Below are positions 1-64,000 of a stretch of DNA of 64,000 bases, piece after piece. Numbering within the stretch: position 1 is the first letter of the stretch; each line of letters begins with the position of its first letter. Position numbers and translations under genes: made by a program. Under the pieces are notes generated by a model. The model saw only the letters and a list, made by a program, of their open reading frames with translations. It searched no databases and was not told the origin of the DNA. This DNA comes from Vampirovibrionales bacterium (GTDB lineage: Bacteria; Cyanobacteriota; Vampirovibrionia; Vampirovibrionales; Vampirovibrionaceae). The stretch is taken from assembly GCA_029262635.1 (NCBI GenBank), contig JAJCZA010000017.1, forward strand, positions 1 to 64,000, given 5' to 3'.

Positions 1-888
1 CCTGTTTTGGATGTTTTAGACGGAAACAACCACTCCTGCCCGGATATCGTGTAGCTGGCCAGATACTCATGCAAGAAGTCTGCCAAATTAGCTGTTATTG
101 GTTGTTCCCGAGATCCAGCCTTCGCTTCAGGGACATAAATAGTCCGTCGTTCGAGATCAATATGCTCAATACGAATGGATAAAATCTCCATCCGGCGCAT
201 GCCTGTTTCCAAAGCAATTTTGATGAAGGGATAAACCACGGGATGATTATCCTTTTTGGCCTCCTCAAGCAGTTTGCGGATCTGTGGTTGCGTGAGATAG
301 ACAATGCGCCCCGGCGATTCCTTGTATTTTCTGACACGGGCCGGTGAATGATCCAGCCAGTCCCAATCCACCGCTTTGCTGAAGAGGTGTGACAAAACCG
401 CAAGATATCGGTTCACCGTAGACGTGGAAAGTTTGGAGTCCAAACACTGTTTTTTGAATCGCTCGATGTCAAAAGATCCGATACGTTCCAGGGGCATATC
501 TCCAAAGAAAGGAATCAGGCGTTGCTCAAGTTGCTGACGTTTTATAGGGATATTCTTGCCGCCTTCCTGTTCAATGCGATCCAAATAACGGGTCGCCGCT
601 TCCCTGAAACTCAATGGGAGTTTTCGGCCTTTAGGAAGGGACAGACGATCCATCCGAGCCTCATTCTTGAGCTTTTCAATCGCGTTTTCGGCATGGGTTC
701 GGGTAATGCCTTCCGATTCATTCCCGACGACCCGATGCATCCGCTTTCCGTTGACCTGAACACAAATCTCAAAACGACCATCGCCGCTCTTAAGCTTTTC
801 ATAAATAATCCCATGCTCGACAATCCGCTTTCCGGGGGGCAAAGAACGAAGGGCCTGTCTTGTCAGCTTCTCAAATCGCTTGCTCATC
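1..888 (-). CDS. Tyrosine recombinase/phage integrase, C-terminus truncated by window edge
   Basis: Continuous reverse-strand frame from ATG at 888: MSKRFEKLTRQALRSLPPGKRIVEHG...STSTVNRYLAVLSHLFSKAVDWDWLDHSPARVRKYKES...ALETGMRRMEILSIRIEHIDLERRTIYVPEAKAG; SAM-like core-binding domain plus the 'ETGMRRMEIL' catalytic Arg box. Not in ORF track because it runs off the edge. Confidence 0.92.
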
Positions 889-1003
889 TCAATTGTTACC
901 TTTTGGTTAATAAACACTTGTATTAATCTTACAGGAGAGATAAACTTCTGTGTAGTGATTCCTACACACTGTAAATTCCATTCTATCGTGTAAGAACCCA
1001 AAA

Positions 1004-1411
1004 ATGTATAGAGAGGCCGATATGACTCCCTTAACACCCCAAGAAAATCAATTTGGAAAGCTTATCCGGGAACGCCGGGAGGCCAAGAACATTTCGTTGC
1101 GAAAGTTTGCACAACAGGTGGGATTGAGTGCAACCTATCTTAGCAAGATTGAACGGGGGGAAATGGCTGCACCGGGTGAAGAAAAAATCAAAATCATTGC
1201 AGAACATTTGGAATTGGATGAAGACGAGTTGCTGGCCTTGGCCGGAAAGGTCTCCACGGATCTGAAGGAACTCATCATGGAACATCCTAAAGTGATTGCC
1301 AATTTTCTTCGTTCCACGCATGGCCACAGCGTTAAAGAGATCCAACGCATTACCGAGAAGTTACAGAATGAAGTGTTGTCCAAAACCCAAAAAGAGGAGA
1401 TTGACCCTTGA
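1004..1411 (+). CDS. XRE-family helix-turn-helix transcriptional regulator
   Basis: FGKLIRERREAKNISLRKFAQQVGLSATYLSKIERGEMAAPGEEKIKIIAEHL is a classic HTH_3; divergent from the integrase. Confidence 0.9.
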   Translation: MYREADMTPLTPQENQFGKLIRERREAKNISLRKFAQQVGLSATYLSKIERGEMAAPGEEKIKIIAEHLELDEDELLALAGKVSTDLKELIMEHPKVIANFLRSTHGHSVKEIQRITEKLQNEVLSKTQKEEIDP

Positions 1412-2100
1412 ACTACCAGAAAATCATTTACCCAAACTACATTCCTGACGGCCGGATCAGGCGGCTGGTGGAGGAACTGCTGTTTAACTTTAATGGAAAA
1501 TCCATTGCTGAACAAACACTCCCCATTCCTGTTGAAGAGATTGCTGAATTTCACCTGGGATACTCGCTGAACCTGGATCATCTTGGTGATCGTTTCGGAT
1601 TCCAGGATACGTTTGGGTTCATTGATTTTGATCGGAAGGAAATCTGGATTGACAGCAGCCTGGAGCCAGGGGTATCGCCGACTGGTAATGAAGGCCGGTA
1701 TCTGTTTACCGTCAGTCATGAAATTGGTCATGACCAGTTGCATCGGCCGTTCTATGATAACCGCCATATCCAGAAGAGCCTCTTTGATTCCGAACAGCCC
1801 GTTGATAATGATCAGCCGGATGCGGCCATTATGTGCAGGGAAAAGGAAAAGAGAGAACCGCAAGAAATTCAGGCGGATCTGTTTGCCAGCGAACTGTTGA
1901 TGCCTGAAGTTCTGATCCGGCAACAGTTCCACGAGATTACGAACGAAATTAGACGTAATCCGAATCGTTGGGCCGTGGAAATGATGGTTACCGATGAATT
2001 ATGCCGGCGGTTTCATACTTCCAAACAAGCCATGGAGATCCGGCTGGACAAACTAAAACTCTGGCATGGTTTGCAGGGCAACCGGTTAATCCTGACCTGA
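1408..2100 (+). CDS. ImmA/IrrE-family metallopeptidase
   Basis: VSHEIGHDQLH (HEXXH-like) motif; overlaps the XRE gene by 4 bp. Confidence 0.85.
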   Translation: MNYQKIIYPNYIPDGRIRRLVEELLFNFNGKSIAEQTLPIPVEEIAEFHLGYSLNLDHLGDRFGFQDTFGFIDFDRKEIWIDSSLEPGVSPTGNEGRYLFTVSHEIGHDQLHRPFYDNRHIQKSLFDSEQPVDNDQPDAAIMCREKEKREPQEIQADLFASELLMPEVLIRQQFHEITNEIRRNPNRWAVEMMVTDELCRRFHTSKQAMEIRLDKLKLWHGLQGNRLILT

Positions 2101-2165
2101 ATACAAAAATTTTTTGTCTATATTGTTTCTAATGTACTAAACGCTAAACAAAAGGAGAAGTAACG

Positions 2166-2432
2166 ATGACTGAAGATGTCACCCCAAACGAAACCCCGCA
2201 AGTTCAGATGCTCCATGACGGACGGATGGACACTGAAAACGCCGCACTGTATCTTGGCCTGAAACCAAAGACGCTTGCCATGATGCGATGTTCTGGTTCT
2301 GGACCCCGATTTATCAAGAAAGGGCGGGTCTTTTATTACCAGGAGGATTTGGATGGCTGGCTCAATGATGATGGCCGGTTCCAGTCCACCGCACAGGCCC
2401 GTTTCCATCAGGACCAAAGTCACAATATCTAA
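2166..2432 (+). CDS. Excisionase/AlpA-like helix-turn-helix DNA-binding protein
   Basis: MDTENAALYLGLKPKTLAMMRCSGSGPRFIKKGRVFYYQEDLDGWLND matches the HTH_17/excisionase pattern. Confidence 0.8.
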   Translation: MTEDVTPNETPQVQMLHDGRMDTENAALYLGLKPKTLAMMRCSGSGPRFIKKGRVFYYQEDLDGWLNDDGRFQSTAQARFHQDQSHNI

Positions 2433-2447
2433 AGAGGACAAAACCCT

Positions 2448-3284
2448 ATGATCACGCTTGATCTTCTTGAGCAGACATTTGGCCCGGCACGGCAACAGGG
2501 CAGGGAATGGCATTTTCCATGCCCTCAGTGCCTTTATCAATTCACAGCCTGCGAGAAAAACGGGCAGGTTCTGGTGTATTGCCACTCCTGCGCCTCGAAC
2601 CATCATCTTCTGAGTGCCTTGGGCTCAAGTCATACATTCACCCGTTCCGCATCTTTCCAAAAAACACAAAACAGTAATTTGGAAACCCGACAATGGGCGT
2701 TGCGAATCTGGAATGAGACCATTGCTATAGAAAACACCCTGGCCGAGTGCTATTTGAGAAGACGCGGGATCAATCTTTCGTTCCCTCCCGTCATCCGGTT
2801 TCATCCCGGTTTGAAACATACGGAAAGCGGCCAGTATTTTCCGGCGGTGATTTCATCCATTACCGACCCGACGGGAGAATTTATTGCAATTCATCGAATC
2901 TGGCTGTCTCCAGATGGCAAAAAAGCCCCTGTGAAACCTTCAAAAAAAACATTGGGCAGCTTTCGGGGCGGTATCATCCAGCTGGCAGAACCTTTAGACA
3001 TGCTGGCCTTAGCTGAAGGGCTGGAAACCGCGCTGAGTGTTCAGCAGTTGAGCGGACTGCCAACTTGGGCAAGCGTTTCATCAGCCAATATGAAAAATAT
3101 ACGCCCCTCTGCCAGCGTGAAAACCGTCTATATTTTTGCGGATCATGACCCGGCAGGAATCAAAGCTGCGGATCAGACAGCGGCCATATTGGCACGAGAA
3201 GGGTTTCATGTGGCGATGGCCGTTTCTCCTGTCCCTGGCAGTGATTTTAATGACATATTGTTGAAAGGAGTTGTGCCCGAATGA
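2448..3284 (+). CDS. Zinc-finger/Toprim domain primase-like protein
   Basis: CPQCLYQFTACEKNGQVLVYCHSC zinc finger; AEGLETALS and VYIFADHDPAGIKAADQTA Toprim motifs. Confidence 0.85.
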   Translation: MITLDLLEQTFGPARQQGREWHFPCPQCLYQFTACEKNGQVLVYCHSCASNHHLLSALGSSHTFTRSASFQKTQNSNLETRQWALRIWNETIAIENTLAECYLRRRGINLSFPPVIRFHPGLKHTESGQYFPAVISSITDPTGEFIAIHRIWLSPDGKKAPVKPSKKTLGSFRGGIIQLAEPLDMLALAEGLETALSVQQLSGLPTWASVSSANMKNIRPSASVKTVYIFADHDPAGIKAADQTAAILAREGFHVAMAVSPVPGSDFNDILLKGVVPE

Positions 3285-4804
3285 ACACCAATCACATTAT
3301 GGATTTGGCACAAACCTATCAGAAGCAATGGCCAAAACCGGACATGGCATTAATCAGCGGGGGGCGAGAGAAGGCTCCTGAGATTCCATTGGCTGTGTTC
3401 GGGGATGTCTGGTCATCCTGGATGAAAGTAGCGGCCAATGGACGTTCAGCACCAGTTGATTATATCGTAGGTGGTGTCATGGCTGTTGTATCCGCTTTAG
3501 TTGGTAACGTAGCTACTGTTTCACCCTGGCCGGACTGGAATCAATCAACCACCCTGTGGGTAGCATGTGTCGGCAACCCTTCTGCCGGAAAAACACCGGC
3601 CCTGGATTTTGTCCTCTCACTGCTGCGCACTCTTGAAAGCGAACAGGCCAAGGATCTCAAACAACAGCGTCAGGACTATGCCCAGAAGCTTGAGACGGCA
3701 CGGGCAATCAAGGATAAATGGCGATTGGAAGTCAAAACCGCCACACAGGAAAATAAACCTGCTCCCCCCATGCCGGATGAGGCCGTTGAACCTGAACCAC
3801 CCACGGAACCCCGGCTGCTAGTCGTTGATGCCACCGTTGAATCATTGGCAAAAATTCATTCCCGAAATTTACGGGGTTTGCTCTTGTTCAGGGATGAACT
3901 TTCCGGTCTAATTGAAGGGTTCGGGCGCTATGGCTCTCAGGGGGCTGACCGGGCTTTTTACAATGAAGCCTACAATGGAAATCGTTACGTGATGGATCGG
4001 GTCAAAAATGATGAAAATCCGATTCGTATTCCCCGGCTGTCGCTTTCCATTGCGGGGGGCATTCAGCCGGACAAACTGAAAAGCGCCATACTGGGCGGAG
4101 ATGATGACGGCCTGAGTGCACGATTTTTGTATTTCTGGCCTGATCCGGTAACCCCAACACGTCCCAGGGGGAAAACGGACAAAACCATTGCCCTTGAAGC
4201 CCTCCGGCGAATTTTAAACATCCCCATGCCCTTGAATGAATTCGGAGAACCTACTCCCAAGGGTTACCCTCTGGCATCCGAAGCGGTTGATTGTTTCCAT
4301 GATTATCGTCTGGAGTTAGCCAGGGAAGAGGAAGGAGCCAGTGGCTTATACCTTTCCTTTCTGGGCAAGCTTCCGGGTGTGGTTCTGAAACTGGCACTGA
4401 TTATTGAATTTATGCGCTGGGCCGTTGAACCTTTCAGCAGTCCTGAACCCCCCGGCCAGATTTCAAAAGAATCGGTTTATGGTGCACTGGGTCTTGCGGA
4501 CGCCTACTTCAAGCCGATGGCAAAGCGGGCTTTCGGCGAGGCTGCACTCCCCCGCCATGAACGTGATGCAGCCGCTCTGGCTCGTTTTATCTTCAAAGCT
4601 CGTCCGGAAACCGTCAACGCCAGAAAACTGCAACAAAAACGGCTCGGTGGTATCAACAAGGCCGAGAGAATGTATGCGGCATTGAATGAACTGGAAGAGG
4701 CCGGTTGGATCGATCCTGTACCCAGTCGGGAAGGCGAAACGGCAGGTCGAAAAAAGGCTGATTACGACGTCAATCCCAGAATTTGGGAAACATCCGATGA
4801 ATAA
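3281..4804 (+). CDS. DUF3987 (YfjI-like) domain protein, replication-associated
   Basis: NPSAGKTPALDFVL Walker-A-like and LLLFRDELSGLIEGFGRYG; ATGA overlap with the primase. Confidence 0.75.
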   Translation: MNTNHIMDLAQTYQKQWPKPDMALISGGREKAPEIPLAVFGDVWSSWMKVAANGRSAPVDYIVGGVMAVVSALVGNVATVSPWPDWNQSTTLWVACVGNPSAGKTPALDFVLSLLRTLESEQAKDLKQQRQDYAQKLETARAIKDKWRLEVKTATQENKPAPPMPDEAVEPEPPTEPRLLVVDATVESLAKIHSRNLRGLLLFRDELSGLIEGFGRYGSQGADRAFYNEAYNGNRYVMDRVKNDENPIRIPRLSLSIAGGIQPDKLKSAILGGDDDGLSARFLYFWPDPVTPTRPRGKTDKTIALEALRRILNIPMPLNEFGEPTPKGYPLASEAVDCFHDYRLELAREEEGASGLYLSFLGKLPGVVLKLALIIEFMRWAVEPFSSPEPPGQISKESVYGALGLADAYFKPMAKRAFGEAALPRHERDAAALARFIFKARPETVNARKLQQKRLGGINKAERMYAALNELEEAGWIDPVPSREGETAGRKKADYDVNPRIWETSDE

Positions 4805-5096
4805 ATGGCTTGAGCTTTTCTACAGTGAAACAAAAGCTACAGTATCTACAATAGCTACAAAAGCAGACCCTATTGTTGCAAACGTAGATAATGTAGCTAA
4901 CGTACAAGCGTTGAAAACCGAACTTGAAAAATTGCGTTTGAAGTGGAAAGCCTGTCTGTGGATTCGAACACAGCCTCATTACAAAGATCTTTCACCCGGA
5001 TGTCTCCAGTCAGAGAAAAAAGCCTATGCCCGGATGCGCTCACGGGCAAGTGAAATTAAAAGAATCCTTTCAACAATCCAGCATCAAGAGGACTAA
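4797..5096 (+). CDS. Hypothetical protein
   Basis: ATG at 4797 overlaps the DUF3987 stop; MNKWLELFYSETKATVSTIATKADPIVANVDNVANVQ... Confidence 0.55.
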   Translation: MNKWLELFYSETKATVSTIATKADPIVANVDNVANVQALKTELEKLRLKWKACLWIRTQPHYKDLSPGCLQSEKKAYARMRSRASEIKRILSTIQHQED

Positions 5097-5191
5097 TAAT
5101 CTTGCAAACTTCCATTTTATTCTGTTTCTTTCAACACCCCTAATCCCCCTGTTATAGTGGAATGATAGGTATTTAACAGGAGGCACTTCGT

Positions 5192-5716
5192 ATGGCCGGC
5201 GCTTCTCATAAACTGAAAATAGAATGGATTCTAACAGAGAAACTGGTTCCTCATGCCAACAACGCCAAGCAACATCCCGAAGAGCAGGTAGACCAGATTG
5301 CGGCATCCATTCAGGCTTTCGGTTTCAATGATCCCATTGCAATTGATGAAAACAATACCATTATTGAAGGACATGGCCGTCTGCTGGCCGCCAAAAAACT
5401 GCAACTTGAAAAAGTGCCGATCATCCAGCTTTCCCATCTCAGCGAAGCCCAGAAGAAAGCCTACATTCTGGCTCATAACAAGCTGTGTCTGAATACCGAC
5501 TGGAATCTGGATCTGTTGCGTTTGGAGCTGGAACGTCTTCAGGAACTGGATTTTGAAGACCTCTCATTAACGGGTTTCCGAAATGCCGAAATCGGAATTC
5601 TCTTTGCCGAACCCTCAATCCCTGATACGGAACCCGAACTGGATGAAACTCTTGTGGAGAACAGTACGACAAAGCAGATTACCTGCCCTGAATGTGGAAC
5701 GAGCTTCAATGCCTGA
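5192..5716 (+). CDS. ParB N-terminal-like nuclease domain protein
   Basis: WILTEKLVPHANNAKQHPEEQVDQIAASIQAFGFNDPIAIDENNTIIEGHGRLLAAKKL. Confidence 0.85.
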   Translation: MAGASHKLKIEWILTEKLVPHANNAKQHPEEQVDQIAASIQAFGFNDPIAIDENNTIIEGHGRLLAAKKLQLEKVPIIQLSHLSEAQKKAYILAHNKLCLNTDWNLDLLRLELERLQELDFEDLSLTGFRNAEIGILFAEPSIPDTEPELDETLVENSTTKQITCPECGTSFNA

Positions 5717-6725
5717 AAATGCATTCAAGGTTGTATCCACTTTTGCGGGCTGTGGCGGTTCGTCCCTCGGTTATAAAATGGCTGGGGGTGAGGTTGCGCT
5801 AGCTATCGAATGGGAAGCAAATGCTTGTGACACCTACCGCCTGAACCATCCCGATACCCCTGTCTTTCAGCGTGATATCACGACAGTTACCAGCGCCGAG
5901 ATACTGGATGTGATTGGAATGAAACCGGGTGAACTGGATATTCTGGACGGCTCTCCACCTTGTCAGGGGTTCTCAACAGCGGGAAAACGCCGAATTTCTG
6001 ATCCAAGAAACCATTTATTTAAGGAATACGTCAGGCTACTGAAAGAATTGCAGCCGAAGGTTCTGGTAATGGAAAACGTAGCTGGCCTGGTGCGCGGACA
6101 GATGAAACCCGTCTTTGTAGAAATCCTGACTGCGCTAAAGGAAAGTGGTTATCAGGTTCGGGCCCGCCTGATGGACGCCCAGTATTACGGCGTTCCCCAG
6201 CGACGCAAGCGTGTCATTTTTATTGGTGTCCGGCAAGATCTGGATATTTCACCTTCTCACCCTCTACCTGAAACAAGACCCATCCTCCTTAAAGAAGCTT
6301 TGGCAGACTTGAAGCCACCATTAAAAGTACTGTATCCCAAAGGAACAGCCGCCCGGCTTGCCGAATGCCTGAAGCCGGGTGAGGATGGTTCCAGGTTGAG
6401 AACCCGTCTTGGTGGCAAGGTGCGCGATTATTCCCTGAAGCGTTTGTCCTGGTACAAGGTGGCTCCGACAATCTGCAAGTCTGTCCGACCCGGACAATGT
6501 GGCCTCCTGCATCCCGAAGAGAGCCGTTACATGGCTACTGAGGAACTAAAACGGATTGCATCTTTCCCGGATAATTACCAGTTTACCGGCTCCCTGGAAG
6601 AGCAATGGGCCCGTATTGGCAACAGTGTTCCTCCACTTCTGATGAACGCCATTGCCGGGCATATCCGGGATCATATTCTTACTCATGTTCCTGAACTTCG
6701 GAGTTATAAAAAAAGGAATGCCTAA
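5709..6725 (+). CDS. DNA (cytosine-5-)-methyltransferase
   Basis: FAGCGGSSLGY, PPCQGFSTAG, ENVAGLV and YGVPQRRKRV motifs; start chosen at 5709 (MPENAFKVV). Confidence 0.93.
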   Translation: MPENAFKVVSTFAGCGGSSLGYKMAGGEVALAIEWEANACDTYRLNHPDTPVFQRDITTVTSAEILDVIGMKPGELDILDGSPPCQGFSTAGKRRISDPRNHLFKEYVRLLKELQPKVLVMENVAGLVRGQMKPVFVEILTALKESGYQVRARLMDAQYYGVPQRRKRVIFIGVRQDLDISPSHPLPETRPILLKEALADLKPPLKVLYPKGTAARLAECLKPGEDGSRLRTRLGGKVRDYSLKRLSWYKVAPTICKSVRPGQCGLLHPEESRYMATEELKRIASFPDNYQFTGSLEEQWARIGNSVPPLLMNAIAGHIRDHILTHVPELRSYKKRNA

Positions 6726-7254
6726 TCCGCCCAAAAAACTGACCGTAAAAGAATTGGCCGAGGTTGAGACCTTGGCCGGACTCGGCATGCGTTTTGAGGA
6801 TATTGCGTTGACCAAAGACATGTGTCTGGATACCCTCAAAAAATATGCCGATGAGCAACTCCAGCGTGGAAAGGCCAAGGCCAAAGCCCAGATCATGCAA
6901 ACAGCCTATAAAATGGCGGTTTCCGGGGAAAATCCGACGATGACCATCTTCTGGCTAAAAACACAGGCTGGCTGGAGCGAAAATCGCAATAACACCGCTA
7001 ACCGAAACAATCTGGCCGAAATGGTCAAAAAATCCGACAAACCGATCCAGATTATTGTTGCCTATCTGGCCGAGACCATGGGACAAGTCAGTCATGGGGA
7101 TGTTGATCCCCGTGTGGCCTCCTGTATTGCCCGCATTGCCGGAGTGTTCCTGAAAGCCGTGGCTCAGGGCGAACTGGAAGAACGCCTTGCCCTGCTGGAA
7201 TCGACTATAAAATCGTCGGAACCCCAGTTACTGGATTTGGAGCTGGAACCATGA
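6718..7254 (+). CDS. Phage terminase small subunit-like HTH protein
   Basis: LAGLGMRFEDIALTKDMCLDTLKKYADEQLQRGKAKAKAQIMQTAYKMAVSGENPTMTIFWLKTQAGW; overlaps the upstream stop by 8 bp. Confidence 0.6.
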   Translation: MPNPPKKLTVKELAEVETLAGLGMRFEDIALTKDMCLDTLKKYADEQLQRGKAKAKAQIMQTAYKMAVSGENPTMTIFWLKTQAGWSENRNNTANRNNLAEMVKKSDKPIQIIVAYLAETMGQVSHGDVDPRVASCIARIAGVFLKAVAQGELEERLALLESTIKSSEPQLLDLELEP

Positions 7255-8054
7255 AATCAGCCAAAAACCGCCTAAAGACGCTGGAGGCACAACTAACACC
7301 CAGGCAGGTTATTATCCATCTGGTGGAGCGGATGAAAGAGTTTGATGATCTCGATGCCTTTATTCTATGGGGTTATACCGGTGAAACATTGGTCAGGATG
7401 GCAGAGACTCGTGAAAATATGTATAAGGCAATCAAACAAGGGGCAGGGGATAAAGATCCACGAAAAATCCATCGGGCATGCAAGAAAGTACAGCGGGAAT
7501 TGTTTTTTCTCTATGAACTGGCAATGGCACCCTCGATGCGTATCAAAACCAATAAATACCGCTATCTATACTGGATCAGCACCATGGCGCACCAACTGGA
7601 GGGAATATTCCGAAAACTGAAAGACTCCTCCAAACAGGAGCCCACGGTAAAGGAACTGGCCATGTTCAGAGATAGTGCCCAAAAACTTTTGCTGGATCTG
7701 GTCAGTGAGCAGCTGGTCGTGGAATGGATTAGTCAGCAGTATTTTGACGGACGTCCTTTGCTGTTCAACAGCCAGCAGACCTTTCTTGAGAAATTGATCA
7801 GCCGTGTGGAGCAGATGATTGAACTTTTCAATGAAGCTCTGGAATTGTTCCAGGTAATGGACCAGCCCTCGGAGAGTTACAAATTTGAGCCGGTCAATGT
7901 CCAAAAACTCCGGGCAGAAGGTAAAAAATTTGTACCCGGCATCATTGAACAGGTCAAACAGGATTCCAGGATAAGCATGTACAATGCGGAGGGGGCTCAT
8001 GACGAGGCCATCAAGCTGTTTAAGGATTCATTGAGCATAAAATCAGGGAAATAA
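7251..8054 (+). CDS. Hypothetical protein of the mobile element
   Basis: 267 aa ORF, ATGA overlap with the previous gene; no recognised domain. Confidence 0.6.
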   Translation: MKSAKNRLKTLEAQLTPRQVIIHLVERMKEFDDLDAFILWGYTGETLVRMAETRENMYKAIKQGAGDKDPRKIHRACKKVQRELFFLYELAMAPSMRIKTNKYRYLYWISTMAHQLEGIFRKLKDSSKQEPTVKELAMFRDSAQKLLLDLVSEQLVVEWISQQYFDGRPLLFNSQQTFLEKLISRVEQMIELFNEALELFQVMDQPSESYKFEPVNVQKLRAEGKKFVPGIIEQVKQDSRISMYNAEGAHDEAIKLFKDSLSIKSGK

Positions 8055-8186
8055 CCTGAATCTCTATACGTCTGCTACGCTCACAGAAAAAAGTGGCCAA
8101 AAACCCTCTAGTCCCTTGGTCGTTTTTATCCCTAGTCCTACAATCAAGAGTTTAGCAGGACTTTATGCACTTCCGCATCCAGATAT

Positions 8187-8924
8187 ATGAACCATTGTGC
8201 ATTTTTTGTGCATTTACGCCATTTGATTGGAAGTTATGGGAAGCACGGCCGGCGCAGACGGCCCAAACGTCAGGATGTCCTAGTGCTAATTCATCAGCAG
8301 GCCAAATCCCCTAATTATGTATGGACGGTGGACTTTGTGTACGACACACTGGCCAGCAATCGAAGTATCCGTCTGTTATCGGTGGTGGACGAGTTTACCC
8401 GTGAGTGCTTGTGCCTGAGGGTGGAATACTCATTGAAGGCAGCGGATGTGCAGACCACGCTGGAAACCCTGTTCAAGGATTACGGCAAGCCGCTGTATCT
8501 CAGAAGCGACAACGAGTCTGAATTTATCGAAAAGAGCCTGCAAAAATGGCTGAAAGAAAAAGGCACCTTGCCGTTATTTATTGACCCAGGGAGTCCGTGG
8601 CATCGCAAAGCATCCCCTTGGGGGAAAACGGCAAATGTGAGAGCTTTAATGGACGGTTACGGGATGAATGTCTGAATGCCGAATGGTGGGGGAACCTGCG
8701 GGAAGCCCAGAACGTGATTGAGATGTGGCGAGACCACTACAACAAGGAACCTCCCCACAGCTCATTAGGAGAGCAGACACCTCATTCCTTCGCCGCCGCA
8801 AACAGTCTGGCTAGCCAGACTGTTTGAACCCCGTTTTTCTCACTTGATCTGGTACGCATTTAGGGTCAAGACCATATGATCCCACTCTCTAGTTTTGACT
8901 AGATCAATTTTTGGGGGGCAGTCA
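8187..8924 (+). pseudogene. Remnant of IS3-family transposase OrfB (N-terminus lost, frameshifted) with remnant right end
   Basis: rve-domain sequence VWTVDFVYDTLASNRSIRLLSVVDEFTRECL...LRSDNESEFI then a frame break at ~8600-8640 (PGSPWHRKASPWGKTANV vs PGSPWENGKCESF in the 22-kb copy); ATATGATCCCA...GGGGGGCAGTCA resembles the intact right end. Confidence 0.85.
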
Positions 8925-9074
8925 TCTTTTGTAAACTATTATTAATTCTCTGAGCATAGTAGATGGGCGCCTGTCAAGATTTAGAGGGGTTTTCATAACA
9001 AATTTGTTTGCTGATCTGGTTTTATTGGTATACAGTAATGTCTACAATCGGCAAAATCATAACGAGAATTCATT

Positions 9075-9365
9075 ATGAAAGATAAGAAAAAGTACTTAAA
9101 ACCTCTTAGTGTGGCTATAGTAGCCCTATTAGCTGCCACCGGTGTATCGGATGCCAGTGTCTCCGACACTAGTATTGAAACTGCGCTAGAAAAGGCGCAA
9201 GCCGTTGTGATGGAACAACAGGTAGAATCCACACAACCCGATTTTCTGATGATCGAGCCAGCGGAACAAATGGATGCAAATAAAGCTGCATACCATTACT
9301 CTCACCGCTCACACTCGTCTCACCGGTCGCATTCCTCTCACCGCTCGCACTATTCCGGTTACTAA
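9075..9365 (+). CDS. hxsA: His-Xaa-Ser repeat precursor-like protein (HxsA2-like)
   Basis: N-terminal hydrophobic leader (KKYLKPLSVAIVALLAATGVSDA) and C-terminal HYS-HRS-HSS-HRS-HSS-HRS-HYS-GY, directly upstream of hxsD/B/C-like genes. Confidence 0.82.
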   Translation: MKDKKKYLKPLSVAIVALLAATGVSDASVSDTSIETALEKAQAVVMEQQVESTQPDFLMIEPAEQMDANKAAYHYSHRSHSSHRSHSSHRSHYSGY

Positions 9366-9383
9366 GATTTCGAGATTATCGCC

Positions 9384-9722
9384 ATGACTAAGGAGTCGAC
9401 GACTCCGCTCGTCAAAAATGACGACGGAAGTTTGATCATATTATTTCCGAAGTCCGTGTATAGCTTAGATGCTGTCAAGAAAGCCTCCTATAAGTTTACG
9501 GACTCCTGCTCGTTTCTAATTAATGAGCAGAACACTGCATATGAAGTTCTATGCAAACCAACCGCTGATATACCGTCTAAGGCTTTGGATGAGCTCGTCA
9601 ATTCCTTCTGTAACGAGGTCCTCGACCAGGATCTCAGGGAACGTATTGCTTCCGAGACCCATGCCGTAAGAAGCTTGATACTAGCACAGGCCTTCTCGAA
9701 AACTTCTCTTCTGGAGGGGTAG
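9384..9722 (+). CDS. hxsD: His-Xaa-Ser system protein HxsD-like
   Basis: 112 aa; FCNEVLDQDLRERIASETHAVRSLILAQAFSKTSL; position between precursor and radical SAM gene. Confidence 0.75.
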   Translation: MTKESTTPLVKNDDGSLIILFPKSVYSLDAVKKASYKFTDSCSFLINEQNTAYEVLCKPTADIPSKALDELVNSFCNEVLDQDLRERIASETHAVRSLILAQAFSKTSLLEG

Positions 9723-9724
9723 GA

Positions 9725-11197
9725 ATGGCACTTGCATCGACTAAGTTTAAAGATCTAGACTTTTTCAACCAAAGTCTAGAAAGCGGTTACAAGCTGCTAC
9801 CATTTAACTTTATCAAGCTCGATGACTCCCGATATGTCATTACCAATATTGCCGGTGAATATTTAGTCATCACCAAAGAAGATTTATATGCTGTCGCAAA
9901 TAAACAACTGTGCCCGGGCTCACCAGTCTATAACACTTTGAAATCCAAGCACTTTATATATGATGACGACTCCTCTGTAGCTCTTGAACTACTGGCGCTA
10001 AAATACCGGACAAAGATGGCCCCTCTTGCTAACTTCACAGGGCTTCATCTCTTTGTAACTACTTTACGCTGCGACCACTCTTGCCCATACTGTCAAGTTT
10101 CACGGCAAAGTGAAGACAAAGCGGCTTTTGACATGACCCCAGAGATCGCTGACAAAGCCATTGACTTTACTTTTCAAAGCCCTTCTAACGAAATCAAAAT
10201 CGAGTTCCAAGGTGGTGAATCTCTACTTAACTTCGAAATGGTTAAATACGTTGTAGAAGAAGCCACAAAGCGAAACCAAACTGAAAATCGTGACTTACAG
10301 TTCGTGATAGCCACAAACCTTTCACCACTTACGGATGGGATGCTTGACTTCTGCCTTAAGTACGACATTCTGATATCCACCTCATTAGACGGTCCGGAAG
10401 AGCTCCACAATGGAAACCGCCCTCGTCCGGGCAAGGACAGCTATGAAAAAGTGATGACGGGCATGCAAAAAGTTAGAGAACTACTAGGACCGGACAAGCT
10501 TGGGGCATTGATGACCACCACAAAAGATTCATTAACACAGGCAAAACCAATAATTGATGAATACGTTGAGCAAGGCTTTTCTTCAATATTTTTACGCCCA
10601 TTAAGTCCCTACGGGTTTGCCATTAAAACAAAGTCATTTGATGCATACCAAACCGAAGAATGGCTTAAATTTTACAAAGAAGGTCTCGACTATATCATCG
10701 AGTTGAACAAACAGGGCTTGTATTTTATAGAAGACTACACAGCGCTTATTCTCAACAAAATGCTAACACCCTTTGGGACTACTTATGTAGATCTTCAATC
10801 ACCGTCCGGAATGGCAATCAGCGCAATTGTTTTTAACTATGATGGCGACATCTATGCGTCAGATGAATCAAGAATGTTAGCTGAAATGGGAGAAAAGCGA
10901 TTCCGCTTGGGCAACCTTCTTCAAGATACGTACGAAGGTGTCATGCTTTCTGATGCTCTCTTAGGACCACTGGAGGCAACTATCACGGAAAGCATGCCTA
11001 TGTGTAACGATTGCGGTTTTCAAAACTATTGCGGAAGTGACCCGGTATACCATTACGCAACTCAAGGTGATATCATTGGAAACAAGGCCTTCAGTGGATT
11101 TTGCAAGAAAAATATGACCATCATGCGTCATCTGATTAAGCTGTTAGAAGACGACCCAGAAGCACGGGACGTTCTATTGAGTTGGGTGAGGGTATAA
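9725..11197 (+). CDS. hxsB: His-Xaa-Ser system radical SAM maturase HxsB-like
   Basis: TTLRCDHSCPYCQVS (CxxxCxxC), IEFQGGESLLNF, SPASM-like C-terminal cysteines MCNDCGFQNYCGSD. Confidence 0.85.
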   Translation: MALASTKFKDLDFFNQSLESGYKLLPFNFIKLDDSRYVITNIAGEYLVITKEDLYAVANKQLCPGSPVYNTLKSKHFIYDDDSSVALELLALKYRTKMAPLANFTGLHLFVTTLRCDHSCPYCQVSRQSEDKAAFDMTPEIADKAIDFTFQSPSNEIKIEFQGGESLLNFEMVKYVVEEATKRNQTENRDLQFVIATNLSPLTDGMLDFCLKYDILISTSLDGPEELHNGNRPRPGKDSYEKVMTGMQKVRELLGPDKLGALMTTTKDSLTQAKPIIDEYVEQGFSSIFLRPLSPYGFAIKTKSFDAYQTEEWLKFYKEGLDYIIELNKQGLYFIEDYTALILNKMLTPFGTTYVDLQSPSGMAISAIVFNYDGDIYASDESRMLAEMGEKRFRLGNLLQDTYEGVMLSDALLGPLEATITESMPMCNDCGFQNYCGSDPVYHYATQGDIIGNKAFSGFCKKNMTIMRHLIKLLEDDPEARDVLLSWVRV

Positions 11198-11199
11198 AC

Positions 11200-12411
11200 A
11201 TGCTTCAACTTCATACAACGAAAATCGAATGTCTAACCACCTCCAGCGAAGAGGCCTTCATTGCTCGGCTTAGTGAGAATGACCAATATCCGTTGCCGCT
11301 TAGAGGAAAAGAAATCTTTCTTGCACCGGAAACACATTCGGGAAAGTTGCCTGACGGGTTCAGAGCATACTTTATTTTGAGAAAAAATTTAGACAGCGTT
11401 GAAGCAAATCAAGATTTTCCTAATGTCTTCATCATTCCCAATGATCAGCATTACCTCCGTGATGGAGATGTTATCCGTTTCGATCCAAAAAGGATCAAAC
11501 TTCACACGCTTTACCGTAAAAATTCACAGCACAATTCATTACTGGTAACTGAACGCTGTAACAACTACTGTCTAATGTGCTCACAGCCTCCTAAAGACAT
11601 TGATGATAGCTACATTGTTCAGGACTTACTTGTTGCAATTCCGCTAATGAGGCGTGAAACTGAAGAAATTGGCATTACCGGTGGAGAACCGACCATTCTT
11701 GGAGATGATTTAATTAGAATCCTCCGAGCCTTAAAAAACTATCTTCCATCCACATCAGTGCACATACTGTCGAATGGTAGAAATTTTGCCAATATTGATC
11801 TGGCTCGGAAAGTTGCAGGGGTAAAGAACCACGATCTAATGATTGGAATTCCTCTATATGCAGACATTTCAAATATTCATGACTATGTCGTTCAAGCAGA
11901 TGGAGCCTTTGATGAAACGATTAAAGGAATTATGAATCTGAAAAGACACGGAGTAAAAGTAGAAATCCGTGTAGTGATTCATAAACAAACATATGAACGT
12001 TTGCCTCAATTGGCTGAATTCCTAGCGCGGAACCTCCTCTTCGTTGATCACGTTGCCCTCATGGGGCTAGAAATGATGGGTTTCACAAAAGCCAATATAG
12101 ATGAGCTGTGGGTAGATCCTATCGACTATCAGCCCGAGTTAGTTCGTGCAATCGATGTTCTGGCTAGGTACAACATGAATGTTTCAATCTATAACCACCA
12201 GCTCTGTCTGCTTGATAAGCGGTTGTGGCCTTTCAATACAAAAAGCATTAGCGACTGGAAAAATGAATACATGCCAGAGTGCGAACCTTGTACTCTAAAG
12301 GAACAATGCGGTGGTTTCTTTAGCTCGGCTCTTTTTAAGTATAGTGATCATATCCAGCCGTTTTCAGAGTCTGAAATGCCAACTAAAAATGCACCTCAGC
12401 CCACTCTGTGA
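11200..12411 (+). CDS. hxsC: His-Xaa-Ser system radical SAM maturase HxsC-like
   Basis: VTERCNNYCLMCSQPP (CxxxCxxC), ITGGEPTILGDD; C-terminal CEPCTLKEQCGG; start MLQLHTTKIE at 11200. Confidence 0.83.
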   Translation: MLQLHTTKIECLTTSSEEAFIARLSENDQYPLPLRGKEIFLAPETHSGKLPDGFRAYFILRKNLDSVEANQDFPNVFIIPNDQHYLRDGDVIRFDPKRIKLHTLYRKNSQHNSLLVTERCNNYCLMCSQPPKDIDDSYIVQDLLVAIPLMRRETEEIGITGGEPTILGDDLIRILRALKNYLPSTSVHILSNGRNFANIDLARKVAGVKNHDLMIGIPLYADISNIHDYVVQADGAFDETIKGIMNLKRHGVKVEIRVVIHKQTYERLPQLAEFLARNLLFVDHVALMGLEMMGFTKANIDELWVDPIDYQPELVRAIDVLARYNMNVSIYNHQLCLLDKRLWPFNTKSISDWKNEYMPECEPCTLKEQCGGFFSSALFKYSDHIQPFSESEMPTKNAPQPTL

Positions 12412-13207
12412 GCCCTCGCTGTTCAATTTCTTGCTCCACGTTATCCGGTAGCTCCCATAGCAAGTCTAAATCGGTGAACTCTTCGATCTCATGAATAGTG
12501 GTTACATGATCAATGATCCGATCACCCCTAGGAGTGGCCTGCTCCATCATAAAGGCGGCTGTCTGAATGGTGTCTGAGCTTGAACCCGTCTGCACTGCTA
12601 CCACCTTCCAATAGCCTGAAGGAACCACATGGTCGTCATCCGCGTTGGGAAGCTCGTCCATATCAGTTTGATACAGCGGACCGGTCATCACCCAAACAGT
12701 CCCGTATTCCATTACTAAATCCCGCACCTTACCCTCAAGCTCCTTCCAAGTCCCTCGGTTTAAATCCTCATGTTGAGGCGTGATATTACTCATGAAATTG
12801 ACCTGGCTAGCATACTTGGTGCCCTTAAATGATGCCAGTGGAGCTTGGTGTCCCCGATCATAGCCAAGGGCAGAATACGCCCCCTCGTAATCGTCAATGG
12901 CTGCCTCACCCTCAAGGGTTTCTGATTCATCCAGCCATGGGTCAGAGTGCCATTCTCTGAACAGGTCCAATGTTCCCATTACCTCATGTGGGGTTAGTCG
13001 GTATGCCACCCAATCAGCAAACTTGGTTTCATCGTTGTTGGATAGGGCATAGGTATCCCGGATGATGAGATCATTGGTTTCAGGGGTTCCTGCCGGGTAG
13101 CCGTAGAAAAAATGCTTACAGTGGATTTCGGGGTTATCCGCAAATACCGGGGAAGTTACCAAAAGTATAAAACACAACAGCAATACAGTATCTTTAAAGG
13201 GTCTCAT
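12383..13207 (-). CDS. Secreted DNA/RNA non-specific (NUC/EndoG-type) endonuclease
   Basis: Signal peptide MRPFKDTVLLLCFILLVTSPVFA; ALGYDRGHQAPLA (DRGH), NFMSNITPQHEDLNRGTWKELE. Confidence 0.88.
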   Translation of the reverse strand: MRPFKDTVLLLCFILLVTSPVFADNPEIHCKHFFYGYPAGTPETNDLIIRDTYALSNNDETKFADWVAYRLTPHEVMGTLDLFREWHSDPWLDESETLEGEAAIDDYEGAYSALGYDRGHQAPLASFKGTKYASQVNFMSNITPQHEDLNRGTWKELEGKVRDLVMEYGTVWVMTGPLYQTDMDELPNADDDHVVPSGYWKVVAVQTGSSSDTIQTAAFMMEQATPRGDRIIDHVTTIHEIEEFTDLDLLWELPDNVEQEIEQRGLTEWAEVHF

Positions 13208-13364
13208 TCTCGATTCGCCTTTCTTTTTCAACGATCTGACCGATTCGTCCCTCGGAAACCCCATATTCTTTGGCCAAAGACACAATACGTTCACCGGCCT
13301 TATACCGCTGGTATATTTCCCGGTTTCTTTCTGCTTTGGATAGGGGGTGACTATATCTCACCAT
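13194..13364 (-). CDS. Small HTH-like protein (56 aa)
   Basis: Reverse strand: MVRYSHPLSKAERNREIYQRYKAGERIVSLAKEYGVSEGRIGQIVEKERRIENETL*; resembles sigma-region-4/Trp-repressor-type HTH; overlaps the nuclease start. Confidence 0.6.
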   Translation of the reverse strand: MVRYSHPLSKAERNREIYQRYKAGERIVSLAKEYGVSEGRIGQIVEKERRIENETL

Positions 13365-13644
13365 TTGTTTTGACTTTCTCTTCCTGTTGGTTTGTATCTA
13401 TTTTCTCACAGGATGAGAGGTCATAGTCGGTTGAACTATCGTGCTTGCATCCATATGATGGACTCAAACTACCATCACAGCATTTGGCTCTACCACTTGA
13501 GCATCCACAGACACCGCCATGCCAAGAGCAGCAGCCACGCCGACCTTCTTCCAATTCTGGAATTTTAACCTGATCAGCCGACCATGATATAGAAAATGCT
13601 GTTAGGGACAGGGTAATAAGGGTCAAAGTCAAGATATTTTTCAT
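13351..13644 (-). CDS. Cys-rich secreted small protein
   Basis: MKNILTLTLITLSLTAFSISWSADQVKIPELEEGRRGCCSWHGGVCGCSSGRAKCCDGSLSPSYGCKHD. Confidence 0.7.
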   Translation of the reverse strand: MKNILTLTLITLSLTAFSISWSADQVKIPELEEGRRGCCSWHGGVCGCSSGRAKCCDGSLSPSYGCKHDSSTDYDLSSCEKIDTNQQEEKVKTNGEI

Positions 13645-13873
13645 GGCAGAATTCCTCTCGAATTGAAGGACTCCATGGCAGGTTAATGTATTACGAAAAG
13701 TGTCACAGAACAATGGTTTGGTTGGGGTGTTACCTTTGTTTACAAACCCTGTTGCAATAATAACAAGCTTTTGATCCTTAATAGCCAGAATCAGGATGGA
13801 TGAAAAGCTGTATTTGTAGTAACTTTTTCTTGCCTCTAAAAACTGGGTAAGCAACTGTAAGGAAGCCTCTCCA

Positions 13874-14566
13874 ATGCAGAAATACATTGCCTGTTGGCTT
13901 GTCTTAAGCTTTTTGACGGCTTCGGTTGCCTATGCCCAAGAAAGCGGAAAGTCAGTACCTGAATCAGGAGAGGTTCTGGAAGACACCCAAAATTCGTTTC
14001 CTACGGTTGATTCTACGACAATACAGATGGATATTACGGCAGTTCGGGAGACAAGAGAGTCAACAAAAGACGAATTAAAGAAGCGAATACGAAAAAGGTA
14101 CACACCTATACGGGTCACTCTGACAAACCAGTCGGGAAAGCTGCTGAAAATCCCCAGAGAAAACGTCTATTTTCTCACTACAGAAGGGGAAAAAGTCCCT
14201 CCACCAACAGATGCGGAAATCTTCGATAAAATTAGACGGCATGGTATCCGGCGTGGGGTTGCCTGGGCTGTTCCAGCAGGTTTACTTTCTTTTGGAATTC
14301 TGGCTGTTCCTGCTGCTGTGTGGTCAGGCACCCATACGAAAGTTACAAACAATGGCGTAAAGGCTAATCTTGAAAAAAATAACTTTGATGGAGGGCATCT
14401 TCCCCCCGAAGGGAGTGTAACGACAATGCTTTTCATTCCTAAAAAGGTGAAAGATATTACTACTGTTGTCTTTGATCGGGTTATTAACATTGAAGATGAG
14501 GTAGAAACTACAAAACAGGTATTAATTAAAGATTTGGAGACAATAATCGATGAATCTGAAAAATAG
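13874..14566 (+). CDS. Hypothetical secreted/membrane protein
   Basis: Signal peptide and a central hydrophobic segment. Confidence 0.65.
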   Translation: MQKYIACWLVLSFLTASVAYAQESGKSVPESGEVLEDTQNSFPTVDSTTIQMDITAVRETRESTKDELKKRIRKRYTPIRVTLTNQSGKLLKIPRENVYFLTTEGEKVPPPTDAEIFDKIRRHGIRRGVAWAVPAGLLSFGILAVPAAVWSGTHTKVTNNGVKANLEKNNFDGGHLPPEGSVTTMLFIPKKVKDITTVVFDRVINIEDEVETTKQVLIKDLETIIDESEK

Positions 14567-15245
14567 AATATGCGCCTCTTGTGTTGCCATTTCAGTATTT
14601 CTGATGGTTCCGATGATGGCTCTGGCAAAAGAAATCAAACTTGAAGAAGGAACCCCTGTACGCTTAAAGCTACTGGATACAATCTCGTCAAAAAGTAACC
14701 ATGAAGGCGATAGCATCAGTTTTCGGGTAGTTGATGACATTACAACTGCCGATGGTAAGACCGTTCTGATTAAATCGGGAGCAGTAGCCTGGGGTTCTGT
14801 TACTGAAGTTCAGGAAAGAGGTATGGTCGGCTCAAAAGGGGAGCTTTCCCTGTCTATTGAAGCCACTAAGGCCAGCGATGGGAAAAGGGTTCCTTTAAGA
14901 GCCTCTCTTCACCGTGAAGGAAAAGGGAAGCTGGGTACTGTGGTTGCTCTTAGTCTGATCATCACTCCCTTATTCTTGTTTATGCGTGGTAAGAATGCCA
15001 AAGTTCCGGCAGGAACAATTATTAATGCTTATGTTGACCGTGACATTATGGTTGCAGTGGCCGATGCCCCCACTCCAGCCCAAACAGCAGAAGCTACTGG
15101 CACAGAAAACTCTGTCCCCGTGAATCTCCTACATTATACAGATTCTGAGGTATCAGAATCTGTAAAATCACTTGAACAACTTCGTGATCAGGGAGTTTTG
15201 ACCCAAAAGGAGTTTGAAAGAAAGAAGGAATCCCTATTAAAATAA
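14550..15245 (+). CDS. Hypothetical envelope protein with C-terminal SHOCT-like motif
   Basis: SVKSLEQLRDQGVLTQKEFERKKESLLK at C-terminus. Confidence 0.65.
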   Translation: MNLKNRICASCVAISVFLMVPMMALAKEIKLEEGTPVRLKLLDTISSKSNHEGDSISFRVVDDITTADGKTVLIKSGAVAWGSVTEVQERGMVGSKGELSLSIEATKASDGKRVPLRASLHREGKGKLGTVVALSLIITPLFLFMRGKNAKVPAGTIINAYVDRDIMVAVADAPTPAQTAEATGTENSVPVNLLHYTDSEVSESVKSLEQLRDQGVLTQKEFERKKESLLK

Positions 15246-15386
15246 ATAGTAACTATAACGCCGTTTGGATGAGGAACTAAAGCGGTTTATGGAGCATATG
15301 GTTGGTTATGAGGAAATAAAAGATAGTTGGATAAATCTTTAAGACTTGAACTCCTCTTTTTGACACTCTCCTGAGGACGTTATTTT

Positions 15387-16199
15387 ATGAAGTTAATTAA
15401 AAGCAAAATAATAAGCCTTATAATTATTGGGGCTATTGGTATGATATCAATAGTGCCATTATGGGCAGATACTCGTGTCAAAGGGTATTACCGTAAAGAT
15501 GGGACATATGTAAAACCGCATTGGCGTTCTAGCCCTAATTCTAGTGTTTGGGACAACTGGTCAACTAAAGGGAATGTGAATCCTTATACTCAAACTCCTC
15601 CTTCAACGTATTATCCCGCCCCATCCTTTAACACTAATGTTCCTTCAACAAATTCCTTACCACCTCTCAACTATGTAGATCCTGACATAAATGACTCAAT
15701 AGTACCTCAGAGTTTACCTCCTTTAACACAAATTAATCCTACTTCTCATGATCCTGTTGATGTAATACGTTCCGAAGCGTTTCAGCAAGCATACTCTATG
15801 CAGACTAGAGATTTGTCTGCAATTCCATCATTTGATCCCAATTATCTGGAAAACGCCAAAATTAGAAACAAAAAAATAAAAAATAATACAAAGAGAACAT
15901 TATATGACTACATAAATAGTTATGGAATTGTAAATGAATCTCAAGACATGGGTTTCTATTATTCAAATACTGGTTCTCTGTATGCAGTTGATTATTACAT
16001 TGGAGAAACGTTCCCAAAGAAAATATTTCAATATAGCTACCCAAACGGTCAACTCATGAACATTGGGGTGTGGGAAAATTTATCAAAAGGATATCTTTTT
16101 AATCTGCAAGGGGGGCTAATAACTTTTTGGGATAACATAAAAGCCAGAGATCCATCCGGAAATGTAATGGCAAAAAGAAAAATATATGAACCCCAATAA
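15387..16199 (+). CDS. Hypothetical secreted protein
   Basis: Signal peptide; VKGYYRKDGTYVKPHWRSSPNSSVWDNWSTKGNVNPYT motif common in secreted bacterial proteins. Confidence 0.6.
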   Translation: MKLIKSKIISLIIIGAIGMISIVPLWADTRVKGYYRKDGTYVKPHWRSSPNSSVWDNWSTKGNVNPYTQTPPSTYYPAPSFNTNVPSTNSLPPLNYVDPDINDSIVPQSLPPLTQINPTSHDPVDVIRSEAFQQAYSMQTRDLSAIPSFDPNYLENAKIRNKKIKNNTKRTLYDYINSYGIVNESQDMGFYYSNTGSLYAVDYYIGETFPKKIFQYSYPNGQLMNIGVWENLSKGYLFNLQGGLITFWDNIKARDPSGNVMAKRKIYEPQ

Positions 16200-16311
16200 A
16201 GCTTTGTCTTTTATTAGTTTTCATTTATTGAGCATTATCTTCTAGTAAAGGTTTTGCTTCAATAAATTGAGGTTGCGAAATGTTAGCACTTTGGGTTGCA
16301 TGAGAAAGTAG

Positions 16312-16380
16312 TGCCCGGTCTCCATTTTTAATACCAGGTCGAGTTAGAGTAAAGGGATCATATCACAGCCCGGAGGGAGT
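16312..16380 (-). mobile_element. Right-end remnant of the same IS3-family element
   Basis: Reverse complement GGGCTGTGATATGATCCCTTTACTCTAACTCGACCTGGTATTAAAAATGGAGACCGGGCA matches the right end of the 22-kb copy (GGCTGTGATATGATCCCATTACTCTAATGCCACCTGGTATTAAAAAAGGGGACCAGTCA). Confidence 0.85.
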
Positions 16381-16423
16381 TGATCGGTCCCCGAAATGGG
16401 TGCCATTTAAAAGTAGTTAAAAC

Positions 16424-16741
16424 CTATTGAGGTTCTAAACCATACACTCGAAACAATTTCAGTGCCTTCAAGGCGGCAGGCACATTGTAAACTAGACGCC
16501 CGTGGAAAGTGCTAAAGGAATGAAACAATTGCTTCTCCCCACCTATTAACCACAGAACTTCTAGATCATTTTCATCCAACCAACTTAAGAAAGCACTTTT
16601 CTTTATTAAAGCAAAAGATGGTCCTTCCTCGGCAACACTGGGGTCAAGGAAAATGCTTTCCCCTTGATCGTTGTGCCATAAACCAAAATTGCCTTTTGAG
16701 CGAGTAAGTTGAAAATCATCTATTAGTTCAGCAGCAGGCAT
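16424..16741 (-). CDS. Small protein downstream of GHKL ATPase; possibly a stand-alone or truncated C-terminal domain
   Basis: GNFGLWHNDQGESIFLDPSVAEEGPSFALIKKSAFLSWLDENDLEVLWLIGGEKQLF; 20 bp after the ATPase stop. Confidence 0.55.
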   Translation of the reverse strand: MPAAELIDDFQLTRSKGNFGLWHNDQGESIFLDPSVAEEGPSFALIKKSAFLSWLDENDLEVLWLIGGEKQLFHSFSTFHGRLVYNVPAALKALKLFRVYGLEPQ

Positions 16742-16761
16742 ATAGAACGATAAAGAACTAT

Positions 16762-19104
16762 CTAATGAGAAGCGTCATTTACTGATTCGTGCAGGGAGTC
16801 AATAGTAGGTATTAAGAACGGAGCAATATAAGAACTGATTGCCTGTATGTCTTCAACAGTATAGTCTTCATTCTCATTCTTATTTTCAATACCGTTCAAT
16901 AAGCCCAGGCCTAGCAAAACCAAGCCGTATTTATATTGCCTCTCAATCGTGTCCACAGAATTTTTTTTCGCGACTTTCTCAGTCTGTAGATATATGTTGT
17001 CCATGTTAATAAAGAAGTCGTATCCATCGACACCAGCGTCTCGTACCTCTAGCGCTGTTTCCTCGTCATGATTATAGATTCCCCATTCATCCTTCCGTAC
17101 CTCTATAATATTCGGCAACGCTAAGCCTTCTGGACTTTTATCTGAATCCTTCTTGTCCCTTTCAGAAGGAGGTTTCCGCTTACCTTTTTCTCCTTTCCCA
17201 TGCTCCGTTTTTTGAATTACTTCAAGAGTAAATTCGCTTGAAAACGGTTCTGTTTGGGTAGGATCCGACACTTCAAGGGATAGGGTATAACTCATTCCTT
17301 TACTAGCAGTCTTTGGCAATGAAACATTTAACGTTCCATATCCATTCCACAAATTCATCTGAAAATCGGTATATTCTTCTCTATTTAGAAAGAGGGAAAT
17401 TTCACCAGAATGAGACTCACGGGAAAAATAATCGTTTCTGGCATCCGTCTTGTACTTAATTCTGCACCGCCTCATTTCTTCCACATTGCGAGGATTCTCT
17501 TTTGGGTACTCTTTCTCTAACATAAAGTACGTCGGAAACTCTTTACCTTCAAATTTTGTTTTATCTTTTCCACCGGTTGGGTTAACTGGATTTGTAATTT
17601 TCTTGCCTTGTATAAACAATTTATTCAATGTAGGCGATTTTTTCATAACTTTTTCTATGGCTTCTACAATAGGTTCATCATCTTCAGACTTACGATCCAA
17701 TAATTCTCTTCGGCGTTTATCTTTTAACTCTCGAAGACCAGCATGATTTGAAATCAGTTCCTCCAATTCACCCATAAGCTTTTTATACACTTCACCTTTA
17801 CGCAGACGGTCACGGCTATTCATGAACAAATCTTCTCGCGCTCTTCCTGGTATTTTCGAGCAGTCAACAATGACCAGTATTGAATCGGCAATATATGCCA
17901 TTCCCACAGACTTTTTCTTGAAAAACGTTTTCTCGGCATATCCATGGGTTTGTCCATTTATAGCAAAAAGTATCCCCTCCTTCGTAGTATATTTTTTATC
18001 TTGCCCCTCTTTAAACGCAACGAGTTTAACAGGTAACTCTAAACTTTCAAAATGTATCACTGCCGAAGTCGGAAAACCCTCTTCAACATTGCTGCGCTTA
18101 TCTTCCTCTATTCGTATATTTAGACCTGTTAAGGTTGTTTCAAGAGTGTGACCTGTATAGTCACGTCTCTCATACATTCTCACAGGAAGAGCTATTTCCG
18201 GCATCAGAAGCGAAAGCCTGTTATATAGGTCAAACAAAATATTTGTACGCAAAGATGCAGACATCTGGTAGTCATACAATTTGATAAACGCCCCCCCAGT
18301 AACTGGCATCCCATATGCATCAGAACTAGTCGGCGCCAACGGCAATTCGTCTGCTTCAAAGCGTAAAATCTTCCGTGACGGGGCTAAATACTTGTATACT
18401 GAACTTCTTACTTCACCGGATGGATCGAATCTACGTACAACCGTAAACCCCCAATATGTTGAAGAATCATCAACAAAACGGTCATCCTCTTTTAGAATCA
18501 ATGGGTTTCGCTTTGAAATGATCAACTGTACATTATGAACACCGCAAAATTGAAGAACTCCTGTTCCCCCCATATTAAACTTACCTTGCACAAAGGGGAT
18601 TCTTAACTTATTTGATTTGTTCAAAGATAAAAATGTATCGGGCATCTTATTCGGAGTTTGCCCTTCACCTTCATCTATAATCGTATAACAAGGTTTTGAT
18701 CTACTGCCTGTAGCAATGAGCTTGATATTTTCAGCTAACTCGTTTCTCTCTGACACCTGCAAATTTGTCAGACGCCCACTATAAATGCAAAAAAAATCTT
18801 CTAAAGCTGCGTAAATGGATGTTGGTGCTTTCTCTGTATTGAGAGGGTTAATTCCTTTTTCCATACACCCTCTCATCAGCAGGGCATCAACTGAATTAAT
18901 AATTTTTTCTACTAAAGCCGCGTCTGGACTACTCTGCTGATTTCCAATTGTCGAGAAGTTATTTTCATTGTACCCAAAGTCGATCCAGGCTGAAGGGTCT
19001 ACCCAATATCCTTCACGCTCAAGTATTTCAATAACCTCATCCTCGGATTCAGCTTTAGCAAGGTCAATACAGACTTCCCTATTCTTAATAAGCATCTCAG
19101 CCAT
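16762..19104 (-). CDS. GHKL-superfamily (HATPase/MutL/Hsp90-type) ATP-binding protein
   Basis: N-box-like ALVEKIINSVDALL, G1 IIDEGEGQTPNKMPDTFLSL, G2 GKFNMGGTGVLQFCG. Confidence 0.75.
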   Translation of the reverse strand: MAEMLIKNREVCIDLAKAESEDEVIEILEREGYWVDPSAWIDFGYNENNFSTIGNQQSSPDAALVEKIINSVDALLMRGCMEKGINPLNTEKAPTSIYAALEDFFCIYSGRLTNLQVSERNELAENIKLIATGSRSKPCYTIIDEGEGQTPNKMPDTFLSLNKSNKLRIPFVQGKFNMGGTGVLQFCGVHNVQLIISKRNPLILKEDDRFVDDSSTYWGFTVVRRFDPSGEVRSSVYKYLAPSRKILRFEADELPLAPTSSDAYGMPVTGGAFIKLYDYQMSASLRTNILFDLYNRLSLLMPEIALPVRMYERRDYTGHTLETTLTGLNIRIEEDKRSNVEEGFPTSAVIHFESLELPVKLVAFKEGQDKKYTTKEGILFAINGQTHGYAEKTFFKKKSVGMAYIADSILVIVDCSKIPGRAREDLFMNSRDRLRKGEVYKKLMGELEELISNHAGLRELKDKRRRELLDRKSEDDEPIVEAIEKVMKKSPTLNKLFIQGKKITNPVNPTGGKDKTKFEGKEFPTYFMLEKEYPKENPRNVEEMRRCRIKYKTDARNDYFSRESHSGEISLFLNREEYTDFQMNLWNGYGTLNVSLPKTASKGMSYTLSLEVSDPTQTEPFSSEFTLEVIQKTEHGKGEKGKRKPPSERDKKDSDKSPEGLALPNIIEVRKDEWGIYNHDEETALEVRDAGVDGYDFFINMDNIYLQTEKVAKKNSVDTIERQYKYGLVLLGLGLLNGIENKNENEDYTVEDIQAISSYIAPFLIPTIDSLHESVNDASH

Positions 19105-19221
19105 ATTCCACTCCAGTTCTTGTCAGTTCTCTACAAATCCCTGCACGATAACACAGGATCGGCACAATATGGCTCAGTATACCACGTGCACAAAACACCT
19201 GAAGACCAAGCCAGAAGATAG

Positions 19222-19262
19222 TGGGCCTAGCAGGGCTTGAACCTGCAACCAAGGGATTATGA
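19222..19262 (-). other. tRNA-Met-like 3' fragment (att scar)
   Basis: Reverse complement TCATAATCCCTTGGTTGCAGGTTCAAGCCCTGCTAGGCCCA: anticodon loop, T-arm and acceptor 3' strand; no 5' half. Confidence 0.75.
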
Positions 19263-19523
19263 TTTTTGTTGGATTAGCCTTGGAAACCCCTAACCGGGAT
19301 ATTATAACGTTTGGAGAATGGCATAGGTTACAATCGCGAACTAGACTTTTGTAGCAGCCATTCTTGTGCACTTTTTGTGCATCCGTGCATAGAAAAGCTT
19401 GGTAAATACTGGTAAATATAAGAATTTTTGAGACTAAACTACCGAAGCAGCTAGCGTCCCATAAGGTAGCAACCAGAGGTTTCTGGAAAACCAAGGAAAT
19501 CAATGGAATAAGTTGCTGCAAAC

Positions 19524-19568
19524 CTGAAAATCCTTGTGTCCCCAGTTCAAATCTGGGAGGAGCCACCA
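19524..19568 (+). other. tRNA-Phe(GAA) 3'-half fragment with CCA (att scar)
   Basis: CTGAAAATCCTTGTGTCCCCAGTTCAAATCTGGGAGGAGCCACCA: GAA anticodon loop, T-arm CCCAG/CTGGG, acceptor AGGAGCC-A-CCA; the matching 5' acceptor GGCTCCT is absent. Confidence 0.75.
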
Positions 19569-19581
19569 TCCAAATCTAAAG

Positions 19582-19606
19582 ACTCGCTCAACAGGCGGGT
19601 TTTTTG
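19582..19606 (+). terminator. Rho-independent terminator of the displaced tRNA 3' end
   Basis: ACTCGC-TCAACAG-GCGGGT followed by a T-run. Confidence 0.7.
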
Positions 19607-19817
19607 CGTTTTGAGGTTGTTTGAGATAATGGATATACGGGGCTGAAAAGGGTCTTATTGCTCGATGGAGCAAAGTAGTGTTTGTTCTTTGCTCTACCCA
19701 TATATATCGATTATCAAGCGCCTCTTTGTGTCCCATTGTGTCTGGAGTCTGGATAAGGAACTGGGTTGGAGCAATAAATGGGGTGTCCTACCGTTAAGTA
19801 AAAGGAGCCTTGAACAC

Positions 19818-20777
19818 ATGCCTCGGATTTACGAACGAAAACGAATGTTACCCCCGGAGTGGTGGTCACCTGAACTACAGCAATACTTTGAGCTCTGGTG
19901 CCTCGATATGCAGCAAGGCATGCGTCCTTACACACCGGTGACGGTTCGAACCTTCAAGCGTCGATTCATCCTCTATACTCGCCTCGGCTGGGAAGCGAGT
20001 CCACCCAAAGCGCTCAGTCTGACAGAAGTTTTTAATCCGACCCAAGTTTACCGGGTTCTGAGTAGCTACCCGATAGAAAGCTTCTCAAACCGACATAATA
20101 TGCTGTATAGCCTGGTCAGTTTTGCGAGATTTCTTGTCGCCTTAGGCCTTGTGGAAAACAGCCTTATTGATAAACTTCGGAAATTCCGCCCTAAACGGGT
20201 CATTCCCGCTCGAAAAACCGTCCTCAAAAACGAAAATCAAATCGAAGCCTTACGTCAGGCCATTCAAACCGGAAATTATATTTCCACTTACAGCCGAATT
20301 TTAGATGAGACCATCGTAGAAACCATCATGTACACCGGAATCCGAAACGCCGAACTGTGCCAGCTGAATTTAGAAGATGTAGACTTTAAAGAAAACGTGA
20401 TTCATATTCGATTGGGAAAAGGCCGAAAGGATCGAAAGGTGGGTCTGTCACAGACGCTTCGTCCTATCTTGCTCAAATACTTAAAAGAACGCCAACTCAA
20501 AGCAAACCTTGAGCCCACAGCCTTTTTCATTAATCGCCGAGGAACAAGAATTAAAACTGCCGATATGACCCGTCGCTTCATGCGTTTCTCAAAACGCATG
20601 GGACTCTCCATCACTCCTCATGGACTCCGCCGAACCTTCGCCACCCGCCATGCCGAAAACGGCAAGCCCCTGCACCTCATCCAAAAAGCCCTTGGCCACA
20701 CCGATATTCGAACTACCCAAGGCTATCTTATGTCCGACGAAAAGGCAGTAATCGATGCTATGAAAGACTGGGATTAA
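19818..20777 (+). CDS. Tyrosine recombinase (XerC/D-like integrase)
   Basis: TGIRNAELCQLNLEDVD, HGLRRTFATRHAENGKPLHLIQKALGHTDIRTTQGY (R..HxLRxxxA..G..H..Y). Confidence 0.93.
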   Translation: MPRIYERKRMLPPEWWSPELQQYFELWCLDMQQGMRPYTPVTVRTFKRRFILYTRLGWEASPPKALSLTEVFNPTQVYRVLSSYPIESFSNRHNMLYSLVSFARFLVALGLVENSLIDKLRKFRPKRVIPARKTVLKNENQIEALRQAIQTGNYISTYSRILDETIVETIMYTGIRNAELCQLNLEDVDFKENVIHIRLGKGRKDRKVGLSQTLRPILLKYLKERQLKANLEPTAFFINRRGTRIKTADMTRRFMRFSKRMGLSITPHGLRRTFATRHAENGKPLHLIQKALGHTDIRTTQGYLMSDEKAVIDAMKDWD

Positions 20778-20988
20778 GCACTCAACTAAAGACCTCAAAT
20801 CCGGTTCGAATCTTACTGGAACCGCATACTCTCATAGGCTTGTTTAGGGTTTGGCTTTTTGGTGTTAAAGGTTTTATCGCAGTTACGTCACAATAGCTCG
20901 TGACAAAGAACTTGCTCATACTTTACTTCTTCTATTTTAAATAAGTTAACATTATAAAAAGCATACTATTTATGGATACACTTAGATA

Positions 20989-21709
20989 ATGAGTTTTAAT
21001 GGAGTTACAATTGAGCATATTTGTTCTGTTTACAAGCTATTAAAGACCTATGCTTATTTTGAGAATTTGAATCTGTTCCTGAAGGAGCGTGTTGCTACCT
21101 TTGAAAAATCTTATATTACAGATATAGTTAATTCAAAAGATATAACTAACTCAAAAAAATTAAAATATAACCTTAAAAAATTTACAAAAGACATTAAAAA
21201 TAAAGCAGACCACCCCTTTAACAAAATAGCAAATGTTTTAAATAGTAAAAGTCCATTAAAGCACCCTGATTTTAAAGCTTGGTTAGAGGATATTGATTTT
21301 CGATTATATTTTAAGGGGTTTGAAAATGAGGGTGAAAATAGTAAGAAAACAGGAACGTTTTTAACGAATAGAAAAACAAAAAACGAGTATATTGTTAACA
21401 AAGTAAACTATTTTATCGATGCACCTATAGAGCTCCATATTTTAGAGATCTTATGGACTGTTCTGGTTGGAAAAAAGCTTGACGATACTTTTAGAAGTAG
21501 TTGCTTTGGTAATCGTTTAAGTGAGCATACTAAACGTTACCCTGACAGCTTTTATAAAGGTTCTATAAATCCAAAAAACTTTCAAGGAGAATTGTTCAAG
21601 CGATATGTTGAACAATATAAAGACTGGAGAGATGGAGCATTAAAAACGGCGAGTTCTATAGTAGAAGAGTCTGATTCTAATCTTGCAATCTTTTCTTTAG
21701 ATATAAAAT
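20989..21709 (+). pseudogene. N-terminal part of a reverse transcriptase-like protein, truncated by an IS3-family insertion
   Basis: FGNRLSEHTKRYPDSFYKGSINPKNFQGELFKRYVEQYKDWRDGALKTASSIVEESDSNLAIFSLDIK resembles the RT N-terminal region ending at motif A (DIK), where the IS begins. Confidence 0.55.
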
Positions 21710-21781
21710 TGACGTGCTCCCCAAAATTGTTACCAGGGGTTGTTAGAGATTTCCGTAAAATAGAGTCAAAGGAGATCTCGA

Positions 21782-22048
21782 ATGAAACCCAAACGATTTA
21801 CCGAAGAACAAATAGTCAGAACCCTGCAAGAACTGGAAGCAGGCGGCATTACGCTTGCTGAAAAAGCCCGAAAGCTTGGCTGCTCGGAAAGCACTATTTA
21901 CCTGTGGAAAAAGAAATACGGCGGACTCGAAGTACAAGACGTCAAAGAGCTGCGTGATTTACGTCAGGAAAACAACCGACTCAAGCAGATGGTGGCCAAT
22001 CTCATGCTGGAAAAAGAGGCCATTGCCGAAGCCTTAAAAAAGCTCTGA
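21782..22048 (+). CDS. IS3-family transposase OrfA
   Basis: KPKRFTEEQIVRTLQELEAGGITLAEKARKLGCSESTIYLWKKKYGG HTH + leucine zipper. Confidence 0.93.
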   Translation: MKPKRFTEEQIVRTLQELEAGGITLAEKARKLGCSESTIYLWKKKYGGLEVQDVKELRDLRQENNRLKQMVANLMLEKEAIAEALKKL

Positions 22049-22068
22049 GCCCAGATACACGAAAAATA

Positions 22069-22899
22069 GTGGTTGAGACGCTGGTCAACAAAGGATTGTC
22101 TCAACGGCAAAGTTGTCGGTTAATCGGGTTGTCACGTGTGGCCGCCCGATATCAGCCGTCACTAGCCAATGAACCATTGGAGGTCAGAATGAAAGAACTG
22201 GCACTAACTTACAACCGTTACGGTTACCGGCGTATCTGGGCATTGTTAAAACGTGAAGGATGGATGGTGAATCTCAAACGCATCTGGCGCTTGTGGAAAA
22301 AGCATCAGTTGCAAGTACCCAAAAAGAAACGGCGTAGAAGACGTCAGGGCAGTATTAATCCCTTATTTCCTAAAAAAGCACTCGCGCCGAATCATATTTG
22401 GACGTTGGATTTCGTTCATGATTCTTTGCGTCATGGGCGGCGAATCCGCATGTTGACAGTGGTGGACGAATTTACCCGAGAAGCACTGAATATTCATGTG
22501 GATTATTCTTTAAAGTCACATGATGTCCAGCAGGTACTGGAATCGCTATTTAACCAACGCGGGGCACCGTGTTATTTACGCAGTGACAATGGTTCTGAAT
22601 TTATTGAAAGGGCATTGAACAAGTGGTTAAAGCAGCAAGGCACTCAGCCGATATTTATTACGCCTGGCAGTCCTTGGGAAAACGGTAAGTGCGAAAGTTT
22701 TAACGGCAAGCTTCGTGATGAGTGTCTGAATGCCCATTGGTTCCAGACAATGCGGGAAGCGCGAGTACTCATTGAAATGTGGCGAAAGCAGTACAATACG
22801 TTTCGCCCTCATCGGTCGTTACGCTACGCGACACCGGTTGAATTCGCCGCCCGTTGGTATTCTACGAATACCAACCCTCCCCCGCAGGCTGTGATATGA
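22069..22899 (+). CDS. IS3-family transposase OrfB (DDE, rve); likely expressed as OrfAB by -1 frameshift at A6G
   Basis: IWTLDFVHDSL, VVDEFTREAL, LRSDNGSEFI, SPWENGKCESFNGKLRDECLN; frame open upstream through TTAAAAAAG. Confidence 0.93.
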   Translation: MVETLVNKGLSQRQSCRLIGLSRVAARYQPSLANEPLEVRMKELALTYNRYGYRRIWALLKREGWMVNLKRIWRLWKKHQLQVPKKKRRRRRQGSINPLFPKKALAPNHIWTLDFVHDSLRHGRRIRMLTVVDEFTREALNIHVDYSLKSHDVQQVLESLFNQRGAPCYLRSDNGSEFIERALNKWLKQQGTQPIFITPGSPWENGKCESFNGKLRDECLNAHWFQTMREARVLIEMWRKQYNTFRPHRSLRYATPVEFAARWYSTNTNPPPQAVI

Positions 22900-22960
22900 T
22901 CCCATTACTCTAATGCCACCTGGTATTAAAAAAGGGGACCAGTCACTTCCAACTCTAAAT

Positions 22961-23001
22961 ACCAAGAACCACCCAACTCTGAAAGCCTGATGGTTCTTGG
23001 T
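22961..23001. repeat. Inverted repeat ACCAAGAACCA...TGGTTCTTGGT
   Basis: 11-bp perfect arms, seen directly. Confidence 0.8.
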
Positions 23002-23002
23002 G
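22979..23002 (+). repeat. 24-bp direct repeat, copy 1 (CTGAAAGCCTGATGGTTCTTGGTG)
   Basis: Exact match to 23535-23558. Confidence 0.9.
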
Positions 23003-23240
23003 AAGAGTAGCTAAAACCACTGTTGTTTTTTTGTGGGTATTTTTTTTAAAATTTTATCTAAAGGGGAGGCATAAGAACTTCTCACACACTGCGGGCCATT
23101 GAAGAAGGGGCGCATAGGGGTCAAAAAGAAGGGGGGGGGGTAAATCGATTTATCACCAATTGTTATACGCAAATGCGGGGAGAGTGCGGTAAATCATATT
23201 ATCACCTAGGACGCAAACCCTAAAATCAAGTTATAGAGAG

Positions 23241-23282
23241 TGGGCCCAGTAGGATTTGAACCTACAACCAAGGGATTATGAG
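23241..23282 (-). other. tRNA-Met(CAU) 3' fragment (att scar)
   Basis: Reverse complement CTCATAATCCCTTGGTTGTAGGTTCAAATCCTACTGGGCCCA; no 5' half. Confidence 0.78.
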
Positions 23283-23534
23283 TTCCTGATATTTTTAAAA
23301 GTAGTAATGGAGGTATACTAATTTTATATATTTTTATTTTTTTTCACCGTTCAAAACTCAGGCAAGGGGCTCTCCCGTGGAGAGCGTCGACGAAAGAAGG
23401 GATCGCACCGGGTCGAAAAAAGGCGGGGGGTACCTCCCGTTTTTAACAGAAGCCCGCACACCAAAAAAGTGCAAATTTTATCCTCTTGCACTTCCACTAC
23501 ACTTCCAGGCAAAAATACAAAAAACCACCAAGCG

Positions 23535-23558
23535 CTGAAAGCCTGATGGTTCTTGGTG
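23535..23558 (+). repeat. 24-bp direct repeat, copy 2
   Basis: Exact match to 22979-23002. Confidence 0.9.
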
Positions 23559-23807
23559 GAGGAAGATTGACTCGGTTCGAACCAATTACTATGCCGATGT
23601 TATAGAGTTTGGACAGTATGCTAAAGCTGTAGAAAGCAGTTTAAACTTTAATTTAGCTTAGCGTTTTATTTTTGAAATCATTTAGGGGGAAACGCTACTT
23701 GCTAACTCAAGACCTTTTTTATATATAGGAAGGAAGAGTTTATGTTTCGGGTGTTTTTACTTTATAATAAAAGATTCGTTTAGTATCAATGAGTGAAATG
23801 AGTCTTT

Positions 23808-25259
23808 ATGTTTGAACAAGCTTTTAAGAATATTGATGATGTCCTTTGGAAAGAGGCTGGCTGTACCACCGAGCTGGATTACACCGAGCAGACCTCATGG
23901 ATGCTGTTTTTAAAGTATCTGGATGATCTTGAAGCGGAACGAGCATTAGAAGCCGAGTTGCGGGGCAAGGGCTACGAGTTTATCATTGATACGGCGCATC
24001 GTTGGTCGCTGTGGGCGGCTCCCAAAAAGGATGATGGAACGTTTGACCACGACAAGGCATTAACAGGCGATGACTTGATTGATTATGTGGATAACAAGCT
24101 TTTTCCGTATTTAAAGGGTTTTAAACAGCGTGCCAGTAGCCCAGATACCATTGAGTACAAGATTGGTGAGATTTTTAGCGAGATTAAAAACCGCTTTCAA
24201 AGTGGGTATAGCTTGCGGGATGCTTTGGAGTTGATTGACGGGCTAAGCTTTAACTCTCAGGATGAAAAACACGAACTCTCTCACCTTTACGAAGCCAAGA
24301 TTAAAAACATGGGCAATGCCGGACGGAACGGGGGAGAGTATTACACGCCTCGCCCACTGATTCGGGCGATGGTTCAGGTGATTAAACCCGAGATTGGTCA
24401 GCGGATTTATGATGGGGCATGTGGCTCGGCGGGATTTTTGTGTGAGGCGCATGATTATCTTCTACCACAAGCCGAGAGTACCACCCAGTTGGCGACCTTA
24501 AAGGGCAAGACTTTTTATGGCAAAGAGAAAAAGAGCTTGGCTTATGTCATTGCCATTATGAATATGATTTTGCACGGCATTGAAGCCCCTAATATTTTGC
24601 ATACCAACACCCTGACGGAAAATTTAGCCGACGTTCAGGAGCGAGACCGTTACGACGTGATTTTGGCGAATCCGCCGTTTGGAGGCAAAGAACGTCCAGA
24701 GGTTCAGCAGAATTTCCCTATTAAAACCGGCGAGACGGCGTTTTTGTTTTTACAGCATTTTATTAAAATGCTAAAAGCCGGTGGGCAAGGTGCGGTGGTT
24801 ATTAAAAATACCTTTTTATCCAACAGCGATAATGCCAGTACCGCCCTGAGAAAAGAGCTTTTAGAAAATTGCAATTTGCACACGGTGTTAGATTGCCCCG
24901 GCGGGACATTTTTGGGGGCGGGGGTTAAAACCGTGGTTTTGTTTTTTAAGAAGGGCGAAGCCACTCGAAAGGTTTGGTATTATCAGCTTGATCCGGGTAG
25001 AAACATGGGCAAGACCAATCCCCTGAATGATGAAGATTTAAAAGAATTTGTCGCCTTGCAAAGTAGCTTGGCAGAGAGTGAAAAAAGTTGGACGGTCAAT
25101 ATAGGGGATGTTGATCCCGACACGGCAGATCTCAGCATTAAAAACCCTAACGCAGCAGAAGAAGCCCCTTTGCGAGAGCCTTTGGTGATTCTCGATGAAA
25201 TCGCCCAACTCGACCAAGACAGCCAAAAACTCCTCGCCACCGTTCGGGGGATGCTCTAA
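23808..25259 (+). CDS. hsdM: Type I restriction-modification system methyltransferase subunit
   Basis: GEYYTPRPLIRAMV, DGACGSAGFL, ANPPFGG. Confidence 0.95.
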   Translation: MFEQAFKNIDDVLWKEAGCTTELDYTEQTSWMLFLKYLDDLEAERALEAELRGKGYEFIIDTAHRWSLWAAPKKDDGTFDHDKALTGDDLIDYVDNKLFPYLKGFKQRASSPDTIEYKIGEIFSEIKNRFQSGYSLRDALELIDGLSFNSQDEKHELSHLYEAKIKNMGNAGRNGGEYYTPRPLIRAMVQVIKPEIGQRIYDGACGSAGFLCEAHDYLLPQAESTTQLATLKGKTFYGKEKKSLAYVIAIMNMILHGIEAPNILHTNTLTENLADVQERDRYDVILANPPFGGKERPEVQQNFPIKTGETAFLFLQHFIKMLKAGGQGAVVIKNTFLSNSDNASTALRKELLENCNLHTVLDCPGGTFLGAGVKTVVLFFKKGEATRKVWYYQLDPGRNMGKTNPLNDEDLKEFVALQSSLAESEKSWTVNIGDVDPDTADLSIKNPNAAEEAPLREPLVILDEIAQLDQDSQKLLATVRGML

Positions 25260-26497
25260 TGGAAGGTTGGATAAGAACAAACATTGACAAAATTATTGAA
25301 ACGATAAAAAATGGCACCACTTCTAAACAAAATAAAGAAACAATCGGGAAGAAAATTACAAGAATTGAAACAATAGCCTCAGGAGTTTTTAACTTTGAAA
25401 AAGTAGGTTATTGCTCTTTAAATAACTCTGAAAAACAAAAATATAAATTAAAAAAAGGGGATATTCTATTTAGCCATATTAACAGCCCTCCTCATGTTGG
25501 AAAAACAGCTATCCTAAATTCAGAAACCGAAATATACCATGGAACAAACCTTATTCTAATTAGACCCAAAACTTTTATCTGCTCTAGATATTTAAATCAA
25601 TATTTTAAATATCTACACTCTTCAAAATATTGGTTGGGAATATGCAAACAATCGGTTAATCAAGCAAGTGTCAACCAAACTGATATCAGACAAACCCCTT
25701 TTAACTACCCTGAATCTCTCGACGAGCAAAAGCGGATTGTTGGGGTTTTGGATGAGGCGTTTGCGGCGATTGATCTTGCCCGTGCCAACGCCCAACGCAA
25801 CCAAGCCAACGCCAAAGACCTCTTCGACAGCTACCTAAACAACATCTTCACCAACCCCGGCGAAGATTGGGAAGAAATGACTCTTGAAAATGCAACTAAC
25901 TTAATAACTTGTGGTGTAGCTGCTCGTCCAGAATATATTGACAAAGGAATCCCTTTTTTATCAGCAAAAAATGTAAAAAATGGACAAATTATTTGGAAAG
26001 GCTTTAAACACGTTTCAATAAAGACACATTCAGAGCTTACTAAACATAATAAACCTTTAATCGGGGATCTTCTTTACTCAAGAATTGGAGCTTGCCTTGG
26101 TGATGCTGCGGTAATAGATAAAGAAATAGAATTTAGTATTTTTGTCAGCCTCACACTTATTAAACCAAAAACCTTTTTATACAATCACTTTCTAAAGCAT
26201 TATCTTAATTCACCTCAAATAAGAAAATTTGCTTTTAATAATTTGAGCGGTAGTGGTGTGGGCAATTTAAATGTAGGAACTGTTAGAAAATTCCCCATAT
26301 CAATACCAAAATTAAAGGAACAAAAAAAAATTGTAGAGGCAATAGAGCTTTTTTCACAAAAATCAGAAAAATTAACAAATGCTTATAAAGATAAAATTAG
26401 CGCTCTCGATGAACTTAAGCAATCCTTGCTCCATCAAGCATTCACAGGACAACTGAGTGGCAGGCTTGAAAAAGAAATGGAGGCGGCGGGGATTTAA
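25259..26497 (+). CDS. hsdS: Type I restriction-modification specificity subunit
   Basis: Two TRD-like halves with conserved central region (PESLDEQKRIVGVLDEAFAAIDLARANAQRN); LKQSLLHQAFTGQL C-term. Confidence 0.93.
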   Translation: MEGWIRTNIDKIIETIKNGTTSKQNKETIGKKITRIETIASGVFNFEKVGYCSLNNSEKQKYKLKKGDILFSHINSPPHVGKTAILNSETEIYHGTNLILIRPKTFICSRYLNQYFKYLHSSKYWLGICKQSVNQASVNQTDIRQTPFNYPESLDEQKRIVGVLDEAFAAIDLARANAQRNQANAKDLFDSYLNNIFTNPGEDWEEMTLENATNLITCGVAARPEYIDKGIPFLSAKNVKNGQIIWKGFKHVSIKTHSELTKHNKPLIGDLLYSRIGACLGDAAVIDKEIEFSIFVSLTLIKPKTFLYNHFLKHYLNSPQIRKFAFNNLSGSGVGNLNVGTVRKFPISIPKLKEQKKIVEAIELFSQKSEKLTNAYKDKISALDELKQSLLHQAFTGQLSGRLEKEMEAAGI

Positions 26498-28864
26498 ATG
26501 AGCGATGAGAACCAAGCCTTAAACGAAGCCGAAACCCGAGCGGAATGGATTGACCCTGCCTTAAAGCTCGCCGGATGGGGCGTTAAAGACGCTAGCCGAA
26601 TCCGCCGAGAGGTCATCGCCCCCGGTCGTTTATTAGGTTCCGGTCGACGCTCTGATCCCCTCTTCTCTGATTACGTCCTCATTTATCAAGACCAAAAACT
26701 CGCCGTCATCGAAGCCAAAAAAAACACCCTCGACGCAACCGAAGGCTTGCAACAAGCCAAAGAATACGCCACCCGCCTACAAACCCGCTTTGCCTACGCT
26801 AGCAACGGCTTAAAAATTTATCAAGTGGACATGAAAACCGGCAAAGAAGGCTACATCGACCGCTACCCTAGCCCGCAAGAACTATGGCAAAAAACATTCG
26901 CCCAAGAAAACATTTGGCGCAATCGCTTTGCCCAAGTCCCTTACGAAGACGGCGGCGGTAAGTTCCAAGCCAGACACTACCAACACAACGCCATCAACCA
27001 AACCCTAGAAGCCATCGCCCAAGGGCAAGACAGAATCCTCCTCACCCTCGCCACCGGAACCGGCAAAACCGCCATCGCCTTTCAACTGGCATGGAAACTT
27101 TTTTATAGCCGATGGAACCTCAGCGACTGGAAAGAAACAAACCCCGATAAAGCCCCCAGTCGTCGCCCAAGAATCCTATTTTTAGCCGACCGTAATATTT
27201 TAGCCAATCAAGCCTACAATTCCTTTTCCGCCTTTCCTGATGATGCCCTCGTTCGCATTGACCCAAAAAACATCCGAAAAAAAGGACGAGTCCCCAAAAA
27301 CGGTAATCTATTTTTCACCATCTTCCAAACCTTCATGAGCGGAAGCGACGACGAGAAAAACCCCACCCCAAACTTTGGCGACTACCCGCCTGATTTTTTC
27401 GATTTTATCGTTATCGACGAGTGCCACCGAGGCGGAGCCAGAGACGAAAGCAATTGGCGAAAAATCCTAGAATACTTTGCCCCCGCCGTTCAATTGGGCT
27501 TAACCGCCACCCCAAAACGAGACAACAACACCGACACTTACGCCTACTTTGGCGACCCCGTCTACATCTACTCCCTCAAAGAAGGCATCAACGACGGCTA
27601 CCTAACCCCCTTTAAAGTTCGCCAAATTAGCACCACCCTAGACGAGTACACTTACACATCGGATGATGATGTTATAGAAGGCGACATTGAAGAGGGCAAA
27701 ATCTATACGGAAAGCGAATTTAATCAAATTATCGAAATTGAAGCCCGAGAAAAAAAACGGGTCGAAATATTTATGGAAGCCATTAATCAAAACGAAAAAG
27801 CCCTCGTTTTTTGCGCCACCCAAGCCCATGCCATGGCTGTCAGAAACCTAATTAACCAAACAAAAACCAGCACCCACCCAAACTACTGCGTTCGAGTAAC
27901 CGCCGATGATGGCGCATTAGGCGAACAACATCTAAAAACATTTCAAGACAACGAAAAAACTATCCCCACCATTTTAACCAGCTCCCAAAAGCTTTCCACC
28001 GGCGTGGATGCCCGAAACATTAGAAACATTATTTTATTACGCCCTGTTAATTCCATGATCGAATTCAAACAAATCATCGGACGAGGCACTCGCCTCTACG
28101 ACGGCAAAGATTATTTTACGGTCTACGATTTTGTCAAAGCCTACACACACTTTAGCGATCCCGAGTGGGACGGCGAACCCATCGACCCCGAGCCACCCAC
28201 TCCACGCCCCACCCCAGACGAAGCCCCCATTACAAAGCCGGAACGTCCTGAAGGCAACGACGAAGATTTTAAACCCAAGGTCAAAATAAAAATAAAATTA
28301 GCCGACGGCAAAGAACGAAGCATCCAAGCCATGGAAGTTACCAGTTTTTGGAGTCCCGATGGCAAGCCCATGCCCGCCAGTGAATTTATCGAACAACTTT
28401 TCGGCGATTTGCCGGAACTCTTTAAAGACGAAACCGAACTTAGAAAGCTTTGGGGCAAGCCCGACACTCGAAAGAAACTCCTTGAAAGCCTTTCAGAAAA
28501 GGGCTATGGCTCCGAACAATTAAACGAAATGAAACGCCTCATCAACGCCGAAAAAAGCGACCTCTTCGATGTCCTTGCCTATATCGCCTTTGCCGAAGCA
28601 CCCATCACCCGAGAAACCCGAGTCAAAGAACGCCATGACGTTATCGTAGGTCAATTTGATGAAAAGCTCCGAATCTTTATTGATTTTGTATTGGATCAAT
28701 ACATCAAAGAAGGCGTCGGCGAACTAGACCAAGACAAGCTTCCTCAACTCATCGAACTAAAATACAAAGCCATTAGCGACGCCAATAAACTCCTTGGAGG
28801 CGTCGGACGAATCCGAGACGCCTTCATCCAATTCCAAAAACACCTCTACGACGGAGCGGCGTAA
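26498..28864 (+). CDS. hsdR: Type I restriction endonuclease subunit R (DEAD/DEAH helicase)
   Basis: TLATGTGKTAIAFQL, VIDECHRGG, LGLTATPKRDNN, IIGRGTRL; ATGA overlap with hsdS. Confidence 0.95.
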   Translation: MSDENQALNEAETRAEWIDPALKLAGWGVKDASRIRREVIAPGRLLGSGRRSDPLFSDYVLIYQDQKLAVIEAKKNTLDATEGLQQAKEYATRLQTRFAYASNGLKIYQVDMKTGKEGYIDRYPSPQELWQKTFAQENIWRNRFAQVPYEDGGGKFQARHYQHNAINQTLEAIAQGQDRILLTLATGTGKTAIAFQLAWKLFYSRWNLSDWKETNPDKAPSRRPRILFLADRNILANQAYNSFSAFPDDALVRIDPKNIRKKGRVPKNGNLFFTIFQTFMSGSDDEKNPTPNFGDYPPDFFDFIVIDECHRGGARDESNWRKILEYFAPAVQLGLTATPKRDNNTDTYAYFGDPVYIYSLKEGINDGYLTPFKVRQISTTLDEYTYTSDDDVIEGDIEEGKIYTESEFNQIIEIEAREKKRVEIFMEAINQNEKALVFCATQAHAMAVRNLINQTKTSTHPNYCVRVTADDGALGEQHLKTFQDNEKTIPTILTSSQKLSTGVDARNIRNIILLRPVNSMIEFKQIIGRGTRLYDGKDYFTVYDFVKAYTHFSDPEWDGEPIDPEPPTPRPTPDEAPITKPERPEGNDEDFKPKVKIKIKLADGKERSIQAMEVTSFWSPDGKPMPASEFIEQLFGDLPELFKDETELRKLWGKPDTRKKLLESLSEKGYGSEQLNEMKRLINAEKSDLFDVLAYIAFAEAPITRETRVKERHDVIVGQFDEKLRIFIDFVLDQYIKEGVGELDQDKLPQLIELKYKAISDANKLLGGVGRIRDAFIQFQKHLYDGAA

Positions 28865-28888
28865 TTTATTAAAGCTTTTTGGCTCTTA

Positions 28889-28922
28889 TTGGTCGTAATC
28901 GGTTATAATTGGACGTAATTGG
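28889..28922 (+). promoter_or_regulatory. Direct-repeat operator-like sequence upstream of fic
   Basis: TTGGTCGTAATCGG (28889) and TTGGACGTAATTGG (28909), 12/14 identical, 20-bp period. Confidence 0.4.
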
Positions 28923-28944
28923 TCAGAAATACGGACATGTCCCC

Positions 28945-29988
28945 ATGAACACCTTTAGCATCGAGATTACCCCAGAAATGCTTCAGCTCATCGCTGAGTT
29001 AGACGAGTTTAAAGGCGCTTGGAGAGCCCTTAAAAACCTTGCTCCTGAGCGACTAGCTGCACTGCGAAAAGTAGCCACCATTGAAAGCGTCGGCTCATCC
29101 ACCCGAATCGAAGGGGTTAAGCTGACAGATAAAGAAGTCGAAGCTTTTTTATCAAACTTAGAAACTCAATCTTTCCAAAGCCGAGACGAAGAAGAGGTTG
29201 CGGGTTACGCTAGTGTCATGGAACGTGTGTTTGATTCGTGGGAGTCCATCCCTCTCACCGAGAACTATATCAAACAGTTTCACGCCATGCTTTTACAATA
29301 CAGCTCCAAAGATCAACGGCATCGAGGCGCATACAAAACCCTTGCCAATCACGTGGAAGCGTTTGACCCTGATGGCAAGAGTCTAGGTGTTGTCTTTCAA
29401 ACCGCCTCCCCTTTTGATACGCCAAACAAAATGACCGAGTTAATTTTATGGACACGGGAAAGCTTAGACGATAAAAGTCTCCATCCGCTATTAGTAATTG
29501 CCCTTTTTACTGTTAGCTTTTTATCAATCCACCCCTTTCAAGATGGAAACGGTCGGCTTTCTAGAATTCTGACCACCCTTTTGCTATTAAAATCGGGTTA
29601 TGCTTATGCCCCTTATAGCTCACTAGAAAGCATCATTGAAGAGAGTAAAGACAGCTATTATCTTGCTTTAAGAAAAACACAAGGCACACTGGAAAAAGAA
29701 CGTCCTGATTGGCAACCGTGGACTCTTTTCTTTTTAAGAGCCATGCAAAAACAAATGCGCCGTCTTGAAGTAAAAGTTGAACGTGAGCAATTAATAACCG
29801 GTGCCTTGCCCGCCCTCTCCGTAAAAATACTTGAACTAGCGAAAGAACAAGGACGCATCAAAACCAAGGACATCGAGATAATCACCGGTGAAAGCCGAAG
29901 CACCATTAAAGCAAGACTCAATGACCTTGTTAAAAGCAAACAATTAACCCGCCACGGTCAAGGTCGTTCCACATGGTATAGCGTATAG
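28945..29988 (+). CDS. Fic family protein with C-terminal wHTH
   Basis: IHPFQDGNGRLSRIL Fic motif; inhibitory-helix-like STRIEG; C-term IKTKDIEIITGESRSTIKARLNDLVKSKQLTRHGQGRSTWY. Confidence 0.93.
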   Translation: MNTFSIEITPEMLQLIAELDEFKGAWRALKNLAPERLAALRKVATIESVGSSTRIEGVKLTDKEVEAFLSNLETQSFQSRDEEEVAGYASVMERVFDSWESIPLTENYIKQFHAMLLQYSSKDQRHRGAYKTLANHVEAFDPDGKSLGVVFQTASPFDTPNKMTELILWTRESLDDKSLHPLLVIALFTVSFLSIHPFQDGNGRLSRILTTLLLLKSGYAYAPYSSLESIIEESKDSYYLALRKTQGTLEKERPDWQPWTLFFLRAMQKQMRRLEVKVEREQLITGALPALSVKILELAKEQGRIKTKDIEIITGESRSTIKARLNDLVKSKQLTRHGQGRSTWYSV

Positions 29989-30110
29989 AAGCATTCTCTA
30001 CACTGAATAAAGTCTATTTAAATCCAAACATTAATATTTTTTAAAAACAGTTGAAAAACTGTAATTTATAGATTACGATAATTAAGCTTAAAAATAGAGA
30101 GATTAAAGAG

Positions 30111-30401
30111 ATGAAAGACCATAAAGAATACATCTATGAGCAACTTCAAAACGATGAATTTGCCATTGAATATCTTCGGGAATCTCTTAAAGACGATGAT
30201 ATTTGTGTCTTTCTATTGGCTTTGGATGATTTTACAAAAGCTCGTAATATTGGAAAAACGGCTCTTGCAAAACAAACCGGACTATCAAGAGAACCCCTTT
30301 ATAAAGCCCTTTCAGATAAAGGAAACCCACAATTCACAACCGTTAGACAAATATTAAAAGCCCTAGGATTCCAACTATCCGTTGAACATGACGTTGCTTA
30401 A
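30111..30401 (+). CDS. Addiction-module antidote-like HTH protein
   Basis: ARNIGKTALAKQTGLSREPLYKALSDKGNPQFTTVRQILKALGFQLSV. Confidence 0.82.
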   Translation: MKDHKEYIYEQLQNDEFAIEYLRESLKDDDICVFLLALDDFTKARNIGKTALAKQTGLSREPLYKALSDKGNPQFTTVRQILKALGFQLSVEHDVA

Positions 30402-30418
30402 AAAGGTAACCAAACAAA

Positions 30419-30976
30419 ATGACTAAAGAATTTGAACAAGACCGATTTATCTGGGAACAAGATGAAACTGACCGAAACCTACTATGGGAACGATATAAAA
30501 TTTTATCCAGTGAAACTATTGATTATTTAAGAATAGTAATCAATTTTACAATATTCTTTTACGGCATAACGGGTGCAATTATTTCCTTTGTCCTTTCCCA
30601 CGAGAATTATGAGGCTTTAAAAGTAGCATTTTGGATGCCTGCCTTAATGGGAATCAGCTCCAGTTTAGCTTACTTTTACTTTTGCCTTAATCAAAAAATA
30701 ACAAATGAAGAACTAGAGAACCTTGCAGATAAACTGTTTGGTTATACAAAACGTGAAATAAGAATTTCAGATTACTTAAACACTCAAGCTCCTTACAGCA
30801 CAATGTCAGATGATGAACGTAATAAAATCTATAAAGAAGAATATGGGATTGATGGTAGTTATATGTTTAGAACGACGCATGCTCTTCAAGCAACTTTGCT
30901 TGTTTTAGGACTTATGCATATAGCTATTGGTTTATTTTCCCTCTGGCTTCTTTTCTGTTACCAAGTTAAAAGTTAA
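30419..30976 (+). CDS. Hypothetical membrane protein
   Basis: Several hydrophobic segments. Confidence 0.6.
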   Translation: MTKEFEQDRFIWEQDETDRNLLWERYKILSSETIDYLRIVINFTIFFYGITGAIISFVLSHENYEALKVAFWMPALMGISSSLAYFYFCLNQKITNEELENLADKLFGYTKREIRISDYLNTQAPYSTMSDDERNKIYKEEYGIDGSYMFRTTHALQATLLVLGLMHIAIGLFSLWLLFCYQVKS

Positions 30977-30994
30977 TAAGAAACGTAGTAATGA

Positions 30995-32719
30995 TTGAAG
31001 AATGTAATGAAGAAACAAAAATCCACAGCTCCCGTCATAGAGAAGGCAAAAGAACCTAGCCTACTCTATGAGAAACCTATCAACGAGCTTGCTTTAAGCT
31101 CTTATAATGACTGTCTGCAAGCCTTTATTGAATACCTTTATCCTTTCCCCTTAGATAACTACCCTTTTACTGAAGGGCTAACAGAAACAGAACAGAGCGT
31201 ATTACTTCTTGAATATAAAGACAAAATCCGTCTATGGAAAGATGATCCAAATCTCCAAATAGAAAATATAAAACAGTGGATTCAACAAACTCAAGAACAC
31301 ATTGTCAACGCTGTTAGAGAAGAAACAACCCTCCCCCTTGGAAACCTCATCGGTGAACTAGCAGAAGACCCAAAGGAGCAAAATGCCGAGGAATCAACAG
31401 AACGCAAGAACCATAAAACATTTAATACGTTAGCTCAACAAGGCATTGCTAATCGAGCCTTGCTTTATAAGCTTGTTATTGAACGCTCCTCATTTCTGGA
31501 GCAATTAATTTCAAATGTTCGTTATCAAAAATTTAGAAAAGAAGAGTTAAAGAGAGAAGAAATCGCTTTTGAATCTTTTGTTCTTGCCACAATGCCCATT
31601 CCTGAATTTCAAGATTTAAATGATATTCGCTTTGCCGTTTGGGAGATGTTAGAAGCATACTTCCCTTGGGAGGAAACAACTTATAAATGGCAGAAAAGAA
31701 TCTCTTTCGCCTCACCCAAGCCCGAACGAGATAGCTTCATGTTAGAACAACTCAATACTCATAATCGACGTGAACCCCTAATCTGGAACCTAGCTCTAAC
31801 TCCTAAAGAGCCAGAAGTACAATGGGTTGACGAAAAGCTTATTCAAATTGAAAAAGCCATTGAAGGGCAAGATCAATTAGCTAGTATTCACATATTATGC
31901 AAGCCTTATGTAGATGGGGACAGTCGCTCAAGACCGATTAAAGGGAGCCCAGCTCGTTATCAGCTATATCAATGGCTTCTTGAGCGCCTCATGCTTAACC
32001 CTCCTCAAGAGCTAAAAGCATTTAAAAGGTTTATACCTCGAATACACAATCTAGCGGAGCTAGTTCCTTCTCAAAAGGCAAAAGAGAAACAAGTTGAAAA
32101 AATAGGTCTTAAAACCAGTTTGGAAGCAATGAGAGAACCCTTTATTGAACTCGAAAAAATAGCTGAAACTATATGGCATGGTAAAGAGCTTAGCCCTGAA
32201 GAGCGAAAAAAAGAGAATGAAAAACGAATGCATTCAGGATTAGAGACGCTAAAAAAAAGAAACGACTTCCTACAAGGTCAAATAGAATTAGAAAAAAACA
32301 AACGGTTAAAAGAGGATTATAGGCAACTAAGAGAAGCCTCAAACACACCCTTATCAAGCCCTATAATGGAGAAAGAAGAAAATAAAAACAAGGCTTCTAA
32401 TAATGAAGAGCTTATAAATGCCCAAGGTTTTAAAATACACCTTGACCATCAACGTAAAAACCTTACTTGTTCAGGAAAGCTACTCACAGAAACAAGACTT
32501 TTTGAAATTTTGAAAATGCTTATTGAAAATCCCGAAGGATTAACAAAAGAACAATTACTCATACTTTGGAAAGATGACCGTTCGGATAATAAGGAAAGAA
32601 GGTTGTTTGAAGGGATAAGTAAACTTCGTCGTTTTTTTAATGAAGTTGAACCCAATTTAGGAAGACAACTGTTACCTGATGCACGTAAAAACAGTTGGAT
32701 TTATACACTTCAGATATAA
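30995..32719 (+). CDS. Hypothetical protein with C-terminal winged-HTH-like domain
   Basis: C-term LLTETRLFEILKMLIENPEGLTKEQLLILWKDDRSDNKERRLFEGISKLRRFF. Confidence 0.6.
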   Translation: MKNVMKKQKSTAPVIEKAKEPSLLYEKPINELALSSYNDCLQAFIEYLYPFPLDNYPFTEGLTETEQSVLLLEYKDKIRLWKDDPNLQIENIKQWIQQTQEHIVNAVREETTLPLGNLIGELAEDPKEQNAEESTERKNHKTFNTLAQQGIANRALLYKLVIERSSFLEQLISNVRYQKFRKEELKREEIAFESFVLATMPIPEFQDLNDIRFAVWEMLEAYFPWEETTYKWQKRISFASPKPERDSFMLEQLNTHNRREPLIWNLALTPKEPEVQWVDEKLIQIEKAIEGQDQLASIHILCKPYVDGDSRSRPIKGSPARYQLYQWLLERLMLNPPQELKAFKRFIPRIHNLAELVPSQKAKEKQVEKIGLKTSLEAMREPFIELEKIAETIWHGKELSPEERKKENEKRMHSGLETLKKRNDFLQGQIELEKNKRLKEDYRQLREASNTPLSSPIMEKEENKNKASNNEELINAQGFKIHLDHQRKNLTCSGKLLTETRLFEILKMLIENPEGLTKEQLLILWKDDRSDNKERRLFEGISKLRRFFNEVEPNLGRQLLPDARKNSWIYTLQI

Positions 32720-32775
32720 ACCAAAGTAAATTCCAAAGAGAATTCCAAAATAAAACCAAAAGACAAACCCAATGA

Positions 32776-32814
32776 CGATCTGGCTTAATAGAAAGTAGCC
32801 CAGATCGCTTTTTT
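32776..32814 (+). terminator. Rho-independent terminator
   Basis: CGATCTGG...CCAGATCG then CTTTTTT. Confidence 0.8.
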
Positions 32815-32846
32815 ATATTCTGGGCAAAACGCCGGAGTATAGAAGC

Positions 32847-33017
32847 TTGAGTAGCAAAGTAGTTAATCCGATACGAGACAAAATAGAGACTCTTTATGAT
32901 GAAAAAATAGAGCCTTTAGAAAGTCTTGAAATGATACGAAACCTAACAGGGCTTGTTGAAGTGTTATTGGAATGTGTAAAAGACAATGAGATTGAGCTTG
33001 ATGACCATGCCGTTTAA
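32847..33017 (+). CDS. Small hypothetical protein, TTG start
   Basis: LSSKVVNPIRDKIETLYDEKIEPLESLEMIRNLTGLVEVLLECVKDNEIELDDHAV*; overlaps the spoVG-like start. Confidence 0.45.
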   Translation: MSSKVVNPIRDKIETLYDEKIEPLESLEMIRNLTGLVEVLLECVKDNEIELDDHAV

Positions 33018-33318
33018 AGTAACAGAGGTTCATATTCATCGAGTTCCCCAATACCAAGGGCTCATTGCAATGGTAAAGATTGTCTTATCCGACTCTATTG
33101 TCATTGATGGCATTGGCATTCATGAAAAACGTCATGAACAAGGCTACCGATTGACCTATCCCAATAGGCGGCTGAATAACGGAAACACAATCACCGTTGC
33201 CCACCCCATTAAACAAAGCCTTAGCAAAGCCATTGAGAAAGCTGTATTTAAAGAATTAAGTTTGATTCAGAAAGATGTAGAGCCCCATGATCGATACCGT
33301 TCGGCTGATTTTAGATGA
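33001..33318 (+). CDS. SpoVG-like protein
   Basis: KVTEVHIHRVPQYQGLIAMVKIVLSDSIVIDGIGIHEKRHEQGYRLTYPNR...TVAHPIKQSLSKAIEKAVFKEL. Confidence 0.75.
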   Translation: MTMPFKVTEVHIHRVPQYQGLIAMVKIVLSDSIVIDGIGIHEKRHEQGYRLTYPNRRLNNGNTITVAHPIKQSLSKAIEKAVFKELSLIQKDVEPHDRYRSADFR

Positions 33319-34429
33319 AGGTACTTTTACCATCCTTGATCCTTGGCGCTTTAAACCCAACGCCAAGAGGATTCTTGATATGGAAAAGAGGCTTAAAAGC
33401 TCTGGCGTTATAAAATGCGTTTTAAACCCTTCAAAAGATTCACCCTTCTATGCGCCTCGACTCACCTTGCGACGACGAGCCCCTAACACGGTTGAGCTGG
33501 TCATTGAGCTTTCTATTCCTAAACTTCTTTATGGTAATAATTTTGACGAATTAGAAGAAACAGATTTTGACCGAGTTATTAAAATTCTGGCTGACCGACT
33601 TCTTGACATGAATATTATCGTTTTTACTGAATTACTTCGAAAAGCGCCTGTAGGGGCTATTCATTATGGTAAAAATATTGTTCTTCCTTCTTATAGCCTG
33701 TGTAAAAGCATTCTTCGTTTTTTAGCTAAAGTCCCGATTAATCAATGGTTTGATTATAATTCAATTGAATTTAGAAATGGTGGACACCTTTATAAAATTC
33801 ATTCTAATAGCTTTGAATTGGCTTTTTATGACAAAGTAAAGGATCTCAAAAAATCAAAAAGAGGCAAGAAACGAGCCCATGAGCAAGAAAACGAAATTCA
33901 AATGGATCTACTGGAACATTTTGAAACCTCGATAACAACTCAGGTTTTACGAATGGAAGCCCGCCTCAATACTCGAACACAAATAAAACATCTTCTAAAA
34001 AAGATTAATTTACCCGATGACGATCTACGGTTTTTTGCTCTATTTAAAAAAGACATTGCTCAAAAAGCTTTGCTTCATTACTGGGAACCTTACGAACGGG
34101 CTTTACCTAGCATCATACTAGCCCAAAGAGAGAGTCCAAGCAGTTTGCTAGATAGTTTGATAAAACACGCCCCTGAAGCTACAATAGGGACTCTTTTACA
34201 ACAGCTCGGAGTGTTAACTCTTGTAGGGGATACGGGCTGGGATGACTTACGCTCTTATTGTAGCGGTAGAGAAAAGAGCTATTCTCGAATCAAAAAAGGG
34301 CTTAAAGGCTTTTCTGCAGAGGCCACAGACACCCTTTTTTTAGACCTAGAAGCCATAAAAACCACCCTCGAATCCTTCGGTTCCGTTAAGACAGGACTAA
34401 TTTTCCAAGAAGCAAGTATAAAAATTTAG
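33287..34429 (+). CDS. Phage/plasmid replication initiator, gpII/X family-like
   Basis: MIDTVRLILDEG start; FDYNSIEFRNGGHLYKIHSNSFELAFYDKVKDLKKSKRG; VLRMEARLNTR. Confidence 0.7.
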   Translation: MIDTVRLILDEGTFTILDPWRFKPNAKRILDMEKRLKSSGVIKCVLNPSKDSPFYAPRLTLRRRAPNTVELVIELSIPKLLYGNNFDELEETDFDRVIKILADRLLDMNIIVFTELLRKAPVGAIHYGKNIVLPSYSLCKSILRFLAKVPINQWFDYNSIEFRNGGHLYKIHSNSFELAFYDKVKDLKKSKRGKKRAHEQENEIQMDLLEHFETSITTQVLRMEARLNTRTQIKHLLKKINLPDDDLRFFALFKKDIAQKALLHYWEPYERALPSIILAQRESPSSLLDSLIKHAPEATIGTLLQQLGVLTLVGDTGWDDLRSYCSGREKSYSRIKKGLKGFSAEATDTLFLDLEAIKTTLESFGSVKTGLIFQEASIKI

Positions 34430-34504
34430 ACACAAAAAAACGAAAGAAAGCGAAAAATATTTTTTAAAGTTAAGATAAAAAGAGAAAGTAAAGGAACCCT
34501 TAAA

Positions 34505-36019
34505 ATGAAAGCCGTAATTTTCACACGTGTTTCCAGTGTGGGACAAGAAGAGGGAGTATCTTTAGATGCTCAAGATCAAAAACTACAAGACTACTGCCAA
34601 GATAATCACTTCGATATTATCCAAACTTTTCGAGCCGTAGAATCTTCAACACGAGGCGAACGAAAAAAGTTTTATCAAGCTCTTGAGTTCATTAAAAAAG
34701 AAAAAGAAACTATTGCTCTTGTGGTTCACTCTACCGATCGACTTTTTCGAGGGTTTAAAGAATATGGCATCATCGAAGAATTAATAGAAGAAGAACAACT
34801 TGAAATCCATGTGGTAAATGAACGATTAATACTCAATAAAGAAACAGAATGGGCTAAATTATTGCAATTCGATTTCTCAATCCTCGGAGCCAAAATGTTC
34901 ATTGCTCAATCTAAAGCACACATCAAAAAGGTTATTGCTTACAAAATATCTAAAGGCGAAGTCATTGGCAGAGTCCCCACAGGCTACCTTAACTATCGAG
35001 ACCCCATTACGGGCAAAGCAAGCGTTATTTTAGACGAAGGTAGAGCAATCCTCATCAAACGCCTGTTTGTCTCTTATGCCTCCGGTATCTATTCTCTGCG
35101 AGAGCTAACCTTTAAAGCCGAAGAATGGGGCTTAACCAATCCCAAAACAGGAAACGCCCTTGTCCATGCCAGCATTTGCGACGTTATAAAAAACCCCTAC
35201 TACATGGGCTTTATGCTCTACAAAGGAAATCTTAAACCCCACGTTTACCCCCCAATTATTGATGAAGCCCTTTTTAATCGTTGTCAGGCACTTCGAGAAA
35301 GTAATCGAACAAAACCAATTAAAGCGAGTAAAAAGCCTTTTGTTTTCCGAGGGTTAATGAAATGCGCTCAATGTGGTTGTTCTATATGCTCCGATATTAA
35401 AAAAGGGAAATATATCTACCTTTTCTGTACCAAACAAAAAGGGAAAGACATATGTAATAGTAAAAGAATTCGGGAAGAAGTCGCTTTAGAAGTTGTTGAA
35501 GAGGTGCTAAACAGCCTTGTTATACCTGACTCATTGCTTGAAGAAATTCGAAAATACCTTATAGAAACTAATTCAAATGAGAAAAAAGACTATAAATCCG
35601 TCGTTGAAGGCTTTCAAAAAGAATTTAACAAAGAAGAAAAGAAACAAGAGCGCCTGTTTGAACTTTATCTTAGCGGGAGTATTACAGCGCCTAAGTACGA
35701 CAAAACTCGCTTACAAATCGAGAAAAAGATACAACAGCTAAGCTTGCTCATCTCCTCCGGCAGGAAAGATCATAAAGAGTTCCAAGACTCTTTAGTGCTC
35801 TTGCTTAAAGTCGTTTCAAATGCTGGCAAAATCTTCAAAAGTTCGAAAATAGAACAAAAACGCAAGATTATCGGATTTGTATTTTCGAACTTATATTTAG
35901 ACGGGCAAGAAGTCCACTATAAGCTAAACCGACCGTTTGATAAACTGGTCGGTTTGCCTAAAGATAAAGTATGGTGGAGGATACCGGATTCGAACCGGTG
36001 GCCTTCTCAATGCCATTGA
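34505..36019 (+). CDS. Large serine recombinase; ORF C-terminus reads through antisense tRNA-Ala sequence
   Basis: IFTRVSSVGQEEGVSLDAQDQKL, VVHSTDRLFRG; recombinase zinc ribbon CAQCGCSICSDI; C-terminus VWWRIPDSNRWPSQCH is tRNA-derived. Confidence 0.93.
   Translation: MKAVIFTRVSSVGQEEGVSLDAQDQKLQDYCQDNHFDIIQTFRAVESSTRGERKKFYQALEFIKKEKETIALVVHSTDRLFRGFKEYGIIEELIEEEQLEIHVVNERLILNKETEWAKLLQFDFSILGAKMFIAQSKAHIKKVIAYKISKGEVIGRVPTGYLNYRDPITGKASVILDEGRAILIKRLFVSYASGIYSLRELTFKAEEWGLTNPKTGNALVHASICDVIKNPYYMGFMLYKGNLKPHVYPPIIDEALFNRCQALRESNRTKPIKASKKPFVFRGLMKCAQCGCSICSDIKKGKYIYLFCTKQKGKDICNSKRIREEVALEVVEEVLNSLVIPDSLLEEIRKYLIETNSNEKKDYKSVVEGFQKEFNKEEKKQERLFELYLSGSITAPKYDKTRLQIEKKIQQLSLLISSGRKDHKEFQDSLVLLLKVVSNAGKIFKSSKIEQKRKIIGFVFSNLYLDGQEVHYKLNRPFDKLVGLPKDKVWWRIPDSNRWPSQCH
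35926..35955. repeat. Inverted repeat AAACCGACC-GTTTGATAAACT-GGTCGGTTT
   Basis: 9-bp perfect arms, inner GTTT/AAAC pairing with a 1-nt bulge. Confidence 0.85.
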
Positions 36020-36047
36020 GACGCGCTACCAACTGCGCCAATCCCCC
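35972..36047 (-). tRNA. tRNA-Ala(GGC), complete with encoded CCA
   Basis: Reverse complement GGGGGATTGGCGCAGTTGGTAGCGCGTCTCAATGGCATTGAGAAGGCCACCGGTTCGAATCCGGTATCCTCCACCA folds as a cloverleaf. Confidence 0.95.
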
Positions 36048-36098
36048 ATCAATGGGTGAAGTCTTTTATAACCTGAAGGAAGCAGGAAATCAACTCTA

Positions 36099-36980
36099 TT
36101 AATTAAGCCGGAATTCATGAAATTCTTGATAGAGTTCATTCGCTCGGTTAAACCATACCGCCATTGGAGGGCTGGTTAAAATGTCCTCGGCTTCGGCTGC
36201 CATGGTAAAAAATTCATGAACCACTGAGCGAATATTGTCCTGATTCAAGTCAAAAATATCCCGCCACATGGTATAAGGGCTCGCCGCCAAACGAAGTTGA
36301 TCATCGATACCGGCGCCGTGGAAGGCGAGTAGCTTGCCGGGCTGGTTTCGATGAAGCAAGTTAGTCAACATAATGGCGTAGAGTTGTGGGAAATGACTCA
36401 CAAAAGCCATGTACCGATCATGCTCTTCTGCGGTTAACTCACCGATTTTAGCTCTTAACCCGACCGTAATAAAGGTTTTAAGCTGATCAAACCGTTCCTG
36501 AAGCTCTGCGTCTTGATCTAAATAGGTTGACGGACAGAAAGCATAGGGTTTTTGGGCAAACAGCAGACTTGTGGCATGGGCAATGCCTGATAGCTCCTTA
36601 CCTGCCAGTGGGTGCCCTCCAATAAACTGGGAAGGGAGAAGCTCCTCCCCCAAGGCACAAATAGCTCGCTTGCAACTCCCAATATCTGTTACGGTAACGT
36701 GTTTCCCTTTGATCTCAGGCGCAAAGAGTCTTAATAAATCCATACTCTGATAGAGGTGAGTTGCCAGAACAATCAGATGATCTTCTTCCCATGTCACAGG
36801 GAGCGTCAGGGATACCTCATCTACAATACCTGCCCGAATGGCATATTGAAGGGTTTTCTCGTCTGAATCGACGGCTCGGATATGAAGGTCAGAAAACATT
36901 TCCCGACAAGCCATGGCAAAAGACCCGCCCAAGAGGCCGGTACCAATGACGGTTAAATACTTAAACGGGGAGTCTGCCAT
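36099..36980 (-). CDS. Prephenate/arogenate dehydrogenase-like
   Basis: VIGTGLLGGSFAMACRE; GGHPLAGKELSGIAHATSLLFAQKPY. Confidence 0.88.
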   Translation of the reverse strand: MADSPFKYLTVIGTGLLGGSFAMACREMFSDLHIRAVDSDEKTLQYAIRAGIVDEVSLTLPVTWEEDHLIVLATHLYQSMDLLRLFAPEIKGKHVTVTDIGSCKRAICALGEELLPSQFIGGHPLAGKELSGIAHATSLLFAQKPYAFCPSTYLDQDAELQERFDQLKTFITVGLRAKIGELTAEEHDRYMAFVSHFPQLYAIMLTNLLHRNQPGKLLAFHGAGIDDQLRLAASPYTMWRDIFDLNQDNIRSVVHEFFTMAAEAEDILTSPPMAVWFNRANELYQEFHEFRLN

Positions 36981-37058
36981 GATGAAACCACCTTACCAAC
37001 ATTCGACACCTTAATACACGACAATACGCATAATCTATTTTAATAGTAAAATAAAACC

Positions 37059-38390
37059 ATGCTGAGTCGAATAAAAAAACAAGGGTGGCTAGTGATCCCC
37101 AGTGTCGTAGCGGTCATTTTTCTTGTTATCTATGTCTTCCAACTGTCCGTGCCCGAATCCATCGTGGCGCATCAGGTTAGAAAAGATAACATCCTGGTCT
37201 CTCTGACCATTACTGGTGAAGTTCGTGCCGACAATACGGTCAATGTCACGGCACCCATTCAATCTCGGATTCAAAAAATCTGGGTTGATGACGGGGATCT
37301 TGTTAAACCGGGACAGGTCCTCGTCCAACTGGATTCCGATGACCTGCAGGCCAGTTACCTGGAAGCTCAGGCCCAAGCTGAAAAAGAACGGGCATCGCTG
37401 GCCTTTGTACTTCAGGGTACTCGTAAAGAAGAGTTGAAACGGTTAGAAAACAGCGCGAAAGAAGTTCAAAAACAAATTGAATCTGCTCGTGCCGAATATG
37501 AAAAGGCCCAACGGTTTGCCCAACGGATGGAACCTCTACACCAGGATGGAGCCATAAGCGACAACGAGTACGACAACGCTTTGACACAGGTTGAAAACAC
37601 GAAAGCGAATCTGTCTTCAGCCAAATTTCGGCTAGCTCAGATGGAAGACACCCTTGAAAAAGGTCGGGCTGGCCCAACTCAGCCTGAAGTGGACGAAGCC
37701 CGCTCCGCCTATCAAGCGGCACACCAACGCACCAACACCGCTCACGCCAAACTCCAAGATCAGAACCTCATAAGCAATTTATCGGGTATTGTTCTTGCTC
37801 GTCTGCAAGAGCCCGGCGAAATCGCCCAACCCAATCAACCCATTCTTAAAATCGCAGACCAAAACACCCTTGAAGTGGTTGGCTATGTGGAAGAGGTCGA
37901 CCTATCCCGGATCAGACTCGGCGATGCCTGTTATGTGGTCTTGGATGCTGAACCGGAAACGCCACTTAAAGGAAAGATTCAACGTATCGGCAGTGAGGTG
38001 AACCCGGAAAACGGAACCGTGGAAATCAAGATTGGCCTGATTCTTGATACATCAACCCCTTCACCCTCCATTGCATTATTGCCCGGTATGACAGCAGACA
38101 TTAATGTTATTACCGATACCCTAACCGAGAGTATGGTCGTGCCTTCGACTGCTCTCTACAAAGATAAAAATCAATTTTGGGCCTTTAAGCTAGTGGACAA
38201 TCACATCGAGAAAACGGCCGTCCAAGCCCGACGAGTTTCTCTGGAGTATTTTCAAATTGTAGAGGGCCTGCAACCCGATGATTGGATTGCCCGAACCGCG
38301 ACCCCCGATTTACTAGAAAAAAAGCAGGTTCAACCCGTTCCTTTTGATGCTATTCCTGCTAGTAGCCCCGCCAATAAGCAAAAGGGGTAG
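37059..38390 (+). CDS. HlyD/MacA-family efflux periplasmic adaptor
   Basis: Single N-terminal TM, biotinyl-lipoyl-like and coiled-coil pattern, VDDGDLVKPGQVLVQLDSDDL. Confidence 0.88.
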   Translation: MLSRIKKQGWLVIPSVVAVIFLVIYVFQLSVPESIVAHQVRKDNILVSLTITGEVRADNTVNVTAPIQSRIQKIWVDDGDLVKPGQVLVQLDSDDLQASYLEAQAQAEKERASLAFVLQGTRKEELKRLENSAKEVQKQIESARAEYEKAQRFAQRMEPLHQDGAISDNEYDNALTQVENTKANLSSAKFRLAQMEDTLEKGRAGPTQPEVDEARSAYQAAHQRTNTAHAKLQDQNLISNLSGIVLARLQEPGEIAQPNQPILKIADQNTLEVVGYVEEVDLSRIRLGDACYVVLDAEPETPLKGKIQRIGSEVNPENGTVEIKIGLILDTSTPSPSIALLPGMTADINVITDTLTESMVVPSTALYKDKNQFWAFKLVDNHIEKTAVQARRVSLEYFQIVEGLQPDDWIARTATPDLLEKKQVQPVPFDAIPASSPANKQKG

Positions 38391-38396
38391 CATCCG

Positions 38397-39662
38397 ATGA
38401 CCCTTGCCCCTGAACTTTTTATCGCCATCCGCTACACCCTCGCCAACATGAAACAATCGCTAATGATTGCATTTGCCGTGGGGTTGGGGGTTGCTATTAT
38501 TATTTTCATTCCCTCGGTCAACCTAAGTTTTTTCGGGTATTTCCTGGAAAAAACCGTGGAAAACTCGGCCCATATTAAGGTGACCCGTGAACTGGAAACC
38601 ATGGAACGGAACATTCAGGCTCTGACCCGGCATCTCACCTCAGGTAGTCCTGAAAACGACGATCCTCACATTATTTTCTCCGACCAAACCCTGACCCGTA
38701 AACGAAATATCAAGGCCTACCGCCAATTGATGAAACAGATTCGGGGTGTAACCGGCGTTCTGGAAGTCTCACCCTATATTAATGAACAGATTATTGTTTC
38801 CCACGGCAGTCAGATTCGAGGCGGGAGTATTCAAGGCATTGTCCCAGAAATGGAAAAAAATATTCGCCAGCTGGAAGAAGACATCGCCGTTGGCAATATC
38901 GATAACATGGGCAGTAGCGACGTGTTTATCGGCTGGCGACTGGCCGATGAGCTTGGAGTGCGGTTGGGTAACCGGATTCAGCTGGTAACCAGCGAAGGTC
39001 GAAAAAGCTATAAAGTAGCTGGGTTAATTAACACCGGTATTTATCAGAAAGATCTCGATACCATTTACATTTCCCTGAAATCTGCTCAACAACTACTCAA
39101 CATGTCAAATGAGATTACGGGTATCAATATTCGGCTTCAGGATATTTACGCCGCACCTAAAATATCGGATGTTATTCATCAGACCTTTCATCTGAAGACA
39201 CGCAACTGGATGGAAGATAATGAGGTGATTCTGGATCAAATTGGCATGTTTCGAGTAATTATCGCCTTTATCAGTTTTCTCATTGTCTTTGCCGCCGCAT
39301 CCAGCATTACCAGTGTTCTAATCATGGTGGTGGCGTCCAAGTCCAAGGAAATTGGCATTTTAAAAGCCATGGGGTTACCACCCGGTTCTATTATGCGACT
39401 TTTTGTATTTCAGGCTATTTGCCTCAGTATTCTCGGCGCAACGGCGGGCGTGTTTGGTGGCATGGGGCTGATTGAACTCTATAACGCCACCCCTTACTCT
39501 AAAGCCGAAAGCTTTCTCGGTATTGGCCGCCAACCGGTGGAAATCAATCTGGAATACACTTACTACGCCATTATCTACGCAATGCTCAGCAGCTTCCTCG
39601 CCAGCCTGTTTCCTGCCTGGCATGCCAGTCGACTGGATCCAGTGAAAGCCATCAACAGCTAA
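38397..39662 (+). CDS. ABC transporter permease (MacB/FtsX-like)
   Basis: SKSKEIGILKAMGLPPGSIMRLFVFQ; terminal PAWHASRLDPVKAINS. Confidence 0.92.
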   Translation: MTLAPELFIAIRYTLANMKQSLMIAFAVGLGVAIIIFIPSVNLSFFGYFLEKTVENSAHIKVTRELETMERNIQALTRHLTSGSPENDDPHIIFSDQTLTRKRNIKAYRQLMKQIRGVTGVLEVSPYINEQIIVSHGSQIRGGSIQGIVPEMEKNIRQLEEDIAVGNIDNMGSSDVFIGWRLADELGVRLGNRIQLVTSEGRKSYKVAGLINTGIYQKDLDTIYISLKSAQQLLNMSNEITGINIRLQDIYAAPKISDVIHQTFHLKTRNWMEDNEVILDQIGMFRVIIAFISFLIVFAAASSITSVLIMVVASKSKEIGILKAMGLPPGSIMRLFVFQAICLSILGATAGVFGGMGLIELYNATPYSKAESFLGIGRQPVEINLEYTYYAIIYAMLSSFLASLFPAWHASRLDPVKAINS

Positions 39663-39695
39663 ATAAAACCAACACCATAGGAACCTTTCCCCAAT

Positions 39696-40397
39696 ATGCC
39701 ATCCCCTTTATTACTCGAAACCCACAATCTCACCAAAACTTACCCCGGTATTGAACCCGTTACTGCTGTAGATCACATTAGCTTCTCTGTTCGGGAAGGG
39801 GAGTTTCTCAGCATTGTCGGCGAAAGCGGCTCAGGTAAAAGCACCTTGATGAACCTACTGGGACTACTGGATTCGCCGACCGAAGGACAGCTCAATTATC
39901 ATGGGCAAGATATTTCTCATTGGAGTGAAGGAGAACGTTCTCTGTTTCGTAACCAGGAAATCGGATTCATTTTTCAGGCTCACATGCTATTGCCTGAGTT
40001 CAATGCCCTGGAAAACGTGCTAATGCCTCCTCGTATCGGTAGATCGTTAGGGCCAGAAACTGTTGAACGCGCCAAACATTTGCTTACCCGTATTGGCCTA
40101 GAAAAGCGCATGCACCACATGCCCGGCGAGTTATCCGGCGGGCAAAATCAGCGGGTGGCCATTGCCCGGGCACTGATTAACAACCCGCGAATTGTTTTTG
40201 CCGATGAACCTACCGGTGCGCTGGATCATAAAACCAGTCGAGACGTCTATGAACTCATGCGAGAAATTAATCAGGAAAATAACGTGACGTTTATCATTGT
40301 GACCCACGAACAGGGGTTCGCAAAAAAAACCGATCGTACAATCACCCTGCTTGACGGACGGATGATCTCCGATCAAGTGACTCATCCAACACCTTAA
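39696..40397 (+). CDS. ABC transporter ATP-binding protein
   Basis: GESGSGKST, LSGGQNQRVAIARAL, VFADEPTGALD. Confidence 0.96.
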   Translation: MPSPLLLETHNLTKTYPGIEPVTAVDHISFSVREGEFLSIVGESGSGKSTLMNLLGLLDSPTEGQLNYHGQDISHWSEGERSLFRNQEIGFIFQAHMLLPEFNALENVLMPPRIGRSLGPETVERAKHLLTRIGLEKRMHHMPGELSGGQNQRVAIARALINNPRIVFADEPTGALDHKTSRDVYELMREINQENNVTFIIVTHEQGFAKKTDRTITLLDGRMISDQVTHPTP

Positions 40398-40532
40398 ACC
40401 GTCGCAAAGAATAATCTTTCCCATTGTTTGATTCGGGCTCCCGTATTAGGATAGACACAGCAAACAGGCTATAATAGGACACCAGAGTTGTCTTAAAAAG
40501 AGAGTCCTTTAAACACTAGGTATTCCTTTATT

Positions 40533-41027
40533 ATGGTTAATGTACAGGAACACACTAAATATTGTGCGGGTAAAGGCTACGTCATGCCGACGTTTGAGGC
40601 TGCCAAACAGAAAACACGCGTACAAAGCGATATGATCGCCCAGTTCATGAACAGCCTGCATGCGAATCAGGCTAAAACCGCTCAGGAAGCCCATCGTCTT
40701 CAACTCCCTCAACCCCAGACATTGGGACAACGTCTTGCTATTTCGCTAGCTCGTCCTTTGCTCGCTTTAGCCGCGCTTTTTAGTAATTTGCAAAAACTAC
40801 CGATTCCGTTACCTCCATTTATTTCACAGGCCGGTCAAAAACTAGGTAACAAGCTAGTTCAGTTGACAGGACACTTGCTTAGTTTTTTCTTCACCTCCAA
40901 AAAAACACAAAATAAAGACGACATTGAAGAACGGGAAAAGCGCAACGCAGAAGATATTTCTGATAACGACTTATTTACCAAATTGGTCGTCAACGAATCC
41001 CAAGAATCCAACATGGGCAACAGTTAA
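40533..41027 (+). CDS. Hypothetical protein
   Basis: 164-aa ORF between oriented genes. Confidence 0.5.
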   Translation: MVNVQEHTKYCAGKGYVMPTFEAAKQKTRVQSDMIAQFMNSLHANQAKTAQEAHRLQLPQPQTLGQRLAISLARPLLALAALFSNLQKLPIPLPPFISQAGQKLGNKLVQLTGHLLSFFFTSKKTQNKDDIEEREKRNAEDISDNDLFTKLVVNESQESNMGNS

Positions 41028-41072
41028 TACCCTATTGTTCACCTTTTAGAGTCGTTCCGGTAAAATGGCGTT

Positions 41073-42593
41073 ATGGGTTTACATGGATTTTATTTGACAC
41101 GTCGGCAATTTATAAAAGCGTTGGGAGCCGCTATGGTTCTTCCCTGCTTTGTATTGAGACGGTCAACCCTTAAAAGCTATGCCGAAAGCCAACAGGGTGT
41201 TTGGCTCAATGATGTTCACTCTCAGTTAAACGCAACACGTGTCGCAGAAGTAGTTTACCCTGCTTTTCCTGAAGAGATTCAATCCGTTGTGTTGCGCGCC
41301 CGGCGAGAAAAGCACGTTATCTCTATCGCTGGAGGTCGGCATGCGATGGGTGGCCAGCAATTTGCGACCGGCGCCATTCATGTTGATACCCAATGCTTGA
41401 ATCGGATTCTGGACTTTAATCCCACTGCGGGGACCGTAACCGTGGAAGTCGGAATTCAATGGCCTCAACTGATGCGTGAACTAGCACACCTCCAGGCTAA
41501 TATTCCTGAAGCCGACCGATGGGGTATCCGTCAAAAGCCAACAGGCACCGATGATATTAGCGTTGGCGGCTCCATGTCCTCAAACATCCACGGGCGAGGG
41601 TTGCATTACCAGCCATTTATTCAGGATATTGAATCGTTTGAACTGATTAATGCTTCTGCCGAACGTTTGGTTTGTAGCCGGTCCCAGAATGCTGAACTTT
41701 TCAGCCTTGTAATTGGTGGCTATGGACTGTTTGGAACTATTTATTCAGCGACCCTTAGGCTATCACTCCGACAAAAAATCCGTCGGTTTGTTCAGCCTCT
41801 ATCCATTGGTGATGCCGTATCGACCATCGAACGAGTGAGCAAGGACGGAGCGTTATACGGTGATTTTCAGTTTGAGATTGACGAAAAGGGTCCCGGCTAT
41901 TTAACCGATGGGATCCTGTCCTATTACAAGCCTGTTTCTCCTAAAACCACCATTCCTAAAAAGCAGACATCTCTCTCCCAACAAGATTGGAAGGAACTGG
42001 TGGCTCTGGCGCATCACGATAAAGCCAAAGCCTTTCAGCAGTATAAAACCCATTACCTAAAAACCCAGGGTCAGCTTTATTGGTCGGATACTCATCAGAT
42101 GGGACCTTACCGGGATAATTACCACGAAGGACTAGACTGGCCTAAAAACGAACCGGTTCAGGCCACGGAGATGATTACCGAAATCTACGTGCCTCGTTTG
42201 ATCCTATCGACCTTCTTAAAGCGGGTTCGGCAGGATTTTAGAAAGCATCAGGTCAATTTAATTTATGGCACGGTTCGGTTTATCGAAAAAGATGATGAAA
42301 GTTTTCTGCCATGGGCCAAGGAACGTTACGCGAGCATTGTGTTTAACCTGCACACGCCTCATTCACCGGAAGGATTGAGCCATTCCGCACGGGCGTTTCG
42401 ATTACTCATTGATCGGGCGATTGCCTTTAACGGCAGTTTTTACCTGACGTATCACCGTTGGGCAAATCGCGAACAGATCACTCAGTGTTATCCCAAGTTT
42501 CAGGCGTTTCTGGATAAAAAATTACATTACGATCCCGACGAGCGTTTCCAAAGCAATTGGTATCAACACCATAAAGCGTTGTTTCATTCCTGA
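41073..42593 (+). CDS. FAD-binding oxidoreductase with Tat-like signal
   Basis: TRRQFIKALGAA twin-arginine-like start; ISIAGGRHAMGGQQFATGAIHVD FAD_binding_4-like. Confidence 0.88.
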   Translation: MGLHGFYLTRRQFIKALGAAMVLPCFVLRRSTLKSYAESQQGVWLNDVHSQLNATRVAEVVYPAFPEEIQSVVLRARREKHVISIAGGRHAMGGQQFATGAIHVDTQCLNRILDFNPTAGTVTVEVGIQWPQLMRELAHLQANIPEADRWGIRQKPTGTDDISVGGSMSSNIHGRGLHYQPFIQDIESFELINASAERLVCSRSQNAELFSLVIGGYGLFGTIYSATLRLSLRQKIRRFVQPLSIGDAVSTIERVSKDGALYGDFQFEIDEKGPGYLTDGILSYYKPVSPKTTIPKKQTSLSQQDWKELVALAHHDKAKAFQQYKTHYLKTQGQLYWSDTHQMGPYRDNYHEGLDWPKNEPVQATEMITEIYVPRLILSTFLKRVRQDFRKHQVNLIYGTVRFIEKDDESFLPWAKERYASIVFNLHTPHSPEGLSHSARAFRLLIDRAIAFNGSFYLTYHRWANREQITQCYPKFQAFLDKKLHYDPDERFQSNWYQHHKALFHS

Positions 42594-42728
42594 TTTAAAG
42601 CTGGTCTTCACCCACTTATGATCTCTACAGAACGATTATTTAGTCAGCTTATTTACATTTAAAGCAATTTATATTTTTACTGGTGTTGATTACTTTAAGT
42701 TTAAAAACGAAAGAGGTTATCTTACTCC

Positions 42729-43112
42729 ATGATTCATCCTGCTTTAAGACATTCTGTAGTCTCGACACACCCCAATGAGTTTAAAGGGCCATTATTTAAA
42801 GGCTCGCCCCCTAAATACACACACGAAACAGCCCTCGAAACCCTGAATCTATTCATGAATAGACAACGTTATGATGTCCATCGATTTATCCGGTTTGCCC
42901 CCAAATCCCAACAGGATTCCGAACTCAAAGATAAACTTCAGGAACTCCACACCGCACTGAAAGAGAATGCAGGCCTACTCGGTGAGGATAACACCGAAAT
43001 TAAAGCTACGCTGGGCTCTCTATTGGTTCACTTTGAAAAGGAGAGTGGGTTCTCCATCTTATTTGATTCTCCCATCTGGAGCGACATCCAAAAAGTCCTC
43101 GATAAACAATAA
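42729..43112 (+). CDS. Hypothetical protein
   Basis: 127-aa ORF. Confidence 0.45.
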   Translation: MIHPALRHSVVSTHPNEFKGPLFKGSPPKYTHETALETLNLFMNRQRYDVHRFIRFAPKSQQDSELKDKLQELHTALKENAGLLGEDNTEIKATLGSLLVHFEKESGFSILFDSPIWSDIQKVLDKQ

Positions 43113-43132
43113 GCGAGCTAAAAGCCTTCCCC

Positions 43133-43837
43133 TTAAGCCTTGTTTCTGGAGGTGAGTAAGCCATAATAACCCAGAGCAAAGAAGAGGCCACCGAGAAATC
43201 CACCGAGATGGGCAAAGATAGCGACATGGGCTTCCGTCAAATTCATGTAGGTGTAAACAATTAAGAGAATAATCAGACCTCGTAAGTCGCTACCAAAGCT
43301 ATTAGGGTGGGTCTTTCTCCGGATCAGCAAGTAAAACGTAAATGCCGCAGCCATAACACCATAATCAATCCCCGATGCCCCTGCCGCAACCGCAGGTCCT
43401 TGGCTATGCCAATAAATACCTGCCATATCCATAGCCAACATGGCCAGCGATGCTGTCAGACCCGAAATAATATAAAGATAAACCATATTCCGGGTGCCCA
43501 ATAGCGGCTCTACAATACGCCCGAACACCCATAAACCAAATGCGTTGCTCAACAAATGCATTAGGTTCCAGTGCAAGAGGTTCGCTGTTATTAACCGCCA
43601 CCACTCGTTATCGAAAGCCACACTGGGCGAATAATAGCTACCGATCGTTACCGCCCAGCGAGCGGGATGAAGAAACGAGGGGTAACACGTAATCCCATAG
43701 ATCACTCCGAGCAAAATAATCAGGCCAAACGTGGCGGGCAAAGGAGGGGCCGGCATTTGAATCGCTTCAGCCTCGTTAACGATTTCTTCGGGAATACCCG
43801 TCTTCTCCTCTGGTATTTCAGGGGGTTGTTCAGTCAT
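43133..43837 (-). CDS. Rhomboid-family intramembrane serine protease
   Basis: NLLHWNLMHLLSNAFGLWVFG, AAGASGIDYG (GxSG), HLGGFLGGLFFAL. Confidence 0.92.
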   Translation of the reverse strand: MTEQPPEIPEEKTGIPEEIVNEAEAIQMPAPPLPATFGLIILLGVIYGITCYPSFLHPARWAVTIGSYYSPSVAFDNEWWRLITANLLHWNLMHLLSNAFGLWVFGRIVEPLLGTRNMVYLYIISGLTASLAMLAMDMAGIYWHSQGPAVAAGASGIDYGVMAAAFTFYLLIRRKTHPNSFGSDLRGLIILLIVYTYMNLTEAHVAIFAHLGGFLGGLFFALGYYGLLTSRNKA

Positions 43838-43975
43838 TCTTCCATTCTATCACTGGTTCCCATCACCGTTCAAAGTAAAAATCATCCTAAAATAAGGCCC
43901 GCTGTGCTGGTGGATTTGGATCCGTGCCCTGCGTATAATAACGGCATCGAATCAAAATTTTGGGAGAGTTGCCTC

Positions 43976-45427
43976 ATGCCCCAAACGCCCACACAAACAG
44001 AGTACGAAGCCGTTATTGGCCTGGAAATCCATGTTCAGCTTCGCACCCAGTCCAAACTATTTTGCCCGGACAGCACTCGGTTTGGCGATGAACCCAACGT
44101 TAATACCTGCCCTGTGTGTTTGGGGTATCCCGGTGCGTTGCCCGTACTGAATAAAAAAGCCGTAGAATACGCCGTGATGCTGGGGTTGGCTCTAAATTGC
44201 GAGATTGCCGAGCTTTCTAAATTTGACAGAAAACACTATTTTTACCCGGACTTGCCCAAAGCCTACCAGATTTCTCAGTACAACATGCCTGTCTGCACCA
44301 ACGGCTATATGGAACTTAGCACCGGCACCCGGGTTCGCATCAACCGAGCCCACATGGAAGAAGATGCAGGAAAGCTGGTTCACGCGGGTGCCGAAGGACT
44401 CGCCGGATCCGATTACAGCCTGGTGGATCTCAACCGGGCTGGCACTCCACTTCTGGAAATTGTCAGCGAGCCGGATATTAAAAGTGCCGCTGAAGCCCGG
44501 GAATACATGACTAACATGCGCAACATTGTCCGTTACCTTGGCGTATGCGATGGGAACATGGAAGAAGGCTCTATGCGGTGCGACGTCAATATCAGCGTAC
44601 GCCCCAAAGGACAAACAGAATTCGGCACCAAAACCGAAATCAAGAACATGAATAGCACCCGAGCCATTGAACAGGCGGCGGAATACGAAATCGCCCGTCA
44701 GGTTCAAATTCTGGAATCCGGGGGAAGCATTACTCAAGCTAGCCGCCTATGGAATGAGGCAACGAGCGAAACCATGTTAATGCGAGTTAAAGAAGGCGAA
44801 GCCGATTACCGGTATTTCCCTGAGCCGGATCTCCGTCCCCTCCACATTAGCCGGGAATGGATCGAAGCACTCAAAAGACAGCTCCCAGAACTTCCTGAAG
44901 AACGACGTGCCCGATATATCAGCGAATTAGACTTCTCCACCCATGACGCAAGCATTCTGGTAGACGTTAAGGAGCTGGGTGATTTCTTTGACGCCGCTCG
45001 ACCCCACTGCCCTCACTACAAAACATTAGTTAATTGGCTCACCGGCGAAATTACCGCCTACCTCAAAACCGAAAAGAAAAGCATGGCTGACACCCGCTTA
45101 ACCCCTAATGCACTGGCAGAACTGGTGGAACTGCAAGAAAACAACACCATCAGCTCCACCACCGCCAAGAAACTCTTGGCCGAACTATTAGAAAAAGGCG
45201 GTTCACCCGCTAAAATCGTGGAAGAACGAGACATGGCGCAAATCAGCGATGTGGGTGAATTGAAAAAAATGGTCGAAGATGTCATTGCCAATAACCCCAA
45301 ACAGGCCCAACAATTTCGGGACGGCAAAGAACAGGTGTTGGGCTTTTTCGTCGGCCAAATTATGCGCGCCACCCAAGGCTCCGCCAACCCTGAGCTGGTC
45401 AATCAACTGCTTCGGGAACTGATTTAA
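43976..45427 (+). CDS. gatB: Asp-tRNA(Asn)/Glu-tRNA(Gln) amidotransferase subunit B
   Basis: YEAVIGLEIHVQLRTQSKLFC, CPVCLGYPGALPVLNKKAVE, DLPKAYQISQYN. Confidence 0.97.
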   Translation: MPQTPTQTEYEAVIGLEIHVQLRTQSKLFCPDSTRFGDEPNVNTCPVCLGYPGALPVLNKKAVEYAVMLGLALNCEIAELSKFDRKHYFYPDLPKAYQISQYNMPVCTNGYMELSTGTRVRINRAHMEEDAGKLVHAGAEGLAGSDYSLVDLNRAGTPLLEIVSEPDIKSAAEAREYMTNMRNIVRYLGVCDGNMEEGSMRCDVNISVRPKGQTEFGTKTEIKNMNSTRAIEQAAEYEIARQVQILESGGSITQASRLWNEATSETMLMRVKEGEADYRYFPEPDLRPLHISREWIEALKRQLPELPEERRARYISELDFSTHDASILVDVKELGDFFDAARPHCPHYKTLVNWLTGEITAYLKTEKKSMADTRLTPNALAELVELQENNTISSTTAKKLLAELLEKGGSPAKIVEERDMAQISDVGELKKMVEDVIANNPKQAQQFRDGKEQVLGFFVGQIMRATQGSANPELVNQLLRELI

Positions 45428-45449
45428 TATTTTAAAAGGACACACACCC

Positions 45450-46685
45450 ATGACCACTCAAAGCAAAAAAACCATTCGGGACATTGCACACTGGCACAAC
45501 CAACGGGCGCTGGTTCGGGTGGATTTTAATGTGCCTCTAAATGAGCAGGGCGAAATTACGGATGACACCCGGATTCAAGAAGCCCTACCGACCCTAACGT
45601 ATCTAACAGAGCAAGGTGCCCGCGTGATTTTGGTTAGCCATATGGGGCGTCCTAAGGGGACGGTTAAAGAGGAGCTTCGGCTGACGCCCATCGCCAAACG
45701 ACTTCAGGAACTACTTCCTAACACCCCAATAACGGCCCTAAAAGAGGTTTTTTCATCCGCCGTGGAAGAGACGGTAAAAAGCTTAAAACCGGGAGCCATC
45801 ATTCTATTAGAAAACATTCGGTTTGAACCAGGCGAAACAAAGAACGACCCCGCTCTGGCTAAAAATCTGGCAAAATTGGCCGACATTTACATAAACGATG
45901 CCTTCGGTACCGCCCACCGAGCCCACGCTTCCACCGAAGGCGTGGCTCATTACGTGCCGGTAAAGGTCGCTGGCTTATTAATGGAACGGGAAATTCAAGC
46001 TCTCTCTAAAGTTGTGACCCGGCCGGAGCATCCGTTTACAGCCATCATCGGGGGCAGTAAAGTCTCAACCAAAATCACCGTGCTCGAAAACCTGCTAGAC
46101 CATGTGGATACGCTGATTATTGGCGGTGCTATGCTCTTTACCTTTCTGAAAGCTCAAGGTCATGCTGTTGGCGCTTCTATGGTTGAGGATAATTATCTAG
46201 AGATGGCTAAAGACTTGCTGGCGTTGGCTCAGCAAAAAGAAACCCGTATTGAACTGCCTCAACAAGTTGTGATTGCCGATGCCTTTAGCGAAACAGCAAA
46301 AACCAAGGCTATTTCCATTGAACTTGGTATTCCTGACGGTTGGATGGGACTGGATATTGGCCCGGATAGCATCGTTGCCCTGCAGCAGATCATTCGGAAT
46401 TCCAAAACCATCCTTTGGAATGGCCCCATGGGGGTTTTTGAGATGAAACCTTTTGCCCCGGGAACCCAATCCATTGCGGAAGGCGTGGCTAAGCAAACTC
46501 AGGTCGGTCCGTGCCAAAGTATTCTGGGTGGTGGCGATACGGTGGCCGCCATCGAACAGTTCGGCATTGATAAAACCCGCTATACCCATGTCAGTACCGG
46601 TGGCGGCGCCAGTTTGGAATTTTTAGAAGGTAGCCCTCTGCCTGGCATTGCCATTCTCGATGAGTCCGTCCCAACCGCTGTTTAA
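45450..46685 (+). CDS. pgk: Phosphoglycerate kinase
   Basis: RVDFNVPL, LVSHMGRPKG, AIIGGSKVSTKI, STGGGASLEFLEG. Confidence 0.98.
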   Translation: MTTQSKKTIRDIAHWHNQRALVRVDFNVPLNEQGEITDDTRIQEALPTLTYLTEQGARVILVSHMGRPKGTVKEELRLTPIAKRLQELLPNTPITALKEVFSSAVEETVKSLKPGAIILLENIRFEPGETKNDPALAKNLAKLADIYINDAFGTAHRAHASTEGVAHYVPVKVAGLLMEREIQALSKVVTRPEHPFTAIIGGSKVSTKITVLENLLDHVDTLIIGGAMLFTFLKAQGHAVGASMVEDNYLEMAKDLLALAQQKETRIELPQQVVIADAFSETAKTKAISIELGIPDGWMGLDIGPDSIVALQQIIRNSKTILWNGPMGVFEMKPFAPGTQSIAEGVAKQTQVGPCQSILGGGDTVAAIEQFGIDKTRYTHVSTGGGASLEFLEGSPLPGIAILDESVPTAV

Positions 46686-46711
46686 ATGATTTTAAATCCT
46701 ATAAAAACAGC

Positions 46712-47140
46712 TTAGTTCCGCTCAAAGCTAAATATTTTGGAAAACACCACGCCGATCATTCCTATAAAGGGAATCGAGTAAATAAAGGGTAAAATACTGG
46801 TATTTAAGGGCAAGGGCAGGTAGGCTGAGAATAACCCATTTTCCAACTGCAGATCTCGAAACGTGAGATAGGCAAACGCCATATGGGCCAGCATAAAGAC
46901 AATAAATAGCGCCATTCCCTCACCGCCAATGGGTTTGATGTTCATGATCTGCCGACTAATTACTCCAGCCAAAAAGGTGCTGAGTAAGAGGAGAAAAATG
47001 CCTGCCCAGACTTTTTCATAGATTACATCATGGGCAAAGCTATAAGCGAACCAGCTTAAGCCAATTAACAGCAGGATAGGAAGCAGAGTAAACCCCACCA
47101 ACAGAAAGATTTGATTGATAAGACGCCAGAAGGTGGTCAT
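46712..47140 (-). CDS. Hypothetical membrane protein
   Basis: Several hydrophobic segments. Confidence 0.6.
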   Translation of the reverse strand: MTTFWRLINQIFLLVGFTLLPILLLIGLSWFAYSFAHDVIYEKVWAGIFLLLLSTFLAGVISRQIMNIKPIGGEGMALFIVFMLAHMAFAYLTFRDLQLENGLFSAYLPLPLNTSILPFIYSIPFIGMIGVVFSKIFSFERN

Positions 47141-47241
47141 TTTAAATGAAACTCTCTATATCACACGTGTACCCTATTATCCCATTAAATGTTATTATGT
47201 CCGATCTTTTTAATTTAGATCTCTCACAATAGGGCCGATTT

Positions 47242-48099
47242 TTAAGAAACTTTAAATGAGGCCTTGTGTCTTTGTTGATGCTCTTTTTTTAATTCGGCAT
47301 ACACATAATCCGGTGTATGAAGTCGGCTCAGAGCATTCTGATAGGAATCTGCCATCCCATGATAATCGGTTCCACCAGTGACAATCAGGCCATATTTTTC
47401 TGCCAACCCACAATGAAATTCGATAGTCGCTGGAAAATGACTCCGATGATAGGCTTCCAGACCTCGTAGGCCGTAATCCATCATTTCCACGACCAATTGT
47501 TCAATGTGTTCCATATCTCCCGGGTGGGCAATAACTGGAATCCCCCCACTTTCGCTGATAGCTTCCGCCGCCTCGTGGGGCGATACCGTACTGCGCCGAA
47601 CATAAGTAGAGGAATTACGCTTTAGATATTTACTGAATGCTTCAGAAATAGTGGCCGCTCCCTCTTTCTCCACAATGGTTTGAGCAATATGAGGGCGACC
47701 CAAACTGCCTAAATCACGGGATTGGGCCTGAATATCCTCAAACGTAATGGCAAGCCCGCCCTGACCTTGAAGGAGACCCGCAATTTCTCGAATTTGTTCA
47801 ACACGCGCTTCTTGATGTTTTTTAATCACCTTCTGTAGGGCTTTATTGTCTGTATCAATATAATAGCCTAATACGTGGACTTCTGTTTCCCGCTCAGCCC
47901 AAACCGTGTTGATTTCAATACCGGGAATAATTTCCAAATCCGTCCCCTTAGCGGCTTCGAGGGCAATAGCATAGGACTGGGTATTATCATGATCCGTAAT
48001 GGCCATGGCCTGTAGCTTAAACGCCAACGCTTCCCTGACAAGATCCTCCGTTTCCGAAGCCCCATCAGAGTATGTGGTGTGTAGATGTAGATCGATCAT
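47242..48099 (-). CDS. PHP-domain phosphoesterase
   Basis: MIDLHLHTTYSDGAS, ITDHDNT, PGIEINT, GTDYHG. Confidence 0.93.
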   Translation of the reverse strand: MIDLHLHTTYSDGASETEDLVREALAFKLQAMAITDHDNTQSYAIALEAAKGTDLEIIPGIEINTVWAERETEVHVLGYYIDTDNKALQKVIKKHQEARVEQIREIAGLLQGQGGLAITFEDIQAQSRDLGSLGRPHIAQTIVEKEGAATISEAFSKYLKRNSSTYVRRSTVSPHEAAEAISESGGIPVIAHPGDMEHIEQLVVEMMDYGLRGLEAYHRSHFPATIEFHCGLAEKYGLIVTGGTDYHGMADSYQNALSRLHTPDYVYAELKKEHQQRHKASFKVS

Positions 48100-48277
48100 A
48101 CGGATTATCCTTGCCATTACCGGCGTTTCCCTTTATTCTACCACTCGTTCAGGTGAAATACTAGTGATATAGATTGGATAAGAGAAGTGGCTTATAACTT
48201 AAATAACTTGACCGACAAAACTTTTATTAATACAGTTGTAGTTGATTAAAACAATCTTCTATCTAAAGGAGAAATGA

Positions 48278-48775
48278 ATGACCACCCTGACAACTCAAGA
48301 AATCAAAGCTAACCTACCTAAAAACCTGAATATTACTTCTTCTGTTCCCAAAAAGGTAAGAAAGAAAGTAGGGCTTGCTTCGCTCCAGTTTTTAAACGGC
48401 TTTGAGGCCTTCCCAGAAAGTCGATTTCTATTTTCTCGAAAAACAAATATTTGGGGCCAAGATCAGGATACCTTTTCTCTGGAGACCCCCATTACAGCAG
48501 GTTCTAAAAAAGGAAAAGATGAAATAAAAACGATTAAGCGAAAGATGGGAGTCCGCCTATTTGCAGAGAATGAGCCGGAGTCGATAAAAAGCTTCCTGGA
48601 CAGCGCCTTTTATAGTCTCGTTCCGGGTCTCGGTGCTTATGCAAGAAGCCTAACAGAAGTCAAAGCCCGAATAAAAGGCCTCCCCTATGAACTAACCCCG
48701 CCACCGACCACTCAGTCTCCTCTTCCTCACCAGGACGTGCGGACTCGTCCAGTTAAGATTAGCTATTCGGCCTAA
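48278..48775 (+). CDS. Hypothetical protein
   Basis: 165-aa ORF. Confidence 0.5.
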   Translation: MTTLTTQEIKANLPKNLNITSSVPKKVRKKVGLASLQFLNGFEAFPESRFLFSRKTNIWGQDQDTFSLETPITAGSKKGKDEIKTIKRKMGVRLFAENEPESIKSFLDSAFYSLVPGLGAYARSLTEVKARIKGLPYELTPPPTTQSPLPHQDVRTRPVKISYSA

Positions 48776-49238
48776 TTCCAATTGAATTTTTTGATTTCTT
48801 TTTCTCCCAAGAGTCGTGATATTGATTCATTAGTTTTAGAAAAGGTTTTGCGTCCTGAATTAACAGGGTTGTGCTGATATATTCACCTAAATGCCACACG
48901 CCTTTAGCGTCCTGATGATTTTTATACGTATCGTAAGCCAGCACACCGGTCTCATCAGCCGTTTTGGTGTGCCTCAGAATATACTCAAACCGGGTTTCTC
49001 CCGGATGTAGCGTGCCATCTGAAGCCTCGTTCCAGACATCTTCTAGATACAGCTCGAATACAGGGAAAAAATTACCGTTGAACCAATTTCTCAGCCGGTT
49101 CATCCGGGTATAGTTATCGTCTTCCTCTGCCGAAAGAAACGCTTGAACCCGCTGGGAAAAAAGCGCTTCCGTAACCGGGGCATTCTCCTTCAAATGCCCT
49201 GCCCGTTTTGGATCCAAACTCTGTATTATTTTTGTCAT
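48759..49238 (-). CDS. Hypothetical protein
   Basis: 159-aa ORF, convergent overlap with the previous gene. Confidence 0.5.
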   Translation of the reverse strand: MTKIIQSLDPKRAGHLKENAPVTEALFSQRVQAFLSAEEDDNYTRMNRLRNWFNGNFFPVFELYLEDVWNEASDGTLHPGETRFEYILRHTKTADETGVLAYDTYKNHQDAKGVWHLGEYISTTLLIQDAKPFLKLMNQYHDSWEKKKSKNSIGIRPNS

Positions 49239-49418
49239 CCTAATTATTATTGTAAGGGATTGGTTATTGATTTGCCGTTTAAAATGTAACTATTCTTTAC
49301 GTCAATCGGAACAAACCCATCCCTTCAGTAGACTTAACAGATTATGACCGATACAGTATTGGACTATCAAAACTGGGATGGATTACAATAACGGAATGAA
49401 AGAAGGTTAGAAACACTC

Positions 49419-50279
49419 ATGACTCCTCCATTAAAAGCCGTTACCACACCACTGGATGACGTACAAGGTTACGCGGATACCCGAGGCGTGGCCTTGAAGC
49501 AGGCTGGCGTTAAGCAGGTGGATATGCCTCTGAGTCTGATGGAAAAAAGCGGGGGCATTCAATCTATTAAGGCACGGGTTTCTTTGGGGGTTCATCTGGA
49601 AAAAGAATCCAAGGGCACTCATATGTCCCGCTTTATTATTCAACTCACCGAATGGAGCCGGGATAAGGTCATTACCCTGAACTTTAAAGACTTGCTGGAA
49701 GAAACGATGACCCGGCTAGACTCCAAAGCCGCTCATATGAAAATGGACTTTGCCTATTTTATCGATAAAAAAGCGCCGGTAACCCATTACTCAGCCCCGA
49801 TGGCGTTTCCCTGTTCGTTTCAAGCGAGTCTTATCCGAACATCCGAAAAGAAACTCAGCCACCAGCTTGTTCTTGGAGTGACGGTTCCTGTGGCCACACT
49901 CTGCCCATGCAGTAAGGAGATTTCTGACTACGGTGCCCATAATCAGCGAGCCGAAATCCGGGCACATTTGGTTCTCGACACAACCACCGATCATCAAATG
50001 GTTTGGATTGAGGACGTTGTTGCCGCCTTGGAAGAATGTGCTTCCTGTCCCGTTTACCCTGTTCTCAAACGGCTTGATGAGAAATACGTCACCGAGCGCC
50101 AGTACGATAACCCTAAATTTGTAGAGGATGTCGTACGCGACGCGACGCTGGTGCTTCGAGAATATCCGGGCGTCCTTGGCTTTTCCATTGAAGTCGAAGC
50201 CTTGGAAAGTATCCATGGTCATAATGCTTATGCCTTTCACGAAGAGAACGTTACCGCCACCCACGGATTGCACTCATAG
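49419..50279 (+). CDS. folE2: GTP cyclohydrolase FolE2
   Basis: VPVATLCPCSKEISDYGAHNQRAEIRAHL. Confidence 0.95.
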   Translation: MTPPLKAVTTPLDDVQGYADTRGVALKQAGVKQVDMPLSLMEKSGGIQSIKARVSLGVHLEKESKGTHMSRFIIQLTEWSRDKVITLNFKDLLEETMTRLDSKAAHMKMDFAYFIDKKAPVTHYSAPMAFPCSFQASLIRTSEKKLSHQLVLGVTVPVATLCPCSKEISDYGAHNQRAEIRAHLVLDTTTDHQMVWIEDVVAALEECASCPVYPVLKRLDEKYVTERQYDNPKFVEDVVRDATLVLREYPGVLGFSIEVEALESIHGHNAYAFHEENVTATHGLHS

Positions 50280-50281
50280 CC

Positions 50282-50734
50282 ATGGCGCCGGTCTGCATCA
50301 CACGGAAAGTTCGGTTTGCGGCGGCTCATTATTTTTACCTTCCAGAATACTCTGAAGCGGAAAATTTTCAGCAGTTTGGAAAATCCGCCAACCGCCATGG
50401 CCACGGTCATAATTATGAAGTAGAGGTAGCCGTTGAGGGAGAATTGAACCCTGAAACCGGTATGGTAATCAACTTAACTCAACTTAAATCCCTATTAAAT
50501 GAAGAGGTGGTTGAGCCATTGGATTTCAAAAACCTGAATCAGGAAGTGCCCTTTTTTAAAGACCGTCTTCCCTCACTGGAATCTCTGGTGCTTTATATCT
50601 GGAATCGATTGGAGCCTCGGTTAAACGCCCGACACCTAAAATTAATTTGGGTTAAAATAGCCGAAGACGACGATTTGTACGCCACCTACTTCGGTGAGGC
50701 CATTAACGCCCCCAATTTTGAGAATGCTCCATGA
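50282..50734 (+). CDS. 6-pyruvoyl-tetrahydropterin synthase/QueD family paralog lacking catalytic Cys and His
   Basis: RFAAAHYFYLPEYSEAENFQQFGKSANRHGHGHNYEVEV; LDFKNLN. Confidence 0.9.
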   Translation: MAPVCITRKVRFAAAHYFYLPEYSEAENFQQFGKSANRHGHGHNYEVEVAVEGELNPETGMVINLTQLKSLLNEEVVEPLDFKNLNQEVPFFKDRLPSLESLVLYIWNRLEPRLNARHLKLIWVKIAEDDDLYATYFGEAINAPNFENAP

Positions 50735-51153
50735 TTTATTTGACCCGACGCTATGATTTTTCCGCCAGTCATCGACTGTATAACCCTGATTTTTCCGACG
50801 AGAAAAATTGGGCCGTCTTTGGCAAATGCAATAACCCCAATGGCCATGGCCATAACTACGAGCTCGAGATCACCGTCAAAGGCCAGCCCGATCCTCGAAC
50901 CGGTCTGATTATTGATTTGGCCGAATTTAACCAGCAAGTCAACAGCCGCATTATTGATTTGTTGGATCATAAAGACTTGAATCGGGATGTGAGCTTTATG
51001 GCCGATCAGATCCCCACGTCGGAAAACATCGTAATCGCCATTTGGAATGAACTGGTGCCATATATTCCGGCGCCTGCAACCCTCCATAAATTGCGCCTTA
51101 TGGAATCTCGCAATAATTATGCTGAATATCAGGGCGCATCATTGCTTCGTTAG
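50731..51153 (+). CDS. 6-pyruvoyl-tetrahydropterin synthase/QueD family, canonical residues
   Basis: FSASHRLYNPDFSDEKNWAVFGKCNNPNGHGHNYELEITVKG; LDHKDLN; ATGA overlap. Confidence 0.93.
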   Translation: MIYLTRRYDFSASHRLYNPDFSDEKNWAVFGKCNNPNGHGHNYELEITVKGQPDPRTGLIIDLAEFNQQVNSRIIDLLDHKDLNRDVSFMADQIPTSENIVIAIWNELVPYIPAPATLHKLRLMESRNNYAEYQGASLLR

Positions 51154-51173
51154 TTTAAAGGATCTTCTCCCCC

Positions 51174-51914
51174 ATGACTTTATCCCTCAAAAATCAGGTG
51201 GCTCTAATCACCGGTGCCGGTAGCGGTATTGGCTTGGCAACCGCTCATGCCTTGGCCTCAGAAGGAATTCGCCTGGTACTTTCGGGTCGGACCGTTTCAA
51301 AATTAGAAAAACTAGCGAATGATTTAAAACAGACCCTCCCGGAAGCCGACGTTCTCATCCTCCCCGCCGATGTAAGCAACCCCACTCAGGTTAACACACT
51401 CGTCACTCAAGCTCTGGAAAAGTTTCAGCGCATTGATATTTTGATTAATAACGCCGGGGTGGCCGGAAAAACCGCCTTGCTTCAGGAGATCCCGACTGAA
51501 GAAGTTCACCGGATCATTGATACCAACCTCAAAGGCGCTATTTTTGTTATGCAGGCCGTTTTACTTCACGCCATGGTTCCCCGACAAGCGGGGACTATTA
51601 TTAATATTAACTCCGTCTCCGGAAAAACCGCCTTTCCCTTCTGGAGCCTCTATGATGCTTCTAAATTTGGCCTGCGAGCCATTACCGAAGCCGTCGCTGA
51701 AGAACAACGAAGCAATAATATTAAGGTAACGAGTATTTACCCGGGTGCCGTAGATACTCCCCTCTGGGAAACCGTCGAACTCGACCACGAACCCCAGCGA
51801 GAGGGCATGCTGGACAGTCAGACCATTGCGGATACGGTACTGTACATTCTGCGTCAGCCGAAAAAAGCATTTATCCCTGAAATCACCCTAGAGCCCCTGC
51901 AACCGGCCCTATAG
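51174..51914 (+). CDS. Short-chain dehydrogenase/reductase
   Basis: ALITGAGSGIGLATA, INNAG, YDASKFGLRA. Confidence 0.95.
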   Translation: MTLSLKNQVALITGAGSGIGLATAHALASEGIRLVLSGRTVSKLEKLANDLKQTLPEADVLILPADVSNPTQVNTLVTQALEKFQRIDILINNAGVAGKTALLQEIPTEEVHRIIDTNLKGAIFVMQAVLLHAMVPRQAGTIININSVSGKTAFPFWSLYDASKFGLRAITEAVAEEQRSNNIKVTSIYPGAVDTPLWETVELDHEPQREGMLDSQTIADTVLYILRQPKKAFIPEITLEPLQPAL

Positions 51915-51929
51915 AGGGGTCAAAACTCT

Positions 51930-52697
51930 TTACCGACCACACAGCTTAATGGGAACAATACTGGCCATGTAAAGTGCCATAAGCGCACTGGCTACAATTA
52001 GCATGGTAAAAGGGTCTTGAGAGGGTGTGAGAATAGCCGACAGGAGAAAAATTCCCACAATAGCGGCTCGCCAGTGTGCGATTAATTGGCTGGAATGAAT
52101 TAACCCGGTCATTGAAAGGAAAAACAGCACCATCGGTAGTTCAAACATCAGTCCGGTTAATAAAATGAGAGACGAGCAAAAATCAATGAACAAGGAAATG
52201 CTCATCATGCTTTCAGCCACGTCGCTTCCGTAGTCCATCAAAAACCCAAGGGCTGGTGGAATGACTGCCCAATAAGCAAACCCACCTCCCGAAATAAACA
52301 GAATGCTCCCAAAAATAACACAGAGAAGCACAAAACCCCTCTCTTTTGATTTTAACCCCGGCAAAATAAACCGTAGGAGTTGGTACAGTATCATGGGGAA
52401 TGCTAGCGTCAGCCCACCTAAAACGGCTAGCTTAAAGCTAGTCATTAACACCTCGCCCGGACTCAGTTGAACAAAATGCACTGTTTCTGGCGCCAGATAT
52501 TTTAAGCCCTCAATCAGGTAACGTGAGAAAGCAAACGAAATGAGCACGCCAGCAACAAAACTGACCAGCGCGACAATCAAACGCCGACGCAATTCATCCA
52601 AATGATCCATCATGCTCATCTGGACGTTCTGCCCTGGCTGATTTTCAACCGGAATCTCATTGTTCACTGTATTCAAATCAGGCGTCGTACCCATCAT
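51930..52697 (-). CDS. tatC: Twin-arginine translocase subunit TatC
   Basis: MMDHLDELRRRLIVAL; TM pattern. Confidence 0.93.
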   Translation of the reverse strand: MMGTTPDLNTVNNEIPVENQPGQNVQMSMMDHLDELRRRLIVALVSFVAGVLISFAFSRYLIEGLKYLAPETVHFVQLSPGEVLMTSFKLAVLGGLTLAFPMILYQLLRFILPGLKSKERGFVLLCVIFGSILFISGGGFAYWAVIPPALGFLMDYGSDVAESMMSISLFIDFCSSLILLTGLMFELPMVLFFLSMTGLIHSSQLIAHWRAAIVGIFLLSAILTPSQDPFTMLIVASALMALYMASIVPIKLCGR

Positions 52698-52704
52698 CGC
52701 TCCA

Positions 52705-53526
52705 TCACTGCGATTGCCGCTGAGCCGCCGCTTCAGCCAGTAAAATAGAGCCACACACACTCACGTTTAATGAGTCCACCCCATCTTGCATGGGAATAGA
52801 CACCCAGCGCATGTTACCGGGGTTAATATTAACCAGTGCTGAGGTGTCAATACCCTGCCCCTCATTCCCAAGAACAAACGCCAGTTCGCCTTGATAAGCC
52901 ATGGACTTATAATGGTTGTTTTGGTTTTTCTGTTTTGGGTCATCCCCATCGCCTCGAGTAAGCATCAATTGAAAACCCAGTTTTTCTAAACTTTCCAGCG
53001 TATCCCTCAGCGTACCGCTAGTTGTAATTATAGGTAAGTGGAACACAAGTCCGGCAGAGGAACGAATAGCCTTGGGGTTATACGGATCCACAGAACAATC
53101 GGTTAATACGACAGCGGAAATGCCAAAGGCCATGGCCGAGCGGATGAGTGTTCCCAGATTCCCCGGATCCTGCAAGCGATCTAACACTAAGAGGGTTCGG
53201 TTTTTTCCTTTAATTTCAGTTAACGGTGGTGAGTCTGGTTTTTCCACCGCGGCGATACAGGGAACCGGCGAATCAGTGGAGGCCAGCTTGGCCATCACTT
53301 TTTTGGAAACCAAAACTTGAAGCGTGCTATCTGGTAAATCTTTAGGTAAGGAGGCTTCATCCAACGCAAAACATTGATAAACCTTTAGATTGGCTTTGAC
53401 AGCCTCTTCAATGGGGTGTTTCCCTTCCACCAAGACGGCTTGCACTTCATCTCGATTTTTCTTCTGGTGAAGGCCGGCGACTTCTTTAATAACCGGATTC
53501 AATGGGCTCTCAATGATCATGACCAT
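52705..53526 (-). CDS. TrmH/SpoU-family RNA methyltransferase
   Basis: LDRLQDPGNLGTLIRSAMAFGI, LGNEGQGI, VSIPMQDGVDSLNVSV. Confidence 0.95.
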   Translation of the reverse strand: MVMIIESPLNPVIKEVAGLHQKKNRDEVQAVLVEGKHPIEEAVKANLKVYQCFALDEASLPKDLPDSTLQVLVSKKVMAKLASTDSPVPCIAAVEKPDSPPLTEIKGKNRTLLVLDRLQDPGNLGTLIRSAMAFGISAVVLTDCSVDPYNPKAIRSSAGLVFHLPIITTSGTLRDTLESLEKLGFQLMLTRGDGDDPKQKNQNNHYKSMAYQGELAFVLGNEGQGIDTSALVNINPGNMRWVSIPMQDGVDSLNVSVCGSILLAEAAAQRQSQ

Positions 53527-54989
53527 AGATTAATCTCAATTTCAAACGAACGATGACACGGGAAACGGCATTGAACCGAAACATCTTCCAACCCCAGTCG
53601 GTTTTGGATAAGTTCTAGCCCATTGGCCATCATCAGGTTCAACCGGATTTCTTCGGCGGCTCCCAATGGGCTTCCGTTGGTTTCCTCTCGTATTGTATAG
53701 CGAACATTGGCCTGATAAAACCAGTCGTCTCCCAGTCGAATCATCAATAGCTGATTAAACGCATCAGAATGATAGTGACCTTTTTCCTCAGCAATCCAAC
53801 GGATCATTCCCATGGCAATAGCGGTTCCCAGTGTATTTCCCGGCGTATTCCAACCTGCGTAACCGTAAAGAGGCGTTAAGTCATCAAACCGACAGACCAT
53901 TTGCTCTGCTAATTTGGGATCACTTCCATTGGCATGAGAAACATCCGCAAGCGTAATACATTGGCCTTTGGCAAAAGCTTTGTCCAGATAGGCGAGTGTC
54001 CAGTCAACTTGCTCCGAACTGTTCTTCGCAGAAATGCCTTCGCAATGATCCCCTTGAATGCTTTGGGGTGTATGTACCAGCAGAATCAAATCCGCCTCTT
54101 TTTCTGAAGAGACCCGCACGGCACCGCAGTCGGATATTTTTTGGTTCACGAGCCTTTCAATGGGCAACCCATCAAAACGAGCCTGAATTTTTCGACCGGC
54201 CTGATCCGTATACACAGGGAAAATACGAGGGGCCATGCCTTGTGCCTCACTATACCACCGAGCCAGAAGACTCCCGGCGACCTCATCCGCCCCGGTTTGA
54301 ATATGGGATTTTTCAGTCAACTTCAATGTTTTTAACTGCTCTGAGAGGGTCTCCGCTTCCTGAACATTTAATCCGTATTCACCCGTGTCATCCTGGCAAA
54401 ACGTTAGATAGTCGATCTGATCCGCCTGAAGTCGCTCCAGATGATGCAGGTTCAGGGACAAATTGCGACGACGACGAGCCTCAAAGTCTTTAAGCACATC
54501 CGCCGGAATCGTTTGAAGCAATGCCTGACCCGCTTTATTGTTTTGGTGCATTTTCACTGAATAGTCATGCAGTGCTTTTCCGTAAAGCGCCCAGTAATCG
54601 GGTTCTTCTTCCGACGAATTATAATCTGGAATCCGCATAATTGATGAGAAGCCATACACACACGGCGCTTGAACCGCATTAAAAAATTCATCCAGCCGAT
54701 TTTCAATGGCCTCAAACGATTCCTCGCTGACCCGAGAGGAAATCAATCCTCCATAAGCCAACGTATCCAGAGCCACAATAACGGGTGCGTTCTCAAATAA
54801 ATGATTTTTGATCCACCGCTTCATGGTCTTGAAATTCGCTGGTTGCTTAAGTTTGCCCAGCAGTTTAGGCGAGGGCATGTCCAATTCTAGTCCGGCAATG
54901 GCCGCTAGCCGCCGGGGCTGATCGTAACACACAGGGCGTGCATCCAACGGAATAAAGCAGAGTCGCTTATGCGGAACAGTCAGTGGCAA
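53517..54989 (-). CDS. DUF4127 family protein
   Basis: LCFIPLDARPVCYDQPRRLA; DTLAYGGLISSR; ADVSHANGSDPKL; YGYAGWNTPGNTLGTAIA. Confidence 0.88.
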   Translation of the reverse strand: MPLTVPHKRLCFIPLDARPVCYDQPRRLAAIAGLELDMPSPKLLGKLKQPANFKTMKRWIKNHLFENAPVIVALDTLAYGGLISSRVSEESFEAIENRLDEFFNAVQAPCVYGFSSIMRIPDYNSSEEEPDYWALYGKALHDYSVKMHQNNKAGQALLQTIPADVLKDFEARRRRNLSLNLHHLERLQADQIDYLTFCQDDTGEYGLNVQEAETLSEQLKTLKLTEKSHIQTGADEVAGSLLARWYSEAQGMAPRIFPVYTDQAGRKIQARFDGLPIERLVNQKISDCGAVRVSSEKEADLILLVHTPQSIQGDHCEGISAKNSSEQVDWTLAYLDKAFAKGQCITLADVSHANGSDPKLAEQMVCRFDDLTPLYGYAGWNTPGNTLGTAIAMGMIRWIAEEKGHYHSDAFNQLLMIRLGDDWFYQANVRYTIREETNGSPLGAAEEIRLNLMMANGLELIQNRLGLEDVSVQCRFPCHRSFEIEINLWS

Positions 54990-55171
54990 AGGAAATCATC
55001 TCGAAAACGAATTAAAACGGGAATAGCAGGAAATACAGGATGAAAAAACCGTTCCCCTCATCCTTCATCCCATTGTAATATGGTAAGGGTCAATGCGGTT
55101 TCATTCCATCCCCAAATTGGAACAAGCTTTTACAAACCACGCCAAAAGCATCAATCGTCAAAGAGAGTTTA

Positions 55172-55891
55172 ATGAATAAATACTTTACTCCTGCCCGCCG
55201 TGCCTATGTCGCCGTTGCCCTTCTCCGAGTTTTGGTGGGTGCCTTTTTTATTTATGACGGCTATACCAAACTTAACGACCCCAATTTCGCGGTTCGCCTT
55301 CCCAGCATGCTGGCAGGCTGGTCGGCTAACAATCCGATTTTCTTTTACCAAGACTTACTAAACCTCTTGATTATCCCCAACGGCTGGTTTTTTGCCCCAA
55401 TTGTTATCTACAGCGAGCTTCTTGTTGGTGTTGGCTATGTCTTGGGCGCTTTCATGCCCATTATGATTCTTGTTCAGGCTTTTCTCAATTTGAATTTTCT
55501 GATGGCCGCACAGCACACTCATCCGAGTGAACTTCTGGTCAATATGGCGTTTCTCGCTATGGCACTGGTTCTGTATGTTAGCGGTGCCGGTAATCATTAT
55601 GGGCTGGATCACTGGCTGAAACCTTACCTGCCCTTTGGAAATCTCAAAAAGAAAAAGCGAAAACCGGCCAAAAACAAGGCTCAAAAAAAGGCCCAAGTCT
55701 CAAGAAGCCTCAAGAAAAAAGTGAACTCTCGGGACAATTTTGAAGATGACCACCATTGGGATGATTCAGACGATTCGATTGATCCCGACTGGGACGTGGG
55801 TGAAAACGAAGACAGTGACAAGGACATTGATTTGGTGGAATTGGCGGAAATGAAAAAACGAAAAAAACGCCAGAAGGCCACTCAACTTTAA
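55172..55891 (+). CDS. DoxX-family membrane protein with charged C-terminal tail
   Basis: LLRVLVGAFFIYDGYTKL; four-TM pattern; Lys/Asp-rich tail. Confidence 0.75.
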   Translation: MNKYFTPARRAYVAVALLRVLVGAFFIYDGYTKLNDPNFAVRLPSMLAGWSANNPIFFYQDLLNLLIIPNGWFFAPIVIYSELLVGVGYVLGAFMPIMILVQAFLNLNFLMAAQHTHPSELLVNMAFLAMALVLYVSGAGNHYGLDHWLKPYLPFGNLKKKKRKPAKNKAQKKAQVSRSLKKKVNSRDNFEDDHHWDDSDDSIDPDWDVGENEDSDKDIDLVELAEMKKRKKRQKATQL

Positions 55892-55895
55892 TGAC

Positions 55896-58800
55896 TCAAT
55901 CCATTGAAGCCTGAGGACACAAAGAAGTGTAAGGACAGGTTTTACAATTGGCTGTTGCCGATCGTTCCGGCAATTTATTTTCGTAATGAACCCGCTGAAT
56001 AGGCAAAATACACTGTTTAATTTCTTCTGCCGAAGGAGAATCCGACGAGGTGATTTCTTCTGCCTCTTGTTCACTCACATGAACCAGCACCATAGCTGAA
56101 TTCGGGAGGCTTCGCTCAGGCCATAAGGCCCTAAGCCCTTCCCGGTATAGGGCCAACTGCTGAAAATAAACAGCTTCTTTTTCAGGACATCGCTGTCGGT
56201 CGGTTTTAAAATCAATCAACTTATATTGCTGTGTTTCGGGATTAAATAACAGCAAGTCCAGAGTGCCCCTGAAGACAGCTGGAGCGGTTTGATCATCAGA
56301 CCCTTTAACAGGGAACTGAATGGGTTTTTCGCTCTCAATCTGCCAACCCTGTTTCGAGAGTATTTCATAATGGTATTTCGACGCCAGAAAGGCTTCAAAC
56401 AAACGGACCGCTTTATCTCGTTTCGTCTGTTGATCGGCGGCAAAAGCGTTGTCCAAAATAAGGGCTTTCTCCGCCTCGGACACCTGCCCCTCGTTAACAT
56501 AGTGTTTTTCAATCAGCTGATGCACACAGGTCCCAACTTGCGGAGTGGCCTGCTTTGGCACAGGCAAACGACCGACATATTGAAGCCAGTATCGGGTCGG
56601 ACATTGATTAAAAGCATTGAGTTTAGAAAAACTGAGTGTTCCTTGAAGCGAGCTTTTGTTCTCTTCATTTAAAGGCTCTACAGAGGGGCTCTCCTTCTTT
56701 TTAGGTCGACTTTCCACCGTTACAGCCAATGAACCAGAGAACCTGTGGTTGACTTTCTCTCGCCACTTAACATCCAGCGCCGGATCGCAATAACGATAAT
56801 AGAAATCGTCGGGTTCGTCATTTTCCACAATGACGGACAAAGCTTCCTGTGGATATAACGATGATTCGGTCCAAGCATGGGATTTAGGCCCCCGAATGAC
56901 GTACAACTTTTTTTCCGCTCGGGTCACCGCCACATAAAATTTTCGTTTACTTTCCGCTTCTTCTCGGGGTTTTTCCCAAACGTTCTGATAAACTAACTTT
57001 TTTAGCGTATCTTCATCATGGTGCTTTTGGATAAACAGACCGAATCCGCCTTTTTTCGAGTATTGAGGGTCAAAATGCACATAGGGTGCTGCACCAAAAC
57101 CGCTTCGATTGCTTCGGGTGGTGTCTTCAGTGCAGGCGGCAAACACCACGGGGAACTCAAGCCCTTTGGCAATATGAATGGTCATTAACCGAACGGCATT
57201 TTCCTTAAATTCGTCATTATTAACCGGCAAATCCAGACTGGTATCTTCTTGGTACTGGCCCAACGTTTTTAGTACTTCGGCCAAACTGGGGGTCAGGGTA
57301 CTATCCTGTACAAGCTGATATAAAAACTTTTTGAATAAATTCAGATGGGTTCGGGCTTCCACTTGTTCATCGCGTGGAGCCTCTGGCGAGACCAGTCCCA
57401 ATGTGTCCGCCAGATGCAAAAACGTAAAGACCAAATCCGTTCGAGAAAGCATTTTTCTGGCTCGATTCAATTCGGTCGCCAAATTCACCAACGCCGTGCG
57501 TTGCGCTAACGAAAATCCCGGCAGAAACGAGCTATCGGCCAGTGCTTCCAACACCTGAAACAACGCTCGTTTTTCGTAAGGGTGTTCTCTTTTTTTCTGA
57601 TCGGCCAACATCCGCAATTGCCGATGATTGAGTTTTTTCTGAAGCAGGCGAACCAACGCCCCTTCGTGGTAAGGGTTATGCAATAAACGCAACAGAGCCA
57701 GCGCATCCAAAATAACCGGCTCATTAAAAAAGCCTTTATTTTTTTGCTTAATGGCCGGAATCCCTAACTGACGCAATTCCCACTCGATTTCATCCGCCCG
57801 GCCATGTTTACTGACCAGCACAGCCACATCTTGAGGCTCGTATTGACCACTCGTAATCAACTCGGCAATTTCTCGGGCAATAAACCGGCCTTCCCGCTCC
57901 CGAAGCGTCTCGATCTTTTCTTGATGTTTGTATTCCAGCCCATTTTTCTTTGTTTCTTTTTCTGTTTTTACGCCCAACTCCACCCACGTGACTTTGGGCG
58001 AGTCGGCCAAGGCCGCGTTTTTATCGGATAAATCCAGACGTTGGCTTTGATCACCAGTAATCATTTCCGCCAATCGGTTCGCTACAGCCAGCACCGATGC
58101 CTGCGATCGATAGTTGGTATGCAAAGCTACCGCATTATAAGAACGCCCGTCAAAAATTAAGTCCATATTCTCCGGTTGGGCATGGCGAAATCCGTAAATG
58201 GATTGTTTTAAATCACCCACGACGGTAACTTGTGCCGCATTTGGCCTGAGGAGTTGTTGCATCAAACGGAGTTGACTACCGTTGGAATCTTGAAACTCAT
58301 CTACAATTATCGCTTCAAACGAACTTTGATAATGTTGTCTCAAATGAGGGCAGGCCTCAAACAGTTCCAAACTCCGATTAATCAGGTCATCAAAATCACA
58401 GATATTTTGCTGATGCAAAATATATTGGTACAGAGCATATACAGCCGCTAACACCCCAATAAACTGCTCTTCTTCGGCTTGAATTTCATTCAGAAAGGAC
58501 AGGTCTTCCGTCCCTGAAGTGAATTTTTTCTTCACGCCATCAAACCACACAAAAGCCCTTTGTTTTTTAGGATACTCGTACTTGGCCAGCCACTTTAGGC
58601 GTTCTTGGTAATAGGACTCATTATTACTCCAATCGTACCTATCCGGCTTGGCCGAATCTCGACACTTTTTATCGTGAAAGGCTTCTTCTGTCATGGTATC
58701 ACCCAGAAAATGCCAATGATCGTCGCCCCAGTCTGCCAAGTGCTGATGCCAGACACGGCAATAGGTTTCATTATCCTCAAAAAACCCACCGGCTGAATTA

Positions 58801-59504
58801 CGCAGAGGCAGGGCTTTCAATGTTTTTGTCAGCCGTCGACTCTGGTTTAGAGCCGTATCAAAAAACTGCCGGGGCGACAGCCCAGTGGATTTAATCTTGC
58901 CCAGAATCCCGAGGAAATCATCTAGTGCTTTGCCAATAGGCGATACAGGCAATTGTTGGAGAGCGTCTACCGATAAAATGTTCGGCGATAACACATCCGC
59001 CAAATTCGCGCGCTTCAAAGCAGGCAAAATAGTAGCGTACTCGTTATGCTTCATTCCATCGAATAAACGGGTCATCAACAGGGTTTGTTCCAACCCGCCC
59101 AAAATAGAAAAATTCGGTGTCAAGCCAATATCCAGTGCATGACGACGCAGTAGCCTGTTACAAAATCCATGAAAGTTCGTAATCGACGTATACGGGCTAA
59201 GGCCATCCATTTGATGAGTGGTCAAAAGACGGTGAATCCGTTCTCGCATCTCACGAGCCGCTTTCACCGTAAAGGTTACAGCTAGAATTTTTTCTTCAGG
59301 ACTGGGAAGCCCTTCGGCCTTCATCTCCTCGACCAGCAAAGCGAATCGGCGGGAAATCAGATGGGTTTTTCCCGTACCGGCCCCGGCTATAACTTGAACT
59401 CCTTGCCCACGCTCAGTAGAAGCGACACGGGCCTGCTCCGGGTTCAGCCCTTCCAGCAAACGACTTTGAAGGTCTGTGTTTTTATATTGATCAGAATACG
59501 GCAT
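55896..59504 (-). CDS. UvrD/AddA-like helicase-nuclease
   Basis: VIAGAGTGKTHLISRRFA, VDEFQDSNGSQLRL, MTIHIAKGLEFPVVF, C-term KLIDFKTDR (PD-D/EXK) and CKTCPYTSLCP. Confidence 0.88.
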   Translation of the reverse strand: MPYSDQYKNTDLQSRLLEGLNPEQARVASTERGQGVQVIAGAGTGKTHLISRRFALLVEEMKAEGLPSPEEKILAVTFTVKAAREMRERIHRLLTTHQMDGLSPYTSITNFHGFCNRLLRRHALDIGLTPNFSILGGLEQTLLMTRLFDGMKHNEYATILPALKRANLADVLSPNILSVDALQQLPVSPIGKALDDFLGILGKIKSTGLSPRQFFDTALNQSRRLTKTLKALPLRNSAGGFFEDNETYCRVWHQHLADWGDDHWHFLGDTMTEEAFHDKKCRDSAKPDRYDWSNNESYYQERLKWLAKYEYPKKQRAFVWFDGVKKKFTSGTEDLSFLNEIQAEEEQFIGVLAAVYALYQYILHQQNICDFDDLINRSLELFEACPHLRQHYQSSFEAIIVDEFQDSNGSQLRLMQQLLRPNAAQVTVVGDLKQSIYGFRHAQPENMDLIFDGRSYNAVALHTNYRSQASVLAVANRLAEMITGDQSQRLDLSDKNAALADSPKVTWVELGVKTEKETKKNGLEYKHQEKIETLREREGRFIAREIAELITSGQYEPQDVAVLVSKHGRADEIEWELRQLGIPAIKQKNKGFFNEPVILDALALLRLLHNPYHEGALVRLLQKKLNHRQLRMLADQKKREHPYEKRALFQVLEALADSSFLPGFSLAQRTALVNLATELNRARKMLSRTDLVFTFLHLADTLGLVSPEAPRDEQVEARTHLNLFKKFLYQLVQDSTLTPSLAEVLKTLGQYQEDTSLDLPVNNDEFKENAVRLMTIHIAKGLEFPVVFAACTEDTTRSNRSGFGAAPYVHFDPQYSKKGGFGLFIQKHHDEDTLKKLVYQNVWEKPREEAESKRKFYVAVTRAEKKLYVIRGPKSHAWTESSLYPQEALSVIVENDEPDDFYYRYCDPALDVKWREKVNHRFSGSLAVTVESRPKKKESPSVEPLNEENKSSLQGTLSFSKLNAFNQCPTRYWLQYVGRLPVPKQATPQVGTCVHQLIEKHYVNEGQVSEAEKALILDNAFAADQQTKRDKAVRLFEAFLASKYHYEILSKQGWQIESEKPIQFPVKGSDDQTAPAVFRGTLDLLLFNPETQQYKLIDFKTDRQRCPEKEAVYFQQLALYREGLRALWPERSLPNSAMVLVHVSEQEAEEITSSDSPSAEEIKQCILPIQRVHYENKLPERSATANCKTCPYTSLCPQASMD

Positions 59505-62500
59505 TAATGTTAGCCTCCTCCGATTCCGCTTGATCGCAAATTTCCCTGTAACCACATTGCTTACAAGATTCGCCCGTATTAGCGGAGAATGATTGAGCGT
59601 TTAGAATGGGCGTGGCCACCCATCGCTCCAAATCCGCCAACAGCCGGTCGGTATGAGGTTCAATCGTCTCGGCACTCACAGCGACTTGAACGGCACCGGT
59701 CGCTTGTTCCGATGGCCGGACCATCTGTAAACCACACTGCCCAATTACTTTAACCTCCTCAAATACTGAATCTTGCTGTGTTGCCAGATAATACAGAGGG
59801 ATTTGATAGTTACGCTCCAATGCGCCAAACGATTGACCTCGGCCAAACGTGGCATCATGGACTTGCGACGAGTCTAGCGACTCTTGCTCGTCGTGCTCAA
59901 TGCCCATGGGATGGAACACTTGCATGAGCTTTTCCTGGCGTTTATCTGGGTTTCTCTCGCCAAAGGCCGAGCGGGAAGTCTTGTAATCTAGCAGATCCCA
60001 GCCTCTTTTCCCCGTATCATCCTCATACTGAATCAAGGCATCGATTTTTCCATTCAACTCCACCCGCGGCAGGTGCGGCGACTGAAAACGAAAGGATCGC
60101 TCTGCTAAAATCTGTTTGGGCGTCCGATTAAAATACCCTTGCCCTTCTAACGCATCCACACTTCTCAGAATCCAGAGCTTAAAATCCATTAGGTCAACGG
60201 GGCTGTAAGTCCTTAGTTTCTGGAAATCTTTCTCCTTAAATAGGGTGGTATCTTCCTTGAACATGGCTTCGGTCAAAAACTTTAACCGCTCTGCTGTATA
60301 AGGTTCTTCGGGGAATTGATCGTTTAATACTTCGAGCAGACAATGAATCAAAGTCCCTTCAAAAGCGGATTTTCCACTCTCTGTTAAAATTCCTAATACT
60401 TGGTTATAAAAAAACTTCCGAGGGCAAGCTATGTAGTTACTAATCCCGGACGGACTCAGTGATAGGCACTCCTCTGCCGTATAAATCGGCTCCGGGGACT
60501 GTACTGGTAATTCGGCCCAATCAGAATGCCCGTAAAACGTTCGGGTTTCTGTTTCCAAACGTTCCTTAGTGATTAAGCCTTCTGGCTCTAAAGCCGTCTC
60601 TGCCACCGATGTTAACCACCCAGGTGGTTTTGAAAGGTCTGGCAATGAATCCAAAGAAGCCAATTGAGGGTGTGCCTGGAGGAAATCTGTAAAAAACACC
60701 GATGGTGACACGGATTCCACCCGGCCTTCCGCTGAGGCATGATGTTGATGACTGGTTAAAAGCAATTTCTTCTTCGCCCGGCTCATGGCCATGGTCATTA
60801 ATTGTGCTTCGTGATGAAGTCCTGCCTGATGCTGGGCATGATCGAACCCTAATGGCAAAGTATATGGATTGTGCCCTCGCTCTAAAAGGTAACTCTGAAG
60901 AGCTTTAGATGTTTCAATGGAGAACAGTTGGTGCTCTTCTGTCGTCCTTGGGAAATCATCCGAAGTCAACTCAGGAATAAACACCACATCAAACGTCTTG
61001 CCCTGTACTTGCTGAATCGTTTTTAATTGAACCGCGTCCTCCTCTGTCTGCAAAGGTTGAGTCCCACCCTCTTGCGGCCAGAAAAAGAGGTAATCCTCTG
61101 AGAACCCATTAAGCCCACCAAGATCACCGGGTGTTTTATCCTCTGACTTTTTATCCAGCGACTGAATCGCCTGAAGAAAGCTACCCAAGCCTTGAAGTGC
61201 CAAGGTCTCTTCCGATAATAAAGCGACCACACCGGCCTGTTCCATAATTCTCTGACAGAGGGGAAACAACTGACCGGTTTTCAGATAGTGCTTATAAGCA
61301 TTATCCATGGCACTTAAAAACTGCTTTGTCCTTTCTTGTAATGGATGCTCGTAACGAGCATACTCTCGAATAAGGGTCCAGCCAGCTAACGGGTTGCTTA
61401 TGTCCGCTTGATAGCTAGCCATTCGGGCCAATAAATCGGTCGCTTCCGAGAAAACGGTATCCAACGAAAGCCAGGACACCAAATGTTGGTTCATTGACTC
61501 TAAACAAGCCATTTTTTCCAAAACGGAAAGAGAGGATGCTTTTAACACACTCTCATCTCGTAAAGATTTTTCAGGAAGCTCGGTCAATCCCAGCTTTTCC
61601 ATAAGTTCAAAAACATTCAAGGCATGAAACAGTAAACTCTTAGGCCGCTGGAGACTCTCAGGAAAACCGTTACAGACTACGGGTATCTGATGTTCCAGTA
61701 GAATCTGTGTTAAAAGAGTCTGGAATCCTCTTCGAGATTCTCCCGCATTGTTGTTTCGGAATAAAATCGCCATACTCTGCCATGGACAGCCTAATTCCTT
61801 TTTTAAAGCTTTTAACTCTCGAGCAATGGCTTGGGCTTCCTGCTCAGGTTCATAAAAATAGCCCAGATGTACCTGCTCCTGAAGTTGGGTTTTGTAATCC
61901 ATATCCTGCCCCACCACCGTCGGGATACCCCAGAGCTTTTTTCCGTAACCTTTCTGTTCTAACCACTCGCCAATCCACCAGAGTAGGGCTTCGTTATTCC
62001 GATAGCATGTCAGCTCATTTGGCGAGAAGTAAGAAGTAACCGGCACGTTTTCGCCAAACGGAAGTGTTAGGTCAGCAAACCAATCGGGAGCCGCCCCTCT
62101 AAAAGCTGTCAGACAAAGACGATCGTTGCCTGAAAAAACCAACTGGGTTTCTGGGTAAAGATGCCGCAAAAGCTGAAATCGCCGTTGACTTAACTCTTGT
62201 GCTTCATCGATCAGAATCAGCGAGTATTGACGTTGAACCCGCTGACGCACCCTCTCGTTGGTTCGTAATAATGTCTCGGTTTGCTCGGTTAAATCCCGGT
62301 AAGTCATCCAATGATGGGCTTGGCAATAATCAAAGAACCGACGCTGAAACTCAATAACTAATGCCAGCCGGTTTTCAGGGTCGTCGGATGATGGCAAACC
62401 CTTTAAAACTTGTTCTAAATCAGAGGTAGAAATCCCAAACGTTTGGAACTGCCGGATGAAAGGATAAAGCTGTCGAGAAAACCCCGTCGTCTGAATAGCG

Positions 62501-62889
62501 TAAAATAGCGGATGTTCCACCGTCAGCCGTTCTTGAGCAATCTTACGGCCTAGTTGACGCAATAGCCAATGGGCTTCTTGTTCAGAAAGCAGTTGACTGC
62601 CAGGGGAAACGTGAGGCGAAAACGTCTGAAGAATCTGAAGACAAAACTGCTCAAACGTCTCAATGACCAAAGCTTGACTTGATAAGGTCTCTCCGTCACA
62701 AAAATTATTCAGGTAACACGTCAGTTGTTCAACGTGAGACGGACTAGTCGTCAAAATTCTAACCGTTTCAGGCGGTACTTCACCTGCCTGAACCCGCCGG
62801 ACGGCTTCCCGGATTAAAGCCCACGATTTCCCGGTGCCGGGCGCCCCTTCAATTTTGGTTATCGTTGCTTCTAAAGTGGTTTGAGTCAT
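59491..62889 (-). CDS. AddB-like helicase-nuclease
   Basis: IEGAPGTGKSWALIREAV, LILIDEAQELSQRRFQ, WDLLDYKTSR, Fe-S-like CPRKFFYN...CKQCGYREIC. Confidence 0.83.
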   Translation of the reverse strand: MTQTTLEATITKIEGAPGTGKSWALIREAVRRVQAGEVPPETVRILTTSPSHVEQLTCYLNNFCDGETLSSQALVIETFEQFCLQILQTFSPHVSPGSQLLSEQEAHWLLRQLGRKIAQERLTVEHPLFYAIQTTGFSRQLYPFIRQFQTFGISTSDLEQVLKGLPSSDDPENRLALVIEFQRRFFDYCQAHHWMTYRDLTEQTETLLRTNERVRQRVQRQYSLILIDEAQELSQRRFQLLRHLYPETQLVFSGNDRLCLTAFRGAAPDWFADLTLPFGENVPVTSYFSPNELTCYRNNEALLWWIGEWLEQKGYGKKLWGIPTVVGQDMDYKTQLQEQVHLGYFYEPEQEAQAIARELKALKKELGCPWQSMAILFRNNNAGESRRGFQTLLTQILLEHQIPVVCNGFPESLQRPKSLLFHALNVFELMEKLGLTELPEKSLRDESVLKASSLSVLEKMACLESMNQHLVSWLSLDTVFSEATDLLARMASYQADISNPLAGWTLIREYARYEHPLQERTKQFLSAMDNAYKHYLKTGQLFPLCQRIMEQAGVVALLSEETLALQGLGSFLQAIQSLDKKSEDKTPGDLGGLNGFSEDYLFFWPQEGGTQPLQTEEDAVQLKTIQQVQGKTFDVVFIPELTSDDFPRTTEEHQLFSIETSKALQSYLLERGHNPYTLPLGFDHAQHQAGLHHEAQLMTMAMSRAKKKLLLTSHQHHASAEGRVESVSPSVFFTDFLQAHPQLASLDSLPDLSKPPGWLTSVAETALEPEGLITKERLETETRTFYGHSDWAELPVQSPEPIYTAEECLSLSPSGISNYIACPRKFFYNQVLGILTESGKSAFEGTLIHCLLEVLNDQFPEEPYTAERLKFLTEAMFKEDTTLFKEKDFQKLRTYSPVDLMDFKLWILRSVDALEGQGYFNRTPKQILAERSFRFQSPHLPRVELNGKIDALIQYEDDTGKRGWDLLDYKTSRSAFGERNPDKRQEKLMQVFHPMGIEHDEQESLDSSQVHDATFGRGQSFGALERNYQIPLYYLATQQDSVFEEVKVIGQCGLQMVRPSEQATGAVQVAVSAETIEPHTDRLLADLERWVATPILNAQSFSANTGESCKQCGYREICDQAESEEANINAVF

Positions 62890-62899
62890 CGTTTCGGTC

Positions 62900-63172
62900 T
62901 CAATTTTTGCTTCCGGTAAATAAAGTGCTTTTTATCCCACGCCACAGAGTGTCGTCCGTCACATAACGCACCGTAAACGTCACCCCGTTTTCATCTGCAC
63001 CGAGGGTTATCCGTAGTGCGACACGCGCGTCTTCAATCATGTATTTACGTACGACTGTTACCATTCCCCAGATAACGGCAAAAAGAAAGAAAACCGTTAT
63101 CATGCCCGTTAACGGATCAAGTACTCTTTTTTCAAGATAGGGCTGAAGGTTTATTCCCCAATTTTTATCCAT
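62900..63172 (-). CDS. Hypothetical membrane-anchored protein
   Basis: Single TM segment MITVFFLFAVIWGMVTVV. Confidence 0.5.
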   Translation of the reverse strand: MDKNWGINLQPYLEKRVLDPLTGMITVFFLFAVIWGMVTVVRKYMIEDARVALRITLGADENGVTFTVRYVTDDTLWRGIKSTLFTGSKN

Positions 63173-63387
63173 GCAAGTCAGCCCTTTTCTCCTATCCCAG
63201 CTTAAACGGCCAATACCCTCAAATTACCACAAACACGAAGCCGCCACGAACAGCCCCTATCGATTCATGGATCCGTTCGCCTCTTCCTAACCCTCTCTCT
63301 ATCTTTCCTCTTTGACGACAGGGTGTTTCTCTTTCATAATAAGAATGAAAAACTACCCGGTTCAATTATCCAGCAAGGGAATTGTTG

Positions 63388-64000
63388 ATGACCACACCAG
63401 CCGCAGAAAAAATGACCTCAAAGCAATCCATTCAGGCTTATTATCAGCCCGTTTTACCCTATCTGGATACGGTGAGGGAAAAATTGCTCAATATTGTACC
63501 GCCAGAGTCACAATTACTTGCGGAAGCCCTCCATCACTCTCTTGGCACCGGCGGTAAACTGCTCCGCCCGGTGGTCTGTTTACTGGCCTGCGGTGCCACA
63601 GGTAAGATTAAAGATAGCCACCTGGAAACCTCGGCTATTTCCGAAATGATCCACATTGCGACCCTGCTTCACGATGATGTGCTGGACGACGCGGATCTTC
63701 GTCGAGGCAAGGTTACGGTCCGTTCTTTGTGGGGAAACCCGGTCTCTATTCTTAGCGGCGACTATTTACTGGCGCAAGCCAGTCGAAAGCTAGCTCAAGT
63801 TGGCTCAATCCGGATTGTGTCTATTTATTCCGATGTGTTAGCGGATCTATGCGACGGAGAAGTGGAACAGATTCGAGCCAGTTACAATCTGGATGCGCTT
63901 GACTGGGACAGTTACTACCGAAAAACCATCTGCAAAACCGCCACTCTATTTTCCGCTGGTTGCGAAGCCGCTGGTGTTTTAAACGACTTGCCCGAAGAAC
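63388..64000 (+). CDS. Polyprenyl synthetase, truncated by window edge
   Basis: From ATG 63388: ALHHSLGTGGKLLRPVVCLLACGA...ISEMIHIATLLHDDVLDDADLRRGKVTVRSLWGNPVSILSGDYLLAQ (first Asp-rich motif DDVLDD). Confidence 0.95.
   Translation, partial: MTTPAAEKMTSKQSIQAYYQPVLPYLDTVREKLLNIVPPESQLLAEALHHSLGTGGKLLRPVVCLLACGATGKIKDSHLETSAISEMIHIATLLHDDVLDDADLRRGKVTVRSLWGNPVSILSGDYLLAQASRKLAQVGSIRIVSIYSDVLADLCDGEVEQIRASYNLDALDWDSYYRKTICKTATLFSAGCEAAGVLNDLPEE

Follow-up and report, generated by a model that had tools for sequence, protein, structure and literature searches.

The hxs operon and its surroundings

The window, a 64,000-nucleotide stretch of DNA, carries four closely spaced genes, hxsA, hxsD, hxsB and hxsC, on the forward strand between positions 9075 and 12411 (Table 1). 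The open reading frames confirm a preliminary description of this locus as a tight operon in which a 96-residue peptide with a seven-unit His-Xaa-Ser (H-x-S) end is followed by a protein of about 112 residues and two radical SAM proteins, and the earlier boundaries were reproduced to the base. The genes are separated by 18 bp (hxsA-hxsD), 2 bp (hxsD-hxsB) and 2 bp (hxsB-hxsC), the last interval becoming a 16-bp overlap if hxsC is read from the upstream TTG. Sequence makes the ATG at 11200 the likelier start of hxsC, since it lies 2 bp past the hxsB stop and gives the MLxL start found in relatives. Promoter and terminator signals around the operon do not exceed chance expectation, and neither a transporter nor a peptidase gene is present in it. 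No second HxsB in the genome scores above cut-off.

Table 1. Coordinates of features in the window and in related loci (prefix L, locus number).
Feature	Position	Strand	Details
Phage-like primase, helicase, ParB-like, C5 cytosine methylase and terminase small subunit genes	2448..7254		Replication/packaging remnant
IS3 transposase fragment	8187..8675		Upstream of hxsA
hxsA-like precursor	9075..9365	+	96 aa, C-terminus HYSHRSHSSHRSHSSHRSHYSGY; signal-peptide-like N-terminus, linker with DFLMIEP strand, seven H-x-S units, GY
Signal-peptide-like segment MKDKKKYLKPLSVAIVALLAATGVSDA	9075..9155	+	Hydropathy maximum 2.89; n-region net charge +4 ahead of hydrophobic core
Seven tandem His-Xaa-Ser units (HYS HRS HSS HRS HSS HRS HYS)	9294..9356	+	Six-frame motif scan
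hxsD	9384..9722	+	112 aa; TIGR03976, 80.9 bits (cut-off 50)
hxsB, radical SAM maturase	9725..11197	+	490 aa; TIGR03978, 631 bits (cut-off 370)
hxsC, radical SAM maturase	11200..12411 (ATG); open frame 11182..12411 from TTG, 409 aa	+	TIGR03977, 409.2 bits (cut-off 267.9)
DNA/RNA non-specific endonuclease gene	12383..13294	-	PF01223 (Endonuclease_NS); secreted-looking, convergent with hxsC
Type I restriction gene hsdM	23.8 kb		
Phage-type serine integrase gene	34505..36019		End overlaps 3' end of tRNA-Ala gene
tRNA-Ala gene	35972..36047		
HxsA with peptidoglycan-binding C-terminus	L042:4864-5622, L043:4824-5585, L029:8488-9123, L031:8664-9242		PG_binding_1 match
TehB-like SAM methyltransferase gene downstream of hxsC	L006:8652-9209, L008:8733-9227, L014:8620-9234, L026:4105-4632	+, +, +, -	
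Complete hxsADBC	L027:5299-8608		Leptospira phage KF114877
IS1 transposase abutting shortened hxsD	L029:5069-5998		Klebsiella plasmid pKPN39427.1
Eight-unit HxsA	L037:8830-9555		Calothrix plasmid

Membership of the His-Xaa-Ser family

HxsB, HxsC and HxsD each exceed the cut-off of their own NCBIfam model. The precursor is the exception to the expected profile matches (TIGR03976-TIGR03979): its best match is indeed the HxsA model TIGR03979, and the hit is significant (43.7 bits, E 2.8e-11) yet falls under the cut-off of 121.65. It also scores below the cut-offs for HxsA2 (NF038296, 34.3 against 48 bits), HxsA4 (26.5 against 55) and HxsA3 (18.2 against 65), and assignment to an HxsA subtype was dropped. 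Five of ten related precursors that adjoin a full hxsDBC set are likewise below all HxsA cut-offs (L024, L026, L032, L035 and L042), so the models look narrow, rather than the window precursor being a foreign gene. Membership of the family is therefore taken from the tandem seven-unit array, from its position beside hxsD, hxsB and hxsC, and from the scores of these three proteins, and not from the precursor score. By sequence, the locus is a complete, slightly divergent Hxs operon with a plainly HxsA-like precursor. The family is already catalogued, and the window copy adds a member.

The operon was compared with 37 related loci, 17 of them from named genomes, five from relatives of the window, 13 from plasmids and two from phage records. 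With the window included, the order A-D-B-C occurs in 33 of 38 loci, in keeping with the earlier remark that gene set and order are those of Hxs families; in the exceptions hxsA follows hxsC, the order is otherwise changed, or the locus is broken by the end of a record or an insertion. An H-x-S protein is encoded near hxsB, and on its strand, in all 38. Occurrence is patchy (4 of 98 relatives; 4 of 392 genomes from the same phylum). A 7.5-kb unverified fecal phage scaffold (L028) shows a D-C-B-A arrangement with HxsA3, and on Klebsiella plasmid pKPN39427.1 the shortened hxsD beside an IS1 transposase is missed by the HxsD profile while hxsB, hxsC and hxsA remain.

Some loci have additional neighbors. 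The TehB-like methyltransferases found next to hxsC come from Pseudomonas, an acidobacterium and a relative of the window, share 30-44% identity between these groups, and represent a possible extra tailoring enzyme that the window operon lacks. The endonuclease gene convergent with hxsC in the window was considered as a fifth Hxs partner and rejected: no similar gene was found at the other loci, and its adjacency to hxsC is accordingly taken as chance. Thermonuclease genes near hxsC on Nostoc and Methylobacter plasmids are probably also a coincidence.

A mosaic mobile region

Around the operon is a mosaic mobile region, to which the phage-like, IS3, restriction and integrase genes of Table 1 belong. 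The serine integrase gene and the tRNA-Ala gene that it overlaps are likely to mark the right boundary of an integrated element (34505-36047); no repeat of the tRNA-Ala end that could serve as an attachment site was found within the window, at whose first base the contig begins. Elsewhere, 403 plasmid records in PLSDB match HxsB, and the Klebsiella plasmid records that do so number 316. Hxs genes are complete in a Leptospira phage, are present on seven IMG/VR contigs, and occur, together with integrating-element genes, in a gene list for Pseudomonas aeruginosa (PMC8446631). This distribution fits a mobile cassette.

The H-x-S array

Nowhere else in the six frames of the window do three or more H-x-[ST] units occur in a row, and among 20,000 shuffles of the precursor protein none contained even four consecutive units. 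Its units vary in their synonymous codons (CAT or CAC for His; TCT, TCA, TCG or TCC for Ser), which argues that selection has kept the repeat at the protein level and that it is not the result of recent DNA slippage. Across 37 distinct arrays the third position is Ser in all 227 units and never Thr, which the search pattern permitted; His was fixed by that pattern and its invariance is no independent result. The middle residue is variable (S, R, Y, A, Q and others).

The maturases and HxsD

Both radical SAM enzymes carry two sets of cysteines. In HxsB these are a CxxxCxxC motif (residues 116, 120 and 123) and a C-terminal CxxC...C...C (427, 430, 436 and 460), both kept in nearly all aligned sequences, with the one gap due to a truncated frame. 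Alignment of HxsC likewise reveals a conserved CxxxCxxC and a second, later CxxC...C set. The AlphaFold2 model of HxsB (mean pLDDT 79.4) begins with a beta3-alpha3 domain at about residues 24-103. A beta3-alpha3 PqqD-like winged helix is the topology of the leader-binding RRE, and the model is that of an RRE-like domain joined to a radical SAM/SPASM-type enzyme.

Foldseek aligned the HxsB model over about 480 columns with its top structural matches, CteB and TigE (PDB 8vpo), covering nearly the full length of both, followed by anSME and ChlB; the RiPP epimerase EpeE matched more weakly. The anSME structures 4k36-4k39 are matched by sequence and also by fold (E about 1e-13), and HxsB scores 76.6 bits against the anSME family TIGR03942. 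Against models of cyclophane maturases it is far below every cut-off (YhhB 70.8 of 445 bits, GrrM-OscB 59.8 of 310, FxsB 36.8 of 370). A viperin (pVip) or defence role was rejected, as the matches are weak, at superfamily level only (26-29 bits), and none is specific to viperin.

HxsD is modelled with good confidence (pLDDT 87.5) as beta-beta-alpha-beta-beta-alpha-alpha, and comparison with PDB structures gave no confident match. The model lacks the PqqD topology, and a role for HxsD as the RRE was rejected on both grounds; it is probably an accessory protein.

HxsA as a probable exported protein

A signal-like N-terminus, defined as a hydrophobic 10-mer of at least 1.5 preceded by net positive charge, is present in 34 of 36 HxsA precursors and in 1 of 63 HxsD, HxsB and HxsC controls. 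The window precursor lacks a strict AxA cleavage site, and cleavage is probably near SDA|SV. In most HxsA proteins a short hydrophobic strand lies some 10-20 residues ahead of the array, DFLMIEP in the window protein, and is a putative recognition site for the maturases.

The window HxsA is a short form that ends without a C-terminal domain. In HxsA of Adhaeribacter, Hymenobacter, Klebsiella and Aeromonas, the array and a Ser-rich linker are followed by a domain that passes the PG_binding_1 gathering score, and the array is internal in planctomycete, acidobacterial and Calothrix proteins too. The C-terminal part of the eight-unit Calothrix protein resembles the end of the model for the hormogonium morphoprotein TftA (39.9 bits, below cut-off), a further hint of a role at the envelope.

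Signal-like N-termini, peptidoglycan-binding C-termini and internal arrays together favor HxsA being an exported envelope protein rather than a small excised RiPP. The suggestion of an exported surface protein in the preliminary description is strengthened by these features of the relatives and by the operon's lack of transporter and peptidase. The product was also said there to be poorly characterised, and indeed no characterised Hxs product was found in the literature searched, mostly outside subscription journals, so that a published product may exist; in that literature Hxs is mentioned solely in annotations or in a prediction attributed to Haft and Basu, reportedly in a study from 2011.

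A proposed pathway and its alternatives

The two radical SAM enzymes are predicted to modify the H-x-S units, but how? Every one of the seven window units has His at position i and Ser at i+2, the aromatic/acceptor arrangement of triceptides. This fits the geometry of a cyclophane and makes a repeated His-Ser cyclophane the first choice. Precedents exist for each half: HaaB, YhhB and ScaB form a bond from His C2 to the beta-carbon of residue i+2, and MscB links Phe to the beta-carbon of Ser (PMC11002830). Repeated action on one substrate also has a parallel in TvgB, a radical SAM/SPASM enzyme that modifies a tandem-repeat core many times (PMC9062424).

In the pathway we propose, HxsA would be synthesised with a Sec-type N-terminus, and while it is still cytoplasmic the RRE-like domain of HxsB would dock onto the segment ahead of the array. 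With HxsD as an accessory, HxsB and HxsC, each a radical SAM enzyme with an extra cysteine set, would then act on the individual His-Xaa-Ser units, most likely through a bond between the His ring and the beta-carbon of Ser at i+2 that gives a triceptide-like three-residue cyclophane, with a loss of 2 Da per unit and up to 14 Da in all. The modified protein would be exported, and at the cell envelope could plausibly present a rigid, metal-binding array of His. The idea of metal binding comes by analogy from noursin, in which a His crosslink is needed to bind copper (PMC10206099). We infer the crosslink, a division of labour between HxsB and HxsC, export and metal binding, and give the account of His-Ser cyclophanes made by HxsB and HxsC, followed by export to the envelope, a probability of roughly 0.45. 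A fuller version is more doubtful: that His(C2)-Ser(C-beta) cyclophanes recur on proteins exported by Sec and in part anchored to peptidoglycan, that they form a rigid metal-binding patch at the envelope, disseminated by plasmids and phages, and that the product is a modified structural protein and not a diffusible RiPP.

The conservation of two distinct maturases for a single motif suggests a second reaction besides the crosslink. HxsB and HxsC may make different changes, or the chemistry may be another radical reaction such as epimerisation, His methylation or a different oxidation. The methyltransferase gene that follows hxsC in four relatives of three groups is consistent with this, but it is absent from the window and from most loci, and EpeE is a weaker match to HxsB than the enzymes above; such chemistry seems on balance unlikely.

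The main rival starts from an observation that counts against the crosslink, namely that anSME, a Ser/Cys oxidiser, is about as close to HxsB in structure. Here HxsB and/or HxsC would turn each unit's Ser into formylglycine, leaving an exported row of His-x-aldehydes that might condense or bind ligands. Formylglycine comes from Ser or Cys, and the presence of Ser without Thr in all 227 units fits this; the loss of 2 Da is the same, and anSME is among the best matches of HxsB in both sequence and structure. However, the His that recurs at i-2 in every unit is left unexplained, no sulfatase-like partner is encoded, and CteB and TigE match HxsB at least as well. We regard oxidation to formylglycine as unlikely.

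The general logic of radical SAM RiPPs, and the position of the window array at the extreme C-terminus behind a leader-like stretch, would allow the array to be cleaved off and released as a bacteriocin or signal. The operon offers neither a peptidase nor an exporter for this, though, Sec-like N-termini occur throughout the family, and in several relatives the internal array is followed by 100-220 residues, in some including the peptidoglycan-binding domain, so that release of a small RiPP is improbable. It is very improbable that the operon is a decayed or inactive copy carried in a mobile element, as the adjoining IS3 fragment and phage-type mosaic might suggest, because the four frames are intact, the catalytic cysteines are retained, and perfect retention of H and S accompanies synonymous codon variation.

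Relation to known systems

The window shares with the catalogued Hxs systems the four genes, their commonest order, the H-x-S array, the two radical SAM maturases and placement among mobile elements; it differs in its precursor, which is short, without C-terminal domain and below all subtype cut-offs. The triceptide maturases (HaaB, YhhB, ScaB, MscB and OscB), to which HxsB is distantly similar, also pair an aromatic residue i with a modified residue i+2, and both His as i and Ser as i+2 are known there (PMC11002830). Hxs differs in having HxsC and HxsD, in an array tiled every third residue, in a crosslink that is predicted, and in an HxsB below the maturase cut-offs. In the TvgB/TvgA system for poly-cyclopropylglycine a radical SAM/SPASM enzyme likewise acts on a tandem-repeat core (PMC9062424), but TvgB modifies Val within a TVGG repeat, a different motif, and HxsC and HxsD are absent. 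Noursin is a model for the possible function of Hxs and not for its enzymology, as its His-to-butyrine crosslink is made by a LanKC lanthipeptide enzyme rather than a radical SAM enzyme, and the genes are unrelated.

The enzyme anSME acts on a single residue of a sulfatase. The core of HxsB is close to it in structure and sequence, and Ser could be its target as well, but HxsB adds the N-terminal RRE-like domain.

Hxs is a recognised radical SAM cassette, carried on plasmids and at least one phage, whose chemistry is testable. If Hxs makes a His-Ser crosslink, the triceptides would gain a further chemistry. The exported and peptidoglycan-binding forms of HxsA suggest a function at the cell envelope, which is open to direct test.
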